In this document: piece by piece, positions 1 to 64,000 of the stretch
Numbering within the stretch: position 1 is the first letter of the stretch
Layout of the letters: each line of letters begins with the position of its first letter
NCBI RefSeq assembly: GCF_947500605.1
Contig: NZ_CANMSJ010000002.1
Span: 248,001-312,000, forward strand
Direction: 5' to 3'
Length of the DNA stretch: 64,000 nt
Source of the DNA: an uncultured Lacinutrix sp.
GTDB lineage: Bacteria > Bacteroidota > Bacteroidia > Flavobacteriales > Flavobacteriaceae
Position numbers and translations under genes: made by a program
The notes under the pieces: model-generated
Seen by the model: the letters and a program-made list of their open reading frames with translations, nothing else
Databases searched by the model: none
What the model was told of the DNA's origin: nothing

Positions 1-940
1 CTTTTTTAACCGACTCTAAAGTCACTTTAATGTTTTCAATAATTTCTCTTGCATTAGATCCTTTGGTTTGGAAAATACCCATAAAAACCGCTGGATTACC
101 CATACTCATGGCGTTAGCAGCATAAGACTGTGCATCTAATTCTATAGTTGCTACATCGTTTAGACGTAGAAACTCTCCATTTCCTAAAGCTTTAATAACA
201 ATATCTGCATATTGCTGCTCATGTTTAAAACGACCACTATATGTTAATGTATATGAAAATGCTTCACCATTATTCTGACCTAAAGAACCTGCAGCTGCTT
301 CCAAGTTTTGCTCAGCTAAAGCTGCTGTAATATCTGAAGGTATTAAACCATAGGTTGCTAATTTTTCTGGTTTTAACCAAATACGCATCGCATAATCTTG
401 TTGAGAGAATAAACTAACATCTCCAACACCACTAATACGTTGCATTGCAGGTACTACGTTTATTTTTAAGTAATTCTGAATAAAAGTAGCATCGTAACTC
501 TCATTTTCAGAATACATAGAAATAAACATTAAAGCACTTGTTTCTTGCTTTTGTGTTATTACTCCTGTCTGAAGCACCTCTTGAGGCAATAATGCACTTG
601 CTCTTGATACACGGTTTTGAACGTTAACCGCTGCAATATCTGCATCTACATCTTGATCAAAATAAACTGTGATTTCTGCTGTACCTGTATTAGATGCTGT
701 AGAAGTGATATAACTCATCCCTTCAACACCATTAATTTGTTCCTCTATAGGAATAATTACACTCTCTAAAACAGTTTCTGCATTGGCTCCAGCATAAGAT
801 GCTGTTACCTTAATGGTTGGCGGTGCAATATCTGGATACTCTTCTATGGGTAGACTTGATATACTAATAAAACCAAGTACAACTATGATAATAGAAATTA
901 CCGTTGAAAGAACGGGTCTTTCAATAAATGTTTTTAACAT
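1..940 (-). CDS. RND (HAE-1/AcrB-type) efflux pump inner-membrane subunit, partial
   Basis: This is the proton-driven inner-membrane pump of a tripartite RND efflux system, which exports drugs or other amphipathic compounds through a periplasmic adaptor and an outer-membrane channel. Only about 313 N-terminal residues are present, because the gene runs off the left edge. The reading begins MLKTFIERPVLSTVIS, the usual start of transmembrane helix 1 in this family. It continues with pore-domain text such as VNVQNRVSRA, SGVGDVSLF and GLIPSDITAAL, all typical of AcrB/MexB. The start lies 21 nt downstream of the adaptor stop codon, so the two are surely co-transcribed from the regulator promoter near 2670. 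Substrate range cannot be read from this part. The identity is secure at family level. Confidence 0.95.
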   Translation of the reverse strand, partial: MLKTFIERPVLSTVISIIIVVLGFISISSLPIEEYPDIAPPTIKVTASYAGANAETVLESVIIPIEEQINGVEGMSYITSTASNTGTAEITVYFDQDVDADIAAVNVQNRVSRASALLPQEVLQTGVITQKQETSALMFISMYSENESYDATFIQNYLKINVVPAMQRISGVGDVSLFSQQDYAMRIWLKPEKLATYGLIPSDITAALAEQNLEAAAGSLGQNNGEAFSYTLTYSGRFKHEQQYADIVIKALGNGEFLRLNDVATIELDAQSYAANAMSMGNPAVFMGIFQTKGSNAREIIENIKVTLESVKK

Positions 941-961
941 GACTAATATTTTTGTTAGTTA

Positions 962-2095
962 CTAGTTTTTAAATAATACAGCTACAGGCTTAATAGCCTC
1001 CTCAAAAGGTGTGTCTTTTGGAGCAATAGCCATTCCTGTTCTTAATTTTCCTACTCCAGATACAATAAGTTTATCACCTACCTTAAGTCCAGATTCTACA
1101 ACATATAAGTTCCCAACAGTACCTTGTACTTTTATAATAGTCGCTTTTGCTTTATTCTCTTTATCAACAGTAAAAACCATAATATCTTTTTGTTGTTCGA
1201 ACGTTGCAGATTGTGGTACTACAATAGCATCTTTATATTCTATTGGCAATCTAATTTTACCACTGTTTCCATTGGTTAAAATTTCGTTTGGATTATCAAA
1301 AGCAGCTCTAATTTTTATAGTTCCAGTACTTTCGTTAATTTGACCTGTACTTGTTTGAATACGTCCAGTTTCAGAATATACTTTCCCATTAGCTAATACC
1401 AAGCTAACATCTGGTGAGTTTTTAATACGTTCGGCTTTGTTTTGTCCTTCGTACCTTTGTAAGTGATCTATGTATTGCGCTTCGTTAAAACTGAAAAAAG
1501 CATATACTTCACTAATATCACTAACAGTAGTTAATGGATTGCTATCGTTAGGGCTAATTAAAGCACCTTCTCTAAAATTAATAGCACCAACATAACCATC
1601 TACAGGACTTTTAATAGTAGCATAACCAATATTAGCAGAAACACCACTTAAGTTTGCTTTCGCTTGTGCTAGATTAGCTTTCGCTGTCTCTAATTGCACA
1701 CCACTAATAATGTTTTTTTCTACTAAAGGAATCAATTTATCTACCTCAACCTGTGCTACATTAACACGTGCTCTTGCAGCTCCGGCGTCTTGACTTAACG
1801 ATTGTGTTTCTAATTTAAATAAAGTTTGTCCTTTACGTACTTTTTGACCTTCGTCTACTAATACGTTTTGAATGTACCCAGAAACCTTAGCTCTTACGTC
1901 ACTATTTACAACGCCTTCTATATTTGTTGGGTATTCTTGGTAGCCTGTTACCGTTTTTGTTTGCATACTTACTACAGGAAAAGATGCTGGAGGTGCTGCT
2001 GCTGGTGCAGCTGTTTGTTTTTCACTGTTACCACAACTTAAAACGACTAAGAATATGCTTAGTGATAATAATGTATATAATTTATTGCTTTTCAT
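962..2095 (-). CDS. RND efflux periplasmic adaptor (membrane-fusion protein), lipoprotein
   Basis: This is the periplasmic adaptor linking the RND pump to an outer-membrane channel. The 377-residue product has a lipoprotein signal ending at Cys21 (LVVLSC), so it is probably anchored to a membrane. It then shows the standard order of a barrel-sandwich/lipoyl half (VRAKVSGYIQNVLVDEGQKVRKG, split around a coiled-coil hairpin at about residues 95-150), a beta-barrel and a membrane-proximal domain, with the second lipoyl half near IGYATIKSPVDGYVG. It lies between the regulator (12 nt upstream) and the pump (21 nt downstream) on the same strand. No outer-membrane factor is visible; it may lie beyond the left edge or be shared. 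The family call is firm; the substrate is unknown. Confidence 0.95.
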   Translation of the reverse strand: MKSNKLYTLLSLSIFLVVLSCGNSEKQTAAPAAAPPASFPVVSMQTKTVTGYQEYPTNIEGVVNSDVRAKVSGYIQNVLVDEGQKVRKGQTLFKLETQSLSQDAGAARARVNVAQVEVDKLIPLVEKNIISGVQLETAKANLAQAKANLSGVSANIGYATIKSPVDGYVGAINFREGALISPNDSNPLTTVSDISEVYAFFSFNEAQYIDHLQRYEGQNKAERIKNSPDVSLVLANGKVYSETGRIQTSTGQINESTGTIKIRAAFDNPNEILTNGNSGKIRLPIEYKDAIVVPQSATFEQQKDIMVFTVDKENKAKATIIKVQGTVGNLYVVESGLKVGDKLIVSGVGKLRTGMAIAPKDTPFEEAIKPVAVLFKN

Positions 2096-2107
2096 TTTTA
2101 ATTGTAT

Positions 2108-2611
2108 TTAAAGGTCGAATTTATTGTCTATTATTTTTGTTCTTAATTCTTCAATTGAAGAGGATGCTCCATCTATATATTTGATATAATCTTCATGAAA
2201 AACTAGATCAAACTTATCTTCTTCATTCTCGATTTTATTATTATTAATGGCTTCTTTATAATCTTTAATTTCTTCATGTATTTTACGCTCTTCTTTCCAG
2301 TGATCCACCATTTTATCAATATGCTGAATAATGATGTCTTTTTTAATTACAAAATATTTTTTGCGATCTCCTGTCTTTGTGAAATACTGAATTTTATTTA
2401 AGTCCTGTAAATGATTTAAATGCGTTGAAATAGTACTTTTACTTGCACAAAGAATACTTACCATATCTTCGAAAGTTGCTCCTTTTTTACCTGTAAGTAT
2501 TATATAAGATAATATACGAGCAGCAACAGGAGCCAATTGCTCTCTGTTTTCCAAATGCACTCCTAGTTTTTCGACCAAGCCCATTTTTTCTTTACAAACG
2601 TCATCTTTCAT
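2108..2611 (-). CDS. GbsR/MarR-type winged-helix transcriptional regulator of the efflux operon
   Basis: This is a likely local repressor of the RND operon, given that it is the first gene and sits 12 nt from the adaptor gene. The 167-residue product has a winged-helix domain at about residues 25-100 (APVAARILSYIIL, then FEDMVSILCASKSTISTHLNHLQDLNKI), followed by a charged, probably coiled-coil tail rich in K and E, as in GbsR-like MarR relatives. I chose the ATG start at 2611. A GTG 45 nt upstream (2656) is in frame, but a TAnnTTTG -7 box at 2670-2677 would place the transcript start within a few bases of that GTG. A 20-bp palindrome over the promoter suggests autoregulation. The ligand is unknown. 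Confidence 0.85.
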   Translation of the reverse strand: MKDDVCKEKMGLVEKLGVHLENREQLAPVAARILSYIILTGKKGATFEDMVSILCASKSTISTHLNHLQDLNKIQYFTKTGDRKKYFVIKKDIIIQHIDKMVDHWKEERKIHEEIKDYKEAINNNKIENEEDKFDLVFHEDYIKYIDGASSSIEELRTKIIDNKFDL

Positions 2612-2669
2612 TCTAAAAAAATTATCACTGCTTTTAGAATAAGATATTCCTAACACAGTAAATTCTTGG

Positions 2670-2702
2670 CAAAAATATTAAAGGTTCGGAACAAACCGAA
2701 CC
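2670..2702 (-). promoter_or_regulatory. Promoter with overlapping palindromic operator for the efflux operon
   Basis: On the minus strand the sequence TATTTTTG (2670-2677) matches the Bacteroidota -7 box TAnnTTTG. Immediately upstream, 2683-2702 is a perfect inverted repeat with arms GGTTCGG and CCGAACC around a 6-nt spacer, placed where the -33 region should be. A repressor bound there would block RNA polymerase. The location directly in front of a MarR/GbsR-type gene makes autoregulation the simplest reading, but binding is inferred. Confidence 0.65.
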
Positions 2703-2729
2703 AAACGAAGTTAAAAGATTGTTAAATAA

Positions 2730-2750
2730 AAAAAGCCCGAAGGCTTTCTT
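2730..2750 (-). terminator. Intrinsic terminator after nhaA
   Basis: Read on the minus strand this is an AAAGCC/GGCTTT stem closed by a TTCG loop and followed by a run of T. It lies 28 nt after the nhaA stop codon. It ends the nhaA transcript just before the efflux promoter. Confidence 0.8.
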
Positions 2751-2777
2751 TAAATTATAACATAAAACAGACTATAC

Positions 2778-4079
2778 TTATGATTCTTTACTAGAACCTA
2801 TACGAAGTATAATATAGCCGATTATAGCTGAAATAAAAGACCCAATAAGTATCCCTATTTTAGCTGAATCAATAAATTCTGGTGTGGAAGCAAATGCCAA
2901 ACTACCTATAAATATGGCCATTGTAAAACCAATACCGGCTAAAAAAGCAACTCCTATAATTTGTTTGAAACTAATATCACTAGGCACTTCTATCCATTTT
3001 AATTTTTGAGCAATAAATACTATAAGGGTAATCCCAATACCTTTTCCTAAAATTAAACATACGATGATGTTAATGACTAAGGCAATATCTAGATTTTCGG
3101 AACCTGATATTAAAACACCTGCATTTGCAAGCGCAAAAATAGGAATGATAAAATATGCCACCCAACCATGTAAATTATGCTCTAAGTGTTGCAATGGTGA
3201 CTGAAATTTAGCCGACCAGTCGTTTAAATTGTCTACATGCTCAATTTGCTCATGCGAAAGAATGGGCTTTTTAAGAACACTCGCGGCCTTAATATTACTG
3301 TATACGTTCTCTAATTCTACTAAGAATTTAGAAGTCTCAATTTTTTGTCTAATAGGCACCGAAAAAGCTAATAATATACCAGCTATAGTTGGATGAATAC
3401 CGGATTTTAAGAATAGAAACCAAATAATAATTCCGAAGATGAACATTATAAACTTTGAATAAATTCCTTTATAAGACAAGAAATATAAAACAGCAAGCAA
3501 AACTAACGCAATTAACAGTAATGTAATATTAATACTCCCACTGTAGAAAATAGCGATTACTAAAACGGCTCCTATATCATCTACAATAGCAAATGCAGTT
3601 AGAAATATTTTAAGACTTAAAGGCACTCGTTTACCAAGGACATTTAAAATGGCTAAAGAAAAGGCAATATCTGTTGCCATTGGGATTCCCCAACCTTGTG
3701 CAGTATCAGGGTTTTGATTTAAAACTAAAAAGAAAATTACAGGTACTAACATACCTCCTAAAGCACCAACCAACGGAAAGGCAATTTTTTTTGGTGTATT
3801 CAATTCGCCAATTAATAACTCTCGCTTTATCTCCAACCCAATAAGGAAGAAGAATATAGCCATTAAGCCATCGTTAATCCATAAAATTAAAGGCTTCTTA
3901 AACTCAAAAGTTTCTGTTACAATTCCTAAATCGTATTGCCAAAGTTCTCTATAACTATCTCCATAAGGAGAATTTGCCCAAACCAATGCTAGAATGGTAG
4001 CTAACATAAGTAGAATGCCACTAAAACTTTCAATTTTTACAAATTTTTGGAATGGTGTAAGGAAAACTCTTTTAAGCAT
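2778..4079 (-). CDS. nhaA: Na+/H+ antiporter NhaA
   Basis: This is an inner-membrane sodium/proton antiporter for pH and salt homeostasis, fitting a marine bacterium. The 433-residue protein begins with hydrophobic helices and shows the NhaA signatures: GLEIKRELLIGEL at about residues 81-93, ATDIAF at 135-140 and the paired aspartates of AIVDDIGAV at 167-168, which bind and transport the ion in characterised NhaA. It is about 45 residues longer than the E. coli protein. Much of the excess lies in a hydrophilic loop near residues 240-300 (SHEQIEHVDNLNDW region), which I recall as common in Bacteroidota homologues. It appears monocistronic, with its own -7 box at 4113-4120 and a terminator at 2730-2750. 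Confidence 0.97.
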   Translation of the reverse strand: MLKRVFLTPFQKFVKIESFSGILLMLATILALVWANSPYGDSYRELWQYDLGIVTETFEFKKPLILWINDGLMAIFFFLIGLEIKRELLIGELNTPKKIAFPLVGALGGMLVPVIFFLVLNQNPDTAQGWGIPMATDIAFSLAILNVLGKRVPLSLKIFLTAFAIVDDIGAVLVIAIFYSGSINITLLLIALVLLAVLYFLSYKGIYSKFIMFIFGIIIWFLFLKSGIHPTIAGILLAFSVPIRQKIETSKFLVELENVYSNIKAASVLKKPILSHEQIEHVDNLNDWSAKFQSPLQHLEHNLHGWVAYFIIPIFALANAGVLISGSENLDIALVINIIVCLILGKGIGITLIVFIAQKLKWIEVPSDISFKQIIGVAFLAGIGFTMAIFIGSLAFASTPEFIDSAKIGILIGSFISAIIGYIILRIGSSKES

Positions 4080-4112
4080 ATAAATGGTATTTTTTCAAAA
4101 TTAGGTTAACTT

Positions 4113-4120
4113 CAAATATA
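4113..4120 (-). promoter_or_regulatory. -7 promoter box for nhaA
   Basis: The minus-strand sequence TATATTTG is an exact match to TAnnTTTG. It would give a leader of roughly 30 nt before the nhaA ATG. I did not find a clear TTG at the expected -33 distance, so the call rests on the -7 box and its position. Confidence 0.55.
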
Positions 4121-4289
4121 GGGATTCACGCAGAAAATAGAAGAACCGAATATTGACTTTAAAGAATATTTAACATTGAAAAACAACTAATTACGATTTT
4201 TTACAACTTAAATAGCGCCAAGAGTATCACATGTTATTTACAAGAGAATACACCTAAATATTTAAACTATTTCAAGAAAAAAATTAACA

Positions 4290-4320
4290 AAAAAAAGCCG
4301 ACTGTTGTTTACAGTCGGCC
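4290..4320 (-). terminator. Intrinsic terminator after pheS
   Basis: A perfect 9-bp stem (GCCGACTGT/ACAGTCGGC, 4297-4305 and 4311-4319) with a 5-nt loop is followed on the minus strand by eight T. It lies 24 nt after the pheS stop codon. Confidence 0.9.
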
Positions 4321-4343
4321 TTTAAAATATATTTTATTGTAAT

Positions 4344-5363
4344 TTATAGTGCGCTTTTAAATTGCTCTAAAAATCTAACATCATTTTCGCTTAATAATCT
4401 AATATCTCCAATTTGGTGTAATAACATGGCAATACGATCTATACCAACACCAAAGGCAAAGCCTGAATATTCGTTAGCATCTATTCCACAATTTGTTAAT
4501 ACGTTTGGATCTACCATACCACAACCTCCAATTTCTAACCAACCCGTTCCTTTTGTGATTTTATAATCGGTTTCAGTCTCTAGTCCCCAATACACATCTA
4601 TCTCGGCACTTGGCTCTGTAAATGGAAAGTATGATGGACGTAATCTTATTTTAGATTTTCCAAAAAGCTCTGTTGTAAAGTATTGTAATGTTTGCTTTAA
4701 GTCTGCAAAACTTACATCCTTATCTATATATAATCCTTCTAACTGGTGGAAAAAGCAGTGTGAACGTGCAGATATTGCTTCGTTTCTATATACTCTTCCA
4801 GGAGAAATGGTTCTAATAGGTGGTTGATTGTTTTCCATATAACGCACTTGCACAGAACTTGTGTGCGTACGTAAAAGGATATCTGGATCTGTTTGAATAA
4901 AAAACGTATCCTGCATGTCTCTTGCCGGATGGTATTCTGGCAAGTTTAATGCTGTAAAGTTATGCCAATCGTCTTCTATTTCTGGACCTTCGCTTACGTT
5001 AAATCCAATACGAGAAAAGATATCTATAATATCGTTTTTTACAATAGAAATAGGATGTCTTGCTCCAAGTGATACTGGTTCTCCTGGACGCGATAAATCT
5101 CCAGATGCACTAACGTCTTCGGTTGCACCTTCTAACTCTTCTTTTAAAGTGTTAACTTTATCTTGAGCGGTATTTTTAAGTTGGTTAATTACTTGACCAA
5201 ATTCTTTTTTGTGCTCGTTTGCAACATTTTTAAACTCAGCAAAATAATCGTTAAGTAAACCTTTTTTACCTAAATACTTTATTCTAAAAGTTTCTACCTC
5301 TTCTTTCGATTGGGCTTTAAAACTTTCTGCTTCTGCAATGAGTTCTTTTATCTTATCTATCAT
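4344..5363 (-). CDS. pheS: Phenylalanine--tRNA ligase alpha subunit
   Basis: This is the catalytic subunit of the heterotetrameric phenylalanyl-tRNA synthetase, which charges tRNA-Phe in the cytoplasm. The 339-residue length is normal (E. coli 327). An N-terminal coiled-coil arm (about 1-90) precedes the class II core. In the core I see LLRTHTSSVQ, motif 2 with PGRVYRNE, the phenylalanine pocket segment TGWLEIGGCGMVDPNVL and motif 3 SGFAFGVGIDRIAML near the C-terminus. pheT is not adjacent, which is common in this phylum. It has its own -7 box (5384-5391) and terminator (4290-4320). Confidence 0.98.
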   Translation of the reverse strand: MIDKIKELIAEAESFKAQSKEEVETFRIKYLGKKGLLNDYFAEFKNVANEHKKEFGQVINQLKNTAQDKVNTLKEELEGATEDVSASGDLSRPGEPVSLGARHPISIVKNDIIDIFSRIGFNVSEGPEIEDDWHNFTALNLPEYHPARDMQDTFFIQTDPDILLRTHTSSVQVRYMENNQPPIRTISPGRVYRNEAISARSHCFFHQLEGLYIDKDVSFADLKQTLQYFTTELFGKSKIRLRPSYFPFTEPSAEIDVYWGLETETDYKITKGTGWLEIGGCGMVDPNVLTNCGIDANEYSGFAFGVGIDRIAMLLHQIGDIRLLSENDVRFLEQFKSAL

Positions 5364-5383
5364 GATATCGTTTAAATAGATGG

Positions 5384-5391
5384 CAAATTTA
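5384..5391 (-). promoter_or_regulatory. -7 promoter box for pheS
   Basis: The minus-strand sequence TAAATTTG matches TAnnTTTG and would yield a short leader of roughly a dozen bases before the pheS ATG. This leaves no room for a tRNA-dependent leader attenuator. Confidence 0.5.
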
Positions 5392-5394
5392 ATT

Positions 5395-5590
5395 AAAAAT
5401 ATCGTGATTTCGAGAAGGAAACAACGAAGTAATCTTTAAAAGATCAAGAGATTGTTATAACAAATAGAAAAGGTTTGTTTTACAATGGCTTAATCTAGTC
5501 GTGGATTGCGTTAAGGATTGAACGGTTTGTTTGAGCTCCTCGAAGAGAGCGAGTAGTGAAAGCCTGACCCTTGTGGTAACGCCCAAATAA
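5395..5590. repeat. Non-coding structured repeat region between pheS and a small unknown gene
   Basis: No convincing gene lies here. Positions 5508-5582 form a bounded element: it opens GCGTTA (5508-5513) and closes TAACGC (5577-5582), which are exact inverted complements. It contains a small internal inverted repeat around GAGCTCCTCGAAGAG and the conserved-looking core GAGTAGTGAAAGCCTGACCC at 5551-5570. From memory, closely similar sequences recur between genes in many flavobacterial genomes, but I could not search. A second degenerate piece at about 5400-5460 resembles another flavobacterial intergenic repeat. The element starts only 6 nt after the stop codon of the neighbouring minus-strand gene. 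Confidence 0.5.
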
Positions 5591-5944
5591 TTATATATAT
5601 TCTGTTTCTAGAAAGTAATTTACAATAGCTTCTTTCATTAAAACACTTTGCTCGCCTGCTTTTAAAGTTGGCAATTCTTCTTTTATATGGTAATGTGGCC
5701 AACCGTCTTCGTCTACGAAATCTAACTCGTAATAACCGTAAGGCACCAGTAATTTACATATGGCAATGTGCATTAAATCTAGCTTATGGTCTTTTTTAAA
5801 CTTACGGTCTAATTGTCCTAATTCTTGAATACCAATTAGGTAAATTATAGCATCTAAATCTAGTTGATCTCCATCTGCAAATTGATTGGATAGCTTACTA
5901 ACTACCAACTCCCAACGTTCTTTTAATTCTATATCTCTAGACAT
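5591..5944 (-). CDS. Conserved hypothetical protein, 117 aa
   Basis: I do not recognise a named domain. The product is soluble and acidic, without signal peptide or membrane segment. It opens MSRDIELKERWELVVSKLS, has a hydrophobic centre (LDAIIYLIGIQELGQLDRKF) and ends with EAIVNYFLETEYI. It has the feel of a small conserved flavobacterial cytoplasmic protein. It is divergent from the CvpA-family gene, with overlapping -7 boxes in the shared intergenic region, and has an 18-bp perfect palindrome 6 nt upstream of its ATG. Function is unknown. Confidence 0.8.
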   Translation of the reverse strand: MSRDIELKERWELVVSKLSNQFADGDQLDLDAIIYLIGIQELGQLDRKFKKDHKLDLMHIAICKLLVPYGYYELDFVDEDGWPHYHIKEELPTLKAGEQSVLMKEAIVNYFLETEYI

Positions 5945-5950
5945 AATTTT

Positions 5951-5968
5951 TTTCCATTATAATGGAAA
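5951..5968 (-). promoter_or_regulatory. 18-bp perfect palindrome in the leader of the 117-aa gene
   Basis: TTTCCATTA followed by TAATGGAAA is a perfect palindrome ending 6 nt before the ATG at 5944 and lying inside the predicted leader. It could be a DNA operator or an RNA hairpin limiting ribosome access. No regulator is adjacent. Confidence 0.5.
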
Positions 5969-5995
5969 TCTCATTTTAGTTAAACTAATAGTTAG

Positions 5996-6014
5996 CAAAG
6001 TTAATTTATATTTG
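5996..6014. promoter_or_regulatory. Back-to-back divergent -7 boxes
   Basis: The minus-strand TAACTTTG (5996-6003) and plus-strand TATATTTG (6007-6014) both match TAnnTTTG and are only 3 bp apart. They would drive the 117-aa gene and the CvpA-family gene respectively. The polymerases should compete for this site. Confidence 0.5.
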
Positions 6015-6030
6015 TCTAAAATCTATTATT

Positions 6031-6549
6031 ATGGCTGTTATTGATATTGTTTTAGGCGCTTTGCTTCTTTTTGGGCTTGTTCGTGGTTTTATGAAAGGCC
6101 TTTTTGTTGAAGTCGCTTCTTTGGTGGCCTTAGTTGCTGGAGTTTATGGCGCTATTCATTTTAGTTATTTTGTTGCAGATTTTTTACAAAGTAGAACAGA
6201 ATGGGCAGAAAAAACGATAAACATTACAGCTTTCGCGATTACGTTTGTTATTATAATTTTAATTATCTCTCTAGCTGGAAAAGCATTTACTAAGCTTGCA
6301 GATTTTGCGTCTCTTGGTATTTTAAATAAATTACTTGGTGGTGTTTTTGGCGCTCTTAAAATAGGATTAATTTTAAGTGTATTACTTATTGTTTTTAACA
6401 AAATGAATAACACAATTACCTTTGTAGACGAAGAGCATATTAAAGATTCTATACTTTATAAGCCTGTAAAATCTATTGCACCAATAATCTTCCCAAATAT
6501 TATAAAATCTGACACTGAAGAGGAGGAAACTCCAGAAACAGAGGCTTAA
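6031..6549 (+). CDS. CvpA family membrane protein
   Basis: This is a small inner-membrane protein of the CvpA/colicin V production family, whose biochemical role is unsettled. The 172 residues start MAVIDIVLGALLLFGLVRGFMKG, the family signature, and contain four hydrophobic helices (about 5-20, 28-50, 64-86 and 103-125), with the usual conserved small-residue helix NKLLGGVFGALKIGL. The tail is acidic (TEEEETPETEA). The gene converges with the next minus-strand gene with only 2 nt between stop codons and no terminator in between. Confidence 0.92.
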   Translation: MAVIDIVLGALLLFGLVRGFMKGLFVEVASLVALVAGVYGAIHFSYFVADFLQSRTEWAEKTINITAFAITFVIIILIISLAGKAFTKLADFASLGILNKLLGGVFGALKIGLILSVLLIVFNKMNNTITFVDEEHIKDSILYKPVKSIAPIIFPNIIKSDTEEEETPETEA

Positions 6550-6551
6550 TT

Positions 6552-6905
6552 TTAATTTAAAATTAGTGTGTAGTTTATATCGTCTAGATCTATATAGTTA
6601 TCGAAAACATGCTTTTTACTATAGAAAAGTGCTTTTAACTCTTCTATTTCCTGCCTATTAAACATTAAAACTAGATTGGGTTGTAAAGATGGTATTGGTA
6701 TTTTACGTTTAACTTTCGAGTGTGCATATTTTGTTTCCCAATAGTTTGTTTCTATATTTAAAAGGTAGTTTTTAAATTTTTCATACTGCTCTACATTAAA
6801 CTCAAAACATATATTATTAAACTCTAAATGGTATATTTCGCAGTTTTCACATATTGATAATTCGCCACTACTAACTTTTGATATTGTCTTTATATTATGG
6901 CACAT
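6552..6905 (-). CDS. Conserved hypothetical protein with N-terminal CxxC-like pair
   Basis: This 117-residue soluble protein shows SICENCEIYHLEFNNICFEF near the start, with two cysteines spaced CxxC, and RKIPIPSLQPNLVLMFNRQEIEELKALF later. The pattern resembles a small Bacteroidota protein family that I think is catalogued as DUF6686, but that assignment is from memory. There is no signal peptide or membrane helix. It lies 16 nt downstream of the PepSY reductase gene and could be the last gene of that transcript. The cysteine pair might bind metal; this is only a suggestion. Confidence 0.8.
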   Translation of the reverse strand: MCHNIKTISKVSSGELSICENCEIYHLEFNNICFEFNVEQYEKFKNYLLNIETNYWETKYAHSKVKRKIPIPSLQPNLVLMFNRQEIEELKALFYSKKHVFDNYIDLDDINYTLILN

Positions 6906-6921
6906 AAGTTTATGTTTTAGA

Positions 6922-9111
6922 TTAGTAACAATCTGTTTTTATTTGATTTTTTTCTATAAACTTGCTTAACGGAAGGTTTAAATTTTCTGTTGTAATGGTA
7001 TTTAGGGTAGCCAATACATCGTTTTGCATGGCTAACGATCCGCAAAGCATAATCACACCTTTATTTTTTAAGGTTTCTGCAATAAACAAAGCGTCTTGCT
7101 TTAAGACGTCTTGCACGTAAGTTTTAGGTTCTTCTCTAGAAAACGCTAACTTTAATTTGGTAAGATTTTTACTATTATAATTTTCTTTAATAGCATCGCG
7201 ATATAAGTTAAATGAAGCATTTTGCCTTAAACCATAATAAAAATGTGTTTCTGTATTTTTAGTGTTTTGGTCTATCATTCCTAAAAAAGGAGCGATACCA
7301 GTTCCGTTGGCAATTAATATTACTTTTGAGGCTTTTTTAGGAAAATGAAACGCCTTATTTTTAATAATTCGCGCCTTAAAATGAGCGCCTATTTCTAATG
7401 TATTTAAAAAGCCTGAGCCTAATCCGTTTTCGTGAAGCTTTACACTTAATTGAACATTACCATTTACTTTACCAATGGAATATAAACGCTCTCTATAATC
7501 ATTTTCTGGATAGATGGCGAGCAAATCTCCAGAAGTGAATGTATTGGTATTCGGTTTTAAGGTGATTAAAAATGTGTTGTCTGCATGGTCTTCTGCTATG
7601 GTTTTGTCTACAACCGTAAATGTGTTGTTTAACCTAGGTTTTATGGCTAGTTTTTCTTTTGAAATTGTAATTTGAAGCTCACGCTTCTTATTCCAAAGGT
7701 TTATCCATTCTTGAAACGATTCTACCGATTTATCGTTAATTGTAAAAACAGGTAATTCTTGCTTAAACTGAAGCTTCATCTCGGCATCGACATCGAAAGC
7801 AAATTTGCAAAAATCGGGATAAGCTAATGATCCAAAACCAACAACCGAATAACTTATTTCTTGCTCTTGTTTTATAGACTTTAAGCGCTGTAAAAATGCA
7901 CTTGCGTTTGTTGGCGCTTCACCTTCACCATAAGTAGAAGTCATTATTATAAAATGCTCTGCTTTACTAAATGTGTTATAATTATTAAGCTCTGCGGTGT
8001 AAGCTATTTCTCCCGCTTTTATTAATTGTTGTTGCAATTGGTTTGCAAAAGGCATGGTGTTTCCGTTTTCCGAACCTACTAAAATCACATACTTGCAAGC
8101 GTCCTTTTTATACTTGTTTTTTAGTTTAGATTTCCTTCGTTTTAGCGTCATTACAAAACCAGAATAGATAAAAAACAGAATATTTGCGGTTGCAATTGCT
8201 AAAATAAGAGACCATAAAACACTACCTTTTCCTGTGTGTAAATTGAGACTTAATGTAGAAAAAACGGTTACTAATGGTGTTTCTATTTCGCTTAAAACAG
8301 CTCCATTAAATTGATTGACTACTATTTCTCTGTCTTTAAGTGAAATGGTAAAATAGTCTTCGACATCATTAGAAAAAGGAAACTCAATACTTTTTACTTC
8401 GGAAAGCTTTGTGCTTTTAAAAACTGGAAACGCTTTAATATCTATTTTTGGTATTTCCGATAAGGTTTCAAAATCTATTTGATGGGAGCTTGTGTTTTTT
8501 GGAAGGACATCGAATTTTTCTAACGATAAATAAACACCTGTAATAGTAATGATAATAATTGGAATTAAAGACAAACGTCCTAAAACCACATGCCAATATT
8601 GATTAAAATTCTCGTTAACTATTTTAGAGAAAAACTTTTTAAAACCACCTTGTCTTTTTAAAATTAATACGGTTCCTGAAACTGCAATTAAAAATAATAG
8701 GAACGAACATAAACCAACAAAAAAACGACCAATACTCTTTAAAAATAGCGATCTATGAAAATTAGTAACCCAATTAAAAAACTTGGACACTTCTATTTTG
8801 TCTCCTAGAAACTGTCCTGTTCTCGGGTTTATATAACCATTTAAACTTTCGCCATCGTTAGTAATTACTGAGGCTAAAACAAACTGATTTGCATCAATTT
8901 GAAGATCTAAAACTTCGGGATATTCTGTTTTTAAATTCGAAAGTGTTTCGGCAAGTGTTATGCTTTCAAAATCTGAAACCTTATACGGTTCCATTTGTTC
9001 CGAGATTGGCTGAAAAGCCAAGATGATTCCAGTTATAGAAGCTAATAAAATAAAGACAAAAGAAGATACAGCTAGTGTAAGATGGCTGTATCTCCAAATT
9101 GAAATGGTCAT
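6922..9111 (-). CDS. PepSY-TM / flavodoxin / FNR fusion, predicted transmembrane NAD(P)H-driven reductase
   Basis: This looks like an electron-transfer protein carrying reducing power from cytosolic NAD(P)H across the inner membrane, probably for ferric or haem-iron reduction. Residues 1-330 are a PepSY-TM unit with four helices (about 10-33, 128-151, 175-195, 298-322) and histidines placed like haem ligands (H10, H119, H174, H292). Residues 341-472 are a flavodoxin domain (SENGNT 347-352, TYGEGEAP 393-400). Residues 495-729 are an FNR-type reductase (RLYS 542-545 for FAD, GTGIAP 603-608 and CGSLAMQNDV for NAD(P)H). The soluble half resembles sulfite reductase flavoprotein. It follows the DUF2271 gene and belongs to the haem/iron region. 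The terminal acceptor is inferred, not seen. Confidence 0.92.
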   Translation of the reverse strand: MTISIWRYSHLTLAVSSFVFILLASITGIILAFQPISEQMEPYKVSDFESITLAETLSNLKTEYPEVLDLQIDANQFVLASVITNDGESLNGYINPRTGQFLGDKIEVSKFFNWVTNFHRSLFLKSIGRFFVGLCSFLLFLIAVSGTVLILKRQGGFKKFFSKIVNENFNQYWHVVLGRLSLIPIIIITITGVYLSLEKFDVLPKNTSSHQIDFETLSEIPKIDIKAFPVFKSTKLSEVKSIEFPFSNDVEDYFTISLKDREIVVNQFNGAVLSEIETPLVTVFSTLSLNLHTGKGSVLWSLILAIATANILFFIYSGFVMTLKRRKSKLKNKYKKDACKYVILVGSENGNTMPFANQLQQQLIKAGEIAYTAELNNYNTFSKAEHFIIMTSTYGEGEAPTNASAFLQRLKSIKQEQEISYSVVGFGSLAYPDFCKFAFDVDAEMKLQFKQELPVFTINDKSVESFQEWINLWNKKRELQITISKEKLAIKPRLNNTFTVVDKTIAEDHADNTFLITLKPNTNTFTSGDLLAIYPENDYRERLYSIGKVNGNVQLSVKLHENGLGSGFLNTLEIGAHFKARIIKNKAFHFPKKASKVILIANGTGIAPFLGMIDQNTKNTETHFYYGLRQNASFNLYRDAIKENYNSKNLTKLKLAFSREEPKTYVQDVLKQDALFIAETLKNKGVIMLCGSLAMQNDVLATLNTITTENLNLPLSKFIEKNQIKTDCY

Positions 9112-9162
9112 ATTTTTTTATTTTGAAACTTCTCGCAGATCACTTGAAGTAACATGATAGAA

Positions 9163-9648
9163 TTAATTAGGCATTAAACGTACATAACGAATAAAACCAG
9201 AACCTTCTTTTTTGCTTTTTACACTTTCTGATGTTAAAGGAAATTCCACATCCTTTGTGTAATATTCTTGATCTTCTACAGCAGTTTCAAAACGAATACT
9301 GTAACCAGTATCAATTTTAGAATCTTCAATATCTATTACACTAATACTTCTTGCACCTCCTGCAATTGTAGCTCCTGTAATAGCATCAATTTCTGTTCGT
9401 TTTTTACCGTAGAATTTCCACCATTCTGAAATGTCGTGATACCACTCTTCATCATCACCTTGTACGTATAACGTTTTTTCGTATTCGCCTTCAGGATTAA
9501 TAAGTGAAATAACGACGTAAGCGCTTTCACCAGAATAATTAATCATTTGAATCATGCATTTATACGATGTCGATTCTGTTACTGTTGTAAATGATAGCGT
9601 TGAAATTGCTAAAACTCCAAGTACTAAAAGTGTTTTTAATGTTTTCAT
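9163..9648 (-). CDS. DUF2271 periplasmic protein with flavinylation-like motif
   Basis: This is a secreted protein of 161 residues with a signal peptide (MKTLKTLLVLGVLAISTLSF). At residues 88-94 it contains D-A-I-T-G-A-T, which matches the (D)xx(S/T)GAT motif where ApbE attaches FMN covalently to threonine in NqrC/RnfG-type proteins. By analogy Thr94 (codon 9367-9369) would carry the flavin. I recall DUF2271 proteins having been proposed as ApbE substrates, but could not check. It sits 51 nt upstream of the PepSY-flavodoxin-FNR gene, so a periplasmic electron acceptor or relay for that reductase is the natural hypothesis. No apbE lies in the window. Confidence 0.88.
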   Translation of the reverse strand: MKTLKTLLVLGVLAISTLSFTTVTESTSYKCMIQMINYSGESAYVVISLINPEGEYEKTLYVQGDDEEWYHDISEWWKFYGKKRTEIDAITGATIAGGARSISVIDIEDSKIDTGYSIRFETAVEDQEYYTKDVEFPLTSESVKSKKEGSGFIRYVRLMPN

Positions 9649-9667
9649 TAATAATTTTGTTTTTATT

Positions 9668-9739
9668 AATCTGAATGTATTTCAGATTCTGAATTTAAAT
9701 TAATTATAATTTTCATGAGTTCCTGAATCAAATTCAGAA
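9668..9739. repeat. Two TTCAGA-type stem-loops between the DUF2271 and ankyrin genes
   Basis: AATCTGAA/TTCAGATT (9668-9675 and 9681-9688) is a perfect 8-bp stem. A related imperfect stem TTCCTGAA/TTCAGAA follows at 9720-9739. Both resemble intergenic palindromes I remember as abundant in flavobacteria. Neither has a T-run in the minus direction long enough to be a clear terminator. Confidence 0.5.
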
Positions 9740-9750
9740 TAACAAAGTCA

Positions 9751-11229
9751 TTATTTTAAAAAATCTAAATTGGTTTTCTGTGCTTTTAAAATTTCGTTTT
9801 CAGAAGCTAAATCGTAAGGTGTCTCTCCAAAATCTGTAGTCGCTTCTTTTTTAGCTCCGATAGAAATTAAATACTTTAAGATTTCTGTGTTTTTTGCTTG
9901 TAGAGCAGCAAGGTGTAAAGCGGTATTTCCTTCTTTATTTTTAGCATTTACATCTATATTAAATTGCTTGATAAGCTTTAAAATATTGCTGTTGTTTTTT
10001 GGTAAAGCTAAATGGTACAAGGTATTTCCGTTTTCTTGTATTTTAGTGATATCTAGTCCGTTTTTTGTTAAAACATCTAGTTTTTGCTTAAAAACATCTT
10101 CTTTTTTAGTTGAAAACGATGCTATTAAATAAGCCGTTAAATTGTTTTTATTAGCATCTAAAACCGAAACATCTGCTTTATTATCAATTAAAAAACGAAC
10201 AACCTCTGGTGAATTATTTGCCACAGCTAAAGCTAGTGCAGACTCTCCTTTTTTATTAACCTGGTTTATATTTTTTAAATCCTTAGATAATAGTCCAACA
10301 GTTTCCGCAGTATTTCTACTAGCAGCGTTTATAAAAGGTGTATTTCCGTTATCATCTACTGCATTTACATCTAATCCCTTATTAACTAAGTAGCTAATAA
10401 GTTCTAAATCTTTACTTCTAGACGCTAAGATATGTAGTGGTGTTTCTCCTTTTATTGAAGCCTTATTAAGATTTAAATCTACACTTTCTAAATACTCATA
10501 AAAATCTAGTGTGTTTGTTTTTCCTCTTGTTCCATAGGCTGCAAAAACAAAAGCGTTATCTGTACCTTTTACTCCTTTTTCTATTAGCTTATTTAACAAC
10601 TCTATATTACCTGTTTTGGCAACATAATTAAATATGCCATTTCCATCTCTATCTACACTATTAATATCTACTCCTTTTGAGGTGAAATAGCTAATTAGTT
10701 TAAAACCTTTATCGTAAGGTGCAGCAAGTAATAACGCATTAGCACCATTTGGTGTTAAATCCGTTTTTACATTAGCGCCATTTGCAATACAAAGGTCGTA
10801 GACTTTGGTATTTTGCTGACCAGAACCCGCAGCGAAATTTAAGATTGTACTTCCTTTATCGTCTGTAATATCTGTTTTTGCTCCTTTGTTTAAAAGATAT
10901 TCCATAAAAGCAATATTGCCTTTATAGGCAGCCCAGAAAATATAGGTTCTACCATCGTGCGTTAACTTATTGACATCGTTTCCTTTTTTAGATTGAATGT
11001 GCTTTAAGGTTTCTAATGGTGCATCTTGTAAAATAGCATATACAACCGCATCAAAATTATTGCTATTGGCTTCTGCTATATTATTAACTTCTTTTATTTT
11101 AGTTTCTACAGTTTTAACTGTTGGGTTTGTATTCCAAAAATCTCTGTCTAAAAACACATTCTCTTGTGCAAATATTTGAGTAGTTAAAAACAGTACTGCA
11201 AGGGTTATTATATTTTTTAAAAATTTCAT
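9751..11229 (-). CDS. Secreted ankyrin-repeat protein of the haem/iron region
   Basis: This 492-residue protein has a signal peptide (MKFLKNIITLAVLFLTTQIFAQ) and then almost nothing but ankyrin repeats. At least ten are recognisable, for example DGRTYIFWAAYKGNIAFMEYLLNKG, GNTPFINAASRNTAETVGLL and GNTALHLAALQAKNTEILKYL. Ankyrin repeats bind proteins; exported ones in the Bacteroidota often accompany redox or TonB genes. It lies between DUF6607 and DUF2271 on the minus strand. A promoter-plus-palindrome at 11316-11348 suggests it heads a transcript with DUF2271 and the PepSY reductase. The binding partner is unknown; DUF2271 or the PepSY protein are the obvious candidates. Confidence 0.92.
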   Translation of the reverse strand: MKFLKNIITLAVLFLTTQIFAQENVFLDRDFWNTNPTVKTVETKIKEVNNIAEANSNNFDAVVYAILQDAPLETLKHIQSKKGNDVNKLTHDGRTYIFWAAYKGNIAFMEYLLNKGAKTDITDDKGSTILNFAAGSGQQNTKVYDLCIANGANVKTDLTPNGANALLLAAPYDKGFKLISYFTSKGVDINSVDRDGNGIFNYVAKTGNIELLNKLIEKGVKGTDNAFVFAAYGTRGKTNTLDFYEYLESVDLNLNKASIKGETPLHILASRSKDLELISYLVNKGLDVNAVDDNGNTPFINAASRNTAETVGLLSKDLKNINQVNKKGESALALAVANNSPEVVRFLIDNKADVSVLDANKNNLTAYLIASFSTKKEDVFKQKLDVLTKNGLDITKIQENGNTLYHLALPKNNSNILKLIKQFNIDVNAKNKEGNTALHLAALQAKNTEILKYLISIGAKKEATTDFGETPYDLASENEILKAQKTNLDFLK

Positions 11230-11315
11230 TTAAATTATTTTTGTGCTTTAATATTGGGTTTTAACGTATCAAATTTTAAGCCAAGAATTATATAGATTCT
11301 TTTTTCTCTTTAGTT

Positions 11316-11348
11316 AATTCTAATTAGAATTTTAAGTCTACAAATTTA
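11316..11348 (-). promoter_or_regulatory. Promoter and 16-bp palindrome upstream of the ankyrin gene
   Basis: The minus-strand TAAATTTG (11341-11348) matches TAnnTTTG. The perfect palindrome AATTCTAATTAGAATT (11316-11331) covers the predicted transcript start. Its half-sites (ATTCTAA/TTAGAAT) share sequence with the Fur-box-like sites near the TonB receptor but in the opposite arrangement, so whether the same regulator binds is uncertain. Confidence 0.45.
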
Positions 11349-11360
11349 CAATCTCTAAGC

Positions 11361-12266
11361 TTATTTTTTAACAAACGATTCAATTAATGGATTAATTTCC
11401 TCAGATGTTTTATACTTTTCTTTATCGAATAAATACTTAAACAATACTTTATTATCTACTTTTTCTTCTAAGAATAAATCTTTATTTCTAGCAAAAACTT
11501 CATCCCATTTTGCACGTACTAAAGCCCATTTATCTTTTTCTTTTGCCCAATAGTCTTGTGCAGCAACACATTCGCTATCCTCAACTCTTTTGTACACATT
11601 AAGTCCTTTTTCTTCGGCTATAAGTTGATAAACACCTTCTTCACTTAAAATTTTCTGATTGTCTTGATCGTGTATCCAACCTGTTGTAGTTAATTCATGT
11701 CTATTTGTTCTACCAGTAACATTATAATCGCTACGTTGTGTGTATTCACGTCTTGGTAAAGGTGCAGTTGTAGTATTCTCCCAATAGTGCTTACCGTCTA
11801 AATGAATCCAAGTTGCAGAACCTTCGTAACGTGGGCTATCGTCTACCTGAAATACTTTTTGAGACCATTGTCCTTCTACTTGTCTTTTATTTAGTTTTGT
11901 GTATTTCCATTCGTTATTTCTAAAATACTCATACAAGTCTGTATTCTCATACTCCCAATCTTGTCTCCAATGCTTTACAATATATGGTTGCTCTTTAGAA
12001 CCAACAATTAATAAATGTTGCATCGATATTTTATCTTTTTCATCCTCTACAAGTTGTACCCATTCTAAGCCTTTATCGTGTTTTGTTTTAGAAGCAACAT
12101 ATGTTGAATCATCTGAATACTGAAAAGTTTCAGCAAAATTAAAGCTTACTTCATAACAACCACACATGCTTTTAATGGCTTTTTGATCTTGTTTTTTCTT
12201 GCTTTGAGCATTTATACTAAACGGTATCGAAAGAATAATTGCTACTAATACTACTAAATGTTTCAT
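11361..12266 (-). CDS. DUF6607 family secreted protein
   Basis: This 301-residue protein has a signal peptide (MKHLVVLVAIILSIPFSINAQ). The mature part carries features I associate with DUF6607: MCGCYEVSFNFAETF near the start (with a CxC pair), several tryptophan-rich strands (VKHWRQDWEYE, GSATWIHLDGKHYWENTTTAPLPRREY) and a C-terminal helical segment. Family function is not known to me. It is divergent from the TonB receptor gene and shares its Fur-like control region, so it is likely iron-responsive. The Trp/His/Tyr-rich surface would suit binding a haem-like or siderophore-like ligand, but this is speculation. Confidence 0.88.
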   Translation of the reverse strand: MKHLVVLVAIILSIPFSINAQSKKKQDQKAIKSMCGCYEVSFNFAETFQYSDDSTYVASKTKHDKGLEWVQLVEDEKDKISMQHLLIVGSKEQPYIVKHWRQDWEYENTDLYEYFRNNEWKYTKLNKRQVEGQWSQKVFQVDDSPRYEGSATWIHLDGKHYWENTTTAPLPRREYTQRSDYNVTGRTNRHELTTTGWIHDQDNQKILSEEGVYQLIAEEKGLNVYKRVEDSECVAAQDYWAKEKDKWALVRAKWDEVFARNKDLFLEEKVDNKVLFKYLFDKEKYKTSEEINPLIESFVKK

Positions 12267-12316
12267 TTTTAAGCTATTTGGTTATGGTATTAAAAAAATA
12301 TTGAAAATTTACTATT

Positions 12317-12352
12317 CTTATTTAGATTGAATTAAAATAAGATATATATTTG
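12317..12352 (+). promoter_or_regulatory. Promoter and Fur-box-like palindrome of the TonB receptor/DUF6607 divergence
   Basis: Positions 12317-12341 form a 25-bp imperfect palindrome with outer arms CTTATTT/AAATAAG; its core reads TTAGATT-G-AATTAAA, a 7-1-7 arrangement like classical Fur sites. The plus-strand TATATTTG at 12345-12352 matches the -7 box and would start transcription near 12360. The site therefore lies in the promoter spacer of the receptor and upstream of the divergent DUF6607 gene. Confidence 0.5.
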
Positions 12353-12365
12353 CAGCAAATATAAA

Positions 12366-12380
12366 ATAGAATGATTCTAA
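12366..12380 (+). promoter_or_regulatory. Second Fur-box-like palindrome, overlapping the receptor start codon
   Basis: ATAGAAT-G-ATTCTAA is a nearly perfect 7-1-7 palindrome spanning the ATG at 12371 and lying just after the predicted transcription start. Together with 12317-12341 it brackets the -7 box, a layout suited to iron-dependent repression. Confidence 0.5.
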
Positions 12381-14500
12381 ATAAAAATAAAATCACCATT
12401 TATTTTTCACTTTTTTTAAGCTGTATTTCTTTTGCTCAAGTAAAAAAAGACTCTGTAAAAACTCAATCTCTTGAAGAGGTAGTTATTACAGGTCAATACA
12501 ATGCACAGTCTATAAAAAAGTCTATACATAACGTTACTGTAATTAATAGAAAGCAAATTGAAAGTCAGGCTGCAAATAATTTAGCCGATTTATTAAATTT
12601 CAATCTAAATCTTACGGTTACTCCTAATGCACAATCTGGAAAATCTACAGTTTCATTTTTTGGATTAGACTCTCAATACTTTAATATTTTAATAGATAAC
12701 ATTCCGTTGGTGAGTGATAATGGCTTAGGAAACAATATCGATTTAACCCAAATAAATCTTGACGATATTGAACGTATAGAAATCGTGGAAGGTGCAATGG
12801 GCGTAGAGTATGGTGCAAATGCTGTTTCGGGTGTTATTAATATAATTACAAAGAAAACCATTAGTAGCGATTGGAAAATTCAAGCTTTTGTACAAGAAGA
12901 AACCATTAGCGATGAATACGAATGGTTTGATGAAGGAAGACATATACAATCTCTTAGTATTGGACATAATATAAACGAAAAATTGTTTGCTAGAGTTGGC
13001 TTTAATAGAAATCAATTTGCTGGATTCTATAATGGCAGACAAGGACAAAACCACTATATAAACGATAGTTTACGTGGTCATGATTGGTTACCTAAAACTC
13101 AATTTAACACCAATGCTTTACTAAATTATAATACTAACAAGTTTAAGTTAGTATACAAATCGGAATATTTTAATGAGGTTATAAATAACTACGGTGTTAC
13201 CGTTAGGGCTAATATTGATACCGATAATCAAACAAGTAATCCAACATCAACCGATAAAATTTTTACAACAAACAGGTTTGTAAACAATTTAAATTTAAGC
13301 GGAAGTTTAAATTCTGGTGCAAATTATAATGCTTCATTTTCTTATCAAACTCAGAAAAAAGATTTAAACGAGTTTACTTACTACATACTTACTAAAGATA
13401 AAACCGATGAAATTGATGAAACCTACCAATCGAGTCATGTGTTTTATTCTAAAGGAGATATAAACAACCTTGTTAAAAGTGATTTTTTCAACTTTCAGTT
13501 AGGTTACGAAACCCGTTTTATAAAAGGTTTCGATACGCAAGCTTCGGGAGATATTACCCAAAAAGACAAAACAAGAAAACAAGATAATGTTGCGTTGTTT
13601 GGTTCTTCAGAATTAAAACTGACTAATAAATTTTCGATAAGACCTGGTGTGCGTTATGAGTATAATTCCTTATTCGATTCTAAACTGTTAGCTTCATTAA
13701 GCACACGCTATTTAATGCCTAAAGGTTTCGAGTTACGCGCAAACGTTGGTACTTCTTACAGAACACCAAATTTTGAAGAGTTATACTACTACTTTGTCGA
13801 TTCTAACCACGATGTACAAGGAAATGAAAACTTAAATCCTGAAAAAGGATATTCGGCATTTTTAACCTTAAAAAAGAGAAGTTGGTTTAACGATACTTCT
13901 TTACAAAACACAATAAAACTTAGCTATATAGACTTAAAAGATAAAATAGATCTTGCTATTGTAAACACTGCACCTTTACAATACGAGTATATAAATATTG
14001 ATACTTATAAGCTTTGGGGAATTACACAGGAGAACAGTATAAAACGAGATAACTGGGCTTTTAATTTAGGTGGAACATTACAAGGTATTTCTAGAGTTGC
14101 AAGTAATGAAGTTAATATAGATAATGACTTTTTATATTCTTACCAATTAAACACAAGTGCTACTTATAACGTTAAAAAATGGAATACTGCTTTTACATTG
14201 CTATTAAAGCATAATGGGAAGCAAAAGGACTATGTGTCTAGCGGAACAGATGGTAATGGCAATTCTGTATTCGAAAAAACCACAACTGATGCTTATAGCT
14301 GGTTAGATGGTTCTATAAAAAAATCTTTTTTAAACAATAAAATTCAAGCAACAATTGGCGGTCGAAACCTATTAGATGTTACTAATGTAAATGTTAGTAA
14401 TAATTCTACAAATGGTGTGCATTCCTCTAGTAATAGTGCATTACTGTTGGGTTACGGACGCTCTTATTACTTAAAACTATTATATAATTTAAACTTTTAA
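12371..14500 (+). CDS. TonB-dependent outer-membrane receptor, HmuR-like (haem/iron)
   Basis: This is an outer-membrane gated channel powered by TonB. The 709-residue protein has a signal peptide ending FAQ, a TonB-box-like segment SLEEVVITG at about residues 33-41, a plug domain (VTVINRKQIESQAANNLADLL to VEYGANAVSGVINIITKK, about 48-162) and a beta-barrel ending YYLKLLYNLNF with the terminal aromatic typical of barrel assembly. It has no carboxypeptidase-like N-terminal extension, unlike SusC, which fits iron/haem receptors. The HmuY gene follows after 11 nt, and this pairing argues for haem as substrate. The TonB/ExbBD energisers are elsewhere. Other iron chelates cannot be excluded. Confidence 0.93.
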   Translation: MILNKNKITIYFSLFLSCISFAQVKKDSVKTQSLEEVVITGQYNAQSIKKSIHNVTVINRKQIESQAANNLADLLNFNLNLTVTPNAQSGKSTVSFFGLDSQYFNILIDNIPLVSDNGLGNNIDLTQINLDDIERIEIVEGAMGVEYGANAVSGVINIITKKTISSDWKIQAFVQEETISDEYEWFDEGRHIQSLSIGHNINEKLFARVGFNRNQFAGFYNGRQGQNHYINDSLRGHDWLPKTQFNTNALLNYNTNKFKLVYKSEYFNEVINNYGVTVRANIDTDNQTSNPTSTDKIFTTNRFVNNLNLSGSLNSGANYNASFSYQTQKKDLNEFTYYILTKDKTDEIDETYQSSHVFYSKGDINNLVKSDFFNFQLGYETRFIKGFDTQASGDITQKDKTRKQDNVALFGSSELKLTNKFSIRPGVRYEYNSLFDSKLLASLSTRYLMPKGFELRANVGTSYRTPNFEELYYYFVDSNHDVQGNENLNPEKGYSAFLTLKKRSWFNDTSLQNTIKLSYIDLKDKIDLAIVNTAPLQYEYINIDTYKLWGITQENSIKRDNWAFNLGGTLQGISRVASNEVNIDNDFLYSYQLNTSATYNVKKWNTAFTLLLKHNGKQKDYVSSGTDGNGNSVFEKTTTDAYSWLDGSIKKSFLNNKIQATIGGRNLLDVTNVNVSNNSTNGVHSSSNSALLLGYGRSYYLKLLYNLNF

Positions 14501-14511
14501 AACCAATTACA

Positions 14512-15612
14512 ATGATTAACAAATTTTTTACCTCAATTTTATGCGCCTCTGTATTACTGTTCACAAGCTGTAGTAGCGATGACGACTCAACACCTACACA
14601 ACCAATACAAGTTGTAATAGAAGGTGCTGCCATATCTCCATTAGTTGGAGGTCCAAACGAGCAAAATCAAGTTTATGTAGACTTAAGTACAAACACAAGT
14701 ACAGCTGTGCAGCGTGATTCTTGGGATTTAGGTTTTTATTCTGGATCAGAATTTAGAGTTACTATAAATGGATCTATAGCTATGGCTGCAGCCCAATTAA
14801 CAACAACAGATATTGATGCCGTTACTTCTACTAATCAAGAAGTAATAGATTTACAACCAATGGTGAAAACTAATACTTATAATGAAGTAAGTATGCAATA
14901 TATAGATACTCCAAATGGAGATTTAAGTGGTACTGCTTTTTCAGAAATTTCTGCAACAGATGCTAATAACCATGTTTACCTTGTAAATTTAGGCTATGAA
15001 GTAGGAACAGAAACACCTGCAACAGGAAGTGTTGACACTACAGATGACCTAAGAGGTTGGAAAAAAGTAAGAGTATTACAAGATGGATCTAACTATATTT
15101 TACAATATGCAGATTTAGACGATACAACTCATCAAGAAGTGACCATCTCAAAAAACTCTAGTTATACCTATAATTTTTTTAGTTTTAATACTAATAGTGA
15201 AATTAATATAGAGCCAGCTAAAGAAAAATGGGATTTAAACTTTACAACATTTACAGATGAAGTGTTTATTGGTGCTGATAGTTATGGCCCTTATTTTTAT
15301 TCAGATTTTGTTGTTACCAATACAAAATCTAATACAACTGTATACATGATAGATACAGAAGTAGACACATTTACATATGACGACTTTACACTTGAAGATG
15401 TTATAGATACAAATTTTTCAAACGACCAACGTGCAATTGGAAGCAGCTGGAGAAATGGTGGTGGACCAGGAACATTACCTTCTTTAAAAGAAAACGTGTT
15501 TTACATAGTAAATGATACCGATGGTAATTTGTATAAGCTTAAGTTTTTAGCTTTAACAGATGCTTCCGGAGAAAGAGGTTACCCTGAATTTGTTTATAGT
15601 TTATTACAATAG
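14512..15612 (+). CDS. HmuY family surface lipoprotein (haem-binding type)
   Basis: In Porphyromonas, HmuY is a surface lipoprotein that captures haem and passes it to the TonB receptor HmuR. This 366-residue protein has lipid Cys20 (FTSC) followed by SSDDDST, an acidic stretch typical of surface-exported flavobacterial lipoproteins. Two homologous all-beta halves are suggested by repeats of the DSWDLGFYSGSEFRVTING type (residues ~67-86) and KEKWDLNFTTFTDEVF (~237-252). These W-D-L/N-F strands are the HmuY-family hallmark. It is cotranscribed with the receptor and followed by a terminator (15631-15660). Haem ligands are not obvious from reading, so the exact ligand is inferred from context. 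Confidence 0.88.
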   Translation: MINKFFTSILCASVLLFTSCSSDDDSTPTQPIQVVIEGAAISPLVGGPNEQNQVYVDLSTNTSTAVQRDSWDLGFYSGSEFRVTINGSIAMAAAQLTTTDIDAVTSTNQEVIDLQPMVKTNTYNEVSMQYIDTPNGDLSGTAFSEISATDANNHVYLVNLGYEVGTETPATGSVDTTDDLRGWKKVRVLQDGSNYILQYADLDDTTHQEVTISKNSSYTYNFFSFNTNSEINIEPAKEKWDLNFTTFTDEVFIGADSYGPYFYSDFVVTNTKSNTTVYMIDTEVDTFTYDDFTLEDVIDTNFSNDQRAIGSSWRNGGGPGTLPSLKENVFYIVNDTDGNLYKLKFLALTDASGERGYPEFVYSLLQ

Positions 15613-15630
15613 TCTAAATAAACACAATTA

Positions 15631-15660
15631 AAAAAAGAGTAGTTCGCTGCTCTTTTTTTT
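15631..15660 (+). terminator. Intrinsic terminator after the HmuY gene
   Basis: A GAGTAG/CTGCTC stem (one G-T pair) with a TTCG loop is flanked by an A-run and followed by eight T. It lies 18 nt after the stop codon. Confidence 0.85.
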
Positions 15661-15677
15661 AACTCAAAACTCAATAT

Positions 15678-15692
15678 TTAGAATCATTATAA
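15678..15692 (+). promoter_or_regulatory. Fur-box-like palindrome before the FG-GAP gene
   Basis: TTAGAAT-C-ATTATAA is a 7-1-7 palindrome with one mismatch between arms, 19 nt upstream of the ATG at 15712. It closely matches the site at 12366-12380, suggesting the secreted FG-GAP protein belongs to the same iron regulon. Confidence 0.45.
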
Positions 15693-15711
15693 ATAATAAA
15701 AATATAATATT

Positions 15712-17151
15712 ATGAAAAAACTCAACTTAATAATACTCTTACTCATTCTTGTGCAATATTCCTATTCACAACAGTTTACAGAAAACACAGCTATAGGATT
15801 ACAAGGCATTATTTATGGAGAAAACGCATGGTTAAACATAGACAATAATGGTAAGGACGAGTTGCTAGTATCGGGCTATGATAGCGATTACAATAATACC
15901 TCAGGATTATATTCTTATCAGTCAGAAAATATAGGATTAACAACAACAAATATTGAAGCCTTTTCTAATGCTAATATTTCTACTTTAGATTATAATAGTG
16001 ACGGTTATATGGATTTTATAATTAATGGTTACAACTCTAACGACGAGGAAGATGTTATTTTATATATAAACGATACTAATGGATCTTTTGTAGAACAAAA
16101 TCTTTCAATTCCTGGTACTTCTGCTGGTAAAATGCAAACTGCAGATTTAAATAACGACGGCCTAAGTGATGTAATTATTACTGGTGTAGATGCTAACTAT
16201 AACTATATTGCTAAATTGTACTTACAGAATAATGATGGTGATTTTATTGAAACTACTGCTCCTTTTTTTGGAAACTCTTATGGTAGTATTTTAACCTTCG
16301 ACGCCAATAACGATGGCAATTTAGATGTATTACTTACTGGTTTTAGTAATAATTATGAACCAGAAACCAAACTATATATAAATAATGGTAATGCTGTTTT
16401 TACAGAAAAAACAAATACAGGAATTGCCAACATATATTTCTCTTCTTTAAGTGCAGCAGATTATGATAATGATGGTGATGAAGATGTATTAATCTCTGGA
16501 TTTAATTCGTCTTACATACCATACACCGCTTTATATAATAATGATGGTGATCAAGGTTTCATTTTAAATACTGAAATTAACCTAATGCAATTGTATTGGG
16601 GATCTACAAGTTTTGTTGATTATGATAATGATGGAGATTTAGATGTTTTTATCTCGGGAGCAGACGTAAACACTTTACCATTCGCTAAGTTTTACAAAAA
16701 TGAGAATGAAGAATTTATAGAAGATTTAGAAGCTGAAATAGGCATTATTGGAACATATATTAGTTCTGCTAATTGGTCTGATTACGATAATGATGGCGAT
16801 TTAGACTTTGTATTAAGTGGACTTGATGGCAATAATGACGCTATAACAAAGGTTTACGATAACCAACAAGAAAGTTTAAGCGTTCAAGACTTTACTTCTA
16901 ATATAGAATTTGGCATTTACCCAAACCCAACAACAAACAAGATTGTTAATTTAGTTTTTGATGAAAGTAAATTACTAGCATTAAGTAAGGTTAGTATATA
17001 TTCAACCATCGGACAAAAAGTATTTGAAACAGATTTAAATAACAACACCTCTAATAAAGCTCTTTATTTAAATACTTTAAATGAAGGCATCTATTTATTA
17101 AAGATAAGTTCTGGAGATTTTACTACAACTAAAAAAATTATTTTAAAGTAG
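15712..17151 (+). CDS. FG-GAP/VCBS-repeat protein with T9SS type A sorting domain
   Basis: This is a protein secreted by the type IX system. The 479 residues comprise a signal peptide (ending YSYSQ), a beta-propeller of FG-GAP repeats and a C-terminal sorting domain. At least six calcium-loop motifs of the DxDxDGxxD kind are visible, including DYNSDGYMDF, DLNNDGLSDV, DANNDGNLDV, DYDNDGDEDV, DYDNDGDLDV and DYDNDGDLDF. The final 75 residues (FGIYPNPTTNKIVNLVF onward, with SIYSTIGQKVFE and EGIYLLKI) are a type A sorting domain. It follows the haem receptor/HmuY pair and has a Fur-like site upstream, so a surface or released role in haem-protein binding is plausible but unproven. Confidence 0.9.
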   Translation: MKKLNLIILLLILVQYSYSQQFTENTAIGLQGIIYGENAWLNIDNNGKDELLVSGYDSDYNNTSGLYSYQSENIGLTTTNIEAFSNANISTLDYNSDGYMDFIINGYNSNDEEDVILYINDTNGSFVEQNLSIPGTSAGKMQTADLNNDGLSDVIITGVDANYNYIAKLYLQNNDGDFIETTAPFFGNSYGSILTFDANNDGNLDVLLTGFSNNYEPETKLYINNGNAVFTEKTNTGIANIYFSSLSAADYDNDGDEDVLISGFNSSYIPYTALYNNDGDQGFILNTEINLMQLYWGSTSFVDYDNDGDLDVFISGADVNTLPFAKFYKNENEEFIEDLEAEIGIIGTYISSANWSDYDNDGDLDFVLSGLDGNNDAITKVYDNQQESLSVQDFTSNIEFGIYPNPTTNKIVNLVFDESKLLALSKVSIYSTIGQKVFETDLNNNTSNKALYLNTLNEGIYLLKISSGDFTTTKKIILK

Positions 17152-17167
17152 TTTTAATGATATAAAT

Positions 17168-17199
17168 AAAAGAGCCACTATTTTCATAGTAGCTCTTTT
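17168..17199. terminator. Bidirectional terminator between convergent genes
   Basis: 14-nt arms (17168-17181 and 17186-17199) pair with one mismatch around a TTTC loop. The stem ends in AAAAGAGC/GCTCTTTT, so both strands get a T-rich tail. It serves the FG-GAP gene and the inorganic-carbon operon. Confidence 0.85.
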
Positions 17200-17209
17200 A
17201 TTATTTTAT

Positions 17210-17836
17210 TTAATCTAAATGATATATTTCTCTGATGCTTTCGAGAATATTTTCGAAATCAATTTTTAAATCTATTAGTTTTCCTGTATGAATATCGAAA
17301 ACCCAACCATGTACTATTAAACCTCTTCCTCGAGCTGCTTTTTGTATAGCTGCTGTTTTAATTAAGTTTACACATTGCTCTTGTACATTTAACTCGACTA
17401 GGCGCTCATACTTTTTTTCTTCATCTTCAATTGTGTTAAGCTCTGTATTGTGTATCCTGTAAACGTCGCGAATATTACGTAACCAAGGATTTAGTATTCC
17501 TAGATCTGCAGATTGCATTGCGGCTTTAACTCCACCACAACCATAGTGTCCGCAAACAACAACGTGATTCACTTTTAAATGTTCTACGGCATATTCTACA
17601 ACAGACATAGCGTTTAGGTCTGTACCTATAACCATATTTGCAATGTTACGGTGTACAAACGCGTCTCCTGGTCCTAAGCCCATTAATTCTTCGGCTGTAA
17701 CTCTACTGTCTGAACAACCTATAAATAGAAGTTCCGGATTTTGACCTTCACCTAATTTATCGAAATATTTTTCGTCTTCTTTAAGTTTAGAATTAATCCA
17801 ATCTTTATTGTTTTCGAATACTTTATCTAGATTCAT
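17210..17836 (-). CDS. Beta-carbonic anhydrase (copy 1)
   Basis: This enzyme interconverts CO2 and bicarbonate with a zinc ion in the cytoplasm. The 208-residue protein carries all beta-class residues: C41-x-D43-x-R45 (GCSDSRVTAEE) and H97-x-x-C100 (CGHYGCGGV), where Cys41, His97 and Cys100 bind zinc and Asp43/Arg45 form the catalytic dyad. It follows SulP copy 1 after only 4 nt and is the last gene of a six-gene operon before the terminator at 17168-17199. It is of the same broad type as E. coli Can and clearly distinct from copy 2 at 20421. Its proposed job is to equilibrate bicarbonate brought in by the adjacent SulP transporter. Confidence 0.95.
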   Translation of the reverse strand: MNLDKVFENNKDWINSKLKEDEKYFDKLGEGQNPELLFIGCSDSRVTAEELMGLGPGDAFVHRNIANMVIGTDLNAMSVVEYAVEHLKVNHVVVCGHYGCGGVKAAMQSADLGILNPWLRNIRDVYRIHNTELNTIEDEEKKYERLVELNVQEQCVNLIKTAAIQKAARGRGLIVHGWVFDIHTGKLIDLKIDFENILESIREIYHLD

Positions 17837-17840
17837 GCTT

Positions 17841-19703
17841 TTATTCTGTATCCTTTACATTATTTCTCACCCATTTTAAACACGTTTTAAAATCTTTAAA
17901 AATGTGCTCGTTAGGTATAAAATCTGGGATAATACCAATACGTTCCATCATGTATCTAGGCTGTTTTAGTAAGCCTACAAAAAGAACTTCAATATCCTTT
18001 TTCTTTAAATCTAGGAGCATATCCTCCATAGCATACAAACCAGATTGATCCATATATTGCATACGCCCTAATCTTAAAATAACAGTTTTTGCAGTATCTG
18101 GTATTTGTAATGTTAGTGCTTGAAAATCACTTGTCGAACCAAAAAATAATGGTCCTTTTAAGTGCTTAATAAATACTTCTTCTTTTAATTGCTTTGGAAA
18201 GTCCGTTTCATCATCCCAAGCTTCTTCTCTTAAAGATTTAACATCTGAACGTTCTGCTGTTAAGTCTCCAATTTTTTTCATGAACATTAATGATGCAATA
18301 ATAAGACCAATACCTACGGCATAAATTAGATCCCAAAAAGTAGATAATAGCAATACAATAATCATTATTAATACTTCCGAACTCAATTTTAATGGTCCAA
18401 ATTTAATATCTCTTGGTAAACTTGGTATTGCTTTAAGTCCTTTATAATCCATAACACCAATACCTACTGTTATTAAAATACCTGCTAAAACAGCCGCAGG
18501 AATTTTAGAGGCTACAGGTCCTAATGCTAGCATAACTACTAGTAACATAATACCAGCAATCATTCCAGAAAGTTTTGTTTTACCACCAGCATTAATATTT
18601 ACTACAGTTCTAATTGTTGCTCCCGCTCCAGGAATACCACCAAAAATAGCTGCAATACTATTTCCAATACCTTGACCTATTAGTTCTTTATTAGGCTTGT
18701 GCTTTGTTTTAGTCATATTATCTGCAACAACACTTGTTAATAAAGAATCTATTGCGCCTAATAAAGATAAAGTAAGTGCCGTAAAAATATATGGAGTAAT
18801 ACTACCCAAACTAAAGGATGTAAACATTTCTAATTTTGGAATAGGAATACCTCCCGGTATCTCCGATATTGGTCTGTAACCTAGATTAAAGCCATAGGCA
18901 ATACCAGACATAACAATTAATGCAACCAATGTGCTTGGTATTGCTGTTGTTATGCGCTTAAAACCATAGATAATAAATATGGTTCCTAATGCTAAAATAA
19001 GTTCTAACCAATTAATGTTTTTTAAAGCTCTAGGTAATACTTTTAACGCGCCTACTGTACCAGAAGCTTCTTTTGCTGCTAGTGTTTGCGATTCGTTTAA
19101 AATTTGCTCTGGAGTAATTTGTTCTGCACGTGTAATGGTTTCTTTAAAGTTTTCTAAAACAAGAATACCTTCACCTGCTTCATCTTTTAAAATGTTTTCA
19201 AGAATAACTTCTTCGGCTTGTGGTTTAAATTGCGCTACAAATTCCACATCTTCTTTTGGATAATAACCAATAGAAGGTAATATTTGAGTAAGTAATATTA
19301 TAACTCCAATAGCCGTCATGAAACCAGAAACAACTGGATACGGTATGTATCTTATATATTTACCTAAGCCTAAAAAACCAAGACCTACCTGTATTAATCC
19401 AGCTAATAAAAAGACGGTTAAAATCGCTGGCAAAGCTTTTTCTACACTTCCATCGTTAGCAGCAACAATTCCTGCTATAATAACCATAGAAACAGCCGTC
19501 ATTGGTGCCGTTGGACCAGATATTTGTGTTGCTGTACCACCAAAAAGTGCAGCGAAAAAACTAATAAATATAGCACCATATAAACCTGCTTCTGGTCCTA
19601 ACCCTGAAGACACACCAAATGCCAATGCCAATGGTAGCGCTACAATTCCTGCCGTGATACCACCAAAGGCATCTCCCTTAAAATTGGAAAAAAAGTTTTT
19701 CAT
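17841..19703 (-). CDS. SulP family anion (probable bicarbonate) transporter with STAS domain, copy 1
   Basis: This is an inner-membrane SLC26/SulP permease. The 620 residues begin with the typical GGITAGIVALPLALAFGVSSG helix and keep family motifs (SGPTAPMTAV at 62-71, GIGNSIAAIFGGIPGAGATIRT in the core). A cytoplasmic STAS domain follows at about 505-610 (DTAKTVILRLGRMQYMDQSG). A hydrophilic stretch of about 80 residues at 148-230, between two helices, is longer than in copy 2. Coupling with a carbonic anhydrase 4 nt downstream makes bicarbonate a likelier substrate than sulfate, but SulP substrates cannot be assigned by sequence alone. It lies in the middle of the operon, 35 nt after the DUF2490 gene. 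Confidence 0.93.
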   Translation of the reverse strand: MKNFFSNFKGDAFGGITAGIVALPLALAFGVSSGLGPEAGLYGAIFISFFAALFGGTATQISGPTAPMTAVSMVIIAGIVAANDGSVEKALPAILTVFLLAGLIQVGLGFLGLGKYIRYIPYPVVSGFMTAIGVIILLTQILPSIGYYPKEDVEFVAQFKPQAEEVILENILKDEAGEGILVLENFKETITRAEQITPEQILNESQTLAAKEASGTVGALKVLPRALKNINWLELILALGTIFIIYGFKRITTAIPSTLVALIVMSGIAYGFNLGYRPISEIPGGIPIPKLEMFTSFSLGSITPYIFTALTLSLLGAIDSLLTSVVADNMTKTKHKPNKELIGQGIGNSIAAIFGGIPGAGATIRTVVNINAGGKTKLSGMIAGIMLLVVMLALGPVASKIPAAVLAGILITVGIGVMDYKGLKAIPSLPRDIKFGPLKLSSEVLIMIIVLLLSTFWDLIYAVGIGLIIASLMFMKKIGDLTAERSDVKSLREEAWDDETDFPKQLKEEVFIKHLKGPLFFGSTSDFQALTLQIPDTAKTVILRLGRMQYMDQSGLYAMEDMLLDLKKKDIEVLFVGLLKQPRYMMERIGIIPDFIPNEHIFKDFKTCLKWVRNNVKDTE

Positions 19704-19738
19704 ATATCTGGTTTTTATTCTTGCCTTATTAGTACTTC

Positions 19739-20401
19739 TTAAAAATTAAAGAATGTAATAATATTTAATTGATCTCTGTTACTTGTTTCAAAAAACTGAT
19801 TCATATAACCAATTTCTATTTTTAATGATTTATTAAACTTGTAACCTAAACCTCCATACATTCTATTTCTATCGAAAACTGAAGATTCCGTATTTAAAAA
19901 GATCTCATTATACCCTGAAAGATAATACTTGTTATCTTCTTTTCCGGTTAACGGTATATTAAAACCTAAAAAATAACGAAAACGCATTTTAAAATCGGCC
20001 TCTACAAAACGTTGCTCAAAACGATAACGATGACTTAATGCTACGCTACCAATTTTTTGCTTGGTTGTAAATTGCTGAAATATACGGTGTTCGTTTACAT
20101 CAATCTTATCGTCTATTCCTTCAGTATAATTCTGAGATAAAATATAACCATATCCTAGCAAAATATTGTTATTATTTTCTGATAAATTATAACCAATACC
20201 TGTTCTAAGTAATAATTGCTCTAAATCGTCTATTGCATTATAGCTTCGATATTGGACTTCATTATGGATATTCCATTTGCTATCAAGTTTCTTATTCCCG
20301 ATATATACTAACCAATTTCCAAAATCACTTTCTTGTGCATCTATAAAATTAGGCAGCACTAACAATAATGTTAGTGCTGCCATAGTTATTCTCTTTTTCA
20401 T
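19739..20401 (-). CDS. DUF2490 outer-membrane beta-barrel protein
   Basis: This is a predicted outer-membrane barrel of about 220 residues. It has a signal peptide (MKKRITMAALTLLLVLPNFIDAQ) and repeated amphipathic strands with aromatic girdles (WNIHNEVQYRSY, LLLGYGYILSQNY, LSHRYRFEQRF, MRFRYFLGFN), ending in ITFFNF with a terminal aromatic. The pattern fits DUF2490. I chose the ATG at 20401, which puts the signal peptide at the N-terminus; an ATG at 20428 would overlap the upstream gene and add nine charged residues before it. It lies between carbonic anhydrase 2 and SulP 1 in one operon, so it may act as a porin for anions. That role is inference. Confidence 0.85.
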   Translation of the reverse strand: MKKRITMAALTLLLVLPNFIDAQESDFGNWLVYIGNKKLDSKWNIHNEVQYRSYNAIDDLEQLLLRTGIGYNLSENNNNILLGYGYILSQNYTEGIDDKIDVNEHRIFQQFTTKQKIGSVALSHRYRFEQRFVEADFKMRFRYFLGFNIPLTGKEDNKYYLSGYNEIFLNTESSVFDRNRMYGGLGYKFNKSLKIEIGYMNQFFETSNRDQLNIITFFNF

Positions 20402-20420
20402 TTTATTTTTAGATATTCTT

Positions 20421-21050
20421 CTATTCATAAAATTTTACTTCACCTGTATTCACATCATACATGGCTCCAATAATTTTAATCTCACCTGCTTTTTCCATTT
20501 CGGTAAGTATTGGGCTTTCTGCATGAATTCTATCTATCATTAATTCTACATTAATGTGTGATACTTCATCAACAAAATCTAAGTTTTTAGAAGTTCTTAA
20601 ACTTTCGTCTTTAGGCTCAACAACTGCATTAACTGCTGGCGTTATTTTTTGAACTAACTTAGTTAAGTTACCCATTTCTGCATGATCACAAGCTCCTTTT
20701 ACTGCTCCACAACTAGTGTGACCTAAAACAACAATAAGTTCTGTTCCTGCTAATTTACAAGCAAATTCCATACTACCTAAAATATCTTCGTTTACAATAT
20801 TACCTGCAACACGTACACTAAAAATATCTCCTAAACCTTGATCGAACACCAATTCTGCTGATACTCTAGAATCTATACAGCTTAAGATAGTAGCGAAAGG
20901 AAATTGCCCTTCACTAGTATCGTTTACTTGCTCTAAAAGGTTTCTATTTGCTTTTAAGTTGTTTTGAAATCTTTGATTTCCTTCTTTTAAATATTGTAAT
21001 GACTTTTCAGGTGTCATTGTTGCTTGTGTTTCTTTTGTATGTGCTTTCAT
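20421..21050 (-). CDS. Beta-carbonic anhydrase (copy 2)
   Basis: This is a second, divergent zinc carbonic anhydrase of 209 residues. The active-site set is complete: C58-x-D60-x-R62 (LSCIDSRVSAEL) and H111-x-x-C114 (LGHTSCGAVKGA). It lacks an obvious signal peptide, so it is probably cytoplasmic. It differs from copy 1 in most positions and belongs to the subtype with the long N-terminal helix (EKSLQYLKEGNQRFQ). Its start is 35 nt after the Usp-like gene and its stop 19 nt before the DUF2490 gene. Having two enzymes in one operon with two transporters suggests division of labour under different CO2 or pH conditions. Confidence 0.95.
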   Translation of the reverse strand: MKAHTKETQATMTPEKSLQYLKEGNQRFQNNLKANRNLLEQVNDTSEGQFPFATILSCIDSRVSAELVFDQGLGDIFSVRVAGNIVNEDILGSMEFACKLAGTELIVVLGHTSCGAVKGACDHAEMGNLTKLVQKITPAVNAVVEPKDESLRTSKNLDFVDEVSHINVELMIDRIHAESPILTEMEKAGEIKIIGAMYDVNTGEVKFYE

Positions 21051-21085
21051 AATGTCTTATTTTTTTAATTTAAAATTATTTTTTA

Positions 21086-21886
21086 TTATGCTTCAGAAAC
21101 TAATAATGAAACATTTACCTGACTTATCACTTTATTTAATGAAGTTTCAGTTGTGTTTTTGGTTTTATCTTCGGCTCTATCAACACACAATAAGTTAATA
21201 TTATTTTTTAATAGATATGAAGAAAGTGTATTCATAGCATTAGCATTTTGCTCGAAAACAAACTCCTCCATTTTTTCTTCGTTTTCTACAGAAGCACTAT
21301 TTGTTTCCTGTTGACTATTAACGATTTTAAAAGATTTTAAAGGCGCTTTAGTATGCGTTATTAAATCTTTAGAAAACTTTGTACTAAAAATTTTATTAGA
21401 GCCGTTAAAAACACCTAAAGTCATTTGTTCGTTGGGCACTAATGCGTTCTCATTACCCGAAATCATTACAACACCTTTAAATTCTTTTAAAACAAAACGA
21501 GTAATACTATCTCCAATTAATTGAAGCGGACTAGAATCGCGTTGTCCTAAAACAATAATATCTGGATTAGAAGCTTTAATACAATTACGGATCTCTTCTT
21601 TTACTTTTCCAAAAGCATAACTTCCACTAACTTTTAAATTATAATCTTTTGAAATAGAATCTACTATTCTATTAATAGTGTTTTTAGTGTTATTATGTTC
21701 TTCATTTAAACTTCTAATAGCAGAAAACTGATTATCTCTTTCTACTATATCTGTATGTTTTTTAACATGAAATAATGCTATTTCTGCATCTATCATTTTT
21801 GCCAAACTAACACCATTATTTATAGTGTTTTCGGCTGTGTCTTTTAAGTCTGAAAGCACTAAAATTTTACATTTATTGTTTTTCAT
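21086..21886 (-). CDS. Universal stress protein-like, tandem Usp domains (second degenerate)
   Basis: This is a cytoplasmic protein of 266 residues. The first half (about 1-145) is a Usp/UspA fold: KCKILVLSDLKDTAENTINNG, then an ALFHVKK strand and NPDIIVLGQRDSSPLQLIGDSITRFVLKEF, similar to the Usp nucleotide-binding region with its G-x2-R-x9-G-S pattern modified. The second half (about 150-266) looks like a shortened Usp domain lacking the ATP loop. It sits 6 nt downstream of SulP copy 2, so it is translationally close to the transporter and may regulate it through its STAS domain. That role is inference; nucleotide binding is uncertain. Confidence 0.8.
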   Translation of the reverse strand: MKNNKCKILVLSDLKDTAENTINNGVSLAKMIDAEIALFHVKKHTDIVERDNQFSAIRSLNEEHNNTKNTINRIVDSISKDYNLKVSGSYAFGKVKEEIRNCIKASNPDIIVLGQRDSSPLQLIGDSITRFVLKEFKGVVMISGNENALVPNEQMTLGVFNGSNKIFSTKFSKDLITHTKAPLKSFKIVNSQQETNSASVENEEKMEEFVFEQNANAMNTLSSYLLKNNINLLCVDRAEDKTKNTTETSLNKVISQVNVSLLVSEA

Positions 21887-21892
21887 ACCTTT

Positions 21893-23485
21893 CTAACTTA
21901 AACTAATTTTAGATTTAGGTCTTAACTGAAAGAACTCAATAAAACTTGGTGGATTCTCTACAACACCACGTTTAGAAATTAATTTAATATCGATATTTCT
22001 TTCTTTTGCTTTAAAGGCAAAATCTTCTAGAATCTCAACAATATCATAATCCAAATATCTTGTTTTAGTAACATCGAACTCTAAATAAGTATCTCTTGGT
22101 AAACTATCTAACTCTTTTAAAATTGCTCCTTTATTAAAGAAAGTAACTTCTTCTGCAAGTTCCATCTTAATTTTGTGTTTACCGTTACTATTATCTTTAA
22201 TATGAAGAAAATGAGAGTTTTGGTAACTTTTTAATAAAATTACAACAATACCAACCATTAATCCTAAACCGATACCTACTAATAAATCGGTAAAAACAAT
22301 ACCTATTACAGTTACAAAAAATGGTACAGATTGTTTCCATCCTAATTTATACATTTTAACAAACAATGCTGGTTTTGCTAACTTATAACCTACAATTAAT
22401 AAAATAGCCGCTAATACAGATAATGGAATTTTATTTAATACTGCTGGTATTAATATTACAGAAATTAATAATAAGAAACCATGAAGAATTGCAGACATTT
22501 TACTTTTTCCTCCAGATTGAATATTAGCAGAACTTCTTACAATTACCTGTGTTATTGGTAAACCTCCAACTAAACCAGACAATATATTCCCAGCTCCTTG
22601 TGCCAATAACTCTCTGTTTGTAGGTGTTACATTTTTATTAGGATCTATTTTATCTGATGCTTCTACACATAATAAAGTTTCTAAACTAGCTACTAAAGCT
22701 ATAGTAAAAGCAACTACCCATACTTCTGGATTTGTTATTGCTGAAAAATTAGGAAAACTAAATTGACCAATAAAAGAATCTAAACTATCTGGCACTGGTA
22801 CACTTACTAAGTGCGAAGATGCTATTGCTAAACTATCGTTAGACTGTGTTACTAAGTAAAATACAATACCTACAACTACAGCAACTAATGGACCTTGAAT
22901 AATATGAAAAATCTTTCCTTTTTTAGATAATACATTACTCCACAATAATAAAATACCTAAGGCTATAAACCCAACAACCATAGAGCCAATAATTAAATTA
23001 TCGAAAATATTAAATATTGCCGAAAAGGTATTCTCTCCTGATGTTTCTATAAAACTATCTGCGCCTTCTGGCTCCGCGTCGTAACCAAAAAAGTGAGGGA
23101 TTTGTTTTAAAATTATTATAATTCCTATCCCTGTTAACATTCCTTTTATAACAGAAGAAGGGAAGTAATATCCAATAATTCCAGCTTTTAATAAGCCGAA
23201 AATTAACTGAATTACACCTCCTAAAACTACAGCAACTAGAAAGTTTTCGTAACCTCCTAAAGTACCAATTGCTGTTAATACAATAGCAGCAAGACCTGCT
23301 GCGGGTCCACTAACTCCAATTTTAGAACCACTTAAGGCTCCTACTACAATTCCTCCAATAATACCGGCTATTAATCCTGAAAAAAGAGGTGCTCCACTAG
23401 CTAAAGCAATACCTAAACATAATGGTAATGCAACGAAAAATACAACGACACTTGCAGGCAAGTCGCTTTTTAATGTTTTAAACAT
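21893..23485 (-). CDS. SulP family anion (probable bicarbonate) transporter with STAS domain, copy 2
   Basis: This is the first gene of the inorganic-carbon operon. The 530-residue inner-membrane protein shows SulP motifs: LPASVVVFFVALPLCLGIALASGAP at the N-terminus, SGPAAGLAAIV, and LAQGAGNILSGLVGGLPITQVIVRSSANI in the core. A short STAS-like domain follows (TYLEFDVTKTRYLDYDIVEILEDF). Compared with copy 1 it has a short loop after the fourth helix and a reduced STAS domain. I recall SulP-carbonic anhydrase pairs in marine flavobacteria being linked to bicarbonate uptake for anaplerotic fixation. Two inverted repeats lie upstream of its ATG (23504-23559). Confidence 0.93.
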   Translation of the reverse strand: MFKTLKSDLPASVVVFFVALPLCLGIALASGAPLFSGLIAGIIGGIVVGALSGSKIGVSGPAAGLAAIVLTAIGTLGGYENFLVAVVLGGVIQLIFGLLKAGIIGYYFPSSVIKGMLTGIGIIIILKQIPHFFGYDAEPEGADSFIETSGENTFSAIFNIFDNLIIGSMVVGFIALGILLLWSNVLSKKGKIFHIIQGPLVAVVVGIVFYLVTQSNDSLAIASSHLVSVPVPDSLDSFIGQFSFPNFSAITNPEVWVVAFTIALVASLETLLCVEASDKIDPNKNVTPTNRELLAQGAGNILSGLVGGLPITQVIVRSSANIQSGGKSKMSAILHGFLLLISVILIPAVLNKIPLSVLAAILLIVGYKLAKPALFVKMYKLGWKQSVPFFVTVIGIVFTDLLVGIGLGLMVGIVVILLKSYQNSHFLHIKDNSNGKHKIKMELAEEVTFFNKGAILKELDSLPRDTYLEFDVTKTRYLDYDIVEILEDFAFKAKERNIDIKLISKRGVVENPPSFIEFFQLRPKSKISLS

Positions 23486-23503
23486 TTATAATTTGATTTT
23501 ATA

Positions 23504-23559
23504 CTATTGAATAGTCATCAATAGTTGTTTTTAATATTTTTTGGGGACAAGAAATGTCC
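23504..23559 (-). promoter_or_regulatory. Two inverted repeats upstream of the inorganic-carbon operon
   Basis: CTATTGA/TCAATAG (23504-23510 and 23518-23524) and GGACA/TGTCC (23545-23549 and 23555-23559) lie 19-74 nt before the ATG of SulP copy 2. Both could be protein-binding sites. I found no exact TAnnTTTG here, so the promoter is not located. Confidence 0.4.
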
Positions 23560-23572
23560 AAACGATAAAATA

Positions 23573-23857
23573 TTAAATAAAATCAGGTGGTGGAGAAATG
23601 AGGTTTAAGTGAGGTTTTGAATAGTTTTTAAAAAAATAACATAAGTTATTCGTTTTTAAAACACTTCTTAAATAATCTAAATCTTCTTCGTTATCAGAAA
23701 AAAGCAATTTTGCATGCTTGATTTCTTCTTCTTCCTCAGAAAGGCTGTAAAAAACAGATATATCTACAGTATCATCTAAAATCATAATTATAGATGGCGC
23801 AGTAATTATGGCCAAAAATAATATGGTAAAGAATATAGATATGTGTTTTTTTAGCAT
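23573..23857 (-). CDS. Small single-helix membrane protein, unknown
   Basis: This 94-residue protein starts MLKKHISIFFTILFLAIITAPSIIMIL, a single membrane segment or uncleaved signal, followed by an acidic part (SLSEEEEEIKHAKLLFSDNEEDL) and a C-terminus ending SPPPDFI. I do not recognise a named family. The start at 23857 is preferred over an in-frame ATG at 23875, because the -7 box at 23880-23887 places the transcript start at about 23872. It lies between the bat operon and the SulP operon with its own promoter. Similar short proteins with a proline-rich tail exist in flavobacteria as I remember, often near metal or stress genes, but no function can be given. Confidence 0.75.
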   Translation of the reverse strand: MLKKHISIFFTILFLAIITAPSIIMILDDTVDISVFYSLSEEEEEIKHAKLLFSDNEEDLDYLRSVLKTNNLCYFFKNYSKPHLNLISPPPDFI

Positions 23858-23879
23858 ATTTAAGTTATAATTCAAGATG

Positions 23880-23887
23880 CAAATATA
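23880..23887 (-). promoter_or_regulatory. -7 promoter box of the small membrane protein gene
   Basis: The minus-strand TATATTTG matches TAnnTTTG exactly. The implied transcription start falls around the upstream in-frame ATG at 23875, which therefore cannot be the true start; this decides for the ATG at 23857. Confidence 0.55.
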
Positions 23888-23910
23888 ATGTTAAAGAAAC
23901 ATTATAGATG

Positions 23911-23936
23911 TTAAATAATATCTAAATATTATTTAA
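23911..23936 (-). other. AT-only perfect hairpin containing the batE stop codon in its loop
   Basis: 11-nt perfect arms (23911-23921 and 23926-23936) made only of A and T flank a CTAA loop that holds the batE stop codon. It may act as a weak terminator or protect the 3' end. There is no GC-rich terminator after the bat operon. Confidence 0.4.
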
Positions 23937-24677
23937 TAATTTCAAATCTTCACCTTGTATCCAACCTGTTTTACCATCACTAAGTTTAATTTTTTTCCAA
24001 CTTTTTACAGTGTCTAAAACCTGTACCTTAGTACCTTCATGTAAAACAAAAGCCTCGTCACTACGCAAATTCGGTTCACTTTTTACTTTAGACTCTTTTG
24101 CAAAAATAATTGCTGGATTATTTTTTTGTGCTAAACTGTAGCTATAAAAAGTAAACACCAATGCCACTAGTGCTAATACAACTGAGAGTGTACTAGTAAC
24201 AAAATAAAAACGTTTTTTTCCTGTACCAAAAGTAAAATAATACAATAAATAAAACAATACAAACATTACAACTAAACCAATAGAAAGCTTTGCCCAACCA
24301 TCGAAAGACAGAGTATTGGTTGCCTTTTTTACAAACCTAGTTAAACCTACTTCTGGTAAATTATCTATAGCATCTATTCGCATATTGTTAGCAAATGCTA
24401 GATTGCCTTGTATGTCCTTATCTTTTGGTTTTAATGCCAATGCTTTTTCATAATAATAAACTGAAGGTGCTATATTATTAAGTTTATAATGTGCGTTTGC
24501 AATATTAAAATACAGTTCTGCAGAGTGCTTATCTGTATTTAAAATCACTTCGTATCTATCTATAGCTTCAGCGTATTTACCTTCGTTATAAAGCGCGTTA
24601 GCTTGATCGAAGATTTTCTCGTTTTGAGCCGAAAGACTTCCTATAAAAAATAAGAGTATGTAGAGTATGTTTTTCAT
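23922..24677 (-). CDS. batE: BatE: TPR and SH3-domain membrane protein
   Basis: This is the last gene of the Bat (Bacteroides aerotolerance) operon. The 251-residue protein has a signal peptide (MKNILYILLFFIGSLSAQ), two to three tetratricopeptide repeats at about 22-95 (ALYNEGKYAEAIDRYEVIL, AELYFNIANAHYKLNN, SVYYYEKALALKPKD), two transmembrane helices at about 133-152 and 163-185, and a C-terminal bacterial SH3 domain at about 195-251 (VKSEPNLRSDEAFVLHEGTKVQVLD, GWIQGEDL). This is the standard BatE architecture. It is presumed to act in an envelope complex with BatA-D. It starts 39 nt after batD. Confidence 0.9.
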   Translation of the reverse strand: MKNILYILLFFIGSLSAQNEKIFDQANALYNEGKYAEAIDRYEVILNTDKHSAELYFNIANAHYKLNNIAPSVYYYEKALALKPKDKDIQGNLAFANNMRIDAIDNLPEVGLTRFVKKATNTLSFDGWAKLSIGLVVMFVLFYLLYYFTFGTGKKRFYFVTSTLSVVLALVALVFTFYSYSLAQKNNPAIIFAKESKVKSEPNLRSDEAFVLHEGTKVQVLDTVKSWKKIKLSDGKTGWIQGEDLKLLNNI

Positions 24678-24716
24678 TGTTTAAGTATTCCTATATCAAT
24701 AGAAATAAAAAATATT

Positions 24717-26483
24717 TTATCTAATCTGTTTATCTATTTGGTTAATTGTACTAGCCGATTTTTCATAATCCTGTTGCATTGTAACCGTTGTAATTGGTGT
24801 ATACCTTGCTAATTCACAATTTTCTAAAATGTTTTCAAAATCTGTTACAACAGTGTTTTCTACTTTGCGTTCTAACAAGAGCACTTTAATTTTATCTTTA
24901 CTTAAATCGCTAGTTTCTATATTTAATTTCGCCTTTAAATAATTATGCAATGCTTTTTCTAAAGCTACATAAAACGCTTCTTTTTGCCCTAAAGCTTTTT
25001 TAGCTTCTCCTAAATACTTCTTCGCTAATTTATCTGCTTTTCGCAATCTATTACCAACTAAATCTCCTGCACGCTCTTCTTTTTTACGTCTAAAAATAAT
25101 AGCTAAAGGAATTAGTAATAATGGAGATAATAAACTCGCCCAAAATACTTTTGACTTAAAGAAATACGTTTCGGTTTTTGAAATTAAATTAGCTTCTGTT
25201 TTAATAAACGCAAACTGATTGTTATTTAAAATAACATTTTGTTTTTCGGCACCTTCAACAGTTAATGTATTATCCGAAGCACCGTAAACAGGACCTTCAA
25301 GTACATTAACAATAGTTTTGTTAGACGATATACGCTTATAAGTTTCGGTATCTAAATCGAAATAAGAAAATGAAATTGTTGGTATTGGATATTTGCCTTT
25401 ATACTGCGGTACAATAGTATAACTATCGGATACCTCACCTTGCATACCTCCTAAGTTTGTACGTACGCTTTCACTATGCTCTGGCTCGTATACCTCAAGA
25501 GAATTAGGCAAAGTAAGTTTTGGCAAGGATAATAACTTTAAATTTCCTTTTCCAGAAACTGTTACTTTAGCTTGCATAGACTCATTAGCATTAAGCTCGC
25601 TCTTAGAAGTGCTTAAATTAAATTTAAAGTCTCCAACTGCTCCAGAAAAATCTAACGGCTTTCCTACTTCTGGCAATGGCTTTACATCTATTGTTCGTCT
25701 TCCCGCAGATACCGGAACGTTAACTTTACTCATTAAACGTTGTCCAAAAATATCACGTCTTTTAGTTGGTATATCTGCAGTAACATCAAGCTTTAAAGGC
25801 TCGATAATTAATTTTCCTGTTTTTTGAGGATATAAAACGGTTCTACGTAAAACTACATATTGATAGTCTTCTCCGTTGTACTGCCCTTTTTCTATTTTTA
25901 AGCCTTTTGGATTAATATGCTGACTCCAAAAATCGTCGTACTCAGGATTATCTGTCTCTCTCCAATTACTAACGCCAGTATTTGGTGCAACATATAATTT
26001 GTAGACTACAGTAATAGCTTCGTTTAAATAAGGATTAGCCTTAGAGACCTCAGCTACCAAATGAATATTCTCACTGGCAACAGCCGTACTTGGGTCTTTT
26101 GGTTTCTGTATTTCTTTAGTAACTTTAATTACAATAGCATTGGTTTTGTAGGTTTGACCGTCAATTTCTATACTGGCAGACGCTATCATTAAATTTCCTT
26201 TTCTTTTAGGCGACAAAAAATAGCTGTATGTTTTCTCGAACGAACGCTTTCCGTTTATCCAGGAATTACTTACAGATTGGTTTGGGCCACCAACAACATC
26301 GAAACCATCGAAACCCGGAGGATTAAAATTATCTCCGTCTTTATTCATAGAAAAATCTACACGTAAACGCTCGTTTAAGCCTAAAGTTTTTTTACTTACT
26401 CTAGTTTGAAACTGCACCTGTGCTCCTGCTATACTTGTAAAAAGTATAAAGAGTAAAATTGCTATGTGTTTTTTTAATTTCAT
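24717..26483 (-). CDS. batD: BatD family protein
   Basis: This is a membrane-anchored periplasmic component of the Bat system. The 588-residue protein has a signal peptide (MKLKKHIAILLFILFTSIAGAQ) and several Ig-like beta domains typical of BatD (VQFQTRVSKKTLGLNERLRVDF, ASENIHLVAEVSKANPYLNEAITV, SELNANESMQAKVTVSGKGNLKLL). A transmembrane helix lies near 460 (VFWASLLSPLLLIPLAIIF), and the cytoplasmic tail is helical. I chose the ATG at 26483, because it directly starts the signal peptide; an in-frame ATG 30 nt upstream adds a polar extension. The protein is predicted to present a large periplasmic surface to partners. Biochemical role is unknown in the family. Confidence 0.9.
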   Translation of the reverse strand: MKLKKHIAILLFILFTSIAGAQVQFQTRVSKKTLGLNERLRVDFSMNKDGDNFNPPGFDGFDVVGGPNQSVSNSWINGKRSFEKTYSYFLSPKRKGNLMIASASIEIDGQTYKTNAIVIKVTKEIQKPKDPSTAVASENIHLVAEVSKANPYLNEAITVVYKLYVAPNTGVSNWRETDNPEYDDFWSQHINPKGLKIEKGQYNGEDYQYVVLRRTVLYPQKTGKLIIEPLKLDVTADIPTKRRDIFGQRLMSKVNVPVSAGRRTIDVKPLPEVGKPLDFSGAVGDFKFNLSTSKSELNANESMQAKVTVSGKGNLKLLSLPKLTLPNSLEVYEPEHSESVRTNLGGMQGEVSDSYTIVPQYKGKYPIPTISFSYFDLDTETYKRISSNKTIVNVLEGPVYGASDNTLTVEGAEKQNVILNNNQFAFIKTEANLISKTETYFFKSKVFWASLLSPLLLIPLAIIFRRKKEERAGDLVGNRLRKADKLAKKYLGEAKKALGQKEAFYVALEKALHNYLKAKLNIETSDLSKDKIKVLLLERKVENTVVTDFENILENCELARYTPITTVTMQQDYEKSASTINQIDKQIR

Positions 26484-26568
26484 TACTAATTTATTCTGGA
26501 TTCCTATTCTCAAAATTTTAGGACAATATAAATATTCGAAGCTCTAATTAGAAGCTTCTTTCTTTTAT

Positions 26569-27408
26569 CTACCAGTCTTTTTCTGTTTGTATTTTAGCAC
26601 CTTTTGCTTTTTCGGCATTCATTTTGTCTTGTACTTTCTGCTCTTGATTATCCATTGCTTCCAATAGATTTTTTATTTGCTGAGGCGATAATTTTCCTGG
26701 TTGCTGTTGTGGCTTTGGTTGCTCCTTTTTCTGATCGTCTCCTTTACCGTCTTTATCTTTTTCTTCCTCTGGCTTACCTTCATCTTCCTTATCTTCGCCT
26801 TCTTTTTTATCGTCGTCTCCTTTGTCTTGGCTATCTTCTTTATTATCTCCTTCGTCTTCCTTTTTATCTTGGTCTTGCTGGTCTTCGTTTTCTTTTTTAT
26901 CCTTGTCTTTATCGTCTTTGCTATCTTCTTCTTGAGGTGGCTCTTGATTTTTAGCACACTCCTTAGCTAAAGCATAATTATAACGCGTTTCTTCGTCTAA
27001 AGGATTATTTCTTAATGCATTTTTAAAAGCTTCTGCAGCTTCACTACACTTCTTTTCCTGCATTAAAATGTTACCTATGTTATGAAAAGCGCTGTGCTTT
27101 TCTAATTTATCTGTTGCATATTTTGCAGCTTGTTGATTACGAAACAAGGCTTCTTCAAAATTCCCTTTTTTATAATATGAATGTCCTAAGTTATAAGTTC
27201 CTGCAACACTTGTTGGTTTTCCAGAGATCGCTTTTCTGTATTCCATTTCTGCTGAAACAAATGCATCGCTACTAGCTAAATCATTAGCATCACTAATTAA
27301 ATTATTAGTTTTCTCATTTAACTTTTGAAGCATTTCTTCAGCATCCTCTTGCTGAGCAAAACCAAAAGAAACAGTTAAAATTAATATGTAGGTTATTATG
27401 TTTTTCAT
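26569..27408 (-). CDS. batC: BatC: TPR protein with long charged low-complexity region
   Basis: This 279-residue protein has a signal peptide (ending FGFAQ) and about three tetratricopeptide repeats at 45-150 (VSAEMEYRKAISGKPTSVAGTY, EEALFRNQQAAKYA, SEAAEAFKNALRNNPLDEETRYNYALA). Next is a highly charged stretch at about 157-232 made almost only of D, E, K, G and Q, and a conserved tail (KLSPQQIKNLLEAMDNQEQKVQDK). The TPR-charged linker-LLEAMxxQE order is typical of BatC. The low-complexity DNA of the linker creates long antisense frames, which I consider spurious. The TPRs probably bind BatA/BatB. Confidence 0.9.
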   Translation of the reverse strand: MKNIITYILILTVSFGFAQQEDAEEMLQKLNEKTNNLISDANDLASSDAFVSAEMEYRKAISGKPTSVAGTYNLGHSYYKKGNFEEALFRNQQAAKYATDKLEKHSAFHNIGNILMQEKKCSEAAEAFKNALRNNPLDEETRYNYALAKECAKNQEPPQEEDSKDDKDKDKKENEDQQDQDKKEDEGDNKEDSQDKGDDDKKEGEDKEDEGKPEEEKDKDGKGDDQKKEQPKPQQQPGKLSPQQIKNLLEAMDNQEQKVQDKMNAEKAKGAKIQTEKDW

Positions 27409-27519
27409 TTTTACTTTCCTTAAAATTGGAAACTCTTTTCTAATATTATTAAGCCTCTAAATATATGAAAGACCTGATTTTGTTTGTGTTAATGAATTTA
27501 TAAAGTTATTTAGTGTCTT

Positions 27520-28554
27520 CTATAAATTTTCATTAAATAAATTCAATTTCTTTAACCAAGCTGTTTTTCGTTCTAATAAAAAGATATCGATAAATAAAAG
27601 TAATATTCCAAAACCTAAAAACCATTGAAATTGAGACTCGTAAGCTGCAAATTGCTTAGACTCAAATTCGGTTTTATCCATTTTATTTAAAATACCTCTT
27701 ATTTCCTCTACAACTTTTCCTGTATTACTTCCATTAATGTAAACACCATTTGCAGCTTTAGCAATGTTTTTAAGCGTCTCTTCGTTTAGTTTTGTAATAA
27801 CGGTTTCGCCTTGTCTGTCTTTTTTATAATTTAAAATAACTCCATTACGCTTAATAGGAATTGGACCTCCTTTTTCGCTACCAACACCAATAGTAAAAAT
27901 TCTAATACCAGCTTCACTAGCTTCTTCGGCTACTCTTGCAGCTGCTTCGCTATGGTCTTCTCCATCTGAGATAATAACCAAAATACGATTGGTTTGCTGG
28001 TCGTCATCATAATATGTTTTTGCTAATTCTATTGCTTCATTGATTGCCGTTCCTTGAGAAGACATCATATCTGTATTCATGTTTTGAAGAAACATTTTTG
28101 CAGATCCATAATCTGTTGTAATTGGCAATTGCGGGAAAGCTTTACCAGCATATGCTATAATTCCAACACGATCACTAGCTAAATTATTTATAATTTGAGT
28201 AACTAATTGCTTAGATTTATCTATCCTATTTGGCGCTATATCTTCTGCCAGCATACTTTTAGAAACATCCACTGCAAAAACAATATCAACACCTTCACGT
28301 TTTACTGTTTCTAATTTTGATCCAATTTTAGGATTTACTAAAGCCATTGTTAAACTTGCAAAAGCCAAACATAAAACCACAATCTTTAATATCGATTTAA
28401 AGAGCGACTTATTAGGGCTTAATCGTTTTAAAATAGCCTGATTTGCAAACTTATTCTGCGTTTTACGTTTCCATAGTTGAAGCACTAAAAATAGTACCAA
28501 AATTATTGGAATAATTAGCAATGCCCAAAACCATATTTTCTCTTCTAATTGCAT
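27520..28554 (-). CDS. batB: BatB: VWA-domain membrane protein
   Basis: This is an aerotolerance protein with a von Willebrand factor A domain between transmembrane helices. The 344 residues comprise two N-terminal helices (about 8-28 and 53-73), a VWA domain starting at VDIVFAVDVSKSMLAEDIAPNR with the metal-adhesion (MIDAS) motif D96-x-S98-x-S100 intact, and a C-terminal helix (FLGFGILLLFIDIFLLE). It lies 30 nt downstream of batA, and batC starts 111 nt after it. BatA and BatB are related and may form a heteromer; the ligand of the MIDAS site is unknown. Confidence 0.92.
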   Translation of the reverse strand: MQLEEKIWFWALLIIPIILVLFLVLQLWKRKTQNKFANQAILKRLSPNKSLFKSILKIVVLCLAFASLTMALVNPKIGSKLETVKREGVDIVFAVDVSKSMLAEDIAPNRIDKSKQLVTQIINNLASDRVGIIAYAGKAFPQLPITTDYGSAKMFLQNMNTDMMSSQGTAINEAIELAKTYYDDDQQTNRILVIISDGEDHSEAAARVAEEASEAGIRIFTIGVGSEKGGPIPIKRNGVILNYKKDRQGETVITKLNEETLKNIAKAANGVYINGSNTGKVVEEIRGILNKMDKTEFESKQFAAYESQFQWFLGFGILLLFIDIFLLERKTAWLKKLNLFNENL

Positions 28555-28584
28555 CTAATTTTTAATTTGTGCTTTTATAATTTA

Positions 28585-29589
28585 TTAAACAAAACTTCTA
28601 AAAACAGTAATTCTCAACAGTAATTCAAACAACAATAAAATACCTGCTACCCAAACAAACCATCTAAATTTTTCTTCATAATTATAAAACTTAAACTCTT
28701 CAATCTCCGTTTTTTCAAGCTTATTAATTTCGTCGTATATTTCTGCTAATTTTTTATTATTTGTTGCTCTAAAGTATTTTCCTCCTGTAACTTGTGCTAT
28801 TTCTTTTAGTAATTCCTCATCAATTTCAACTTTAACTCTTCCGTATTGAAATTGTCCATTTGGCTTAATAGAAATTGGAGCCAAAGTCATTCCGTTTGTT
28901 CCTAACCCAATAGTATATGTTTTAATACCAAACTCTACAGCTAGTTCACTCGCTATTTTTGGGTTTATAGATCCAGAATTATTTACTCCATCTGTTAGTA
29001 AAATAATAACTTTACTTTTTGCTTTACTGTCTTTTAAACGATTTACAGATGTTGCTAAACCCATACCAATAGCTGTTCCTCCTTCTATAATAGTATTATA
29101 ATGAATATCGTTAAGCGACCTCAACACAATACTTTTATCGCTTGTTATTGGTGTTTTTGTATAACTCTCTCCAGCGTATTCTACAATACCTATTCGATCG
29201 TTAGGACGTCCTTTTATAAACTGTGATGCTACTTCTTTTAAAGCATCAAGTCTATTAGGTTTTAAATCTTTTGCCAACATACTCGCCGAAACATCTATTG
29301 CCATAACAATATCTATTCCTCGTGTTGTTTTTGTTTTTGTAGAAACATCAACTGTTCTTGGTCGTGCTAAAGCAATTATTAAAAAAGTTAGCGCAACCAA
29401 TCTTAAAGCAAATAATAAGTGTTTTAGTTTTGGCAACCACGAATTAGTAACCTTAAAACCTTTTAAGCTTGAAATATTAAGCGCTGCTGTTTGCTGCTTA
29501 TTCTTAAAAAAATACCACAACAAAGCTAATGGTAGCAATAATAGCAACCAGAAAAACTCTTTGTTTAAAAATTCTATGCCTTCAAACAT
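28585..29589 (-). CDS. batA: BatA: VWA-domain membrane protein
   Basis: This 334-residue homologue of BatB shows the same layout: N-terminal helices (about 11-28 and 56-76), a VWA domain (GIDIVMAIDVSASMLAKDLKPNR) with intact MIDAS residues D99, S101 and S103, and a C-terminal helix (WVAGILLLFELLLRITVF). Its start codon overlaps the stop of the upstream 560-residue gene by one base, so translation is coupled. It is part of the moxR-DUF58-batABCDE operon, linked in Bacteroides fragilis to oxygen tolerance and in other bacteria to envelope integrity. Confidence 0.92.
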   Translation of the reverse strand: MFEGIEFLNKEFFWLLLLLPLALLWYFFKNKQQTAALNISSLKGFKVTNSWLPKLKHLLFALRLVALTFLIIALARPRTVDVSTKTKTTRGIDIVMAIDVSASMLAKDLKPNRLDALKEVASQFIKGRPNDRIGIVEYAGESYTKTPITSDKSIVLRSLNDIHYNTIIEGGTAIGMGLATSVNRLKDSKAKSKVIILLTDGVNNSGSINPKIASELAVEFGIKTYTIGLGTNGMTLAPISIKPNGQFQYGRVKVEIDEELLKEIAQVTGGKYFRATNNKKLAEIYDEINKLEKTEIEEFKFYNYEEKFRWFVWVAGILLLFELLLRITVFRSFV

Positions 29590-31271
29590 TATTCAGTTTT
29601 TGGATTTAGTTCTATTGAATTTAATATGCGTTCTACCATTTCGTCTGCATAAGCATCGTCTTCTGGAGATATAACAATAACCTGCTGCAATACATTTTCT
29701 GCTGTAAAAAGCACAAAAACAAATTTAGCTTCTCTTAATTTATCGCTTCCTAAAGATGGTATATTCATGGTACCGTAAGTTTTTAAACCTTCGGCTCCAT
29801 TTACTGTTTTAAATTTAGATTTTAACGCTACAATATTTTTAGCACCCTTAGATTCTATTTCTTGTAGTGCTTTCTCCGATATCTCTACTAAGTCAACCTC
29901 TGGAGCATTAGCTTGTTCTTGCGTTGCTGCTTCTCGCATTTGCTTAGGAAACTGTAACGTATTTACAGAGACATGAAAAACATCTAACATTGTACCGTAA
30001 GAAAAGCTAGTAGATTTAGGTGCATCTTCCTGGCCATCTACAACAGGTGTTTCTATACGTTTCAAGACTTTAGGAGTTGCTATTATTACAGGCGGAACAC
30101 CATAAGCACTAGTTATCCATTCTCCTTCTAACAACTCTTTATTTTCGTGACCTAAAATAGTATCCTTAACGTAACCAAAACCGTACTTATAACCAAAACC
30201 TACCAATGTACCCAATAATAGAAAAGCAACAATACCTACGGTTAACACTACTTTTTTAGTTTTCTTTCTACGTTCTTGATCTTCTTTATATTGCTTATCT
30301 AAAAGCTTTTCTTCTTCAGTAGGCTCAGGCAATGCTTCCTTTACATTGTCTATTTCTAGGTCTATAGTATTTCTATCTATCTCTGCCAAAGCAATGTCTG
30401 GAGTCCCTTTTGCAAACTTTACCAAATCGGCACGTTTTAAAATGGTTTCTATATTTCTAATATCGTTTTTACTCAACTCTATTTGATTACCATCTTTTAG
30501 TAGATTTAATCTAGAAACTAACTCATCTGTAGTGCTTTCTAATGCACGATCGTATACTTTCTCGTCTAAATATTTTCTAATAATAAACGTTAAGTCTGAA
30601 TAATAACCTTTTAAGTTTTCGTTTTGAAGGTAACTACTTTCATCCAACTGTCTTAGTGCTAATTTTGCACGATCGTAAGGTGGCAACAACGCAATTTCTT
30701 CTTCTTCACTTAATGGTTTAACTCTCCAAATAAACCACCATAATAGGAAACCTACTAAGGCAACAATTAATAATACTAACAATAGATATTTCCACCAATC
30801 TCCAATACTTTTTTCAACTTGTATTATTGGCTTAATATCGTACAAACCTTGTTTTGTTGTATCTACAACAATTTCTCTAATTTCAACTTTTAAAGAATCT
30901 GAATAAAACTCTTTAGAGCCAATTAATATTTTTTGCTTCGGAATAGTATAAACTCCAGAATCGAATTGCGTTAATCCGTATTTTTTAATCAGGTTATATC
31001 TATCGTTCTTTTTTGTAGTATCTATAGTGTAAGACTCAATCATTTCCATAGGAGAAAACGCTTGACCTTCAGGAAAAATAACCAACGACGTTGTATCTAC
31101 ATCAACTTCTATTTTATAAGTAACTTGCGCACCAATTTTAATTGAAGTAGAGTCTATAGTTGCTTTAACTTGACCAAATGAGAACAGAGAAAAAAGAGCA
31201 AAGAAAGAAAACAAAACAATTGTTATGTTCTGTTTTATTTCATTTTTAATATTTGATTGTATTATTTTCAT
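29589..31271 (-). CDS. Bat-operon membrane protein, BatD/DUF4381-like position, 560 aa
   Basis: This protein always seems to sit between DUF58 and batA in flavobacteria, as I remember, but lacks a gene name. It has a signal peptide (about residues 16-34), a short BatD-like periplasmic beta domain (VKATIDSTSIKIGAQVTYKIEV), a transmembrane helix at about 163-183 (WWKYLLLVLLIVALVGFLLWW) and a cytoplasmic helical region similar to DUF4381 (YDRAKLALRQLDESSYLQNENLKGYYSDLTFIIRKYLDEKV). A second helix near 340-360 and a C-terminal domain of unknown fold follow. The second half, with FVLFTAENVLQQVIVI, resembles a periplasmic sensor domain. It overlaps batA by one base. Confidence 0.8.
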   Translation of the reverse strand: MKIIQSNIKNEIKQNITIVLFSFFALFSLFSFGQVKATIDSTSIKIGAQVTYKIEVDVDTTSLVIFPEGQAFSPMEMIESYTIDTTKKNDRYNLIKKYGLTQFDSGVYTIPKQKILIGSKEFYSDSLKVEIREIVVDTTKQGLYDIKPIIQVEKSIGDWWKYLLLVLLIVALVGFLLWWFIWRVKPLSEEEEIALLPPYDRAKLALRQLDESSYLQNENLKGYYSDLTFIIRKYLDEKVYDRALESTTDELVSRLNLLKDGNQIELSKNDIRNIETILKRADLVKFAKGTPDIALAEIDRNTIDLEIDNVKEALPEPTEEEKLLDKQYKEDQERRKKTKKVVLTVGIVAFLLLGTLVGFGYKYGFGYVKDTILGHENKELLEGEWITSAYGVPPVIIATPKVLKRIETPVVDGQEDAPKSTSFSYGTMLDVFHVSVNTLQFPKQMREAATQEQANAPEVDLVEISEKALQEIESKGAKNIVALKSKFKTVNGAEGLKTYGTMNIPSLGSDKLREAKFVFVLFTAENVLQQVIVISPEDDAYADEMVERILNSIELNPKTE

Positions 31272-31282
31272 TTTTATAATTA

Positions 31283-31305
31283 AAGTCTCGACTGTGCTCG
31301 ACTAA
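31283..31305. repeat. CTCGACT direct repeats in the bat operon gap
   Basis: CTCGACT occurs at 31287-31293 and again at 31298-31304 within a segment that reads AGTC...GACT at its ends. It resembles the remains of a flavobacterial intergenic palindrome. It lies in the 43-nt gap between DUF58 and the 560-residue gene. Confidence 0.35.
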
Positions 31306-31314
31306 GCATTCAAC

Positions 31315-32178
31315 TTATCTTCTTTTAAAATATCCTAATAACTTTTTAACGTAGCTTTCATCTACACGACAATCTATAGTTCCTGCTCCAGATTTAGCAA
31401 AACTATCTTTATAATACTCAACCTTATCGTTATAGAATTTACTATAATTCTGTCTTACTTTTTTAGAACCTGTATTTACCAACATAAGCTCACCAGATTC
31501 TGTGTCCTGCATTTGCACCATCCCTAAATTTGGGATAGCTTCTTCACTCTTGTCGTAAATACGAATTCCGGTAATATCATGCTTTCCGGCTGCAATTTTT
31601 AATGTTTGCTTATAATCGTCTGCAATAAAATCGCTCAACACAAAAACAATGGCTTTTTTCTTCATGACGTTTCTCATGAATTTTAAAGCCTCGGCAACGT
31701 TTGTGCCTTTACTTTTAGGTTTAAGCTCAATTAACTCTCGAATAATACGCAATACATGAGAACGTCCTTTTTTAGGCGGAATATACAATTCGATTTCATC
31801 TGAAAACAAAATCAATCCTATTTTATCGTTATTTTGGGTTGCTGAAAATGCTAATGTTGCAGAAATTTCTGTTATAATTTCGTTTTTAAATTGCTGGTCT
31901 GTACCAAACAATTCTGAACCCGAAATATCAACCATAAGAAGCATTGTAAGCTCTCTTTCTTCTTCAAAAACCTTAATGTGTGGCAGATTGGTTCTTGCCG
32001 TTACATTCCAATCTATATTTCTAACATCATCTCCATATTGGTACTGGCGAACTTCGGAAAAAGTCATACCACGACCTTTGAAAGTCGAATGGTATTCGCC
32101 TCCAAAAATATGATCAGACAAACGGCGTGTCTTAATCTCGATTTTACGTACTTTTTTTAGTAATTCTTTAGTATCCAT
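31315..32178 (-). CDS. DUF58 domain protein of the Bat operon
   Basis: This 287-residue cytoplasmic protein has the DUF58 signature: GRGMTFSEVRQYQYGDDVRNIDWNVTARTNLPHIKVFEEERELT at about residues 36-79. A VWA-like core follows (TMLLMVDISGSELFG, with D-x-S-x-S partly kept, and KIGLILFSDEIELYIPP). DUF58 proteins accompany MoxR ATPases almost universally and are thought to be their partners in assembling or activating metal-dependent or envelope complexes. It is second in the operon. A 143-nt gap separates it from moxR. Confidence 0.93.
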   Translation of the reverse strand: MDTKELLKKVRKIEIKTRRLSDHIFGGEYHSTFKGRGMTFSEVRQYQYGDDVRNIDWNVTARTNLPHIKVFEEERELTMLLMVDISGSELFGTDQQFKNEIITEISATLAFSATQNNDKIGLILFSDEIELYIPPKKGRSHVLRIIRELIELKPKSKGTNVAEALKFMRNVMKKKAIVFVLSDFIADDYKQTLKIAAGKHDITGIRIYDKSEEAIPNLGMVQMQDTESGELMLVNTGSKKVRQNYSKFYNDKVEYYKDSFAKSGAGTIDCRVDESYVKKLLGYFKRR

Positions 32179-32321
32179 TTTCTTTTAATATGCAGTCATC
32201 AGCATGTAGTATGCAGTCCAAAAATGCGAAATCGCTATCTTTTATCTTATGTTAATTTATTGTAATAAACCATGATTCGAGCAAGCAAGCGCCAGCTGAA
32301 CACTGTTTACTGAAGATTCAT
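32179..32321. other. Repeat-rich gap between moxR and DUF58 genes
   Basis: This gap contains no gene. It has ATGCAGTC twice (32193-32200 and 32209-32216 approximately), separated by a related CAGCATGTAGT, and a GCAAGCAAGCGCC stretch. It looks like debris of intergenic repeats inserted into the operon rather than a promoter; I found no exact -7 box on the minus strand. Confidence 0.35.
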
Positions 32322-33323
32322 TTATGGCACCTCAACTACATTAACAATCTTATTAATTATGTCTTCGCTCGTTATGTTTTCGGCTTCAGCCTCATAAGTA
32401 ATTCCAATTCTGTGACGTAATACATCGTGTACCACTGCTCGCACATCTTCTGGTATTACATAACCACGACGCTTAATAAAGGCGTAACATTTTGCTGCTG
32501 TAGCAAGATTAATACTTCCACGAGGAGAAGCACCAAAAGAGATTAATGGTTTTAAATCTTCTAATTTATATTGCTCTGGATAACGTGTTGCGAAAATAAT
32601 ATCCAAGATATATCTCTCGATTTTATCATCCATATACACTTCTCTAACAGCTTCTTGAGCTCTTAATATTTGCGAGACAGAAACTACAGGATTTACTTTC
32701 TCCCAAGACCCTTTTAAGTTGGCTCTCATAATTAACTGCTCATCATCCTTTTTAGGATAATCGATTACAGTTTTAAGCATAAATCTATCTACCTGTGCTT
32801 CTGGCAAAGGATAAGTACCTTCTTGCTCTACAGGATTCATTGTAGCCATTACTAAAAACGGCTTATCTAAAACAAAAGTTTCATCACCAATAGTAACTTG
32901 CTTTTCTTGCATTGCTTCTAATAAAGCAGATTGCACTTTTGCTGGCGCCCTGTTTATCTCATCGGCAAGTACAAAATTTGCGAAAATTGGTCCTTTTTTA
33001 ATAGAGAAATCATTCTCCTTCATGTTGTATATAAGTGTACCCACAACATCTGAAGGTAATAAATCTGGAGTAAATTGAATACGACTAAAACTACCATCTA
33101 CAGCTTTAGACAAGGTATTAATGGCTAATGTTTTTGCTAAACCAGGAACTCCTTCAAGTAAAATATGTCCTTGACCCAAAAGGCCAATTAATAAACGCTC
33201 GATCATGTGTGTTTGACCAACGATTACTTTGTTCATTTCGTAGACTAGTAAATCGACAAAAGCACTTTCTTTTTCAATTTTTTCGTTAATTGATTTTATA
33301 TCAATTGCACCTGTTTCTTCCAT
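32322..33323 (-). CDS. MoxR family AAA+ ATPase
   Basis: This is a chaperone-like ATPase heading the Bat operon. The 333-residue protein contains Walker A GVPGLAKT (58-65), Walker B with LADEINRAPAKVQSALLEAMQE (about 123-144), sensor 1 VMATMNPVEQEGTYPLPEAQVDRFML and the C-terminal lid (SFGASPRGSINLATAAKC), all diagnostic for the MoxR proper subfamily. With DUF58 and the VWA proteins it forms the MoxR-VWA type module, thought to help mature or insert metal or protein ligands. It is transcribed divergently from the aldo/keto reductase gene. Confidence 0.95.
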   Translation of the reverse strand: MEETGAIDIKSINEKIEKESAFVDLLVYEMNKVIVGQTHMIERLLIGLLGQGHILLEGVPGLAKTLAINTLSKAVDGSFSRIQFTPDLLPSDVVGTLIYNMKENDFSIKKGPIFANFVLADEINRAPAKVQSALLEAMQEKQVTIGDETFVLDKPFLVMATMNPVEQEGTYPLPEAQVDRFMLKTVIDYPKKDDEQLIMRANLKGSWEKVNPVVSVSQILRAQEAVREVYMDDKIERYILDIIFATRYPEQYKLEDLKPLISFGASPRGSINLATAAKCYAFIKRRGYVIPEDVRAVVHDVLRHRIGITYEAEAENITSEDIINKIVNVVEVP

Positions 33324-33492
33324 CTTTTAATAAATTTTAAATGTCCAATATAGTATCGAATATTAAGACCTGCAAATTGTTAATAATTTATTTGCAATCG
33401 TGTTAATAATTGGTTAAAAATTCAAGCATTTAAAGGAAGTTATAGCGATTTCTTTGGTATTTTTAAGGTTTTATTAGTATTTCACAAAATAA

Positions 33493-33510
33493 TTTCTGCT
33501 TAAGCAGAAA
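33493..33510 (+). repeat. Leader stem-loop, family member 1 (before aldo/keto reductase)
   Basis: TTTCTGC-TTAA-GCAGAAA is a perfect 7-bp stem ending 16 nt before the ATG at 33527. It belongs to a set of five related stem-loops in the plus-strand leaders of this window. Confidence 0.55.
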
Positions 33511-33526
33511 AGAAAATTAAATTTTA

Positions 33527-34402
33527 ATGACAAAAAGTAACTACTCACAAATTATTGCTGGCACTATGACTTGGGGAATTTGGGGAGCCTCACTTTCTAA
33601 ATCAGAAATTGCAAAACGCATACATCATTGTATTGAAAATGGCATCACCACTTTCGATCATGCAGATATCTATGGAGGATACACCACAGAAAAAGATTTT
33701 GGTGATGCTTTTTTAGAAAGCGGTATCGATAGAAATAATATAGAATTCATCTCGAAATGCGGCATCCAGCTTCAAGATAAATCTCGACCAAAAAACAAGG
33801 TAAAGCATTATAATTATAGTAAAGAATATATTATCGCTTCCGCTGAAAAATCCCTTCAAAACCTAAAAACAGAGTATCTTGATCTACTTTTACTACACAG
33901 ACCTAGTCCATTAATGGAACCTGAAATTATAGCTGAAGCTTTTAAAACTCTTCGCGATAGCGGAAAAGTAAAACGTTTTGGTGTTTCTAACTTTACAGCA
34001 TCGCAAATAGAACTAGTTTCAAAACATACAGAAGTTTCTGTAAACCAGATTGAATTTTCTTTAACACAAAATTCAGCGCTGCATAACGACACATTAAACT
34101 ATATGAAAACCAATTCTATTACAGCAATGTCTTGGTCACCTTTAGGCTCTGTATTTAGAGAAGATAACGAACAATCAAGACGCATACACAAACAATTAGG
34201 AGCGTTAACAGAAAAATATAACGCAACCGAAGACCAACTACTTTTAGCCTGGATTTTAAAGCATCCTTTAAATATTCATCCTGTAATTGGCACTACCAAT
34301 TTAAAAAGAATGACAAATGCCGTTAAAGCAACAAACCTAAATTTAGATTTAGAAGATTGGTTTTTAATACTAGAAGCTAGCCAAGGACATAAGGTAGCAT
34401 AA
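33527..34402 (+). CDS. Aldo/keto reductase (YdhF-like)
   Basis: This NAD(P)H-dependent reductase of aldehydes or ketones is cytoplasmic. The 291 residues fold as a TIM barrel with the catalytic tetrad D44, Y49 (DHADIYGGY), K77 (ISKCG) and H124 (LLLLHRPSPL). Further motifs are RFGVSNFTASQIELV and NQIEFSLTQ, and IHPVIGTTNLKRM in the cofactor-binding C-terminus. The best match from memory is the YdhF/oxidoreductase subfamily; the substrate is unknown. A stem-loop lies immediately upstream. The SDR gene follows after 73 nt, probably with a second promoter or re-initiation element. Confidence 0.93.
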   Translation: MTKSNYSQIIAGTMTWGIWGASLSKSEIAKRIHHCIENGITTFDHADIYGGYTTEKDFGDAFLESGIDRNNIEFISKCGIQLQDKSRPKNKVKHYNYSKEYIIASAEKSLQNLKTEYLDLLLLHRPSPLMEPEIIAEAFKTLRDSGKVKRFGVSNFTASQIELVSKHTEVSVNQIEFSLTQNSALHNDTLNYMKTNSITAMSWSPLGSVFREDNEQSRRIHKQLGALTEKYNATEDQLLLAWILKHPLNIHPVIGTTNLKRMTNAVKATNLNLDLEDWFLILEASQGHKVA

Positions 34403-34451
34403 CAACTTTTTTTTACAACATAGATTAAGCAAATAGATAACATTAATAAGA

Positions 34452-34469
34452 TTCCTACTTTCTAAGGAA
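34452..34469 (+). repeat. Leader stem-loop, family member 2 (before SDR gene)
   Basis: TTCCTACTTTCTAAGGAA ends 6 nt before the ATG at 34476. It matches the reference form TTCCTGCTTTCGCAGGAA at 15 of 18 positions, although the stem is weakened by a mismatch. Confidence 0.45.
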
Positions 34470-34475
34470 ATAAAT

Positions 34476-35228
34476 ATGAAAAAAACAGCATTAATTACAG
34501 GAGCAACAAGTGGAATAGGAAGAGCAACAGCTCACGAATTTGCCAAGCAAGGTATTAGATTAATAATTTGTGGTAGACGCCAAGAAAGATTAGAAACCAT
34601 ACAAAAAGGATTGAGCAAACTTACAGATGTACACATATTAAACTTTGATGTACGCGATAAAAACGCTGTGTTTTCTGCTATCGAGTCACTTCCTGATAAT
34701 TTTAAAAATATAGATATTTTAATTAACAATGCAGGAAATGCACACGGCTTAGACCCAATACAAAAAGGTAGTCTGGAAGATTGGGATGCCATGATGGATA
34801 TTAACGTAAAAGGATTACTATATGTCAGCAAAGCTATAATACCACAGATGACGGAAAGACAATCTGGACACATAATTAACATTGGATCTTCTGCCGGAAA
34901 AGAAGTCTACCCAAAAGGAAACGTGTATTGCGCAAGTAAACATGCTGTAGTTGCCGTAACCGAAGGCATGCGAATGGACTTAAATCCTTTTGGAATAAAA
35001 GTAGCTGCCATAAACCCAGGCTTAGTAGAAACTGAATTTTCTCAAGTACGTTTTAAAGGAGAAGCAATTGCCGATAATGTTTATAAAGGATACAAAGCCT
35101 TACAACCAGAAGATGTTGCAGATGTTATTTATTTTGCAATTTCAAGACCAGCTCATGTTAATATTGCGGACGTTTTAATGTTTTGCACTGCACAAGCTAG
35201 TAGTACTATTGTAAAAAAAGAGATATGA
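34476..35228 (+). CDS. Short-chain dehydrogenase/reductase (YdfG-like)
   Basis: This is an NADP-dependent oxidoreductase of 250 residues. It has the glycine-rich cofactor motif TGATSGIG (8-15), NNAG (84-87), and the catalytic Ser138/139, Tyr151 and Lys155 (YCASK). The sequence RQERLE after the beta-2 strand with GRR suggests NADP(H) preference. It is most like YdfG, which reduces 3-hydroxy acids such as serine analogues and malonic semialdehyde, but the substrate here is not proven. Its stop codon overlaps the start of the next gene by 4 bases (ATGA), so the two are translationally coupled. Confidence 0.94.
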   Translation: MKKTALITGATSGIGRATAHEFAKQGIRLIICGRRQERLETIQKGLSKLTDVHILNFDVRDKNAVFSAIESLPDNFKNIDILINNAGNAHGLDPIQKGSLEDWDAMMDINVKGLLYVSKAIIPQMTERQSGHIINIGSSAGKEVYPKGNVYCASKHAVVAVTEGMRMDLNPFGIKVAAINPGLVETEFSQVRFKGEAIADNVYKGYKALQPEDVADVIYFAISRPAHVNIADVLMFCTAQASSTIVKKEI

Positions 35229-35851
35229 TAAACTGGTTAAAAACCGAGTGGCAAAACTTAGCTTCTAAATATTGTAATAATACTTTAGCCGAAGAACTTT
35301 GGGCTGAAATTGAAACTAATTACACTCAAAAAACCAGACATTACCATAATTTGGCGCACATTCATAATATGTTGCTGCAAGCCGAAACTTATAAAACAGA
35401 AATTAAAGACTTTGAAGCTTTACAATTCGCTATTTGGTATCATGATATTATCTATAAATCTTCAAAAAAGGACAATGAAGATAAAAGCGCTCTTTTTGCT
35501 GAAAAACGATTAAAATCAATCAATTTCGATTCAAAAAGAATAGAAAATATTGAAAAACTGATTATCTCAACTAAAAAACACGAATTAGCTATAGATAAAA
35601 ACAGAGACAACGCATACCTTTTAGACATAGATCTATCCATTTTAGGTTCAGATTGGGACACCTACCAAACATACATTAGCAACATTAGAAAAGAATACAT
35701 AATCTATCCAGATTTTATATACAAACCTGGCCGAAAGAAAGTATTAAAACACTTTTTAGACAGAAAAACGTTGTACTTTACAGATGTATTTAGAAATAAA
35801 CACGAAACTCAAGCAAGAGAAAACTTGAAAAAAGAAATAGAGTTATTATGA
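35225..35851 (+). CDS. HD-type predicted metal-dependent phosphohydrolase (COG4339-like)
   Basis: This 208-residue cytoplasmic protein has the HD-superfamily pattern: RHYHNLAHIHNML at about residues 38-50, WYHDIIYKSSKKDNE at about 71-85 (the HD pair) and LLDIDLSILGSDW at about 140-152, which supplies a further Asp. The combination RxYHxxxHI / WYHDxxY / DxDLxxLG is what I recall for COG4339, a family without a defined substrate. It overlaps the SDR gene by 4 nt and the following gene by 4 nt, a tight operon arrangement. Confidence 0.88.
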   Translation: MINWLKTEWQNLASKYCNNTLAEELWAEIETNYTQKTRHYHNLAHIHNMLLQAETYKTEIKDFEALQFAIWYHDIIYKSSKKDNEDKSALFAEKRLKSINFDSKRIENIEKLIISTKKHELAIDKNRDNAYLLDIDLSILGSDWDTYQTYISNIRKEYIIYPDFIYKPGRKKVLKHFLDRKTLYFTDVFRNKHETQARENLKKEIELL

Positions 35852-36618
35852 GATTAAGAATCGTTGTGTTTATTATGACTATTTGTTTTACTGCTCTTTC
35901 TTGCAAAACAAAAACCGAGAATACACTTGCAATTTCTAACACTTCTGTTACAAAAACAAAAGATGCTCCTATTCTAAGTTATATAATAAATCCAAAAAAG
36001 ACGTCTTTAAAATTCTATTGGAAAAACGAAAAAGATAGTATTATTAAAACCTTTAAAAATCTTAAAAAAGAAGTTGAAACTAATAATCAAGAACTCCTTT
36101 TCGCAATGAATGGAGGCATGTTTAAAAAAGACTATTCACCACAAGGTTTATATGTACAAAAAGGAAAAACACTATCTAAATTAGATACTATTAATAAAGG
36201 TTTTGGGAATTTTTACCTACAACCAAATGGCGTCTTTTTAATTACCGAAAATGGCATACCAATAATTACTAAAACACAAGATTTAAAAATCTATAAAGAT
36301 ATTTATTATGCAACCCAATCTGGGCCAATGTTGGTTATTAATGGAACGTTACATCCAAAATTCAACAAAGGCTCTTTTAATTTAAATATTAGAAATGGAG
36401 TTGGAGTCTTACCAAATGGAGATCTCCTATTTGCGATGTCTACAGAGAAAATTAATTTTTATGACTTTGCCACTTTCTTTAAAAACAAAGGCTGTGAAAA
36501 TGCACTATATTTAGATGGTTTTGTCTCTAAAACCTACTTACCTTCAAAACAATACAAACAACTAGAAGGTGAATTTGGAGTTATTATTGCCGAAACCAGA
36601 CTAATAAACGACAATTAA
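35848..36618 (+). CDS. Phosphodiester glycosidase family lipoprotein (NAGPA/YigE-like)
   Basis: This is an envelope lipoprotein of 256 residues (lipid Cys19, ALSC) with the phosphodiester glycosidase fold. Diagnostic strings are FAMNGGMFKKDYSPQGLYVQ (about 90-109), TQSGPMLVINGTLHP, RNGVGVLPNGDLLFAMS and NALYLDGFVSKTY near the end; the last contains the conserved DG of the active site. Family members hydrolyse alpha-N-acetylglucosamine phosphodiesters, so a role in trimming envelope or extracellular glycopolymers is possible. It starts inside the end of the HD gene (4-nt overlap). Confidence 0.88.
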   Translation: MRLRIVVFIMTICFTALSCKTKTENTLAISNTSVTKTKDAPILSYIINPKKTSLKFYWKNEKDSIIKTFKNLKKEVETNNQELLFAMNGGMFKKDYSPQGLYVQKGKTLSKLDTINKGFGNFYLQPNGVFLITENGIPIITKTQDLKIYKDIYYATQSGPMLVINGTLHPKFNKGSFNLNIRNGVGVLPNGDLLFAMSTEKINFYDFATFFKNKGCENALYLDGFVSKTYLPSKQYKQLEGEFGVIIAETRLINDN

Positions 36619-36623
36619 TAAAA

Positions 36624-36639
36624 TTCTGTTTTAGCAGAA
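36624..36639 (+). repeat. Leader stem-loop, family member 3 (before AlbA_2 gene)
   Basis: TTCTGT-TTTA-GCAGAA forms a 6-bp stem with one G-T pair and ends 6 nt before the ATG at 36646. It starts just after the stop codon of the preceding gene. Confidence 0.5.
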
Positions 36640-36645
36640 ATAAGC

Positions 36646-37779
36646 ATGATTAATAAACGTCTTTTAATTAAAAACTTACTAGCTCACAACGATGAGAATA
36701 GTTTTTATGATAAAAAACGAAAAATAAATATTGGACAAAAAGAAGGCAAAGCTAAGTTTTTAAAGCACGTTTGCGCACTTTCTAATAGCAATCCTAAAAA
36801 TAATTCCTTTATTGTTATTGGCGTTGAAGACGAAGACAATACTATTGTTGGTGTTGATTTTTTTGACGATTCAAAAATTCAAAACTTAATAAATGCCTAC
36901 CTCAGCAATCCTCCAATTGTGCAATACGAAAACATTCCGTTTCCACATTTACCAGACCATAAAGTGATTGGCCTAGTTACTATTCGGGCTATTGATGGCT
37001 TAACTTCTTTAAGAAAAAATATTTGGAAATATTATGGAGGTACTGTCTTTTTTAGAGATGGAAGCATAAGCATGCCCAAGACTTTTAAAAGCGAGATTAA
37101 AGATGTAAATTCTAAAATTGTTGAAGCCATTGAAAACAACTCACACAATAATATAGAACATACACTTGATAGTGTTTTCAATTTCATGAATAAGCGAAAA
37201 GACTACAATCCACAATACAAAGTCTTTAAAGAATATTTTGTTTTGTGCTGGGCTGGGCAGAAAAAAGAAGTTAAAAATGAGGTATTTTTCTCTCGCGTAG
37301 ACATAGAACTTATTAACGAGCAGGTACGTTTATTTTATTCAGCCTTAGACGAGGTTTCAATACTAATTGACGGTGATAGTTTTAAAATTACAGAATACGT
37401 CTCTTTAGGGCTTCAAAACAATAATAAATATTATCCTTTAGAAGAAACGGTTATTCAATTTCATGATAATGCTAGCTATACTATTGAATCTACTTTGGTT
37501 TTTCAGCCTCCAAAATTCAACACAAAAACACTACACCATATTTACAATGCTAATAATGCATTGCTAGACGCTTTAAAAAAAGGAAAGCCACTCACTGTAT
37601 TACAAGAAAAGGATATTAACAATTTACCCGCCACATTTCTTCTTTGCTATTTAAATGGTTTTAGCGAAGCCATAAATAAACTAATCGACGCAAAACCTTA
37701 CCTAAAAAAACATAGCAACACCACTTATACACATTATAAAGAATCACTTAGAATTTTACGCAAAGTAAAATACAATTAA
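36646..37779 (+). CDS. AlbA_2 (Schlafen AlbA-like) domain protein
   Basis: The N-terminal half of this 377-residue cytoplasmic protein is an AlbA_2 domain: KKRKINIGQKEGKAKFLKHVCALSNSN (about 24-50), NSFIVIGVEDEDNTIVGVDF (55-74) and VFFRDGSISMP, the typical RxGxS-like end. Such domains bind nucleic acid or nucleotides and occur in predicted transcriptional regulators. The C-terminal half (about 160-377) has no domain I recognise; it contains FVLCWAGQKKEVKNEVFFSRVDIELINEQV and seems all alpha/beta. It closes the plus-strand cluster and is followed by a terminator shared with the opposite strand. Confidence 0.85.
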   Translation: MINKRLLIKNLLAHNDENSFYDKKRKINIGQKEGKAKFLKHVCALSNSNPKNNSFIVIGVEDEDNTIVGVDFFDDSKIQNLINAYLSNPPIVQYENIPFPHLPDHKVIGLVTIRAIDGLTSLRKNIWKYYGGTVFFRDGSISMPKTFKSEIKDVNSKIVEAIENNSHNNIEHTLDSVFNFMNKRKDYNPQYKVFKEYFVLCWAGQKKEVKNEVFFSRVDIELINEQVRLFYSALDEVSILIDGDSFKITEYVSLGLQNNNKYYPLEETVIQFHDNASYTIESTLVFQPPKFNTKTLHHIYNANNALLDALKKGKPLTVLQEKDINNLPATFLLCYLNGFSEAINKLIDAKPYLKKHSNTTYTHYKESLRILRKVKYN

Positions 37780-37801
37780 CAACATTGAAATAAAATTATA
37801 T

Positions 37802-37840
37802 AAAAAAAAACCGCCACTTGTTTTAAAGCAGCGGTTTTGA
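37802..37840. terminator. Terminator between convergent genes
   Basis: AAACCGC/GCGGTTT arms enclose an inner C-T-T/A-A-G stem with a two-base mismatch. The minus strand has a run of nine T after the stem, so it mainly ends the HhH-protein transcript, with a weaker tail for the AlbA_2 gene. Confidence 0.7.
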
Positions 37841-37862
37841 GTTTTAAGATACTAAATAGTCT

Positions 37863-38480
37863 TTATTTTCCACCATCTAAAACATCTTGCCATGCTTTTA
37901 ATTTTTGCCATTGCCCTAAAGCAGCCATTTTAGCCTGCTCTGGCCAAGTACCTGGCTTATGTATCTCGAAGCGCTTTCCTCCACTACTTAAAATCTCTTG
38001 GCATTTCTCTACAGTACAATCTGCTAATCCAGCCCAAGTAGTTACATCGTGATTGTGAAATAATTCCTTAATTTTTGGACCAATACCTTCAACAACGGTT
38101 AAATCATCTTGATTTACTTTTTTTCCAATTACAGCTTTTGCTGCTGCTGCATCGAAAGCAACTGCAGTTACTCCGTTAGAATTCACAGAAACAGCTCCTG
38201 CAGCAAAACTTGATACTGCTTTATTATCTATTGGTGCTCCAGCTACTTCTCTAGAAGAATTACCTCCTGAAAATGTGGATTTTTTACTAGACTTACAAGC
38301 CTCTAAATCTGCTTCTAATTTTGCTATTCTATTTTTGTAAACATCTACGTCTATTTGCTTTGTAGTCTCATCACTACCACCACCTAAAAGTCGACCCAAT
38401 AGATAGCCTAAAATTCCACAAATTACTCCTACTAGTAATGGTATTAACCAGCATGGTATGTTTGATATTAATAAAGTCAT
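37863..38480 (-). CDS. Membrane-anchored helix-hairpin-helix protein
   Basis: This 205-residue protein has one N-terminal membrane helix (PCWLIPLLVGVICGILGYLLG), a short coiled coil (VDVYKNRIAKLEADLEACK), a low-complexity linker and a C-terminal helix-hairpin-helix-like domain (DDLTVVEGIGPKIKELFHNHDVTTWAGLADC, then GTWPEQAKMAALGQWQKL). The VVEGIGPK pattern is the HhH signature also found at the C-terminus of some complex I subunits and ribosomal protein fusions. DNA binding at the membrane is possible but not established. It starts 21 nt after the double OmpA gene and is likely cotranscribed with it. Confidence 0.82.
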   Translation of the reverse strand: MTLLISNIPCWLIPLLVGVICGILGYLLGRLLGGGSDETTKQIDVDVYKNRIAKLEADLEACKSSKKSTFSGGNSSREVAGAPIDNKAVSSFAAGAVSVNSNGVTAVAFDAAAAKAVIGKKVNQDDLTVVEGIGPKIKELFHNHDVTTWAGLADCTVEKCQEILSSGGKRFEIHKPGTWPEQAKMAALGQWQKLKAWQDVLDGGK

Positions 38481-38501
38481 AATTATATACGTTTTTAATT
38501 G

Positions 38502-39434
38502 TTAGTTTAATGTTACTACTACTCTTCTATTTTTTGCCTGACCTTCGTCTGTACTATTATCTGCAATTGGCTCGTCTGGTCCTTTAGAAGAAGAATTAAT
38601 ATTACTTGAAGAGATTCCGTTTCTTACTAAATAACTTTTAGCAAATTCTGCCCTATCTAAGCCTAATCTCACGTTATTATCTCGATTTCCAGTATTATCC
38701 GTATGACCTATTGTTTTTATAGAAGCATTATCTGCCTTATCTATATATTTTACCATTTTAGATACTTTTTCACGCTGCTCTGCATTAAGATTTATTGATG
38801 CCGAAGCGGTATCAAAATACAACACTAAAGGATTTGCAACTATAGCATCATGAAGCTCTTTTAATTCATCGACTTGACTGGTATCGTTAGCATCTCTAGT
38901 TTTAATAGTATAAGATAAAGGCCCAAAATAAGTATTTGTAGTATCTGGCACTAAACTAACATCTAGCTCACCATATGTGTTTATTACTTTTGAAGACATA
39001 CCATGAGCCACAAAATAATTTTTAACAGCATTTGCTCTTGCTAATCCTAGATTAGGAAATGCAGATGTATTATTTTCATCACTAGTATAATGTCCTGTAA
39101 TATCAATACTTTTAGTAGGATTATCCTTTAAGTAGGTTGACATCCTTTCTAATTGCGCTTTTAAACCTTCAGACACTGGTTCTAAAATAGAAAAATCAGA
39201 ACCTTTAAAATTAAAGTTCTCGTTAGCATCAAATTTTAAACTACTTTTCGAATCTATTACTGAAAAAGCGTTTTTTGTTGCGGCTTTTACTTCTGGTTCT
39301 GCAACATTATTCTCGATTTCCGCCTCTTTATTTGAAGCTTCCAAACATGGCTTGCAACAAAAGAAATAGTACAGAATAGTACCAAGAATAATGGTTAGCA
39401 AAATACCAAGAAGATAACTGGTTTTTTTACTCAT
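38502..39434 (-). CDS. Membrane-anchored protein with two OmpA-like domains
   Basis: This 310-residue protein has one N-terminal helix (SYLLGILLTIILGTILYYFFCC) ending in a Cys-Cys-x-x-Cys cluster, rather than a cleavable signal. Two OmpA/MotB-like domains follow. The first (about 60-175) is divergent (DITGHYTSDENNTSAFPNLGLARANAVKNYF). The second (about 200-310) has the peptidoglycan-binding pattern TIGHTDNTGNRDNNVRLGLDRAEFAKSYL and GQAKNRRVVVTL, with the Asp and Arg that contact diaminopimelate. An inner-membrane protein gripping the wall is the probable topology. It forms a pair with the HhH protein gene 21 nt downstream. Confidence 0.88.
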   Translation of the reverse strand: MSKKTSYLLGILLTIILGTILYYFFCCKPCLEASNKEAEIENNVAEPEVKAATKNAFSVIDSKSSLKFDANENFNFKGSDFSILEPVSEGLKAQLERMSTYLKDNPTKSIDITGHYTSDENNTSAFPNLGLARANAVKNYFVAHGMSSKVINTYGELDVSLVPDTTNTYFGPLSYTIKTRDANDTSQVDELKELHDAIVANPLVLYFDTASASINLNAEQREKVSKMVKYIDKADNASIKTIGHTDNTGNRDNNVRLGLDRAEFAKSYLVRNGISSSNINSSSKGPDEPIADNSTDEGQAKNRRVVVTLN

Positions 39435-39598
39435 TATAATTTTGATTTAAGTTAGTAAGCCTCAAGTTATTAAAAAACCATTAAATTTTAACAGTTTTTT
39501 TAATAAATTAAAAATCAAGGTGTTAAAAATCGATTAAATCAATATTATTTAGGGTAAAATAACAAATATCATCAAAATAGAAGTCGTGATTATTTACT

Positions 39599-40282
39599 TT
39601 AAAAGTTAGAAATAATAGCTTCTTTTCCAAATTGAAAATTTACACCTAGACCGATTATAGCAAATTGAGCACGATCGAAACGTGATTGTAAGTTTGGAGA
39701 AGTATTAATTTTAGTTTTATCGTTTCGGTAAGCATAATATAGGTTAATAGAGAAATTTGGAGCAATAAAGTAATCCAAACTAACTTCAAAAGCCCTTATT
39801 TTTGCTTTATCTATCTGGTACGCCTCATTACCAGCATTATATTCATTTTTATGCCTAGCTTCTCCAAAAAGACTAGCATTAACATTAAAGGCTAGTTTTT
39901 CTATAGGACGGTATTCATATCCTAAAAATAAATAATGACTACCAACACGTGTTTTATCGTAATTACCTGTTATTTCAATATTAGTATTTTCGAAATAAGA
40001 AAATCCGGAGGAACCGCCCAAAAAGAAACCATCATAAACAAACAGCTTAAATTTTAAAGCATAGCCTCCTTTTCCTTTATAAGCCAAGCCAAAATACTTA
40101 TCACCAGATGGATTAACAACGTTATAAGCAACACCAAAAGACCCCTTAACTCCATAGTCAAGCATAGAACTATTTTCATGCTCTTCATCATCTTTAGATT
40201 CTACTTCTTGACACCATAATGAAAGTGTAAACATAGAAAACATTAAAACGAATACAAATTTAATAACTGAAGTTGATGTCAT
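39599..40282 (-). CDS. Predicted outer-membrane beta-barrel protein, unknown
   Basis: This 227-residue protein has a signal peptide (ending LSLWCQ), an acidic stretch (EVESKDDEEHENSS) and then alternating strands with aromatic ends (SFGVAYNVVN, FFLGGSSGFSYF, YLFLGYEYRPIEKLAFNVNASLFGEA, FSINLYYAYRNDKT). The C-terminus FAIIGLGVNFQFGKEAIISNF is only roughly barrel-like. No named family is recognised. Its start lies 23 nt inside the end of the upstream lipoprotein gene, an unusually long overlap implying coupled expression; a later ATG is not obvious. Confidence 0.75.
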   Translation of the reverse strand: MTSTSVIKFVFVLMFSMFTLSLWCQEVESKDDEEHENSSMLDYGVKGSFGVAYNVVNPSGDKYFGLAYKGKGGYALKFKLFVYDGFFLGGSSGFSYFENTNIEITGNYDKTRVGSHYLFLGYEYRPIEKLAFNVNASLFGEARHKNEYNAGNEAYQIDKAKIRAFEVSLDYFIAPNFSINLYYAYRNDKTKINTSPNLQSRFDRAQFAIIGLGVNFQFGKEAIISNF

Positions 40283-40967
40283 AATTTTCTTGATTAATTA
40301 TATAAGTTTCTATTGTTTCTGCACCACCATTAATACTATAACCAAACTCAATTGTTCCCGTTATAAAAGAGCTTGAAGTATTTTCATAGTCAGGACTATC
40401 ATCATTTAGAGTTCTAAATACAGATACCATTCTATTACAATTACTAAGAGCTTCGTCTAAAACACCATTTACAAAAACCTCTTCACACAATGGACTTTGG
40501 TAACTTATATAAAAGTCAAGAGTTGATCCTGGAGGACTTGTTCTTGTGATATTAAAATTGATATTTGCTTTCTTTTTTAAACTCACCTCATCAAGGTTGA
40601 AAATAAAATTTTGAGGCTCAAAATCAAAAGTATCTGAAGAATAAATATAATTTGTACGCGAATCTCCTCCATCTACAAAAATGAAAAAATCCTGATCACT
40701 ATCAAACAAAGACGCTACAGAGAAATCGCCATTCTCATCACTATTACTACTTCCTAAAAGATATTCTCTATCTCCATTTAAAGTAGGATAAAAACCCGTA
40801 AACCTTGCAGCTTCTGTATAAACACCAACAAATACATTTGGAATAGCAACGACATTCTCATCTACCGTTACACCAGTAACCTCTATCCTAACATTTCTAT
40901 CGAATTGTACTTCGCAACTAAATACAAGAAATATTATTAATATTATAAGCGTGGTTTTTTTATACAT
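40260..40967 (-). CDS. Lipoprotein with carboxypeptidase-regulatory-like domain, unknown
   Basis: This 235-residue lipoprotein has lipid Cys18 (LVFSCEVQFD). The first half looks like a carboxypeptidase D regulatory-like beta sandwich (EVTGVTVDENVVAIPNVFVGVYTEAARF, then SSNSDENGDFSVASLF), a fold common at Bacteroidota surfaces. The second half resembles another beta domain with a cysteine pair (LCEEVF, SNCNRMV). No specific family is recognised. It is the first gene of a two-gene unit with the barrel protein, with which it overlaps by 23 nt, suggesting a lipoprotein/barrel pair analogous to surface complexes. Confidence 0.8.
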   Translation of the reverse strand: MYKKTTLIILIIFLVFSCEVQFDRNVRIEVTGVTVDENVVAIPNVFVGVYTEAARFTGFYPTLNGDREYLLGSSNSDENGDFSVASLFDSDQDFFIFVDGGDSRTNYIYSSDTFDFEPQNFIFNLDEVSLKKKANINFNITRTSPPGSTLDFYISYQSPLCEEVFVNGVLDEALSNCNRMVSVFRTLNDDSPDYENTSSSFITGTIEFGYSINGGAETIETYIINQENYDINFSY

Positions 40968-41035
40968 GAGCGATTTGTTTGGTTAGTACTACTTTTCTAT
41001 AGATGCAAGAAAACTAAAAGGTTGCGTCTAGAAAT

Positions 41036-41062
41036 AAAAAAAGCCACATCTTTCGATGTGGC
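41036..41062 (-). terminator. Intrinsic terminator after the aldehyde dehydrogenase gene
   Basis: A perfect 8-bp stem GCCACATC/GATGTGGC with a TTTC loop is followed on the minus strand by a run of seven T. It lies 27 nt after the stop codon. Confidence 0.9.
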
Positions 41063-41089
41063 TTTACAATATAACTTAATACTTAAATA

Positions 41090-42640
41090 TTATAGATCAA
41101 ATTTAATACCTTGAGCCAAAGGCAATTCGTCTGAATAATTTACTGTATTTGTTTGTCTTCTCATGTAAACTTTCCAAGCATCAGATCCAGACTCACGTCC
41201 ACCACCTGTTTCTTTTTCACCACCAAAAGCACCACCAATTTCGGCACCAGAAGTTCCAATATTTACATTAGCAATACCACAATCTGAACCAGCGAATGAC
41301 AAGAACTTTTCAGCTTCTTTTAATTCGTTTGTCATAATTGCAGAAGACAATCCTTGTGCAACACCATTTTGAGTATCGATAGCATTTTCAACGTCTCCAG
41401 AATATTTTATTAAATATAAAACAGGAGCAAAAGTTTCAGACTGTACGATTTCGAAATCATTTTCAGCCTCAATAATTGCTGGTTTTACGTAACATCCAGA
41501 TTCAAATCCTTCACCTTCTAAAACACCACCTTCTACTAATACGTTCCCACCTTCAGCTTTAGCTTTTTCAATTGCAGCTAAATAAGTGTTAACAGAGTCT
41601 TTATCTATTAATGGTCCGATATGATTTTTTTCATCTAAAGGATTACCAATTGTTAATTGCCCATAAGCTCCAACAATAGCATCTCTTACTTTATCGTAAA
41701 CCGATTCGTGTATAATTAATCTTCTTGTAGATGTACAACGTTGTCCACAAGTTCCTACAGCACCAAAAACAGCACCAGGAACAACTACTTTTAAATCTGC
41801 AGTTGGCGTAATAATAATTGCATTATTCCCTCCTAACTCTAATAAAGATTTTCCAAAACGTTCTGCAACTGTTGCACCAACAATACGTCCCATTCTTGTA
41901 GAACCTGTAGCAGATATTAATGGAATTCTATGATCTGTAGTCATCATTTCTCCTACTTTGTAGTCTCCATTAATGATACAAGAAATGCCTTCTGGCAAGT
42001 TATTTTCTTTTAAAACCTCAGCAATTATGTTTTGACAAGCAATAGAACAAAGCGGTGCTTTTTCTGAAGCTTTCCAAACACAAACATCACCACAAACCCA
42101 TGCTAAAGCTGTATTCCAAGCCCAAACTGCAACTGGGAAGTTAAATGCAGAAATAATACCAACAACACCTATAGAATGCCATTGCTCACGCATAACGTGA
42201 CCTGGACGTTCAGATGGAATTGTTTGCCCATTTAATTGTCTAGATAAACCTACTGCGAAATCACAGATGTCAATCATTTCTTGAACCTCTCCATAACCTT
42301 CTTGCAAAGATTTTCCCATTTCGTAAGAAACTAACTTTCCTAAAGGTTCTTTTAATTCTCTTAATTTATTTCCAAACTGACGCACAATCTCACCTCTTTG
42401 AGGCGCTGGCATTGCTCTAAAAGATGTAAATGCAGCTGTTGCTGATTCCATTACTTTCTCGTAGTCTGCTTTTGTAGTTGTTGTAACTTTTCCAATTAAA
42501 GAACCATCTGTTGGTGAAAATGAAGAAATTGCCTCTCCACTACCAAAGTTATTAGAACCTGTAGATGTTCCATCGTTTACTTCTTTAACACCTAATTGTT
42601 TTAGTGCTTCTTTTATTCCGAAATCAGCTGAAATTGCCAT
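41090..42640 (-). CDS. ALDH7 (antiquitin)-type aldehyde dehydrogenase, probable alpha-aminoadipic semialdehyde dehydrogenase
   Basis: This NAD-dependent dehydrogenase probably oxidises alpha-aminoadipic semialdehyde/piperideine-6-carboxylate in lysine degradation. The 516-residue length is normal. Catalytic residues are present: N167 (FNFP), E268 (LELGG) and C302 (GQRCTSTRR). The C-terminal text NIGTSGAEIGGAFGGEKETGGGRESGSDAWK is the ALDH7/antiquitin hallmark, distinguishing it from betaine or succinic semialdehyde dehydrogenases. It is monocistronic with its own terminator. No other lysine catabolic gene is adjacent, so the physiological substrate is inferred from the subfamily. Confidence 0.93.
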   Translation of the reverse strand: MAISADFGIKEALKQLGVKEVNDGTSTGSNNFGSGEAISSFSPTDGSLIGKVTTTTKADYEKVMESATAAFTSFRAMPAPQRGEIVRQFGNKLRELKEPLGKLVSYEMGKSLQEGYGEVQEMIDICDFAVGLSRQLNGQTIPSERPGHVMREQWHSIGVVGIISAFNFPVAVWAWNTALAWVCGDVCVWKASEKAPLCSIACQNIIAEVLKENNLPEGISCIINGDYKVGEMMTTDHRIPLISATGSTRMGRIVGATVAERFGKSLLELGGNNAIIITPTADLKVVVPGAVFGAVGTCGQRCTSTRRLIIHESVYDKVRDAIVGAYGQLTIGNPLDEKNHIGPLIDKDSVNTYLAAIEKAKAEGGNVLVEGGVLEGEGFESGCYVKPAIIEAENDFEIVQSETFAPVLYLIKYSGDVENAIDTQNGVAQGLSSAIMTNELKEAEKFLSFAGSDCGIANVNIGTSGAEIGGAFGGEKETGGGRESGSDAWKVYMRRQTNTVNYSDELPLAQGIKFDL

Positions 42641-42990
42641 AATATATCTTGAATTTTTAAGAATTATTAAATTTTTAGCGAATATACTAATAAATCTATG
42701 TTTTTAAGGTTATAACTTTCTTAAAAATAGTAACTTTATTGCGGCTAATAGTCGAACCTAAAAACAAAGAAAAATAACGCTCTACAATCCCTTTCTTCAT
42801 AGAGTAAAGCAACGTATTTAGTTTTTTAAAGATGACACCTAAGGCTATTAAAATTTACTAATAAAAAAATTTAACAAAAACATAACAATTAACCAAAGAC
42901 TAAATACAAACTTTCTAGCGTAATTATATTAATAAGAATACTCTTACCTGTTTTCTTCCATCGTTATTAATCTTTAAAACCAACACTCCT
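42641..42990. other. 350-bp divergent intergenic region
   Basis: No gene or RNA is recognised. It is very AT-rich and separates the aldehyde dehydrogenase (minus) from the alpha-2-macroglobulin gene (plus), so it should hold both promoters. A minus-strand TATATTCG at 42679-42686 is one base off the -7 consensus. I found no exact match for the plus-strand gene. Confidence 0.5.
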
Positions 42991-45900
42991 ATGCAATTAA
43001 AATCAATTTTTGCCCTAATTCTCTGTATCGCTCTAGCACAGTCTTGTAAGAAAAAGGTAACCGAAACCGACAACCTTTTTAAGTTTAAAGACTACATAAG
43101 CTACACAACTTCTGGTTTAGTTTCTAAAACTAGTAGTGTTCAAATTAGCTTAGCTAAAGAAGTTGAAGCATGGGAAGTTGGCAACGAAATTGATGCTAGC
43201 ATAATCTCCATTTTACCTAATGTTTCTGGAAATTTAAAAGTAGCCAATAAACACGCTTTAACTTTTACACCTAACGAAAATTTAAAACCAGACACAGAAT
43301 ATTCGGTAACCGTAAAATTAGATAAGATTTACAACGATATGCCTTCTGGTTTTTCAGAATATACTTTTCAATTTAAAACCATAGCACCAAACTTTAATGT
43401 AAGCACAAACAATTTACAATCTTACGACAAGGAATGGCAATATTTATTAGGTGTTGTAAAATCTGCAGATAATATTACCACAGATCAAGCAAAGGAATTA
43501 ATTGAAGCATCACAAGGAGGAAGACAATTAAACATAGAATGGAACGAAGAGCGCGTACCTGCAAGAGCTTTCGAATTTAAAATTGATAGCATAAGTCGTA
43601 AAATTGAGGATAGTGAAATTTTAGTAAAATGGAATGGAAAAGCAATAGACGCAGATAATTCTGGTGAAAACACAGTTATTATACCTGGTAAAAACAACTT
43701 TACGATTACCAAAATAGATGTTGTACAAAATCCAGAACAATATCTTTCTATTAATTTTTCTGATCCTATTAAAAAACAGCAAAATTTTGATGGCTTAGTA
43801 ACTATTCAAAATACAAAAAACCCAAAATACATTGTAGATGGTAATGTTTTAAAAGCCTATCCAGATTCTAAAATAACAGGAAATGTTCAAGTAGATATTT
43901 TTCAAGGCATAAAAAACACGGAAGGTTATAAATTGAAAAAACCTTTTTCTGAAACCATTTCTTTCGAAGAAGTTAAACCTCAAGTAAGATTAGTAAATAG
44001 CGGTGTAATACTACCAAACTCACAAGAATTAAAATTTAATTTTGAAGCCGTAAACCTTAAAAAAGTAGACTTAAGGGTTATTAAAATATACGAAGACAAT
44101 GTGCTCCAGTTTTTACAAGACAACGAGTTACAAGGCGGTAATAACAACAGCATAAAACAAGTTGGTAGAAGAATAGCAAAACAAACGATTACCCTAGTAA
44201 ATGACGGCGTAGAAAACACTGGCAAATGGAAAACCTACAGTGCAGATCTTTCTAAAATATTTAATGCAGATCCTGGTGCGCTTTATAGAATAGAACTAAG
44301 CTTTAAAAAGGACTATTCTTTTTACGATTGCTCTGTAAACCAAAACATAACAAATTCTGAAGATAATGACGATTACTACGAAGACGAGTATTACGAAGAG
44401 GATTACTACGGAGATTATAATGAAAGCACAACCGAAGACGACGACCTTCGTGAAGAAGAATACTGGGATAACATAACTTACAGGTACAGAAGTAGAAACT
44501 ATAACTGGAGAGAATACGACAACCCATGTCACGATGCTTATTATAACGAAGATCGCGAAGTGTCTCAAAATTTATTAGCATCAAACCTAGGTGTTATTGT
44601 AAAAAAAGGCGCAAATAACAATTACTACTTTGCGGTAACAAACATATTAAATACCAATATTGAAGCTGGCGCTAAAATAACATTATACAACTACCAACAA
44701 CAAGAGATTTCTAGTACAACAACAGACCAAGAAGGTTTAGCAAAAATAGAAACTAATAGTCATGCTTCATTTGTAATTGTAAGCAAAGGCAACAACAAAA
44801 CATATATTAAACTAAGGGACGGACAAGCTTTATCCCTTAGTAAGTTCGATGTTTCTGGAAACCATTTACAGCGCGGTCTTAAAGGCTATATTTATGGCGA
44901 ACGTGGTGTTTGGAGACCTGGAGACTCACTTCACCTTACATTTATACTAGACGATAATGGTAACAAATTACCTAAAGGTCATCCTGTAAAAATGGAAGTT
45001 ACAGATCCTAATGGCAAATTAGCTTACAAGAAAATAACTAGCGAAAGTGTTAACGATTTTTACACCTTTACAGTACCAACTTCTACCAATAACAAAACAG
45101 GTAATTGGAACGCTAAAGTAAGTGTTGGTGGCGCTACTTTTTACAAAGGTTTAAAAGTTGAAACAGTAAAACCAAACCGATTAAAAATTAAAGTAGATTT
45201 TAAAGATGAAATACTCTCTGGTAGCGAAGCATTAAAGGGAACACTTAATGTAAACTGGTTACATGGAGCACCTGCCAAAAATGTTAAAACCGAAATTAAA
45301 GCAAAATTTAGCAACGCATATTATCCTTTTAAAAACTACAAAGAGTATGTGTTTAGAGATCCTTCGCGTTCTTTTTCTCAAGAAGAATTAAATGTTTTTG
45401 AAGGTAATGTAGATGAAGACGGTTTTACTGAAATCAAGAACAAACTAAGTGTAGGACAAAACGCACCCGGAATGTTAAACGTACAATTTTTAGTACGTGC
45501 TTTCGAGAATGGCGGCGATTTCTCTATGGATGCTTTTACAAAACAATATGCACCATACAAATCTTTTGTAGGACTGCGTTCACCTAAAGGTCGCGCTTAC
45601 GATTCTTTTTATACCGACGAAAACCAAACCTTTGATATTGTTGTAGTAGACGATCAAGGAAATCCTATAAAAAGAAACGGATTAGAAGTAAAAGTTTATA
45701 AAGTAGAATGGCGCTGGTGGTGGAACTCATCTTACGACAATTTATCAAAATACACATCGAGCTCGTTCCACAAACCTTTTATTAGCAGTAAACTAAATAC
45801 AGATTCCAAAGGAAAAGCAAGCTTAACTATTAATGTTCCTGAAGAAGAAGGCGGACGTTATCTAATTCGTGTTTACGATCCTAAAAGTGGTCACGCTACA

Positions 45901-48573
45901 GGTCGCACAGCTTATTTTTACAAAAATTGGTGGAAAAAACAACCAAGCGGAGACAAAGAAGCTGCTAAAATGTTAGTTTTTTCAGCAGATAAAGAGAACT
46001 ACAATGTTGGTGAAACAGCAAAAATAACATTCCCATCAGGAACAGAAGGTCGTGCATTAATTTCTATAGAAAACGGCACAGAAGTTATTGAGTACAAATG
46101 GGTAAAAACAAAAGCAGGAGAAACTGTTGTAAATATTCCTATTACTAAAGCAATGGCACCAAATGTGTTTGTAAACATTTCATTATTACAACCACACGCT
46201 CAAACTGCTAACGATTTACCATTACGTTTATATGGTGTAATCCCAATTCTAGTTGAAGATCCAAACACTAAACTAGAACCAGAAATTAGAATGCCTAGCG
46301 TTTTACGTCCAGAGGAAGAGTTTACGGTTATTGTTTCAGAAAAAAACAATAAAGCCATGACTTATACCATTGCAATGGTAGAAGAAGGTTTACTCGATTT
46401 AACTCGATTTAAAACACCAAATGCGTGGTCTGCCTTTTACGCTAGAGAAGCTTTAGGTGTAAAAACATGGGATATTTATGATGATGTTATTGGCGCTTAT
46501 AGCGGAAGTATAGATCAAATATTCGCTATTGGTGGAGATGGAAGTGCCGCAGATGGAAAAAATAAAAAAGCAAACCGTTTCAAGCCTGTAGTAAAAGTAC
46601 TAGGTCCTTTTAAAATGGAAGCTGGCGGAAGAAAAACGCACAGCATTAAAATGCCAAATTATATTGGAGCTGTAAGAACAATGGTTGTTGCAGGTAATAC
46701 TAAAACTGAAGCTTATGGAAGTACAGACAAATCTGTAGAAGTTAAAAAGCCATTAATGGTTTTAGCAACATTGCCAAGAAAATTAAGTCCTGGTGAAAAA
46801 GTAACACTTCCTATTACTGTTTTTGCAATGGAGCCTAATATTAAAAATGTTGATATTGAACTTAAATTAAGTAACGGCATTAAAATAATTGGTGAGCAAT
46901 CTAAAAAACTAACTTTCGCTAAACCAGATGAGCAAATGGCTTATTTTGAGTTAGACGTAAGTCAGGCAAACGGCATAAATACTGTAGAAGTTATTGCTAC
47001 TGGAAATGGAGAAAAATCAACCTACAAAGTAGAATTAGATGTTGAAAATGTAAACCCAATTAGTTCTAAGGCGCTAGAGCAAACACTAGAAAAATCAGCC
47101 TCAGCTAGTCTCGATTTCGATACGTTTGGAGTAGTTAATTCAAATAGTGCAACGGTTGAGTTTTCAACTATGCCACCAATGGATTTCTCTCGTAGACTTC
47201 AATATTTAGTACAATATCCTCATGGTTGTGTAGAACAAACGACGTCAGGAGTGTTTCCGCAGTTATATTTAAATGAGATTTTTGATATTCCGTTAAAGAA
47301 AAAACAAGAAATTCAATCTAATATCGAAAGTGGAATTAAACGTCTCGGAAATTTCCAAAGACCAAATGGTGGCATGTCTTACTGGATGGGAGAAAATAAT
47401 GCTAACGATTGGGGAACAAGTTATTCTGGACACTTTATGATTGAAGCCGAAAAACTAGGATTCGTTCTTCCGCTTACTTTTAAAAGCAATTGGATTAAGT
47501 ACCAAAAAGAAGCCGCCAGAAGCTGGAGACCAAGCTACAAAACATATAATAGCGATTTAGCACAAGCCTACAGATTATACACATTAGCTTTAGCAGGAAG
47601 CCCAGATTTAGGAGCAATGAACAGACTTAAAGAGTTTAGTGAAATCTCTAACGAAGCAAAATGGAGATTAGCAGCTGCTTATGCATTAGCAGGACAAACA
47701 GAAGCTAGTAAAGCTATTTCTAAAACAGCAAACATAGAGTTTCAAGCACCTAGACATAATTACTACACTTATGGATCTATAGATAGAAATCGTGCCATGG
47801 CATTAGAGACTATGGTTTTAACCAAAGATTCTAGAATGAAAGAATTATCTAAAACTTTAGCAAAAGATCTTTCAAGTAACCGTTGGATGAGTACACAAAC
47901 TACAGCCTACAGTTTACTTGCTATGTCGAAAATGGTTAAAGAAAACGGAGGAAAATCTCTTGATTTAGAATATACTATAAATGGTAAAACCGAAAGCATA
48001 AATACCAAGAGCGCTATTGCACAAAGAGAACTAAAAATTAACGATGGTAATAATAAATTAAGCTTTAAAAACAAACAAGGCAATGTTGTTTATGTTCGTG
48101 TTTTAAATTCAGGAAAACTACCTCTAGGAGAAGAGCTAGTAGAGCAAAGAGGCTTAAGCACAAGTGTTGTTTATAAAGATTTAAAAGGAAATACTATAGA
48201 AATAGACAACCTAAAACAAGGTCAAGATTTTGTTGCAACAGTAACGGTTTCAAATCTTAAAAACGAACGTGTTACAGATGTTGCATTAACTCAAATATTT
48301 CCTTCTGGTTGGGAAATTGTAAACACTCGATTTACCGCCTTTGGAAATGCCGCTAAAAGAAGCGATGCGCGTTTTACAGACATTCGAGATGATAGAGTTA
48401 ATTTCTATTTCGATTTAAACAAAAAAGGACAGTATGGAACCAATACATTTAATGTTATGCTAAACGCATCGTATTTAGGAACCTACTATTTACCAGGAGC
48501 TCAAGCCGAAGCAATGTACGATAACGAGTTTCTAGTACGTACAAAAGGAAAATGGGTAACTGTAGAAAAGTAA
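42991..48573 (+). CDS. Bacterial alpha-2-macroglobulin lipoprotein with thioester
   Basis: This is a huge envelope lipoprotein (1860 residues) that traps proteases, thought to protect the periplasm. Lipid Cys19 (AQSC) is followed by several macroglobulin beta domains. The family pattern WRPGDSLHLTFILDD appears at about 640, and AMVEEGLLDLTRFKTPNAW near 1130. The thioester motif G-C-V-E-Q lies at C1413-Q1416, so covalent trapping chemistry is preserved, and alpha/alpha-toroid repeats follow (GMSYWMGENNANDWGTSY). Residues 455-494 are an unusual insertion with 20 Asp/Glu and 8 Tyr out of 40. As in E. coli YfhM/PbpC, a PBP1C gene lies downstream. Confidence 0.95.
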   Translation: MQLKSIFALILCIALAQSCKKKVTETDNLFKFKDYISYTTSGLVSKTSSVQISLAKEVEAWEVGNEIDASIISILPNVSGNLKVANKHALTFTPNENLKPDTEYSVTVKLDKIYNDMPSGFSEYTFQFKTIAPNFNVSTNNLQSYDKEWQYLLGVVKSADNITTDQAKELIEASQGGRQLNIEWNEERVPARAFEFKIDSISRKIEDSEILVKWNGKAIDADNSGENTVIIPGKNNFTITKIDVVQNPEQYLSINFSDPIKKQQNFDGLVTIQNTKNPKYIVDGNVLKAYPDSKITGNVQVDIFQGIKNTEGYKLKKPFSETISFEEVKPQVRLVNSGVILPNSQELKFNFEAVNLKKVDLRVIKIYEDNVLQFLQDNELQGGNNNSIKQVGRRIAKQTITLVNDGVENTGKWKTYSADLSKIFNADPGALYRIELSFKKDYSFYDCSVNQNITNSEDNDDYYEDEYYEEDYYGDYNESTTEDDDLREEEYWDNITYRYRSRNYNWREYDNPCHDAYYNEDREVSQNLLASNLGVIVKKGANNNYYFAVTNILNTNIEAGAKITLYNYQQQEISSTTTDQEGLAKIETNSHASFVIVSKGNNKTYIKLRDGQALSLSKFDVSGNHLQRGLKGYIYGERGVWRPGDSLHLTFILDDNGNKLPKGHPVKMEVTDPNGKLAYKKITSESVNDFYTFTVPTSTNNKTGNWNAKVSVGGATFYKGLKVETVKPNRLKIKVDFKDEILSGSEALKGTLNVNWLHGAPAKNVKTEIKAKFSNAYYPFKNYKEYVFRDPSRSFSQEELNVFEGNVDEDGFTEIKNKLSVGQNAPGMLNVQFLVRAFENGGDFSMDAFTKQYAPYKSFVGLRSPKGRAYDSFYTDENQTFDIVVVDDQGNPIKRNGLEVKVYKVEWRWWWNSSYDNLSKYTSSSFHKPFISSKLNTDSKGKASLTINVPEEEGGRYLIRVYDPKSGHATGRTAYFYKNWWKKQPSGDKEAAKMLVFSADKENYNVGETAKITFPSGTEGRALISIENGTEVIEYKWVKTKAGETVVNIPITKAMAPNVFVNISLLQPHAQTANDLPLRLYGVIPILVEDPNTKLEPEIRMPSVLRPEEEFTVIVSEKNNKAMTYTIAMVEEGLLDLTRFKTPNAWSAFYAREALGVKTWDIYDDVIGAYSGSIDQIFAIGGDGSAADGKNKKANRFKPVVKVLGPFKMEAGGRKTHSIKMPNYIGAVRTMVVAGNTKTEAYGSTDKSVEVKKPLMVLATLPRKLSPGEKVTLPITVFAMEPNIKNVDIELKLSNGIKIIGEQSKKLTFAKPDEQMAYFELDVSQANGINTVEVIATGNGEKSTYKVELDVENVNPISSKALEQTLEKSASASLDFDTFGVVNSNSATVEFSTMPPMDFSRRLQYLVQYPHGCVEQTTSGVFPQLYLNEIFDIPLKKKQEIQSNIESGIKRLGNFQRPNGGMSYWMGENNANDWGTSYSGHFMIEAEKLGFVLPLTFKSNWIKYQKEAARSWRPSYKTYNSDLAQAYRLYTLALAGSPDLGAMNRLKEFSEISNEAKWRLAAAYALAGQTEASKAISKTANIEFQAPRHNYYTYGSIDRNRAMALETMVLTKDSRMKELSKTLAKDLSSNRWMSTQTTAYSLLAMSKMVKENGGKSLDLEYTINGKTESINTKSAIAQRELKINDGNNKLSFKNKQGNVVYVRVLNSGKLPLGEELVEQRGLSTSVVYKDLKGNTIEIDNLKQGQDFVATVTVSNLKNERVTDVALTQIFPSGWEIVNTRFTAFGNAAKRSDARFTDIRDDRVNFYFDLNKKGQYGTNTFNVMLNASYLGTYYLPGAQAEAMYDNEFLVRTKGKWVTVEK

Positions 48574-48577
48574 TTTA

Positions 48578-48597
48578 ATTCCTGCGAAAGCAGGAAT
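48578..48597 (+). repeat. Stem-loop family member 4 (after the macroglobulin gene)
   Basis: ATTCCTGC-GAAA-GCAGGAAT is a perfect 8-bp stem with a GNRA loop, starting 5 nt after the stop codon. It has no T-run and is 128 nt from the next start, so unlike the other members it lies at a 3' end. Its orientation is inverted relative to them. Confidence 0.6.
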
Positions 48598-48725
48598 CTA
48601 AGATAAAAAAACCAATATGATTTGAATATGAATATTAATAAAGGACGCTTTATTTACAACACTTTCAAGTGATAACAAACCAACTAGAATGTTTAAATGT
48701 CATATTAATTTTAAAACAACACATT

Positions 48726-49589
48726 ATGAAAACGACAAAACATTTTATCACAGCAATTTTATTATTATTCGTAGCATTTTGCTACAGTCAAGATTATGCG
48801 TATGTAAACGCAGATAGCGGTTTAACCGTTAGAGAAAGACCAGATATTGGAGCCTCAAAATTAGGCAAGCTTATGTACAATGAAGCTGTTGAGGTAATAG
48901 AGAAAACCGATGTAAAATTGGTTGTAATAGACCAAGGCAATAAAGTTTCTGGAGAATGGGTGAAAATAAAAATGAATGGTTACCAAGACTTAAAAGGCTA
49001 TGTTTTTAATGGTTTTTTATCTAAAAATAAGCTAGCGAAAATTGTTAATATAAAACTCACAGAAGCAGATATTCACATTAAAAACCTTTCCATTTATAAT
49101 GACGACGAGCTTTTAGATCTAACAACTAATAATAGTCTAAATATTGGAATACATGTAAAAAACACACCTGGCAAAAAAACCATTGAAGTTAAAAACAACA
49201 ACTATAAGAGTGTGAAAATTTTACAACGCTACCAAAACACTTTAAATATTATAGGTGAAGATTTACGTTGTGATTTATCTGAATGGAAACAATATGAATC
49301 TGAATGGAAACCAATCAAAAAAATTAATAATACAAGATTTCAAACATTAACTTACACTGAAGCTGATGCAAAACAATTTGTTCCAATTTCTATCGAAAAT
49401 TTAAAAGCAATTGTAACAGAAAAATGTGGAGAAGATTGGTCTAAACGCATTGATAAAATTTCTAATATCAATCAATTTCCTATTAGTGTCGACACAAATG
49501 AAGTATTCTTAAAATTTATCTTAACCGATTTTGATGATAATGTTACAGAAAAAACAGTAACCTTTACAGTACCAAAACACGAGAAATAA
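48726..49589 (+). CDS. Secreted SH3-domain protein
   Basis: This 287-residue protein has a signal peptide (MKTTKHFITAILLLFVAFCYSQ) and a bacterial SH3 domain at about 23-105 (DYAYVNADSGLTVRERPDIGASKLGKL, GEWVKIKMNGYQDLKGYVFNGFLS), which typically binds peptidoglycan or peptides. The remaining 180 residues are not recognised. I chose the ATG at 48726, because an upstream in-frame ATG (48669) would put 19 polar residues before the signal peptide. Its place between the macroglobulin and PBP1C genes suggests a cell-wall-related role. Confidence 0.82.
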   Translation: MKTTKHFITAILLLFVAFCYSQDYAYVNADSGLTVRERPDIGASKLGKLMYNEAVEVIEKTDVKLVVIDQGNKVSGEWVKIKMNGYQDLKGYVFNGFLSKNKLAKIVNIKLTEADIHIKNLSIYNDDELLDLTTNNSLNIGIHVKNTPGKKTIEVKNNNYKSVKILQRYQNTLNIIGEDLRCDLSEWKQYESEWKPIKKINNTRFQTLTYTEADAKQFVPISIENLKAIVTEKCGEDWSKRIDKISNINQFPISVDTNEVFLKFILTDFDDNVTEKTVTFTVPKHEK

Positions 49590-49616
49590 ACACAACTATT
49601 TCATAGAAAATAAATT

Positions 49617-49925
49617 ATGAACAATTTTAAACCATACTACGCAGTGATCTTTACTTCTACCAGAACTGAAGGCGACAACGGTTATAACGACATGGCAGAT
49701 TTAATGGAAACTTTAGCTAAAAAACAAAACGGTTTTATAAGCATAGATTCTGCTAAAAACGAAGTAGGAATCACTGTTAGTTATTGGGAAAGCTTACAAG
49801 CAATACAACATTGGAAACAACAAACCGATCATGCTTTAGCACAACAAAAAGGAATAAAAGACTGGTACAAATGGTATAATGTGCGTATTTGCAAAGTAGA
49901 ACGTGAATATGAGTTTAATAAATAA
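49617..49925 (+). CDS. Antibiotic biosynthesis monooxygenase (ABM)-fold protein
   Basis: This 102-residue cytoplasmic protein has the dimeric ferredoxin-like ABM fold: YYAVIFTSTRTEGDNGYNDMADLMETLAKKQNGFISIDSA, then GITVSYWESLQAIQHWKQQTDHALAQQKG. The S-Y-W-x-S and W-x-x-x-x-H-A motifs are typical of the YgiN/ABM enzyme families, which include haem- and quinol-acting monooxygenases as well as proteins of unknown role. The substrate is unknown. It sits 27 nt after the SH3 gene, so it is probably cotranscribed with it. Confidence 0.88.
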   Translation: MNNFKPYYAVIFTSTRTEGDNGYNDMADLMETLAKKQNGFISIDSAKNEVGITVSYWESLQAIQHWKQQTDHALAQQKGIKDWYKWYNVRICKVEREYEFNK

Positions 49926-49932
49926 TTCAGCT

Positions 49933-49998
49933 CTCCTCTTATTTTAAGAGGACAATGAATTATAATTTTCACTAAAAGGAAATTATAATAAAGAGGAG
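49933..49998 (+). promoter_or_regulatory. Competing stem-loops in the pbpC leader
   Basis: A local hairpin TCCTCTT-ATTTT-AAGAGGA (49934-49940 and 49946-49952) competes with a long-range 8-bp stem CTCCTCTT/AAGAGGAG (49933-49940 and 49991-49998). The latter encloses a 12-bp stem at 49959-49970/49978-49989 with one G-T pair. The long-range stem would hide the GAGGAG at 49993-49998. This is an attenuator-like layout, though a decayed intergenic repeat is an alternative. Confidence 0.45.
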
Positions 49999-50003
49999 TT
50001 AAT

Positions 50004-50039
50004 ATGATAAGATTTCTGTCTTTGCAGGAACTAAAATGA
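50004..50039 (+). CDS. Possible 11-codon leader peptide overlapping the pbpC start
   Basis: A GAGGAG sequence 5 nt upstream is followed by an ATG at 50004. The short frame reads MIRFLSLQELK and its TGA stop (50037-50039) overlaps the pbpC ATG in an ATGA. Such an overlap is a classic layout for translational coupling. The frame passes through stem-loop family member 5, so it may be accidental. There is no evidence of translation. Confidence 0.3.
   Translation: MIRFLSLQELK
50013..50030 (+). repeat. Leader stem-loop, family member 5 (before pbpC)
   Basis: TTTCTGT-CTTT-GCAGGAA forms a 7-bp stem with two G-T pairs and ends 5 nt before the pbpC ATG. It is in the same orientation as the members at 33493 and 34452. 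Confidence 0.5.
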
Positions 50040-52384
50040 AAATAATATCCTACATAAAACGAAACAAAATAAAGTCGATAATTATCGCTTCACTTTTACT
50101 TGCCTATTATTTTTGCCTTCCAAAAGAACTTTTTAAAGATCCTACAGCAACAGTAATTACAAGTGCTAATAACACTTTATTAGGTGCACAAATAGCTAAA
50201 GATGGACAATGGCGTTTTCCAAAAAACGATAGTGTTCCAGGAAAATTTGAAGTTTGTATTATCAATTTTGAAGATGAATATTTTTACAAGCATCCAGGTT
50301 TTAATCCTATTTCGATAGTTAAAGCTTTAAAACAAAACATTAATTCTGGAGAAGTAAAACGCGGAGGAAGCACACTTACACAACAAGTTATTCGTTTATC
50401 GCGAAAAGGACAATCGAGAACGTATTTTGAAAAAATTAAAGAAATAATTTTAGCAACACGTCTAGAATTAAAAGAAAGCAAAGGTCAAATATTAGCCTAC
50501 TATTCTAGTTATGCACCTTTTGGAGGTAACGTTGTCGGGATTGATGCAGCTTCTTGGCGTTATTTTAATAGAAATGCTCACGACTTATCTTGGGCAGAAA
50601 GCGCAACACTAGCTGTTTTACCAAATGCACCAAGCTTAATTTATCCTGGTAAAAACCAAAAACGATTACTAAAAAAACGCAATAGATTACTTGAAAAACT
50701 ACTTAATAAGGAAATTATAGACTCATTAACTTATAGCTTATCAATAGCAGAAGGTTTACCACAAAAACCATATCCATTACCACAAATCGCACCTCATTTA
50801 CTTCAAAAAATAGCAAAGTCTAATTATGGAGAACGTACACAAACAACAATAGACTGCAAGCTTCAAAGGCAAGCAAATAATGTAGTTTACAACCATTATA
50901 ATTTACTGAAACAAAATGAAATTCATAATATTTCTGTTTTAGTTTTAGATGTAAAAACAAGAAAAGTACTTACCTATATTGGTAATGCTCCAACAACTAG
51001 CAAAAACCAAAAAGATGTTGATATTATAGACAAACCACGTAGTACCGGAAGTATTTTAAAACCCTTTCTATACGCTGCAATGTTAGATGCAGGAGATTTA
51101 TTACCAAATGCTTTGGTAGCAGATGTACCAACACAGTTTGGGAATTATGTACCCGAAAATTACAATAAAGAATTTGATGGTGCAGTACCAGCAAGTCGCG
51201 CCTTGTCTCGCTCGTTAAACATACCAGCAGTAAGAATGCTTAGAGATTTTGGACTGGATAGATTTCATCATTATTTAAAAGATTTAAAACTTAGAGATGT
51301 AAAATACAATGCCAATCACTATGGCTTATCTTTAATACTTGGTGGTGCAGAAAGTAATTTATGGGATTTATGCAAAAGCTACGCGAGTTTTTCTTCAACA
51401 TTAAATCACTTTAACGACTCTTCAAGCGAGTATTTTTCTAATGAATTTTGCGAACCTATATTCTATGCTTCGGAAACTATTGACTTCGGAAAAAAATCAG
51501 CAGAAAAAACACTGTTTGATGCCGCTTCAATTTATTTAACCTACGAAAGTTTAAAAGAAGTAAACAGACCAGAAGGTAACGAAAATTGGGAGTTTTTTGA
51601 CGATTCTAAACAAATAGCATGGAAAACAGGCACAAGTTTTGGTTTTCGAGATGCATGGGCCATTGGCACAACAAAAGATTATGTTGTTGGTGTTTGGGTT
51701 GGAAATGCAGATGGAGAAGGAAGACCAGGTTTGGTTGGTGTTCAAGCAGCTGCTCCTATTCTGTTTGATGTTTTCGATTTATTACCAAATAGCGATTGGT
51801 TTAACAAACCATTTGACGAAATGCAAGAAATAAGTATTTGCAAAGAAAGCGGTTTTAGAGCTGGACAATATTGCGAGAATAACATTAAAAAGTTTGTTCA
51901 AAGAAGCGGACTTAAAACTAAACCGTGTCCTTATCATAAATTAGTCCATTTAGACGCTACAAAAACACATCAAGTAAATACATCATGCGAAGAATTAAAT
52001 GCAATTACAAATACCTCATGGTTTATATTACCTCCTTTAATGGAATATTACTATAAATCTAAAAATCCGTTTTACAAAACACTACCTCCTTACAGAAATG
52101 ATTGCGTTGGAAATCAACAAACAAGTATGCAATTCATTTATCCTAAGGACAATAGCATTATCTTTTTGCCAAAGGATTTTGATGGAAAAATAAATGCACT
52201 CATTTTAAAAATAGCACACTCTAAATCAGAGACTAAAGTGTTTTGGTATTTAGACACTCAATTTATCGGAGAAACCAATGGAATCCACGATTTACCTGTG
52301 ACTCCGAACGAAGGGAAACACACCATTACAGTTGTTGATGAATTCGGAAACGAAATCAATAAAAGCATAGAAATTAGCAAGTAA
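50036..52384 (+). CDS. pbpC: Penicillin-binding protein 1C (PBP1C)
   Basis: This is a bifunctional peptidoglycan synthase of the inner membrane. The 782 residues start with a short cytoplasmic part and a membrane helix (about 13-27). The glycosyltransferase domain has catalytic Glu79 in EDEYFYKHPG and the segment GGSTLTQQVIRLSRKG. The transpeptidase domain has S339-x-x-K342 (STGSILKPF), SLN in SRSLNIP and K530-T-G-T. The PBP1C-specific C-terminal domain follows (ISICKESGFRAG to the final beta domain ending KSIEISK), which confirms the class. Genetic linkage to the alpha-2-macroglobulin gene is a known pattern. A structured leader precedes it. Confidence 0.96.
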   Translation: MKIISYIKRNKIKSIIIASLLLAYYFCLPKELFKDPTATVITSANNTLLGAQIAKDGQWRFPKNDSVPGKFEVCIINFEDEYFYKHPGFNPISIVKALKQNINSGEVKRGGSTLTQQVIRLSRKGQSRTYFEKIKEIILATRLELKESKGQILAYYSSYAPFGGNVVGIDAASWRYFNRNAHDLSWAESATLAVLPNAPSLIYPGKNQKRLLKKRNRLLEKLLNKEIIDSLTYSLSIAEGLPQKPYPLPQIAPHLLQKIAKSNYGERTQTTIDCKLQRQANNVVYNHYNLLKQNEIHNISVLVLDVKTRKVLTYIGNAPTTSKNQKDVDIIDKPRSTGSILKPFLYAAMLDAGDLLPNALVADVPTQFGNYVPENYNKEFDGAVPASRALSRSLNIPAVRMLRDFGLDRFHHYLKDLKLRDVKYNANHYGLSLILGGAESNLWDLCKSYASFSSTLNHFNDSSSEYFSNEFCEPIFYASETIDFGKKSAEKTLFDAASIYLTYESLKEVNRPEGNENWEFFDDSKQIAWKTGTSFGFRDAWAIGTTKDYVVGVWVGNADGEGRPGLVGVQAAAPILFDVFDLLPNSDWFNKPFDEMQEISICKESGFRAGQYCENNIKKFVQRSGLKTKPCPYHKLVHLDATKTHQVNTSCEELNAITNTSWFILPPLMEYYYKSKNPFYKTLPPYRNDCVGNQQTSMQFIYPKDNSIIFLPKDFDGKINALILKIAHSKSETKVFWYLDTQFIGETNGIHDLPVTPNEGKHTITVVDEFGNEINKSIEISK

Positions 52385-52541
52385 AAATGTTAATTTTATT
52401 AGAATAATTTTTTATTACCCAAACAAAAACTCCTTTCATCGAATAAGAGTGCACTTTATCTATCTGTAAGCATATAGTTTGACAAATTAGTATATATTTA
52501 ACATTCAATTTTGTAACAACACATCTAACACTAACCATAAA

Positions 52542-55500
52542 ATGAAAAAAATTACTTTATTGTTGATTTTACTTTGTTTAAGTTTATCAATTAATGCACA
52601 AATTACAACCTATCCATACTCTGAAGATTTTGAAGCAGGTGATGGTGGATGGATTGCCGATAATGCAACAAATGGAACATGGACTTTAGGAACTCCTGCT
52701 GCAACTGTTATTAATAGTGCTGCCTCAGGAGTAAACTCATGGACTACAAATTTAACAGGAGATTATAATAATTCAGATAACTCTACAGTTACAAGTCCTA
52801 TTTTTGACTTTTCAACTTTGGCTGCACCAGCTATTTCTTTGAGTATATGGTGGGAGTCAGAATTTAGTTGGGATGGCACAGTTTTACAATCTTCAATAGA
52901 TGGAGGTACAACATGGGTTAATGTTGGAGCGCTAGGTGATGCAGGCAACTGGTATACAGATGGAACAATAGGCGGAAACCCTGGTGGTCAGCAAACAGGT
53001 TGGACAGGACGAAATGGTACAGGATCTAATGGTTGGGTAACAGGCAATCATGCACTAACAGGTTTAGCAGGACAATCTAGTGTAATATTACGTATCGCTT
53101 TTGGTTCAGATGGATCAGTTTCTAGTGAAGGTGTAGCTTTCGATGATATATCTGTTTTCGATGTAACATGTCCAGAACCTTCTGATTTTGCTTTAGTTAG
53201 CGCAACTTCAACTACCGCAACTCTATCATGGACAGCAGGTCCAACGACAGCATGGGAAATAGTAGTACAAGCTCCAGGAACAGGATTGCCTTCGGCAGCA
53301 GGTACAGCAACTACAAACAATCCACATACTGAAACGGGATTAACGCCAGCAACAAACTACGAAGCTTATATACGATCAGATTGTGGTGGTGAGTTTAGTA
53401 TTTGGGTTGGCCCAATAAATTTTGCTACAGAATGCACAACATTTGTTGCTCCTTATACAGAAGGTTTTGAAAATGCAGGAACAATTCCTTTATGCTGGAC
53501 AATGGATGGTGGTGAAGATTGGGAGTTTGCAGATAATGGAGGTTTTGACCATATTGGTAATAATGGAACATTAACTGGTTCTACTGCTACAAATGGTTAT
53601 TTTGCTTGGGTAGATTCTTCAGGAACACAAGCAGCTGCAAATTTAACTACGCCTTTAATAGATGTTTCGGGTTTAACTACTCCAGCAATAACTTTTTATG
53701 AGATTAGTGATAATGAAGGTGATGCTAACTCACAACTAGACGTAGAAGTTTGGGATGGTGCTGCATGGAATCTAATGGCAACATATAATACAAATACTAG
53801 TGGTTGGGAACAGCGCACAATTAATATAAGTACACTAACTATTACTGGAGATGTTCAAGCTAGATTTGTTTTCTCAGAATTAGTGTCTGGTGATTTTAGT
53901 GATGATATAGCTATAGATGATGTTACTTTTGATGAGCTACCTACATGTGTAAACCCATCAAACTTAGTTGTTGATAGTACAACATCAACTACAGCTACTT
54001 TATCATGGACTGCTATCGGATCTGAAACAGTATGGGAAGTAACAGTACAAGCACTTGGCACTGGTACACCTACAACAGCAGGTGATTCTACTACATCTAA
54101 TCCTTATGTTGCTACTGGATTAACACCAGCAACTTCTTACGAATATTATGTAAGAGCAGATTGTGGAGGTGGTGATTATAGCGACTGGATAGGAATAGGA
54201 ACCTTCGATACAGAATGTACAACATATATAGCACCATATACAGAAGGTTTTGAAAATGCAGGAACTATACCTTTGTGTTGGACAATGGATGGTGGTGAAG
54301 ATTGGGAATTTGCAGATGATGGAGGTTTTGACCATATTGGTAATGATGGAACATTAACTGGTACTACAGCTACCAACAATTACTTTGCTTGGGTAGATTC
54401 TTCAGGAGACGATGGACCATCAACATTATACACACCATTTGTAGATGTTTCTCCTTTAGCAACACCTACACTTTCATTTTATGAAATTAGTGATAATGAA
54501 GGTAATGCCAATTCTACTTTAGAGGTAGAGGTTTGGGATGGAGCAGCTTGGAATCTGATGGGAACATATAACACAAATACTAATGGTTGGGAAGAAATAT
54601 TTATAGATTTAAGTGGGTTAACCATTACTGGAGATGTACAAGCGCGATTTATCTTTTCTGAAACAACTAATGATTTTTTCGATGATATTGCAATAGACGA
54701 TGTTACTTTCGATGAGGCACCAACTTGTTTTGATCCAACCGCTACTTACACTATTATAGATGACTGTATCAATGGTTCTCAATTTTTAGTAGATATAGAT
54801 GTAACTTATTTTGGTGGTGCAACATCTGTTTCAGTACAAGATAATCAAGGAGGTACTCCTGTTTCTGTTTCAACAACAACCGGTGTAACTCAATTTGGAC
54901 CATATCCATTGAACACAGATGTTATTTTTACCGTAAGTAGCGAGCAAGACACTTGTTCTTCCACAAGTCCAACTATTAATCTTCCTACTTGTCCACCATC
55001 AAACGATAACTGTGAAAATGCTATTTCAGTAACTGCAAATGCAGATGGAAACTGTACTAATTTTGTAAGTGGTACTTTATTTGGAGCTACAACATCTCCA
55101 CAAACTAATCCATGTACAGGAACAGCAAATGATGATGTTTGGTATACTTTTACAGCAATAAATACAGATCAAGCTATTAGTTTTAGTAATATTACAGGTC
55201 CAACAACATTTTTATCACATGGATTATATGAAGGAACGGATTGTAATAATCTTACAAACTTATATTGTAGTACTGCTGACGAAAGTATTGCAAATGGATT
55301 AACTGTAGGAAACACATACTACATAAGAGTCTTTACATTTAATAACGATCCTTTTCAAGATGTAACTTTCGATTTATGTGTGTACTCTATTCCTCCTCCA
55401 ATTACAACTAGTATAACACAATACACTGTTACAGAATTAGTAGAAGATATATTAGTAAATTCTCCATGTTCAACAATAAGTAACGTAACATCATCTACAG

Positions 55501-57521
55501 GAACGGATTTTGGTTCAGACAATGGTATTGGATATTTTGAAGCAAATGGCTCTGGATTCCCTTTTGAAAGCGGAATTATAATGACGACTGGTAATGCAGA
55601 AAATGCACCAGGACCAGAAACGGGATCATTGAGTGATGGAGATAATAGCTGGCCGGGAGATGCAGATTTAGAAGCTGTTATAAATGAAGGAACAACTAAT
55701 AATGCTTCTGTTATTGAATTTGATTTTGTACCATTCATTGAAGCAATGTCTTTCGAATTTATTTTCGCTGCTGAAGAATATGGAGGTTTCCAATGTGGAT
55801 ACTCAGATGCATTTGCATTTTTACTTACAGATACTGTAACGGGTATAACTACTAATATTGCTGTAGTTCCAGGAACAACAACACCTGTATCTGTATTTAC
55901 AATTAGAGATGACGCATACAATGCAAGTTGCCCTTCAGCAAATCCAGAATTGTTTGATGCCTATTATGGGAATGGCGGATTACCTGCATTAACAAACCCA
56001 ACTAACTTTATAGGTAGAACTGTACCATTAACAGCAATGTCTACAGTAATCCCAAATAGAACTTATCATATTAAATTAGTAATTGCAGATGATGGAGATA
56101 CCGCTTTTGATTCGGCAGTATTTTTAAATGCAGGTAGTTTTGAAATAGGAGAAGTAGATTTAGGAGAAGATATTCTTTTAGCAAATGGAAATGCAAATTG
56201 TGAAGGAGATGAAGTTACCTTAGATGTTGGCGTTCCTGTAGGAGACAATGCAACAATTACATGGTATACTATTGATGAATTTTTAATTCAAGAACCTGTA
56301 TTAGACGAAAATGGAGTTCCTGAAAACGGTTTAACATTAGATGTTACAGAAAGCAACACCTACCAAGTAGAAATAGTTTTAAACTCAAGTGCTTCATGTT
56401 TTGTAATTGATAATATTATTGTAGAATTTTTCCCTAATCCAGAAACACCAGAAACACTTCCAGATGTTCTTGGGTGTGATATTGATAATTCAGGTCAAGC
56501 ACTATTTAACTTAACCGAAAATGAAGCTCTTATTTTAGGCACACAAACAGATGAAACTGTTACTTACTACGAAACTGCAATCGATGCTGAAGACGGAACT
56601 AACCCAATAACAAATGCTACAGCATACCAAAGTATTGCTCCAACTATAATCTATTATAGAATAGAGACCAATACTACTGGTTGCTCTAAAACATCTACTT
56701 TTAACCTAGCACTAGCTCCTAAACCTATTTTAGTACAAGCTAATGACATATTAGGTTGTGATGATGATGAAGATGGTATTTCTAATTACGATTTAACATC
56801 AAATGAAACAGTAATAGCTAATGGTCAAGCTGGTTTAACATTTGCTTACTACATGACTTTAGTTGATGCTGAAACAAGTTCAAATCCTATTTCTAACCCA
56901 ACCGATTTTGATGGAGGAGCACAAACTATATTTGTAAGAGCTGAAAATGCAAACGGATGTTTTGAAACAACAACATTTAATTTAATATTTGGAACTTCAC
57001 CTATAACTTCATTCAATATGGATGTAGATTACGAAGTATGCCCTAACGCAACAGCACCAATTACTGTAACGGCATCAGGCGATAATTATACAGAAAGCGA
57101 TGTAACTATAACTTGGTACAATGAAGGTGTATTAGTAGCTGGCCAAACAGGTTTAAGTATTAATAATGTACTTACTTCTGGAACCTATACTATAGAAGTT
57201 ATGTTTAATGAAACTGGCTGTACTGCTAGTGAAGACATTTTTGTAGATGAACTAGAAACTTGTATTATACCGCAAGGTATCTCTCCTAATGGAGATGGAT
57301 TAAACGATACTTTTGACTTAAGTAGTTTTGATGTTCAACGCTTAACAATCTTTAATAGAAACGGTGTTAAGGTTTACGAGAAGACTAATTATACAAACGA
57401 GTGGTATGGTCAATCTTTAGATGGCGATGAGTTACCAGTAGGAACTTATTACTATGTAATGGATTACCAAGGAAACAAAAGCAAAGCTGCTTGGGTATAC
57501 GTCAATAGAGAAAACAAATAA
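52542..57521 (+). CDS. Giant T9SS-secreted adhesin-like protein with type B sorting domain
   Basis: This 1659-residue extracellular protein has a signal peptide (ending SINAQ), an MAM/choice-of-anchor J-like jelly roll (about 23-205), and two near-identical modules at residues 210-468 and 469-728. Each module is a fibronectin III-like domain (TSTTATLSWTA...) followed by a choice-of-anchor J domain (APYTEGFENAGTIPLCWTMD). A pre-peptidase C-terminal-like domain (about 810-945) and a choice-of-anchor L domain (about 955-1205, with FAAEEYGGFQCGYSDAFAFLL) follow, then three repeat beta domains. The type B sorting domain IPQGISPNGDGLNDTFDLSSF closes the protein. The neighbouring PorP/SprF and OmpA genes are its typical secretion or attachment partners. 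A role in adhesion or gliding is inferred. Confidence 0.93.
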   Translation: MKKITLLLILLCLSLSINAQITTYPYSEDFEAGDGGWIADNATNGTWTLGTPAATVINSAASGVNSWTTNLTGDYNNSDNSTVTSPIFDFSTLAAPAISLSIWWESEFSWDGTVLQSSIDGGTTWVNVGALGDAGNWYTDGTIGGNPGGQQTGWTGRNGTGSNGWVTGNHALTGLAGQSSVILRIAFGSDGSVSSEGVAFDDISVFDVTCPEPSDFALVSATSTTATLSWTAGPTTAWEIVVQAPGTGLPSAAGTATTNNPHTETGLTPATNYEAYIRSDCGGEFSIWVGPINFATECTTFVAPYTEGFENAGTIPLCWTMDGGEDWEFADNGGFDHIGNNGTLTGSTATNGYFAWVDSSGTQAAANLTTPLIDVSGLTTPAITFYEISDNEGDANSQLDVEVWDGAAWNLMATYNTNTSGWEQRTINISTLTITGDVQARFVFSELVSGDFSDDIAIDDVTFDELPTCVNPSNLVVDSTTSTTATLSWTAIGSETVWEVTVQALGTGTPTTAGDSTTSNPYVATGLTPATSYEYYVRADCGGGDYSDWIGIGTFDTECTTYIAPYTEGFENAGTIPLCWTMDGGEDWEFADDGGFDHIGNDGTLTGTTATNNYFAWVDSSGDDGPSTLYTPFVDVSPLATPTLSFYEISDNEGNANSTLEVEVWDGAAWNLMGTYNTNTNGWEEIFIDLSGLTITGDVQARFIFSETTNDFFDDIAIDDVTFDEAPTCFDPTATYTIIDDCINGSQFLVDIDVTYFGGATSVSVQDNQGGTPVSVSTTTGVTQFGPYPLNTDVIFTVSSEQDTCSSTSPTINLPTCPPSNDNCENAISVTANADGNCTNFVSGTLFGATTSPQTNPCTGTANDDVWYTFTAINTDQAISFSNITGPTTFLSHGLYEGTDCNNLTNLYCSTADESIANGLTVGNTYYIRVFTFNNDPFQDVTFDLCVYSIPPPITTSITQYTVTELVEDILVNSPCSTISNVTSSTGTDFGSDNGIGYFEANGSGFPFESGIIMTTGNAENAPGPETGSLSDGDNSWPGDADLEAVINEGTTNNASVIEFDFVPFIEAMSFEFIFAAEEYGGFQCGYSDAFAFLLTDTVTGITTNIAVVPGTTTPVSVFTIRDDAYNASCPSANPELFDAYYGNGGLPALTNPTNFIGRTVPLTAMSTVIPNRTYHIKLVIADDGDTAFDSAVFLNAGSFEIGEVDLGEDILLANGNANCEGDEVTLDVGVPVGDNATITWYTIDEFLIQEPVLDENGVPENGLTLDVTESNTYQVEIVLNSSASCFVIDNIIVEFFPNPETPETLPDVLGCDIDNSGQALFNLTENEALILGTQTDETVTYYETAIDAEDGTNPITNATAYQSIAPTIIYYRIETNTTGCSKTSTFNLALAPKPILVQANDILGCDDDEDGISNYDLTSNETVIANGQAGLTFAYYMTLVDAETSSNPISNPTDFDGGAQTIFVRAENANGCFETTTFNLIFGTSPITSFNMDVDYEVCPNATAPITVTASGDNYTESDVTITWYNEGVLVAGQTGLSINNVLTSGTYTIEVMFNETGCTASEDIFVDELETCIIPQGISPNGDGLNDTFDLSSFDVQRLTIFNRNGVKVYEKTNYTNEWYGQSLDGDELPVGTYYYVMDYQGNKSKAAWVYVNRENK
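53169..54725 (+). repeat. Tandem duplication of two 260-residue modules in the adhesin gene
   Basis: Two in-frame units of 777 and 780 bp (53169-53945 and 53946-54725) encode the FN3 plus anchor J module twice, with long identical stretches such as EGFENAGTIPLCWTMDGGED. The similarity is visible in the DNA as well, so the duplication is fairly recent. Confidence 0.85.
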
Positions 57522-57552
57522 TCGAACCAACTAGAAACCAATAATAATACAG

Positions 57553-58458
57553 ATGAAGAACATACTATATATAGTATTCCTAGTAGTTATAGGCGTACAA
57601 GCGCAGCAAGATCCGCAGTACACGCAATACATGTACAACATGAATGTAATTAATCCTGCATATGCAGGATCAAGTGAAAGCGTATCCATAGGTGCATTAT
57701 ACCGCAGTCAATGGGTGGGTTTAGAAGGCTCGCCAAGTACAGGAACCTTATCTATACATTCTCCGGTAGGAAATAGAGTGGGTTTAGGTTTATCGTTAAT
57801 TAATGATGAAGTTGGACCAGTAAGAGAAACCAATGCTTATGTCGATTTCTCTTATACTTTACCAGTAGGAAACATTACAAAATTAGCTTTTGGTTTAAAA
57901 GCCGGAGCTACTTTCCACGATATTGGATTAACAAGTGTAGAAACTATAGATGCTGATGATCCATTTTTCTCGCAAGATGTTAATGAGACTACAGCAAATG
58001 TAGGTGCAGGTGTATACTTATACCAACCTAACCGTTGGTATCTATCTGCTTCGATGCCTAACATTTTAAATGGAACACATTTAGATAGAGATGGTAGAAA
58101 AATAGGATCTGAAAGTGAACATTTATTTGCAGCTGCAGGATATGTGTTTGATTTATCAGAAAACTTTAAATTAAAGCCACATGCTTTAATGAAGTTTGCT
58201 TTCGATGCACCAATAAGTTACGATGTAAACCTAAATCTATTCATGTACGATGTTGTAGAAATAGGCGCAGGATACAGACTGGACGATTCTTTTAGTGGTA
58301 TGGTAAACTTTATGGTTTCACCATCAATGAGAATTGGTTATGCTTACGATGCTATTCAATCAGAATTAAACGTAGTTACAGATGCTTCTCACGAGATCTT
58401 TATAAACTTCGATATCGATTTACCAAAAAAAGTATCACGTTCACCACGTTATTTCTAA
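57553..58458 (+). CDS. PorP/SprF family type IX secretion membrane protein
   Basis: This 301-residue outer-membrane protein has a signal peptide and the diagnostic N-terminal motif QDPQYTQYMYNMNVINPAYAG (about 19-39). It continues with GALYRSQWVGLEGSPSTGTLSIHSPV, another family hallmark, and barrel strands to the C-terminus. PorP/SprF proteins work with type B sorting-domain substrates, for example SprB with SprF, so this one is presumed to serve the adhesin encoded 31 nt upstream. The OmpA partner follows after 32 nt; the three form one operon. Confidence 0.95.
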   Translation: MKNILYIVFLVVIGVQAQQDPQYTQYMYNMNVINPAYAGSSESVSIGALYRSQWVGLEGSPSTGTLSIHSPVGNRVGLGLSLINDEVGPVRETNAYVDFSYTLPVGNITKLAFGLKAGATFHDIGLTSVETIDADDPFFSQDVNETTANVGAGVYLYQPNRWYLSASMPNILNGTHLDRDGRKIGSESEHLFAAAGYVFDLSENFKLKPHALMKFAFDAPISYDVNLNLFMYDVVEIGAGYRLDDSFSGMVNFMVSPSMRIGYAYDAIQSELNVVTDASHEIFINFDIDLPKKVSRSPRYF

Positions 58459-58490
58459 ACCACATAAGCTAACACAAAAGACACGACCAG

Positions 58491-60398
58491 ATGAAACATT
58501 TAAAATTAATTATAACACTAGTCATTCTAACTAGCTTTAGCGTTACAGCGCAAACTAAGGCAACAAAGAAAGCCGATAAGCATTTTGCTAAGTTTGAATT
58601 TGTAGAAGCCATAGAGGACTATACTAAGTTAACAGAAAAAGGAGAGGCAGATACTTACGTCTATGGACGTTTAGCAGAAGCTAATTACAATATATTTAAT
58701 ACTGTAGAAGCAGAAAAGTGGTATGCAAAAGCCTTAGAAACTTCTCAAGAACCAGAAATGCTTTTTAAATATTCTGAAATGCTAAAAGCAAACGGAAAGG
58801 ACAAAGAAGCAAATGCACAAATGCGCAATTTTGCGGCGATTAAGCCACAAGATGATAGGGCTGTTATGTTTTTAGCTAATCCAGATTACTTAACAAAACT
58901 TCAAGCCAAAGAAGAAAAGTTTACAGCTAAAAACTTAGACATTAACTCTTCTGCTTCTGATTTCGGTGGTGTTATACAAGATGGGAAATTATATTTTTCT
59001 TCTGCTAGAAATAATAGTAGAAAAAAATATGGATGGAACGAAGAGCCATTTTTAGATATATACACTTCAGAAGTCACTTCAGGAGACACTTATGCAGAAC
59101 CAGAATTAATTGGAGGTAAAATTAATACAAAATACCATGAAGGTATTACTACTTTCTCTCCAGATGGTAAAACTATGTATTTCTCAAGAGAAAGTTTCTT
59201 TGAAAACCTATACGAAAAAGACACTTTGACGAATACTAAAATAAGTGTTATTCACTTATTTAAAGCAACAAAATCTGAAGTTAACAAATGGGAAGACATA
59301 CAACCTTTAAGTATTAATAATAAAGATTACTCTGTAAAAAATCCATCTGTAAGTTTAGACGGAAAAACACTATATTTTGCATCTAACATGCCAGGAGGCT
59401 CTGGATTGTTCGATATTTACATGGCCCCTATTCAAGATAACGGAATGGTTGGTACTCCTGTGAATCTTGGAAAAAAAGTAAATACTCAAGGACAAGAAAT
59501 GTTTCCTTATGCAGGTGATGGTGAATATTTATACTTCTCTTCTAACGGTCATTTAGGCCTAGGAAATCTTGATGTTTTCTACACAAACTTATCAGGAACA
59601 GAATCTGTAAAAAACATTGGAGCACCTATTAATAGTAAAGCCGATGATTTTGCCTTTGTAATTAACAACGATAAAGATGGATATGTTTCATCTAACAGAG
59701 CGGGAGGAAAAGGAAACGATGACATTTATGCAATAAAAGAAATAAAGCCTTTATGTGATGTTGATATGATTGTAAGTGTAGAAAACGTAGAAACAGGAGA
59801 AAAAATCCCTAACGCTACAGTTACACTTCACGATGATAAAGGAACTGTATTAGATACCGCAACTACAAATGCACAAGGTATTGTAAACTTCAAAACAGAT
59901 TGTGAAATTGAAACGAGTTTAAAAATAACAAAAGAAGCATTTGAAGATGCATCTCAAACTGTTTCAGGTACAAAAGAAGAAACTTTAAATGTAAGCGTTG
60001 ACTTAACACCAATTAAGAAAATTATTATTGAAGACCGTGTAGTATTAGAGCCTATTTATTTTGACTTTAACAAATCGGATATCACAGTACAAGGAGCAAA
60101 CGAATTAGATAAGTTAATACTAGTAATGAATAAGTATCCTGATATGGTTATTTACGCTACTTCTCATACAGATAATAGAGGTAAAGATGGATACAACCTT
60201 CGCCTTTCTGAAAGAAGAGCACAATCAACAGTTGCTTACGTAATTTCAAAAGGTATCAATGCTGAAAGAATCTCTGGTAACGGAAAAGGAGAAAGCGAAC
60301 CTTTAATAGATTGTAAAAAATCATGTACAGAAGAAGATCATCAACTTAATCGACGTTCTGATTTTAAAATCATAAGTGGTGGACCATCTACCAATTAA
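58491..60398 (+). CDS. OmpA family protein with PD40-type repeats (T9SS trio)
   Basis: This is a periplasmic or outer-membrane associated protein of 635 residues. A signal peptide (ending VTAQ) precedes TPR-like helices (about 25-125), then a WD40/PD40-type propeller (ITTFSPDGKTMYFSRESF, NPSVSLDGKTLYFASNMPGGSGLFDIY, YAGDGEYLYFSSNGHLGLGNLDVFY). A carboxypeptidase-regulatory-like domain follows (ENVETGEKIPNATVTLHDDKG), and then a C-terminal OmpA domain (FDFNKSDITVQGANELDKL, ATSHTDNRGKDGYNLRLSERRAQSTVAY) that should bind peptidoglycan. This architecture usually follows PorP/SprF genes and probably anchors the secreted adhesin system to the wall. Confidence 0.94.
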   Translation: MKHLKLIITLVILTSFSVTAQTKATKKADKHFAKFEFVEAIEDYTKLTEKGEADTYVYGRLAEANYNIFNTVEAEKWYAKALETSQEPEMLFKYSEMLKANGKDKEANAQMRNFAAIKPQDDRAVMFLANPDYLTKLQAKEEKFTAKNLDINSSASDFGGVIQDGKLYFSSARNNSRKKYGWNEEPFLDIYTSEVTSGDTYAEPELIGGKINTKYHEGITTFSPDGKTMYFSRESFFENLYEKDTLTNTKISVIHLFKATKSEVNKWEDIQPLSINNKDYSVKNPSVSLDGKTLYFASNMPGGSGLFDIYMAPIQDNGMVGTPVNLGKKVNTQGQEMFPYAGDGEYLYFSSNGHLGLGNLDVFYTNLSGTESVKNIGAPINSKADDFAFVINNDKDGYVSSNRAGGKGNDDIYAIKEIKPLCDVDMIVSVENVETGEKIPNATVTLHDDKGTVLDTATTNAQGIVNFKTDCEIETSLKITKEAFEDASQTVSGTKEETLNVSVDLTPIKKIIIEDRVVLEPIYFDFNKSDITVQGANELDKLILVMNKYPDMVIYATSHTDNRGKDGYNLRLSERRAQSTVAYVISKGINAERISGNGKGESEPLIDCKKSCTEEDHQLNRRSDFKIISGGPSTN

Positions 60399-60436
60399 AA
60401 CTTAATAACCTGTTTAACCAACTTTATTAAAACCAG

Positions 60437-60470
60437 AAAAAAGCCACAACATATGTTGTGGCTTTTTTTA
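60437..60470 (+). terminator. Terminator after the T9SS trio
   Basis: A perfect 10-bp palindromic stem GCCACAACAT/ATGTTGTGGC (60443-60462) is followed by seven T. It lies 44 nt after the OmpA stop codon. Confidence 0.9.
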
Positions 60471-60500
60471 TTACAACCTCTCTTTACTCAATTTAATCCA

Positions 60501-60533
60501 AAAAAAAAGGAGCTAATAAAATTATTAGCTCCT
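60501..60533 (-). terminator. Terminator after the superoxide dismutase gene
   Basis: Perfect 11-nt arms GGAGCTAATAA/TTATTAGCTCC with a 2-nt centre are followed on the minus strand by a run of T (A on the plus strand, 60501-60508). It lies 31 nt after the stop codon. Confidence 0.88.
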
Positions 60534-60563
60534 TTAAAATATTGTTTTGTAAGTATGTTTAGA

Positions 60564-61172
60564 CTATTTAGCTAAAGCATAACGTCTCTCAACTTCGTTC
60601 CAGTTAATTACATTAAAAAATGCATTAATATAATCTGGTCTTCTGTTTTGGTAATTTAAGTAGTAAGCATGTTCCCATACATCTAAACCTAATATTGGAG
60701 TTCCTCCACAAGTTACACCTGGCATTAATGGATTGTCTTGGTTTGGTGTAGAACACACTTCAACCTTTCCTCCTTTATGCACACATAACCAAGCCCAACC
60801 AGAACCAAATTGTGTTGCTGCCGCACTACTAAAAGCGTCTTTAAAAGCATCTACAGATCCATAAGCTATCTCAATTGCTTCTTTTAAATCTCCAGATAAA
60901 CGTCCTTTATCTTCTGGATTCATTACATCCCAAAATAATGAATGGTTATAAAAACCACCACCATTATTTCTAACACCTTTATTATCCATATCAAGATTAG
61001 TTAATATGTTCTCTATAGTCTTCCCTTCTAAATCTGTACCTTCAATAGCTGCATTTAATTTAGATGTATATCCATTGTGGTGTTTAGAGTGATGTATTTC
61101 CATTGTACGAGCGTCGATATTTGGTTCTAAAGCGTCGTAAGCGTATTTTAATTTCGGTAATTCGAAAGCCAT
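60564..61172 (-). CDS. Superoxide dismutase (Fe/Mn family)
   Basis: This enzyme converts superoxide to hydrogen peroxide and oxygen. The 202-residue cytoplasmic protein has metal-ligand regions typical of the Fe/Mn family: [12 protein letters not shown] (His27 equivalent), [16 protein letters not shown] (second His), and [19 protein letters not shown], which supplies the Asp and last His. The GGSGWAWL-type text ([18 protein letters not shown]) is also characteristic. Metal choice (Fe, Mn or cambialistic) cannot be fixed by reading. It is monocistronic, with a terminator at 60501-60533, and divergent from the RecB-like helicase gene. Confidence 0.96.
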
Positions 61173-61375
61173 AATTTTATATGTTTATGTTAATAATTCT
61201 TTGAGTGTAAATTTAACACTTTAACAAATCAATTAAAAATTAAACCCATATTATGTCTTTTGTTTTAATAATACTTTAACAACGTGATTTTTAATCGGTT
61301 CCGATTTCTTCTTAAAAAAATGAAATTTCATCAATCTTCACCCGAATTGTTTTTATCTTGTACTAAAAATATTAA

Positions 61376-64000
61376 ATGTCGTCAAACTCTTCATTTCAAG
61401 TCTATAATGCCTCTGCTGGAAGTGGTAAAACGTTCACTTTAGTTAAGGAATACCTTAAAATTTTATTTTCCTCTTCAGGAAATTATCAATTCAGAAATAT
61501 TCTTGCCATTACATTTACCAATAAAGCAGTTGGCGAAATGAAAGCGCGTATTTTAGAAATGTTGAAGACTTTTTCTGAAGACGATTCTTTAAAAAATCCG
61601 CATCCAATGTTTTCAAATATTGTTGAAGATTTAAAGATGAAACCTGAGGTGCTTCAAAAAAAAGCTAAAGATATTTTAAATACCATAATGCATAATTATG
61701 CTGCTTTCGATATTTCTACTATTGATGGCTTTAACCATAGACTAATTAGAACCTTTGCACACGATTTAAATTTACCATTAAATTTTGAAGTAGAATTAGA
61801 TACAGAGTCTCTATTAAATGAAGCTGTAGATCGTTTAATAGCTAAAGCAGGAACCAATAAGGAGCTAACAAAAATACTAGTAGATTTTGCTATAGAAAAA
61901 GCTGATGATGATAAAAGCTGGGACGTTTCTAGAGATTTTAATAATATAGCAAAATTACTAACGAAGGAAAGTGATTTAGAATATGTAAAAACCTTGAACA
62001 ACAAATCTCTTAACGATTTCTCATTACTTAAAACAACTTTAAAAGAAACAATTAAAGACATTGAAAAAGAATGTATGGACATTGGTGAAAAGGCATTAAC
62101 TTTAATTGAAAACAATAACATTCCTCAAAACCATTTTAGATACGGCGACCTTCCAAAACATTTTATTAAACTAAAAAACATTAAAATAAGTGATTTAAAT
62201 TTTGAAGGCAGGCTAGCTACCGATTTAGAAAACGAAAAATACTATACAGCAAAAGCAACAGCTGACACGAAACAAAGTATTGAAAGTATAATAGAAGAGT
62301 TAAAAACATTATTTTACAAATCTAAAACCTTACCTGAACGTTATTTATTACCGATAGCTATATATAAAAATCTAACACCACTGTCTGTTTTAACAGTTAT
62401 CAACAAGGAATTAATTGATATTAAAACCGAAGAAAATAAAATGCTAATTAGCGAGTTTAACGCAATTATTAGTAATGAAATAAAAGGTCAACCTACGCCA
62501 TTTATATACGAGCGAATGGGTGAAAAATTTAAGCATTATTTTATAGATGAGTTTCAAGACACATCGGAAATGCAATGGGAAAACTTAACACCATTAGTGG
62601 ATAGTACTTTATCTGGAGAAAATATTAAATCAGAAAAAGGAACTGCCATGATTGTTGGAGATGCGAAACAAGCCATATACAGATGGAGAGGCGGTAAAGC
62701 AGAACAGTTTATGGAGTTATTTAATAAAACCTCAAAACCATTCTATATAGAACAAGATGTTAAAAACTTAGGTTCAAATTTTAGAAGTTTTGAAACGGTA
62801 GTTAATTTTAACAATGCTTTATTTAAGCACATTTCTACATACGCTCTTTCAAAGAAAGATTATGCAAATCTTTATGAACAATCACATCAAGAACCATCTA
62901 AAGACACTAAAGGATATGTAAACCTTAATTTTATCGATTTTCAAGACGAAGACACTGATAAAGATGAAATTTACACGCAACATGTTTACAATACAATTTT
63001 AGCCTGCCAGAAAAATGGTTACGCCTTAAAAGACATTTGTATTCTGGTTAGAAAGAAAAAACATGGAGTTGCAATTGCAGAATTTTTAAGTAGTCAAAAT
63101 CTAAAGATTACATCTAGCGAAACAATGTTAATTAATAATGCACCAGAAGTACAACTAATAAATAATGTGCTTACTGTGTTAGTAAATCCAAATGACACAG
63201 AATGCAAAGTAAATATTTTAGATTTTTTAGCTGATAAATATGCTATTAAAGACAAGCATGCATTTTTTAAAAACCATTTATTTTTAGATTTAGAACATTT
63301 CTTTAAAAGCTTTGAATCTTTTGGAATAAATATTAACCCAAATCTATTAGTACAACAAGGTTTATTCGATTTAGCTGAAACGGTTGTAAGAAGTTTTAAA
63401 TTAGTAGAAAAATCAAATGCATACGTTCAGTTTTATTTAGATACGGTTTTAGAGTATTCACAAAAAAACATTTCAGACTTATCTTCTTACCTAGAGTATT
63501 TCAACTCTAAAAAAGACAAGTTAAGTATTGTTTCTCCTCAAGAACAAGATGCAATACAAATAATGACTATTCATAAATCTAAAGGTTTAGAATTTCCGGT
63601 TGTTATTTTCCCGTATGCAGAAGATGATATATCCAGAGCACATAAAGACCATAAAGAATGGTTTCCAATAGATGAAAAACAATATAATGGCTTTAAATAC
63701 TCTTTGTTAAACTATAATAAAGAATTAGGTATTCTAGGCTCAAAAGGAAAAGAACTTTATTTAAAACACAAATCTGAATTAGAATTAGATAATCTTAATA
63801 TATTTTACGTAGCATTAACAAGGCCTGTAGAACAATTATACATAATAGGAAAAAAAGACATTAGTAAAAAAGGAGAATTAAATTTAAAATCTTACTCCGG
63901 TTTATTAATAGATTATTTAATGAATACTGGACATTGGAAAGACACCGAAACCGTTTACAGTTTTGGAACTCCACAAAAACCAGAATCAAAAGAGAAAGAA
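61376..64000 (+). CDS. UvrD/RecB-like (AddA-type) ATP-dependent helicase, partial
   Basis: This is a superfamily 1 DNA helicase, probably the RecB/AddA subunit of a double-strand-break resection complex. 875 codons are present in one uninterrupted frame and the gene runs off the right edge. Walker A is ASAGSGKT (12-19), followed by ITFTNKAVGEMKARI (motif Ia). Motif II is D391-E-F-Q-D395, motif III is GDAKQAIYRWRGG (428-440), motif V is TIHKSKGLEFP (731-741), and motif VI is YVALTRPVEQLYI from 811. The order and the long insertions between III and V match RecB/AddA rather than UvrD. A PD-(D/E)XK nuclease domain or AddB partner would lie beyond the edge. The start codon at 61376 fits the first conserved motif. 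Confidence 0.92.
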   Translation, partial: MSSNSSFQVYNASAGSGKTFTLVKEYLKILFSSSGNYQFRNILAITFTNKAVGEMKARILEMLKTFSEDDSLKNPHPMFSNIVEDLKMKPEVLQKKAKDILNTIMHNYAAFDISTIDGFNHRLIRTFAHDLNLPLNFEVELDTESLLNEAVDRLIAKAGTNKELTKILVDFAIEKADDDKSWDVSRDFNNIAKLLTKESDLEYVKTLNNKSLNDFSLLKTTLKETIKDIEKECMDIGEKALTLIENNNIPQNHFRYGDLPKHFIKLKNIKISDLNFEGRLATDLENEKYYTAKATADTKQSIESIIEELKTLFYKSKTLPERYLLPIAIYKNLTPLSVLTVINKELIDIKTEENKMLISEFNAIISNEIKGQPTPFIYERMGEKFKHYFIDEFQDTSEMQWENLTPLVDSTLSGENIKSEKGTAMIVGDAKQAIYRWRGGKAEQFMELFNKTSKPFYIEQDVKNLGSNFRSFETVVNFNNALFKHISTYALSKKDYANLYEQSHQEPSKDTKGYVNLNFIDFQDEDTDKDEIYTQHVYNTILACQKNGYALKDICILVRKKKHGVAIAEFLSSQNLKITSSETMLINNAPEVQLINNVLTVLVNPNDTECKVNILDFLADKYAIKDKHAFFKNHLFLDLEHFFKSFESFGININPNLLVQQGLFDLAETVVRSFKLVEKSNAYVQFYLDTVLEYSQKNISDLSSYLEYFNSKKDKLSIVSPQEQDAIQIMTIHKSKGLEFPVVIFPYAEDDISRAHKDHKEWFPIDEKQYNGFKYSLLNYNKELGILGSKGKELYLKHKSELELDNLNIFYVALTRPVEQLYIIGKKDISKKGELNLKSYSGLLIDYLMNTGHWKDTETVYSFGTPQKPESKEKE

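Follow-up and report, generated by a model that had tools for sequence, protein, structure and literature searches.

Does a haem uptake locus of the Flavobacteriaceae carry its own supply of electrons? The question is raised by a DNA stretch of 64,000 nucleotides, here called the window, from an uncultured marine Lacinutrix sp. (contig NZ_CANMSJ010000002.1, positions 248,001 to 312,000). The original prediction for this locus was that a membrane protein with PepSY, flavodoxin and FNR modules and an adjacent exported DUF2271 protein form a chain from NAD(P)H through FAD, FMN and a membrane haem to a flavinylated periplasmic protein. The cluster comprises the following features.

6552..6905, minus strand: DUF6686 small protein of 117 aa (Pfam), sometimes found at the cassette end
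6922..9111, minus strand: PepSY_TM-flavodoxin-FNR fusion of 729 aa, a predicted transmembrane NADPH oxidoreductase (Pfam, residue invariance, AlphaFold)
9163..9648, minus strand: exported DUF2271 protein of 161 aa, predicted ApbE substrate (Pfam PF10029, 5.6e-41)
9367..9387, minus strand: DAITGAT motif, residues 88-94 of the DUF2271 protein, read from the sequence and kept among 122 homologues
9751..11229, minus strand: ankyrin-repeat protein of 492 aa, counted as the third protein of the relay cassette (Pfam; signal-like N terminus judged by eye)
11361..12266, minus strand: DUF6607 protein of 301 aa, RhuH-type haemophore (8XJC, E 5e-117)
12267..12370, no strand: divergent promoter region of 104 bp between the rhuH-like and TonB receptor genes, laid out as in rhuH/rhuR-rhuA (PMC11967795, available text)
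12371..14500, plus strand: TonB-dependent outer-membrane receptor of 709 aa in the rhuR position (Pfam Plug and barrel)
14512..15612, plus strand: HmuY-family protein of 366 aa (Pfam PF14064, 1.2e-29, two stretches)

The conservation counts given below refer to distinct sequences from the loci L033-L188 plus the window, and the A-numbered alignments are subsets of these; of 207 matches, the best 80 were kept as L109-L188, which makes these loci close relatives. Before distances were counted, three DUF2271 matches below the cut-off (G133, G081 and G117) and the extra HmuY pieces of one gene were left out. The flavodoxin-class PepSY rows were picked by hand, among the matches listed, as those with an open frame of >700 aa or beside DUF2271, giving at least 49 rows, two of them shorter.

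The DUF6607 protein had been regarded as an extra part of the system, and this view proved to be wrong. On sequence comparison it is an orthologue of RhuH, a haemophore with a crystal structure (8XJC; profile E 5.1e-117, phmmer E 1.3e-91), and it is predicted to bind haem. All six reported haem contacts are identical in the window: H99, R146, Y147, R173, R186 and Q201 are equivalent to His96, R143, Y144, R170, R183 and Q198 of RhuH, and they are invariant in 43 sequences. According to the available text of PMC11967795, His96 was probed by mutation and the other five residues come from a predicted complex. DUF6607 is thereby named as a haemophore family. Besides this related haemophore with its six haem contacts, the RhuH/RhuR-RhuA system of Riemerella anatipestifer shares with the window a divergent layout, in which about 100 bp separate rhuH from the genes for a TonB receptor and a second haem-binding protein; in the same available text, neither PepSY nor DUF6607 occurs, and the relay genes are undescribed. 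In the case of the window's receptor, the best NCBIfam match is TonB-B12, TIGR01785 (heme/hemoglobin receptor) matches as well, and NCBIfam does not set the ligand, because both matches are far below their cut-offs. The divergent promoter region holds an element, TTATTTAGA, that was found in 97 of 99 distinct divergent spacers of relatives with both strands counted, the expectation being 1.4 in letter shuffles, which ignore the kinship of the spacers. We regard it as a conserved element and leave it unnamed; a reading as Fur box was discarded, since the consensus used for scoring differs from the putative box printed in PMC7976709.

The fusion protein at 6922..9111 is composed of PepSY_TM (residues 10-325), Flavodoxin_1 (343-463) and NAD_binding_1 (599-699) domains according to Pfam, so its coordinates and architecture had been predicted correctly, and so had the intact cofactor motifs. 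Thus, among 114 full-length homologues the FMN residues G346, E348 and G350, the FAD residues R542, Y544 and S545, and the NADPH residues G603, G605, P608, S658, Y665, C690 and Y729 are kept without exception. The enzyme probably prefers NADPH over NADH: S658 and Y665 are invariant, but position 659 varies, with R in 51 of the 114 sequences and Q in 48. The C-terminal half resembles P450 and nitric oxide synthase reductases by fold, and the FAD/NADP module superimposes on 1F20 with Z 28.9 and rmsd 1.9 over 239 aligned residues. NADPH-cytochrome P450 reductase, the nitric oxide synthase reductase and CysJ likewise combine a flavodoxin with an FAD/NADP module and share the same motifs; the window's module differs in that a membrane domain bearing four invariant histidines precedes it in the same chain.

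These histidines, H10, H119, H174 and H292, had been put forward as candidate haem ligands, and they are indeed the sole invariant histidines of the protein, each present in 114/114 homologues. The AlphaFold models show four long helices of the transmembrane type and a pair of PepSY-type domains, the latter predicted to be periplasmic as in FoxB-type proteins. Because whole-protein searches returned only reductase rows among the top 50 matches listed, the membrane half was folded alone; its best match is FoxB of Pseudomonas aeruginosa (7ABW; Z 11.0, rmsd 8.5, 304 aligned), a Z that falls short of the value of about 13 below which caution is advised for helical bundles; it is nevertheless well above that of the next row (6.8) and is backed by a sequence profile. 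The profile of the fusion found FoxB with E 2e-4 over residues 10-157 only, and over this stretch H10 and H119 align onto FoxB histidines. The assignment of the four histidines to two haem pairs is derived from helix order in models that contain no haem, and residues 1-10, which include H10, are their least certain part (mean pLDDT 42 and 63 in the two models). FoxB and HiuB of Caulobacter thus share with the fusion the membrane fold, two PepSY domains and the two-haem histidines. FoxB, a chain of 365 residues, differs in having no flavodoxin-FNR half and in using a siderophore as substrate, and it is not known to have a DUF2271 partner.

The DUF2271 protein (domain at residues 27-154, Pfam) starts with an N terminus that looks signal-like by eye. 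Inspection of its sequence shows D-A-I-T-G-A-T at residues 88-94, as predicted, with codons running from 9387 down to 9367, and Thr94 (codon 9367-9369) is the predicted site of FMN attachment. Conservation of this motif goes beyond chance: D88 is kept in 120, G92 in 121 and T94 in 121 of 122 distinct homologues. The strict form [ST]GA[ST] is present in 107 of the 122, among them the window with TGAT at 91-94; of the 15 homologues without it, 13 have Glu and one has Pro in place of Ala. It is absent from 12 of the 97 DUF2271 proteins in RhuH loci, and GET stands for GAT in some orthologues with a complete cassette. We considered whether the motif is lost when DUF2271 stands alone and rejected this, since a lone DUF2271 has VGET in L054 but TGAT in L041, and L058 and L061 have VGET within complete cassettes. 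A profile search of DUF2271 against solved structures gave no credible match (best E 0.064). The original suggestion of DUF2271 as a substrate of ApbE was right: in the available text of PMC8238504, a DUF2271 protein of another species was flavinylated upon co-expression in E. coli, with a Thr-to-Ala control. From the motif and this precedent, we infer that the window's DUF2271 is probably flavinylated as well. An apbE gene had been expected elsewhere in the genome and was found once, inside the nqr operon and not linked to the cassette within the window; its presence cannot discriminate, because all 149 same-family genomes searched possess apbE. Elsewhere, L097 has a separate apbE gene after the cassette, and L060 encodes an ApbE-DUF2271 fusion, the last of the 15 homologues above, which has no [ST]GA[ST]-like motif at all; neither of these is a RhuH locus.

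The genes for RhuH (DUF6607), the ankyrin protein, DUF2271 and the PepSY fusion form one cluster, running from DUF6607 through PepSY. The median gaps between them are 5, 8 and 13 bp in relatives (89, 114 and 117 distinct spacers), and therefore the spacing is as in one transcription unit. An extra promoter with a palindrome in the window's own DUF6607-ankyrin gap was rejected in view of the median of 5 bp at this place. Association of the families, another expectation of the original prediction, was borne out: of 52 DUF2271 loci, 47 have the PepSY fusion at a distance of <1 kb and 32 have DUF6607 at <5 kb, for which chance would give about 0.15; HmuY and DUF6607 are <5 kb apart in 50 of 54 loci. 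In 48 of 51 family loci, <1 kb separates the ankyrin gene from DUF2271, and the ankyrin gene was detected in all 80 near-related loci, for which gene presence was scored by phmmer searches that used the proteins of the window as queries. By the same measure HmuY (44/80) and TonB (65/80) are undercounted, because they change fast and the queries were the window's own. DUF6686 was matched in 25/80, and its link to the cassette is uncertain.

The place beside rhuH is not always taken by the cassette. Among the 54 RhuH loci, 31 have the full cassette, one a lone DUF2271, nine an FMN_bind protein that bears a GAT motif (Pfam-checked in three of the nine) and 13 neither flavoprotein; DUF2271 and FMN_bind occur together in none of the 54. 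The FMN_bind proteins show strict [ST]GA[ST] in four of nine and AGAT in the other five. A short PepSY_TM gene lies beside rhuH in two loci of another family. Thus, other electron-transfer genes can occupy the same slot. No relay gene was found downstream of RhuH in 13 of the 54 loci, nor in 21 of 27 further RhuH loci taken class-wide. Some FMN_bind loci also encode an undescribed membrane protein with an invariant HxH. On the RhuH tree, the 34 DUF2271 rows all fall within a single 47-member clade and the 11 FMN_bind rows all within a single 15-member clade, with four label changes for DUF2271, three for FMN_bind and one for the short PepSY. Independent, repeated swaps of the flavoprotein were rejected on this ground; the clade-wise distribution indicates few events, about one gain each and some losses.

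The relay as such is not new, because flavinylation of DUF2271 by ApbE has been proven and relays built from PepSY and DUF2271 have already been published as a class (Meheust et al. 2021, PMC8238504). As described in its available text, these PepSY-like flavinylated systems combine PepSY_TM with DUF2271, some with an NAD-binding domain and some with TonB genes, and iron acquisition was proposed for them; the window likewise encodes PepSY_TM together with a DUF2271 protein judged exported by eye. ApbE and DUF4198, frequent partners there, are not among the eight window proteins scanned. HmuY, ankyrin and DUF6607 have no occurrence in the main text of that paper, the supplementary cluster list of which may hold such loci. 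What is new is the setting of the relay, in the same cluster as the RhuH haemophore. This setting points to a chemical reduction of captured haem, or of its iron, in the course of uptake. A haem-to-Fe(II) route also exists in Bacteroides (Bacteroidota), where one haem bound to the de-chelatase HmuS requires reduction (PMC12583661, available text); HmuS is an enzyme of anaerobes and is not among the eight window proteins scanned.

We consider it probable that the cluster serves the acquisition of haem iron as an operon that brings along its own source of reducing power, and that it works as follows. RhuH would capture haem, which it would deliver to the periplasm together with the TonB receptor and HmuY, a role partly shown for the rhu genes of R. 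anatipestifer (PMC11967795, available text). The inner-membrane PepSY fusion would pass electrons from NADPH to FAD in the FNR domain and to FMN in the flavodoxin domain, then to a cytoplasmic-side b haem (H10/H174) and a periplasmic-side b haem (H119/H292), a path deduced from residue invariance, the models and the structure of FoxB. From there they would reach the FMN that the ApbE of the nqr operon would have attached covalently to Thr94 of DUF2271. This chain, as originally proposed, agrees with the sequence tests and with published work. Reduced DUF2271 would in turn reduce ferric haem on periplasmic carriers or Fe(III) freed from haem, and the resulting Fe(II) would enter through FeoB, which the genome encodes; we infer that haem or its iron is the final acceptor. 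The ankyrin protein may be a periplasmic scaffold or carrier, which is a guess. Haem oxygenase PF01126 is absent from the genome, but nothing follows from this, because the family is rare (14 of 149 genomes; 9 of 54 RhuH genomes) and was the only haem-degrading family covered by the survey; its absence as a sign of need was therefore rejected. Overall, the original interpretation is partly supported.

The acceptor is where readings diverge. We give even weight, for and against, to a reading in which the cassette has no more than its regulation in common with haem uptake and serves as a general reductase of ferric iron or ferric chelates, taking Fe(III) from any source while the TonB neighbour decides what arrives and haem is never reduced. 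DUF2271 has no DUF6607 within 5 kb in 20 of 52 places, and ten of these adjoin another TonB-receptor-sized gene together with a protein of about 450 aa (Plug domain checked in L053 and L055), so haem is not the only partner of the cassette; furthermore, extra receptors with a Plug domain are inserted in the RhuH loci L092 and L095. FoxB is a ferri-siderophore reductase, and ferrioxamine use needs HiuB (PMC13001220 and PMC13038864, available text). In R. anatipestifer, an apparent counterpart of the arrangement beside another receptor is B739_0173 to 0177, seemingly a cluster of TonB, hypothetical, ankyrin, 'predicted periplasmic protein' and 'nitric oxide synthase' genes induced by iron limitation (PMC5429918, available text); its locus tags are distant from that of rhuH (B739_1415), and both are iron-induced. 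The induction of this cluster by iron limitation also supports the haem-iron acquisition reading. Against a general reductase, the cassette and rhuH are clustered in the clade of the window more tightly than shared regulation needs, and elsewhere FMN_bind and short PepSY_TM genes occupy the same place beside rhuH.

Other alternatives concern the relay itself. DUF2271 could be unflavinylated and structural, the PepSY protein reducing the substrate directly as proposed for FoxB, which holds the ferri-siderophore in its own cavity (PMC13038864, available text). GET or VGET in otherwise complete cassettes (e.g., L056, L058, L061 and L090) and the placement of the only apbE in the nqr operon are consistent with this, but the near-invariance of D88, G92 and T94, the strict motif in most homologues, including the window's, and the flavinylation proven elsewhere (PMC8238504, available text) make it unlikely. 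Less probable still is that electrons flow inward, or that the system shields periplasmic proteins from oxidative damage during haem uptake with no release of iron. Sequence does not fix the direction, the authors of PMC8238504 allow reversal in its available text, and an ankyrin protein with no assigned role stands beside DUF2271 in those 48 of 51 loci; against this, the NADPH-type diflavin module would point outward, as does the kinship to FoxB-type reductases (7ABW fold match). Finally, the relay might reduce copper, as proposed for Bordetella CrpH, a PepSY_TM protein of a copper-regulated operon with similar conserved histidines (PMC13038864, available text). We hold this to be very improbable, given the haemophore and HmuY in the cluster, the absence of copper families among the eight cluster proteins scanned with Pfam, and the iron-limitation response of the apparent counterpart (PMC5429918, available text).

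To return to the haem-linked reading, a wider version of it can be put forward only tentatively, and we lean against rather than for it: haem uptake in these Flavobacteriia may have a dedicated periplasmic haem-iron reductase, a transmembrane NADPH-to-flavin relay acting on RhuH/HmuY haem, with the slot beside rhuH filled by at least three carriers, namely DUF2271 with the PepSY-diflavin protein, an FMN_bind protein, or a short PepSY_TM protein. With a reductase encoded in the haem cluster, the idea of a reductive step in the periplasm becomes open to direct test, both by deleting the genes and by rebuilding the electron chain. If the reading is true, the flavinylated PepSY/DUF2271 systems would gain a concrete partner substrate.

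The DUF6607 protein, which the original prediction regarded as an extra part of the relay together with the ankyrin protein, has a characterized counterpart. A profile of 43 DUF6607 proteins gave one confident match among solved structures, the "haemophore" 8XJC (E 5.1e-117; remaining rows at least 0.2), which is RhuH of Riemerella anatipestifer. RhuH binds haem with a Kd of 3.4e-11 M through the ligand His96; this contact was tested by mutation, and the other five named contacts come from a predicted complex (PMC11967795). In the alignment the window protein is identical to RhuH at all six contacts, with a shift of three residues. Judged by its sequence, DUF6607 is a haemophore of the RhuH type. 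In the available text of PMC11967795 neither DUF6607 nor PepSY is mentioned, and DUF6607 is mentioned nowhere in the open-licence literature searched. A CGC motif near the N terminus (residues 35-37, window 12156-12164) is invariant in 43/43 sequences of the family alignment (A2), whereas solved RhuH has AGC where the DUF6607 proteins of Flavobacteriaceae carry CGC.

Genes of the locus in the window, minus-strand genes in transcription order
11361-12266, minus strand, DUF6607, first
9751-11229, minus strand, ankyrin-repeat protein, second
9163-9648, minus strand, DUF2271, third
6922-9111, minus strand, PepSY_TM-flavodoxin-FNR fusion, fourth
6552-6905, minus strand, DUF6686, small and cysteine-bearing, last
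12371-14500, TonB receptor, divergent from DUF6607 across 104 bp
14512-15612, HmuY-family protein, divergent from DUF6607, after the TonB receptor
after the HmuY-family gene, FG-GAP protein, same divergent direction as the TonB receptor

The closest named relatives are Lacinutrix species (for DUF2271, 97% in L. algicola). The rhuH gene is likewise divergent from rhuR-rhuA, with a promoter region of 122 bp containing a Fur box (PMC11967795), compared with 104 bp between DUF6607 and the TonB receptor here. Among the divergent spacers of the window (12267-12370) and its relatives, counting both strands, TTATTTAGA occurs in 97/99 distinct spacers and TATATTTG in 96/99; they are likely a regulator site and a promoter box. 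Small cysteine-bearing proteins recur near RhuH and relay genes: DUF6686 (window 6552-6905), L046:4079-4426, which has no Pfam match, and L223:10192-10527 (L-numbers denote mapped relative loci).

The proposed association of DUF2271, the PepSY fusion, DUF6607 and HmuY was examined in 149 genomes, representing 148 genera, of the same family as the window. DUF2271 exceeded the cut-off at 52 places, 47 of them <1 kb from a PepSY fusion and 32 <5 kb from DUF6607, against roughly 0.15 of 52 expected at random for a single pair of this kind; DUF6607 lies <5 kb from HmuY in 50/54 cases. Of 51 mapped free-standing DUF2271 genes, 48 lie within 1 kb of the ankyrin gene, 47 within 1 kb of the PepSY gene and 46 within that distance of the two together. 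In the near-related loci from named genomes (best 80 of 207), ankyrin and PepSY genes are present in 80/80, DUF6607 in 75/80, the TonB receptor in 65/80 and HmuY in 44/80, counts affected by contigs that end early and by the fast evolution of receptor and HmuY. Median gaps are 5 bp for DUF6607-ankyrin (89 distinct spacers), 8 bp for ankyrin-DUF2271 (114) and 13 bp for DUF2271-PepSY (117); by gene coordinates, those in the window are wider (131, 102 and 51 bp). Of all the observations, this tight spacing most strongly suggests that the haemophore and relay genes form one transcription unit in the window's clade.

The intact FMN, FAD and NAD(P) motifs and four candidate haem histidines noticed in the PepSY fusion were borne out: the FMN, FAD and NADPH residues are invariant in homologues, and His10, 119, 174 and 292, and no other histidines, are invariant in 114/114 distinct full-length homologues. 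AlphaFold models contain two PepSY-type domains and four long helices (mean pLDDT 84.3 and pTM 0.56 for the whole fusion, 84.1 and 0.73 for the membrane half), residues 1-10 being the least sure (mean pLDDT 42 and 63); judged by helix order, H10 and H174 would share one side of the membrane, opposite H119 and H292. The best fold match of the membrane half is FoxB (7ABW; Z 11.0, rmsd 8.5, 304 aligned; next row Z 6.8), a likeness of fold and not of precise geometry, because the rmsd is large and Z falls short of the value below which the tool advises caution with helical bundles. FoxB was also recovered by sequence profile (E 2e-4), with H10 and H119 aligning with FoxB histidines. The second half is a P450-reductase-like diflavin module, its FAD/NADP part matching 1F20 in a fold search (Z 28.9, rmsd 1.9, 239 aligned).

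In DUF2271, FMN had been predicted on Thr94, and the residues in question are kept: D88 in 120/122 distinct sequences, G92 in 121/122 and T94 in 121/122. The strict motif [ST]GA[ST] is present in 107/122; among the other 15, position 93 is Glu in 13 and Pro in one (L063), and the last, an ApbE-DUF2271 fusion (L060:7858-9381), has no such motif in its DUF2271 part. GET replaces GAT in L056, L057, L090, L093, L096, L128, L130, L163 and L175, with VGET in L054, L058 and L061 and AGET in L098. Most GET-type proteins belong to otherwise complete cassettes. As natural variants, the GET-type proteins could show whether flavinylation depends on the Ala of the motif. One genome has DUF2271 (L041, match G020, TGAT), with no ankyrin gene beside it, and the PepSY fusion (L088) at separate places. 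ApbE flavinylates a DUF2271 in E. coli, with Thr required (PMC8238504). The window's genome does encode apbE; since its sole copy is in the nqr operon, ApbE would have to serve both systems. The only separate apbE in the mapped loci, L097:5257-6261, is directly 3' of a cassette without RhuH. PMC8238504 also counts 3220 PepSY-like clusters (DUF2271 in 2833, a TonB gene in 231), finds an NAD-binding domain in 1077 PepSY-like genes and proposes iron reduction. Thus, the PepSY/DUF2271 relay itself is prior art. Its joining with a haemophore or HmuY locus was not found among the matches listed in the main texts of open-licence papers; a gene-map legend of HmuY-related loci labels one gene pepSY (PMC12106395).

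Downstream of DUF6607, the 54 family RhuH loci carry the ankyrin-DUF2271-PepSY cassette (31), a lone DUF2271 (one, L054, VGET), directly an FMN_bind-type protein (nine; three called via Pfam PF04205, the rest via profile) or neither DUF2271 nor FMN_bind (13); none has both, and the two are distinct folds (PMC11334425). All nine FMN_bind proteins have GAT (SGAT 4, AGAT 5; one without the Asp), and the strict motif is therefore present in only four. In RhuH loci lacking DUF2271, an FMN_bind-type protein carrying SGAT, TGAT or AGAT lies directly 3' of DUF6607 in L066, L067, L068, L070-L075 (for example L075:9945-10502), L234:8117-8644 and L239:8072-8623. Class-wide, DUF6607 occurs in 29/346 genomes, and 27 further RhuH loci (L218-L244) were mapped: two, from another family, have the full cassette (L236, L242), two have FMN_bind followed by a membrane-type protein of ~165 aa (L234, L239), in two a short PepSY_TM immediately precedes DUF6607 (L221, L222, the latter with DUF4198 as well), and 21 have none of these. 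The ~165-aa proteins after FMN_bind genes (L072:10217-10711, L067:14875-15375, L046:467-967, L187:13619-14131, L234:7620-8114, L239:7568-8071) share an invariant HxH (6/6) and, by eye, four hydrophobic stretches; the four tested have no Pfam match. They are candidate partners of FMN_bind or candidate cytochromes. On the RhuH tree (81 rows) DUF2271 requires 4 changes, FMN_bind 3 and short PepSY_TM 1, each kind being confined to one region and therefore gained about once. The presence of three different types of electron-transfer gene at this position next to the haemophore supports the idea that reduction is needed there, within the limits that three events are few and that 34/81 RhuH loci have no such gene.

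The cofactor sites, the four histidines, the motif, the operon-like spacing and the haemophore identity are established at the level of sequence. From work on other systems, it is known that a DUF2271 is flavinylated and that RhuH captures haem, and the structure of FoxB is available. The relay itself is likely: electrons would pass through the PepSY fusion to a DUF2271 protein presumably bearing covalent FMN, and from there to an acceptor, which would be either ferric haem or Fe(III). FeoB, which is encoded in the window's genome, might then admit the Fe(II). The main rival, a general ferric reductase under the same regulation as haem uptake, seems about as probable as a haem-specific role. 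The genes found beside the haemophore bear on this choice, as do the other homes of the cassette. In the 149 family genomes, 20/52 DUF2271 places are away from DUF6607. In ten of these, two genes, encoding proteins of 779-808 aa and 424-463 aa, directly precede the ankyrin gene (L050, L052, L053, L055, L062, L100, L101, L103, L104 and L107; PepSY in all but L062). The large gene encodes a TonB-receptor Plug domain in both loci checked (L053, L055), and in L062 it is matched by the window's receptor; for the product of the smaller gene, Pfam gave no match in any of the three loci checked (L050, L053, L055). In R. anatipestifer, B739_0173 to 0177 (TonB receptor, hypothetical, ankyrin, "predicted periplasmic protein" and "nitric oxide synthase"), by gene order and annotation an apparent copy of this arrangement, are induced by iron limitation (log2 3.3, 3.6, 2.4, 3.1 and 1.0), as are rhuH-rhuR-hmuY, B739_1415 to 1417 (log2 4.7, 3.8 and 4.5; PMC5429918), and Fur binds upstream of B739_0173 (PMC7976709). 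Taken together, these findings link the cassette to iron in general, and to haem within the clade of the window.
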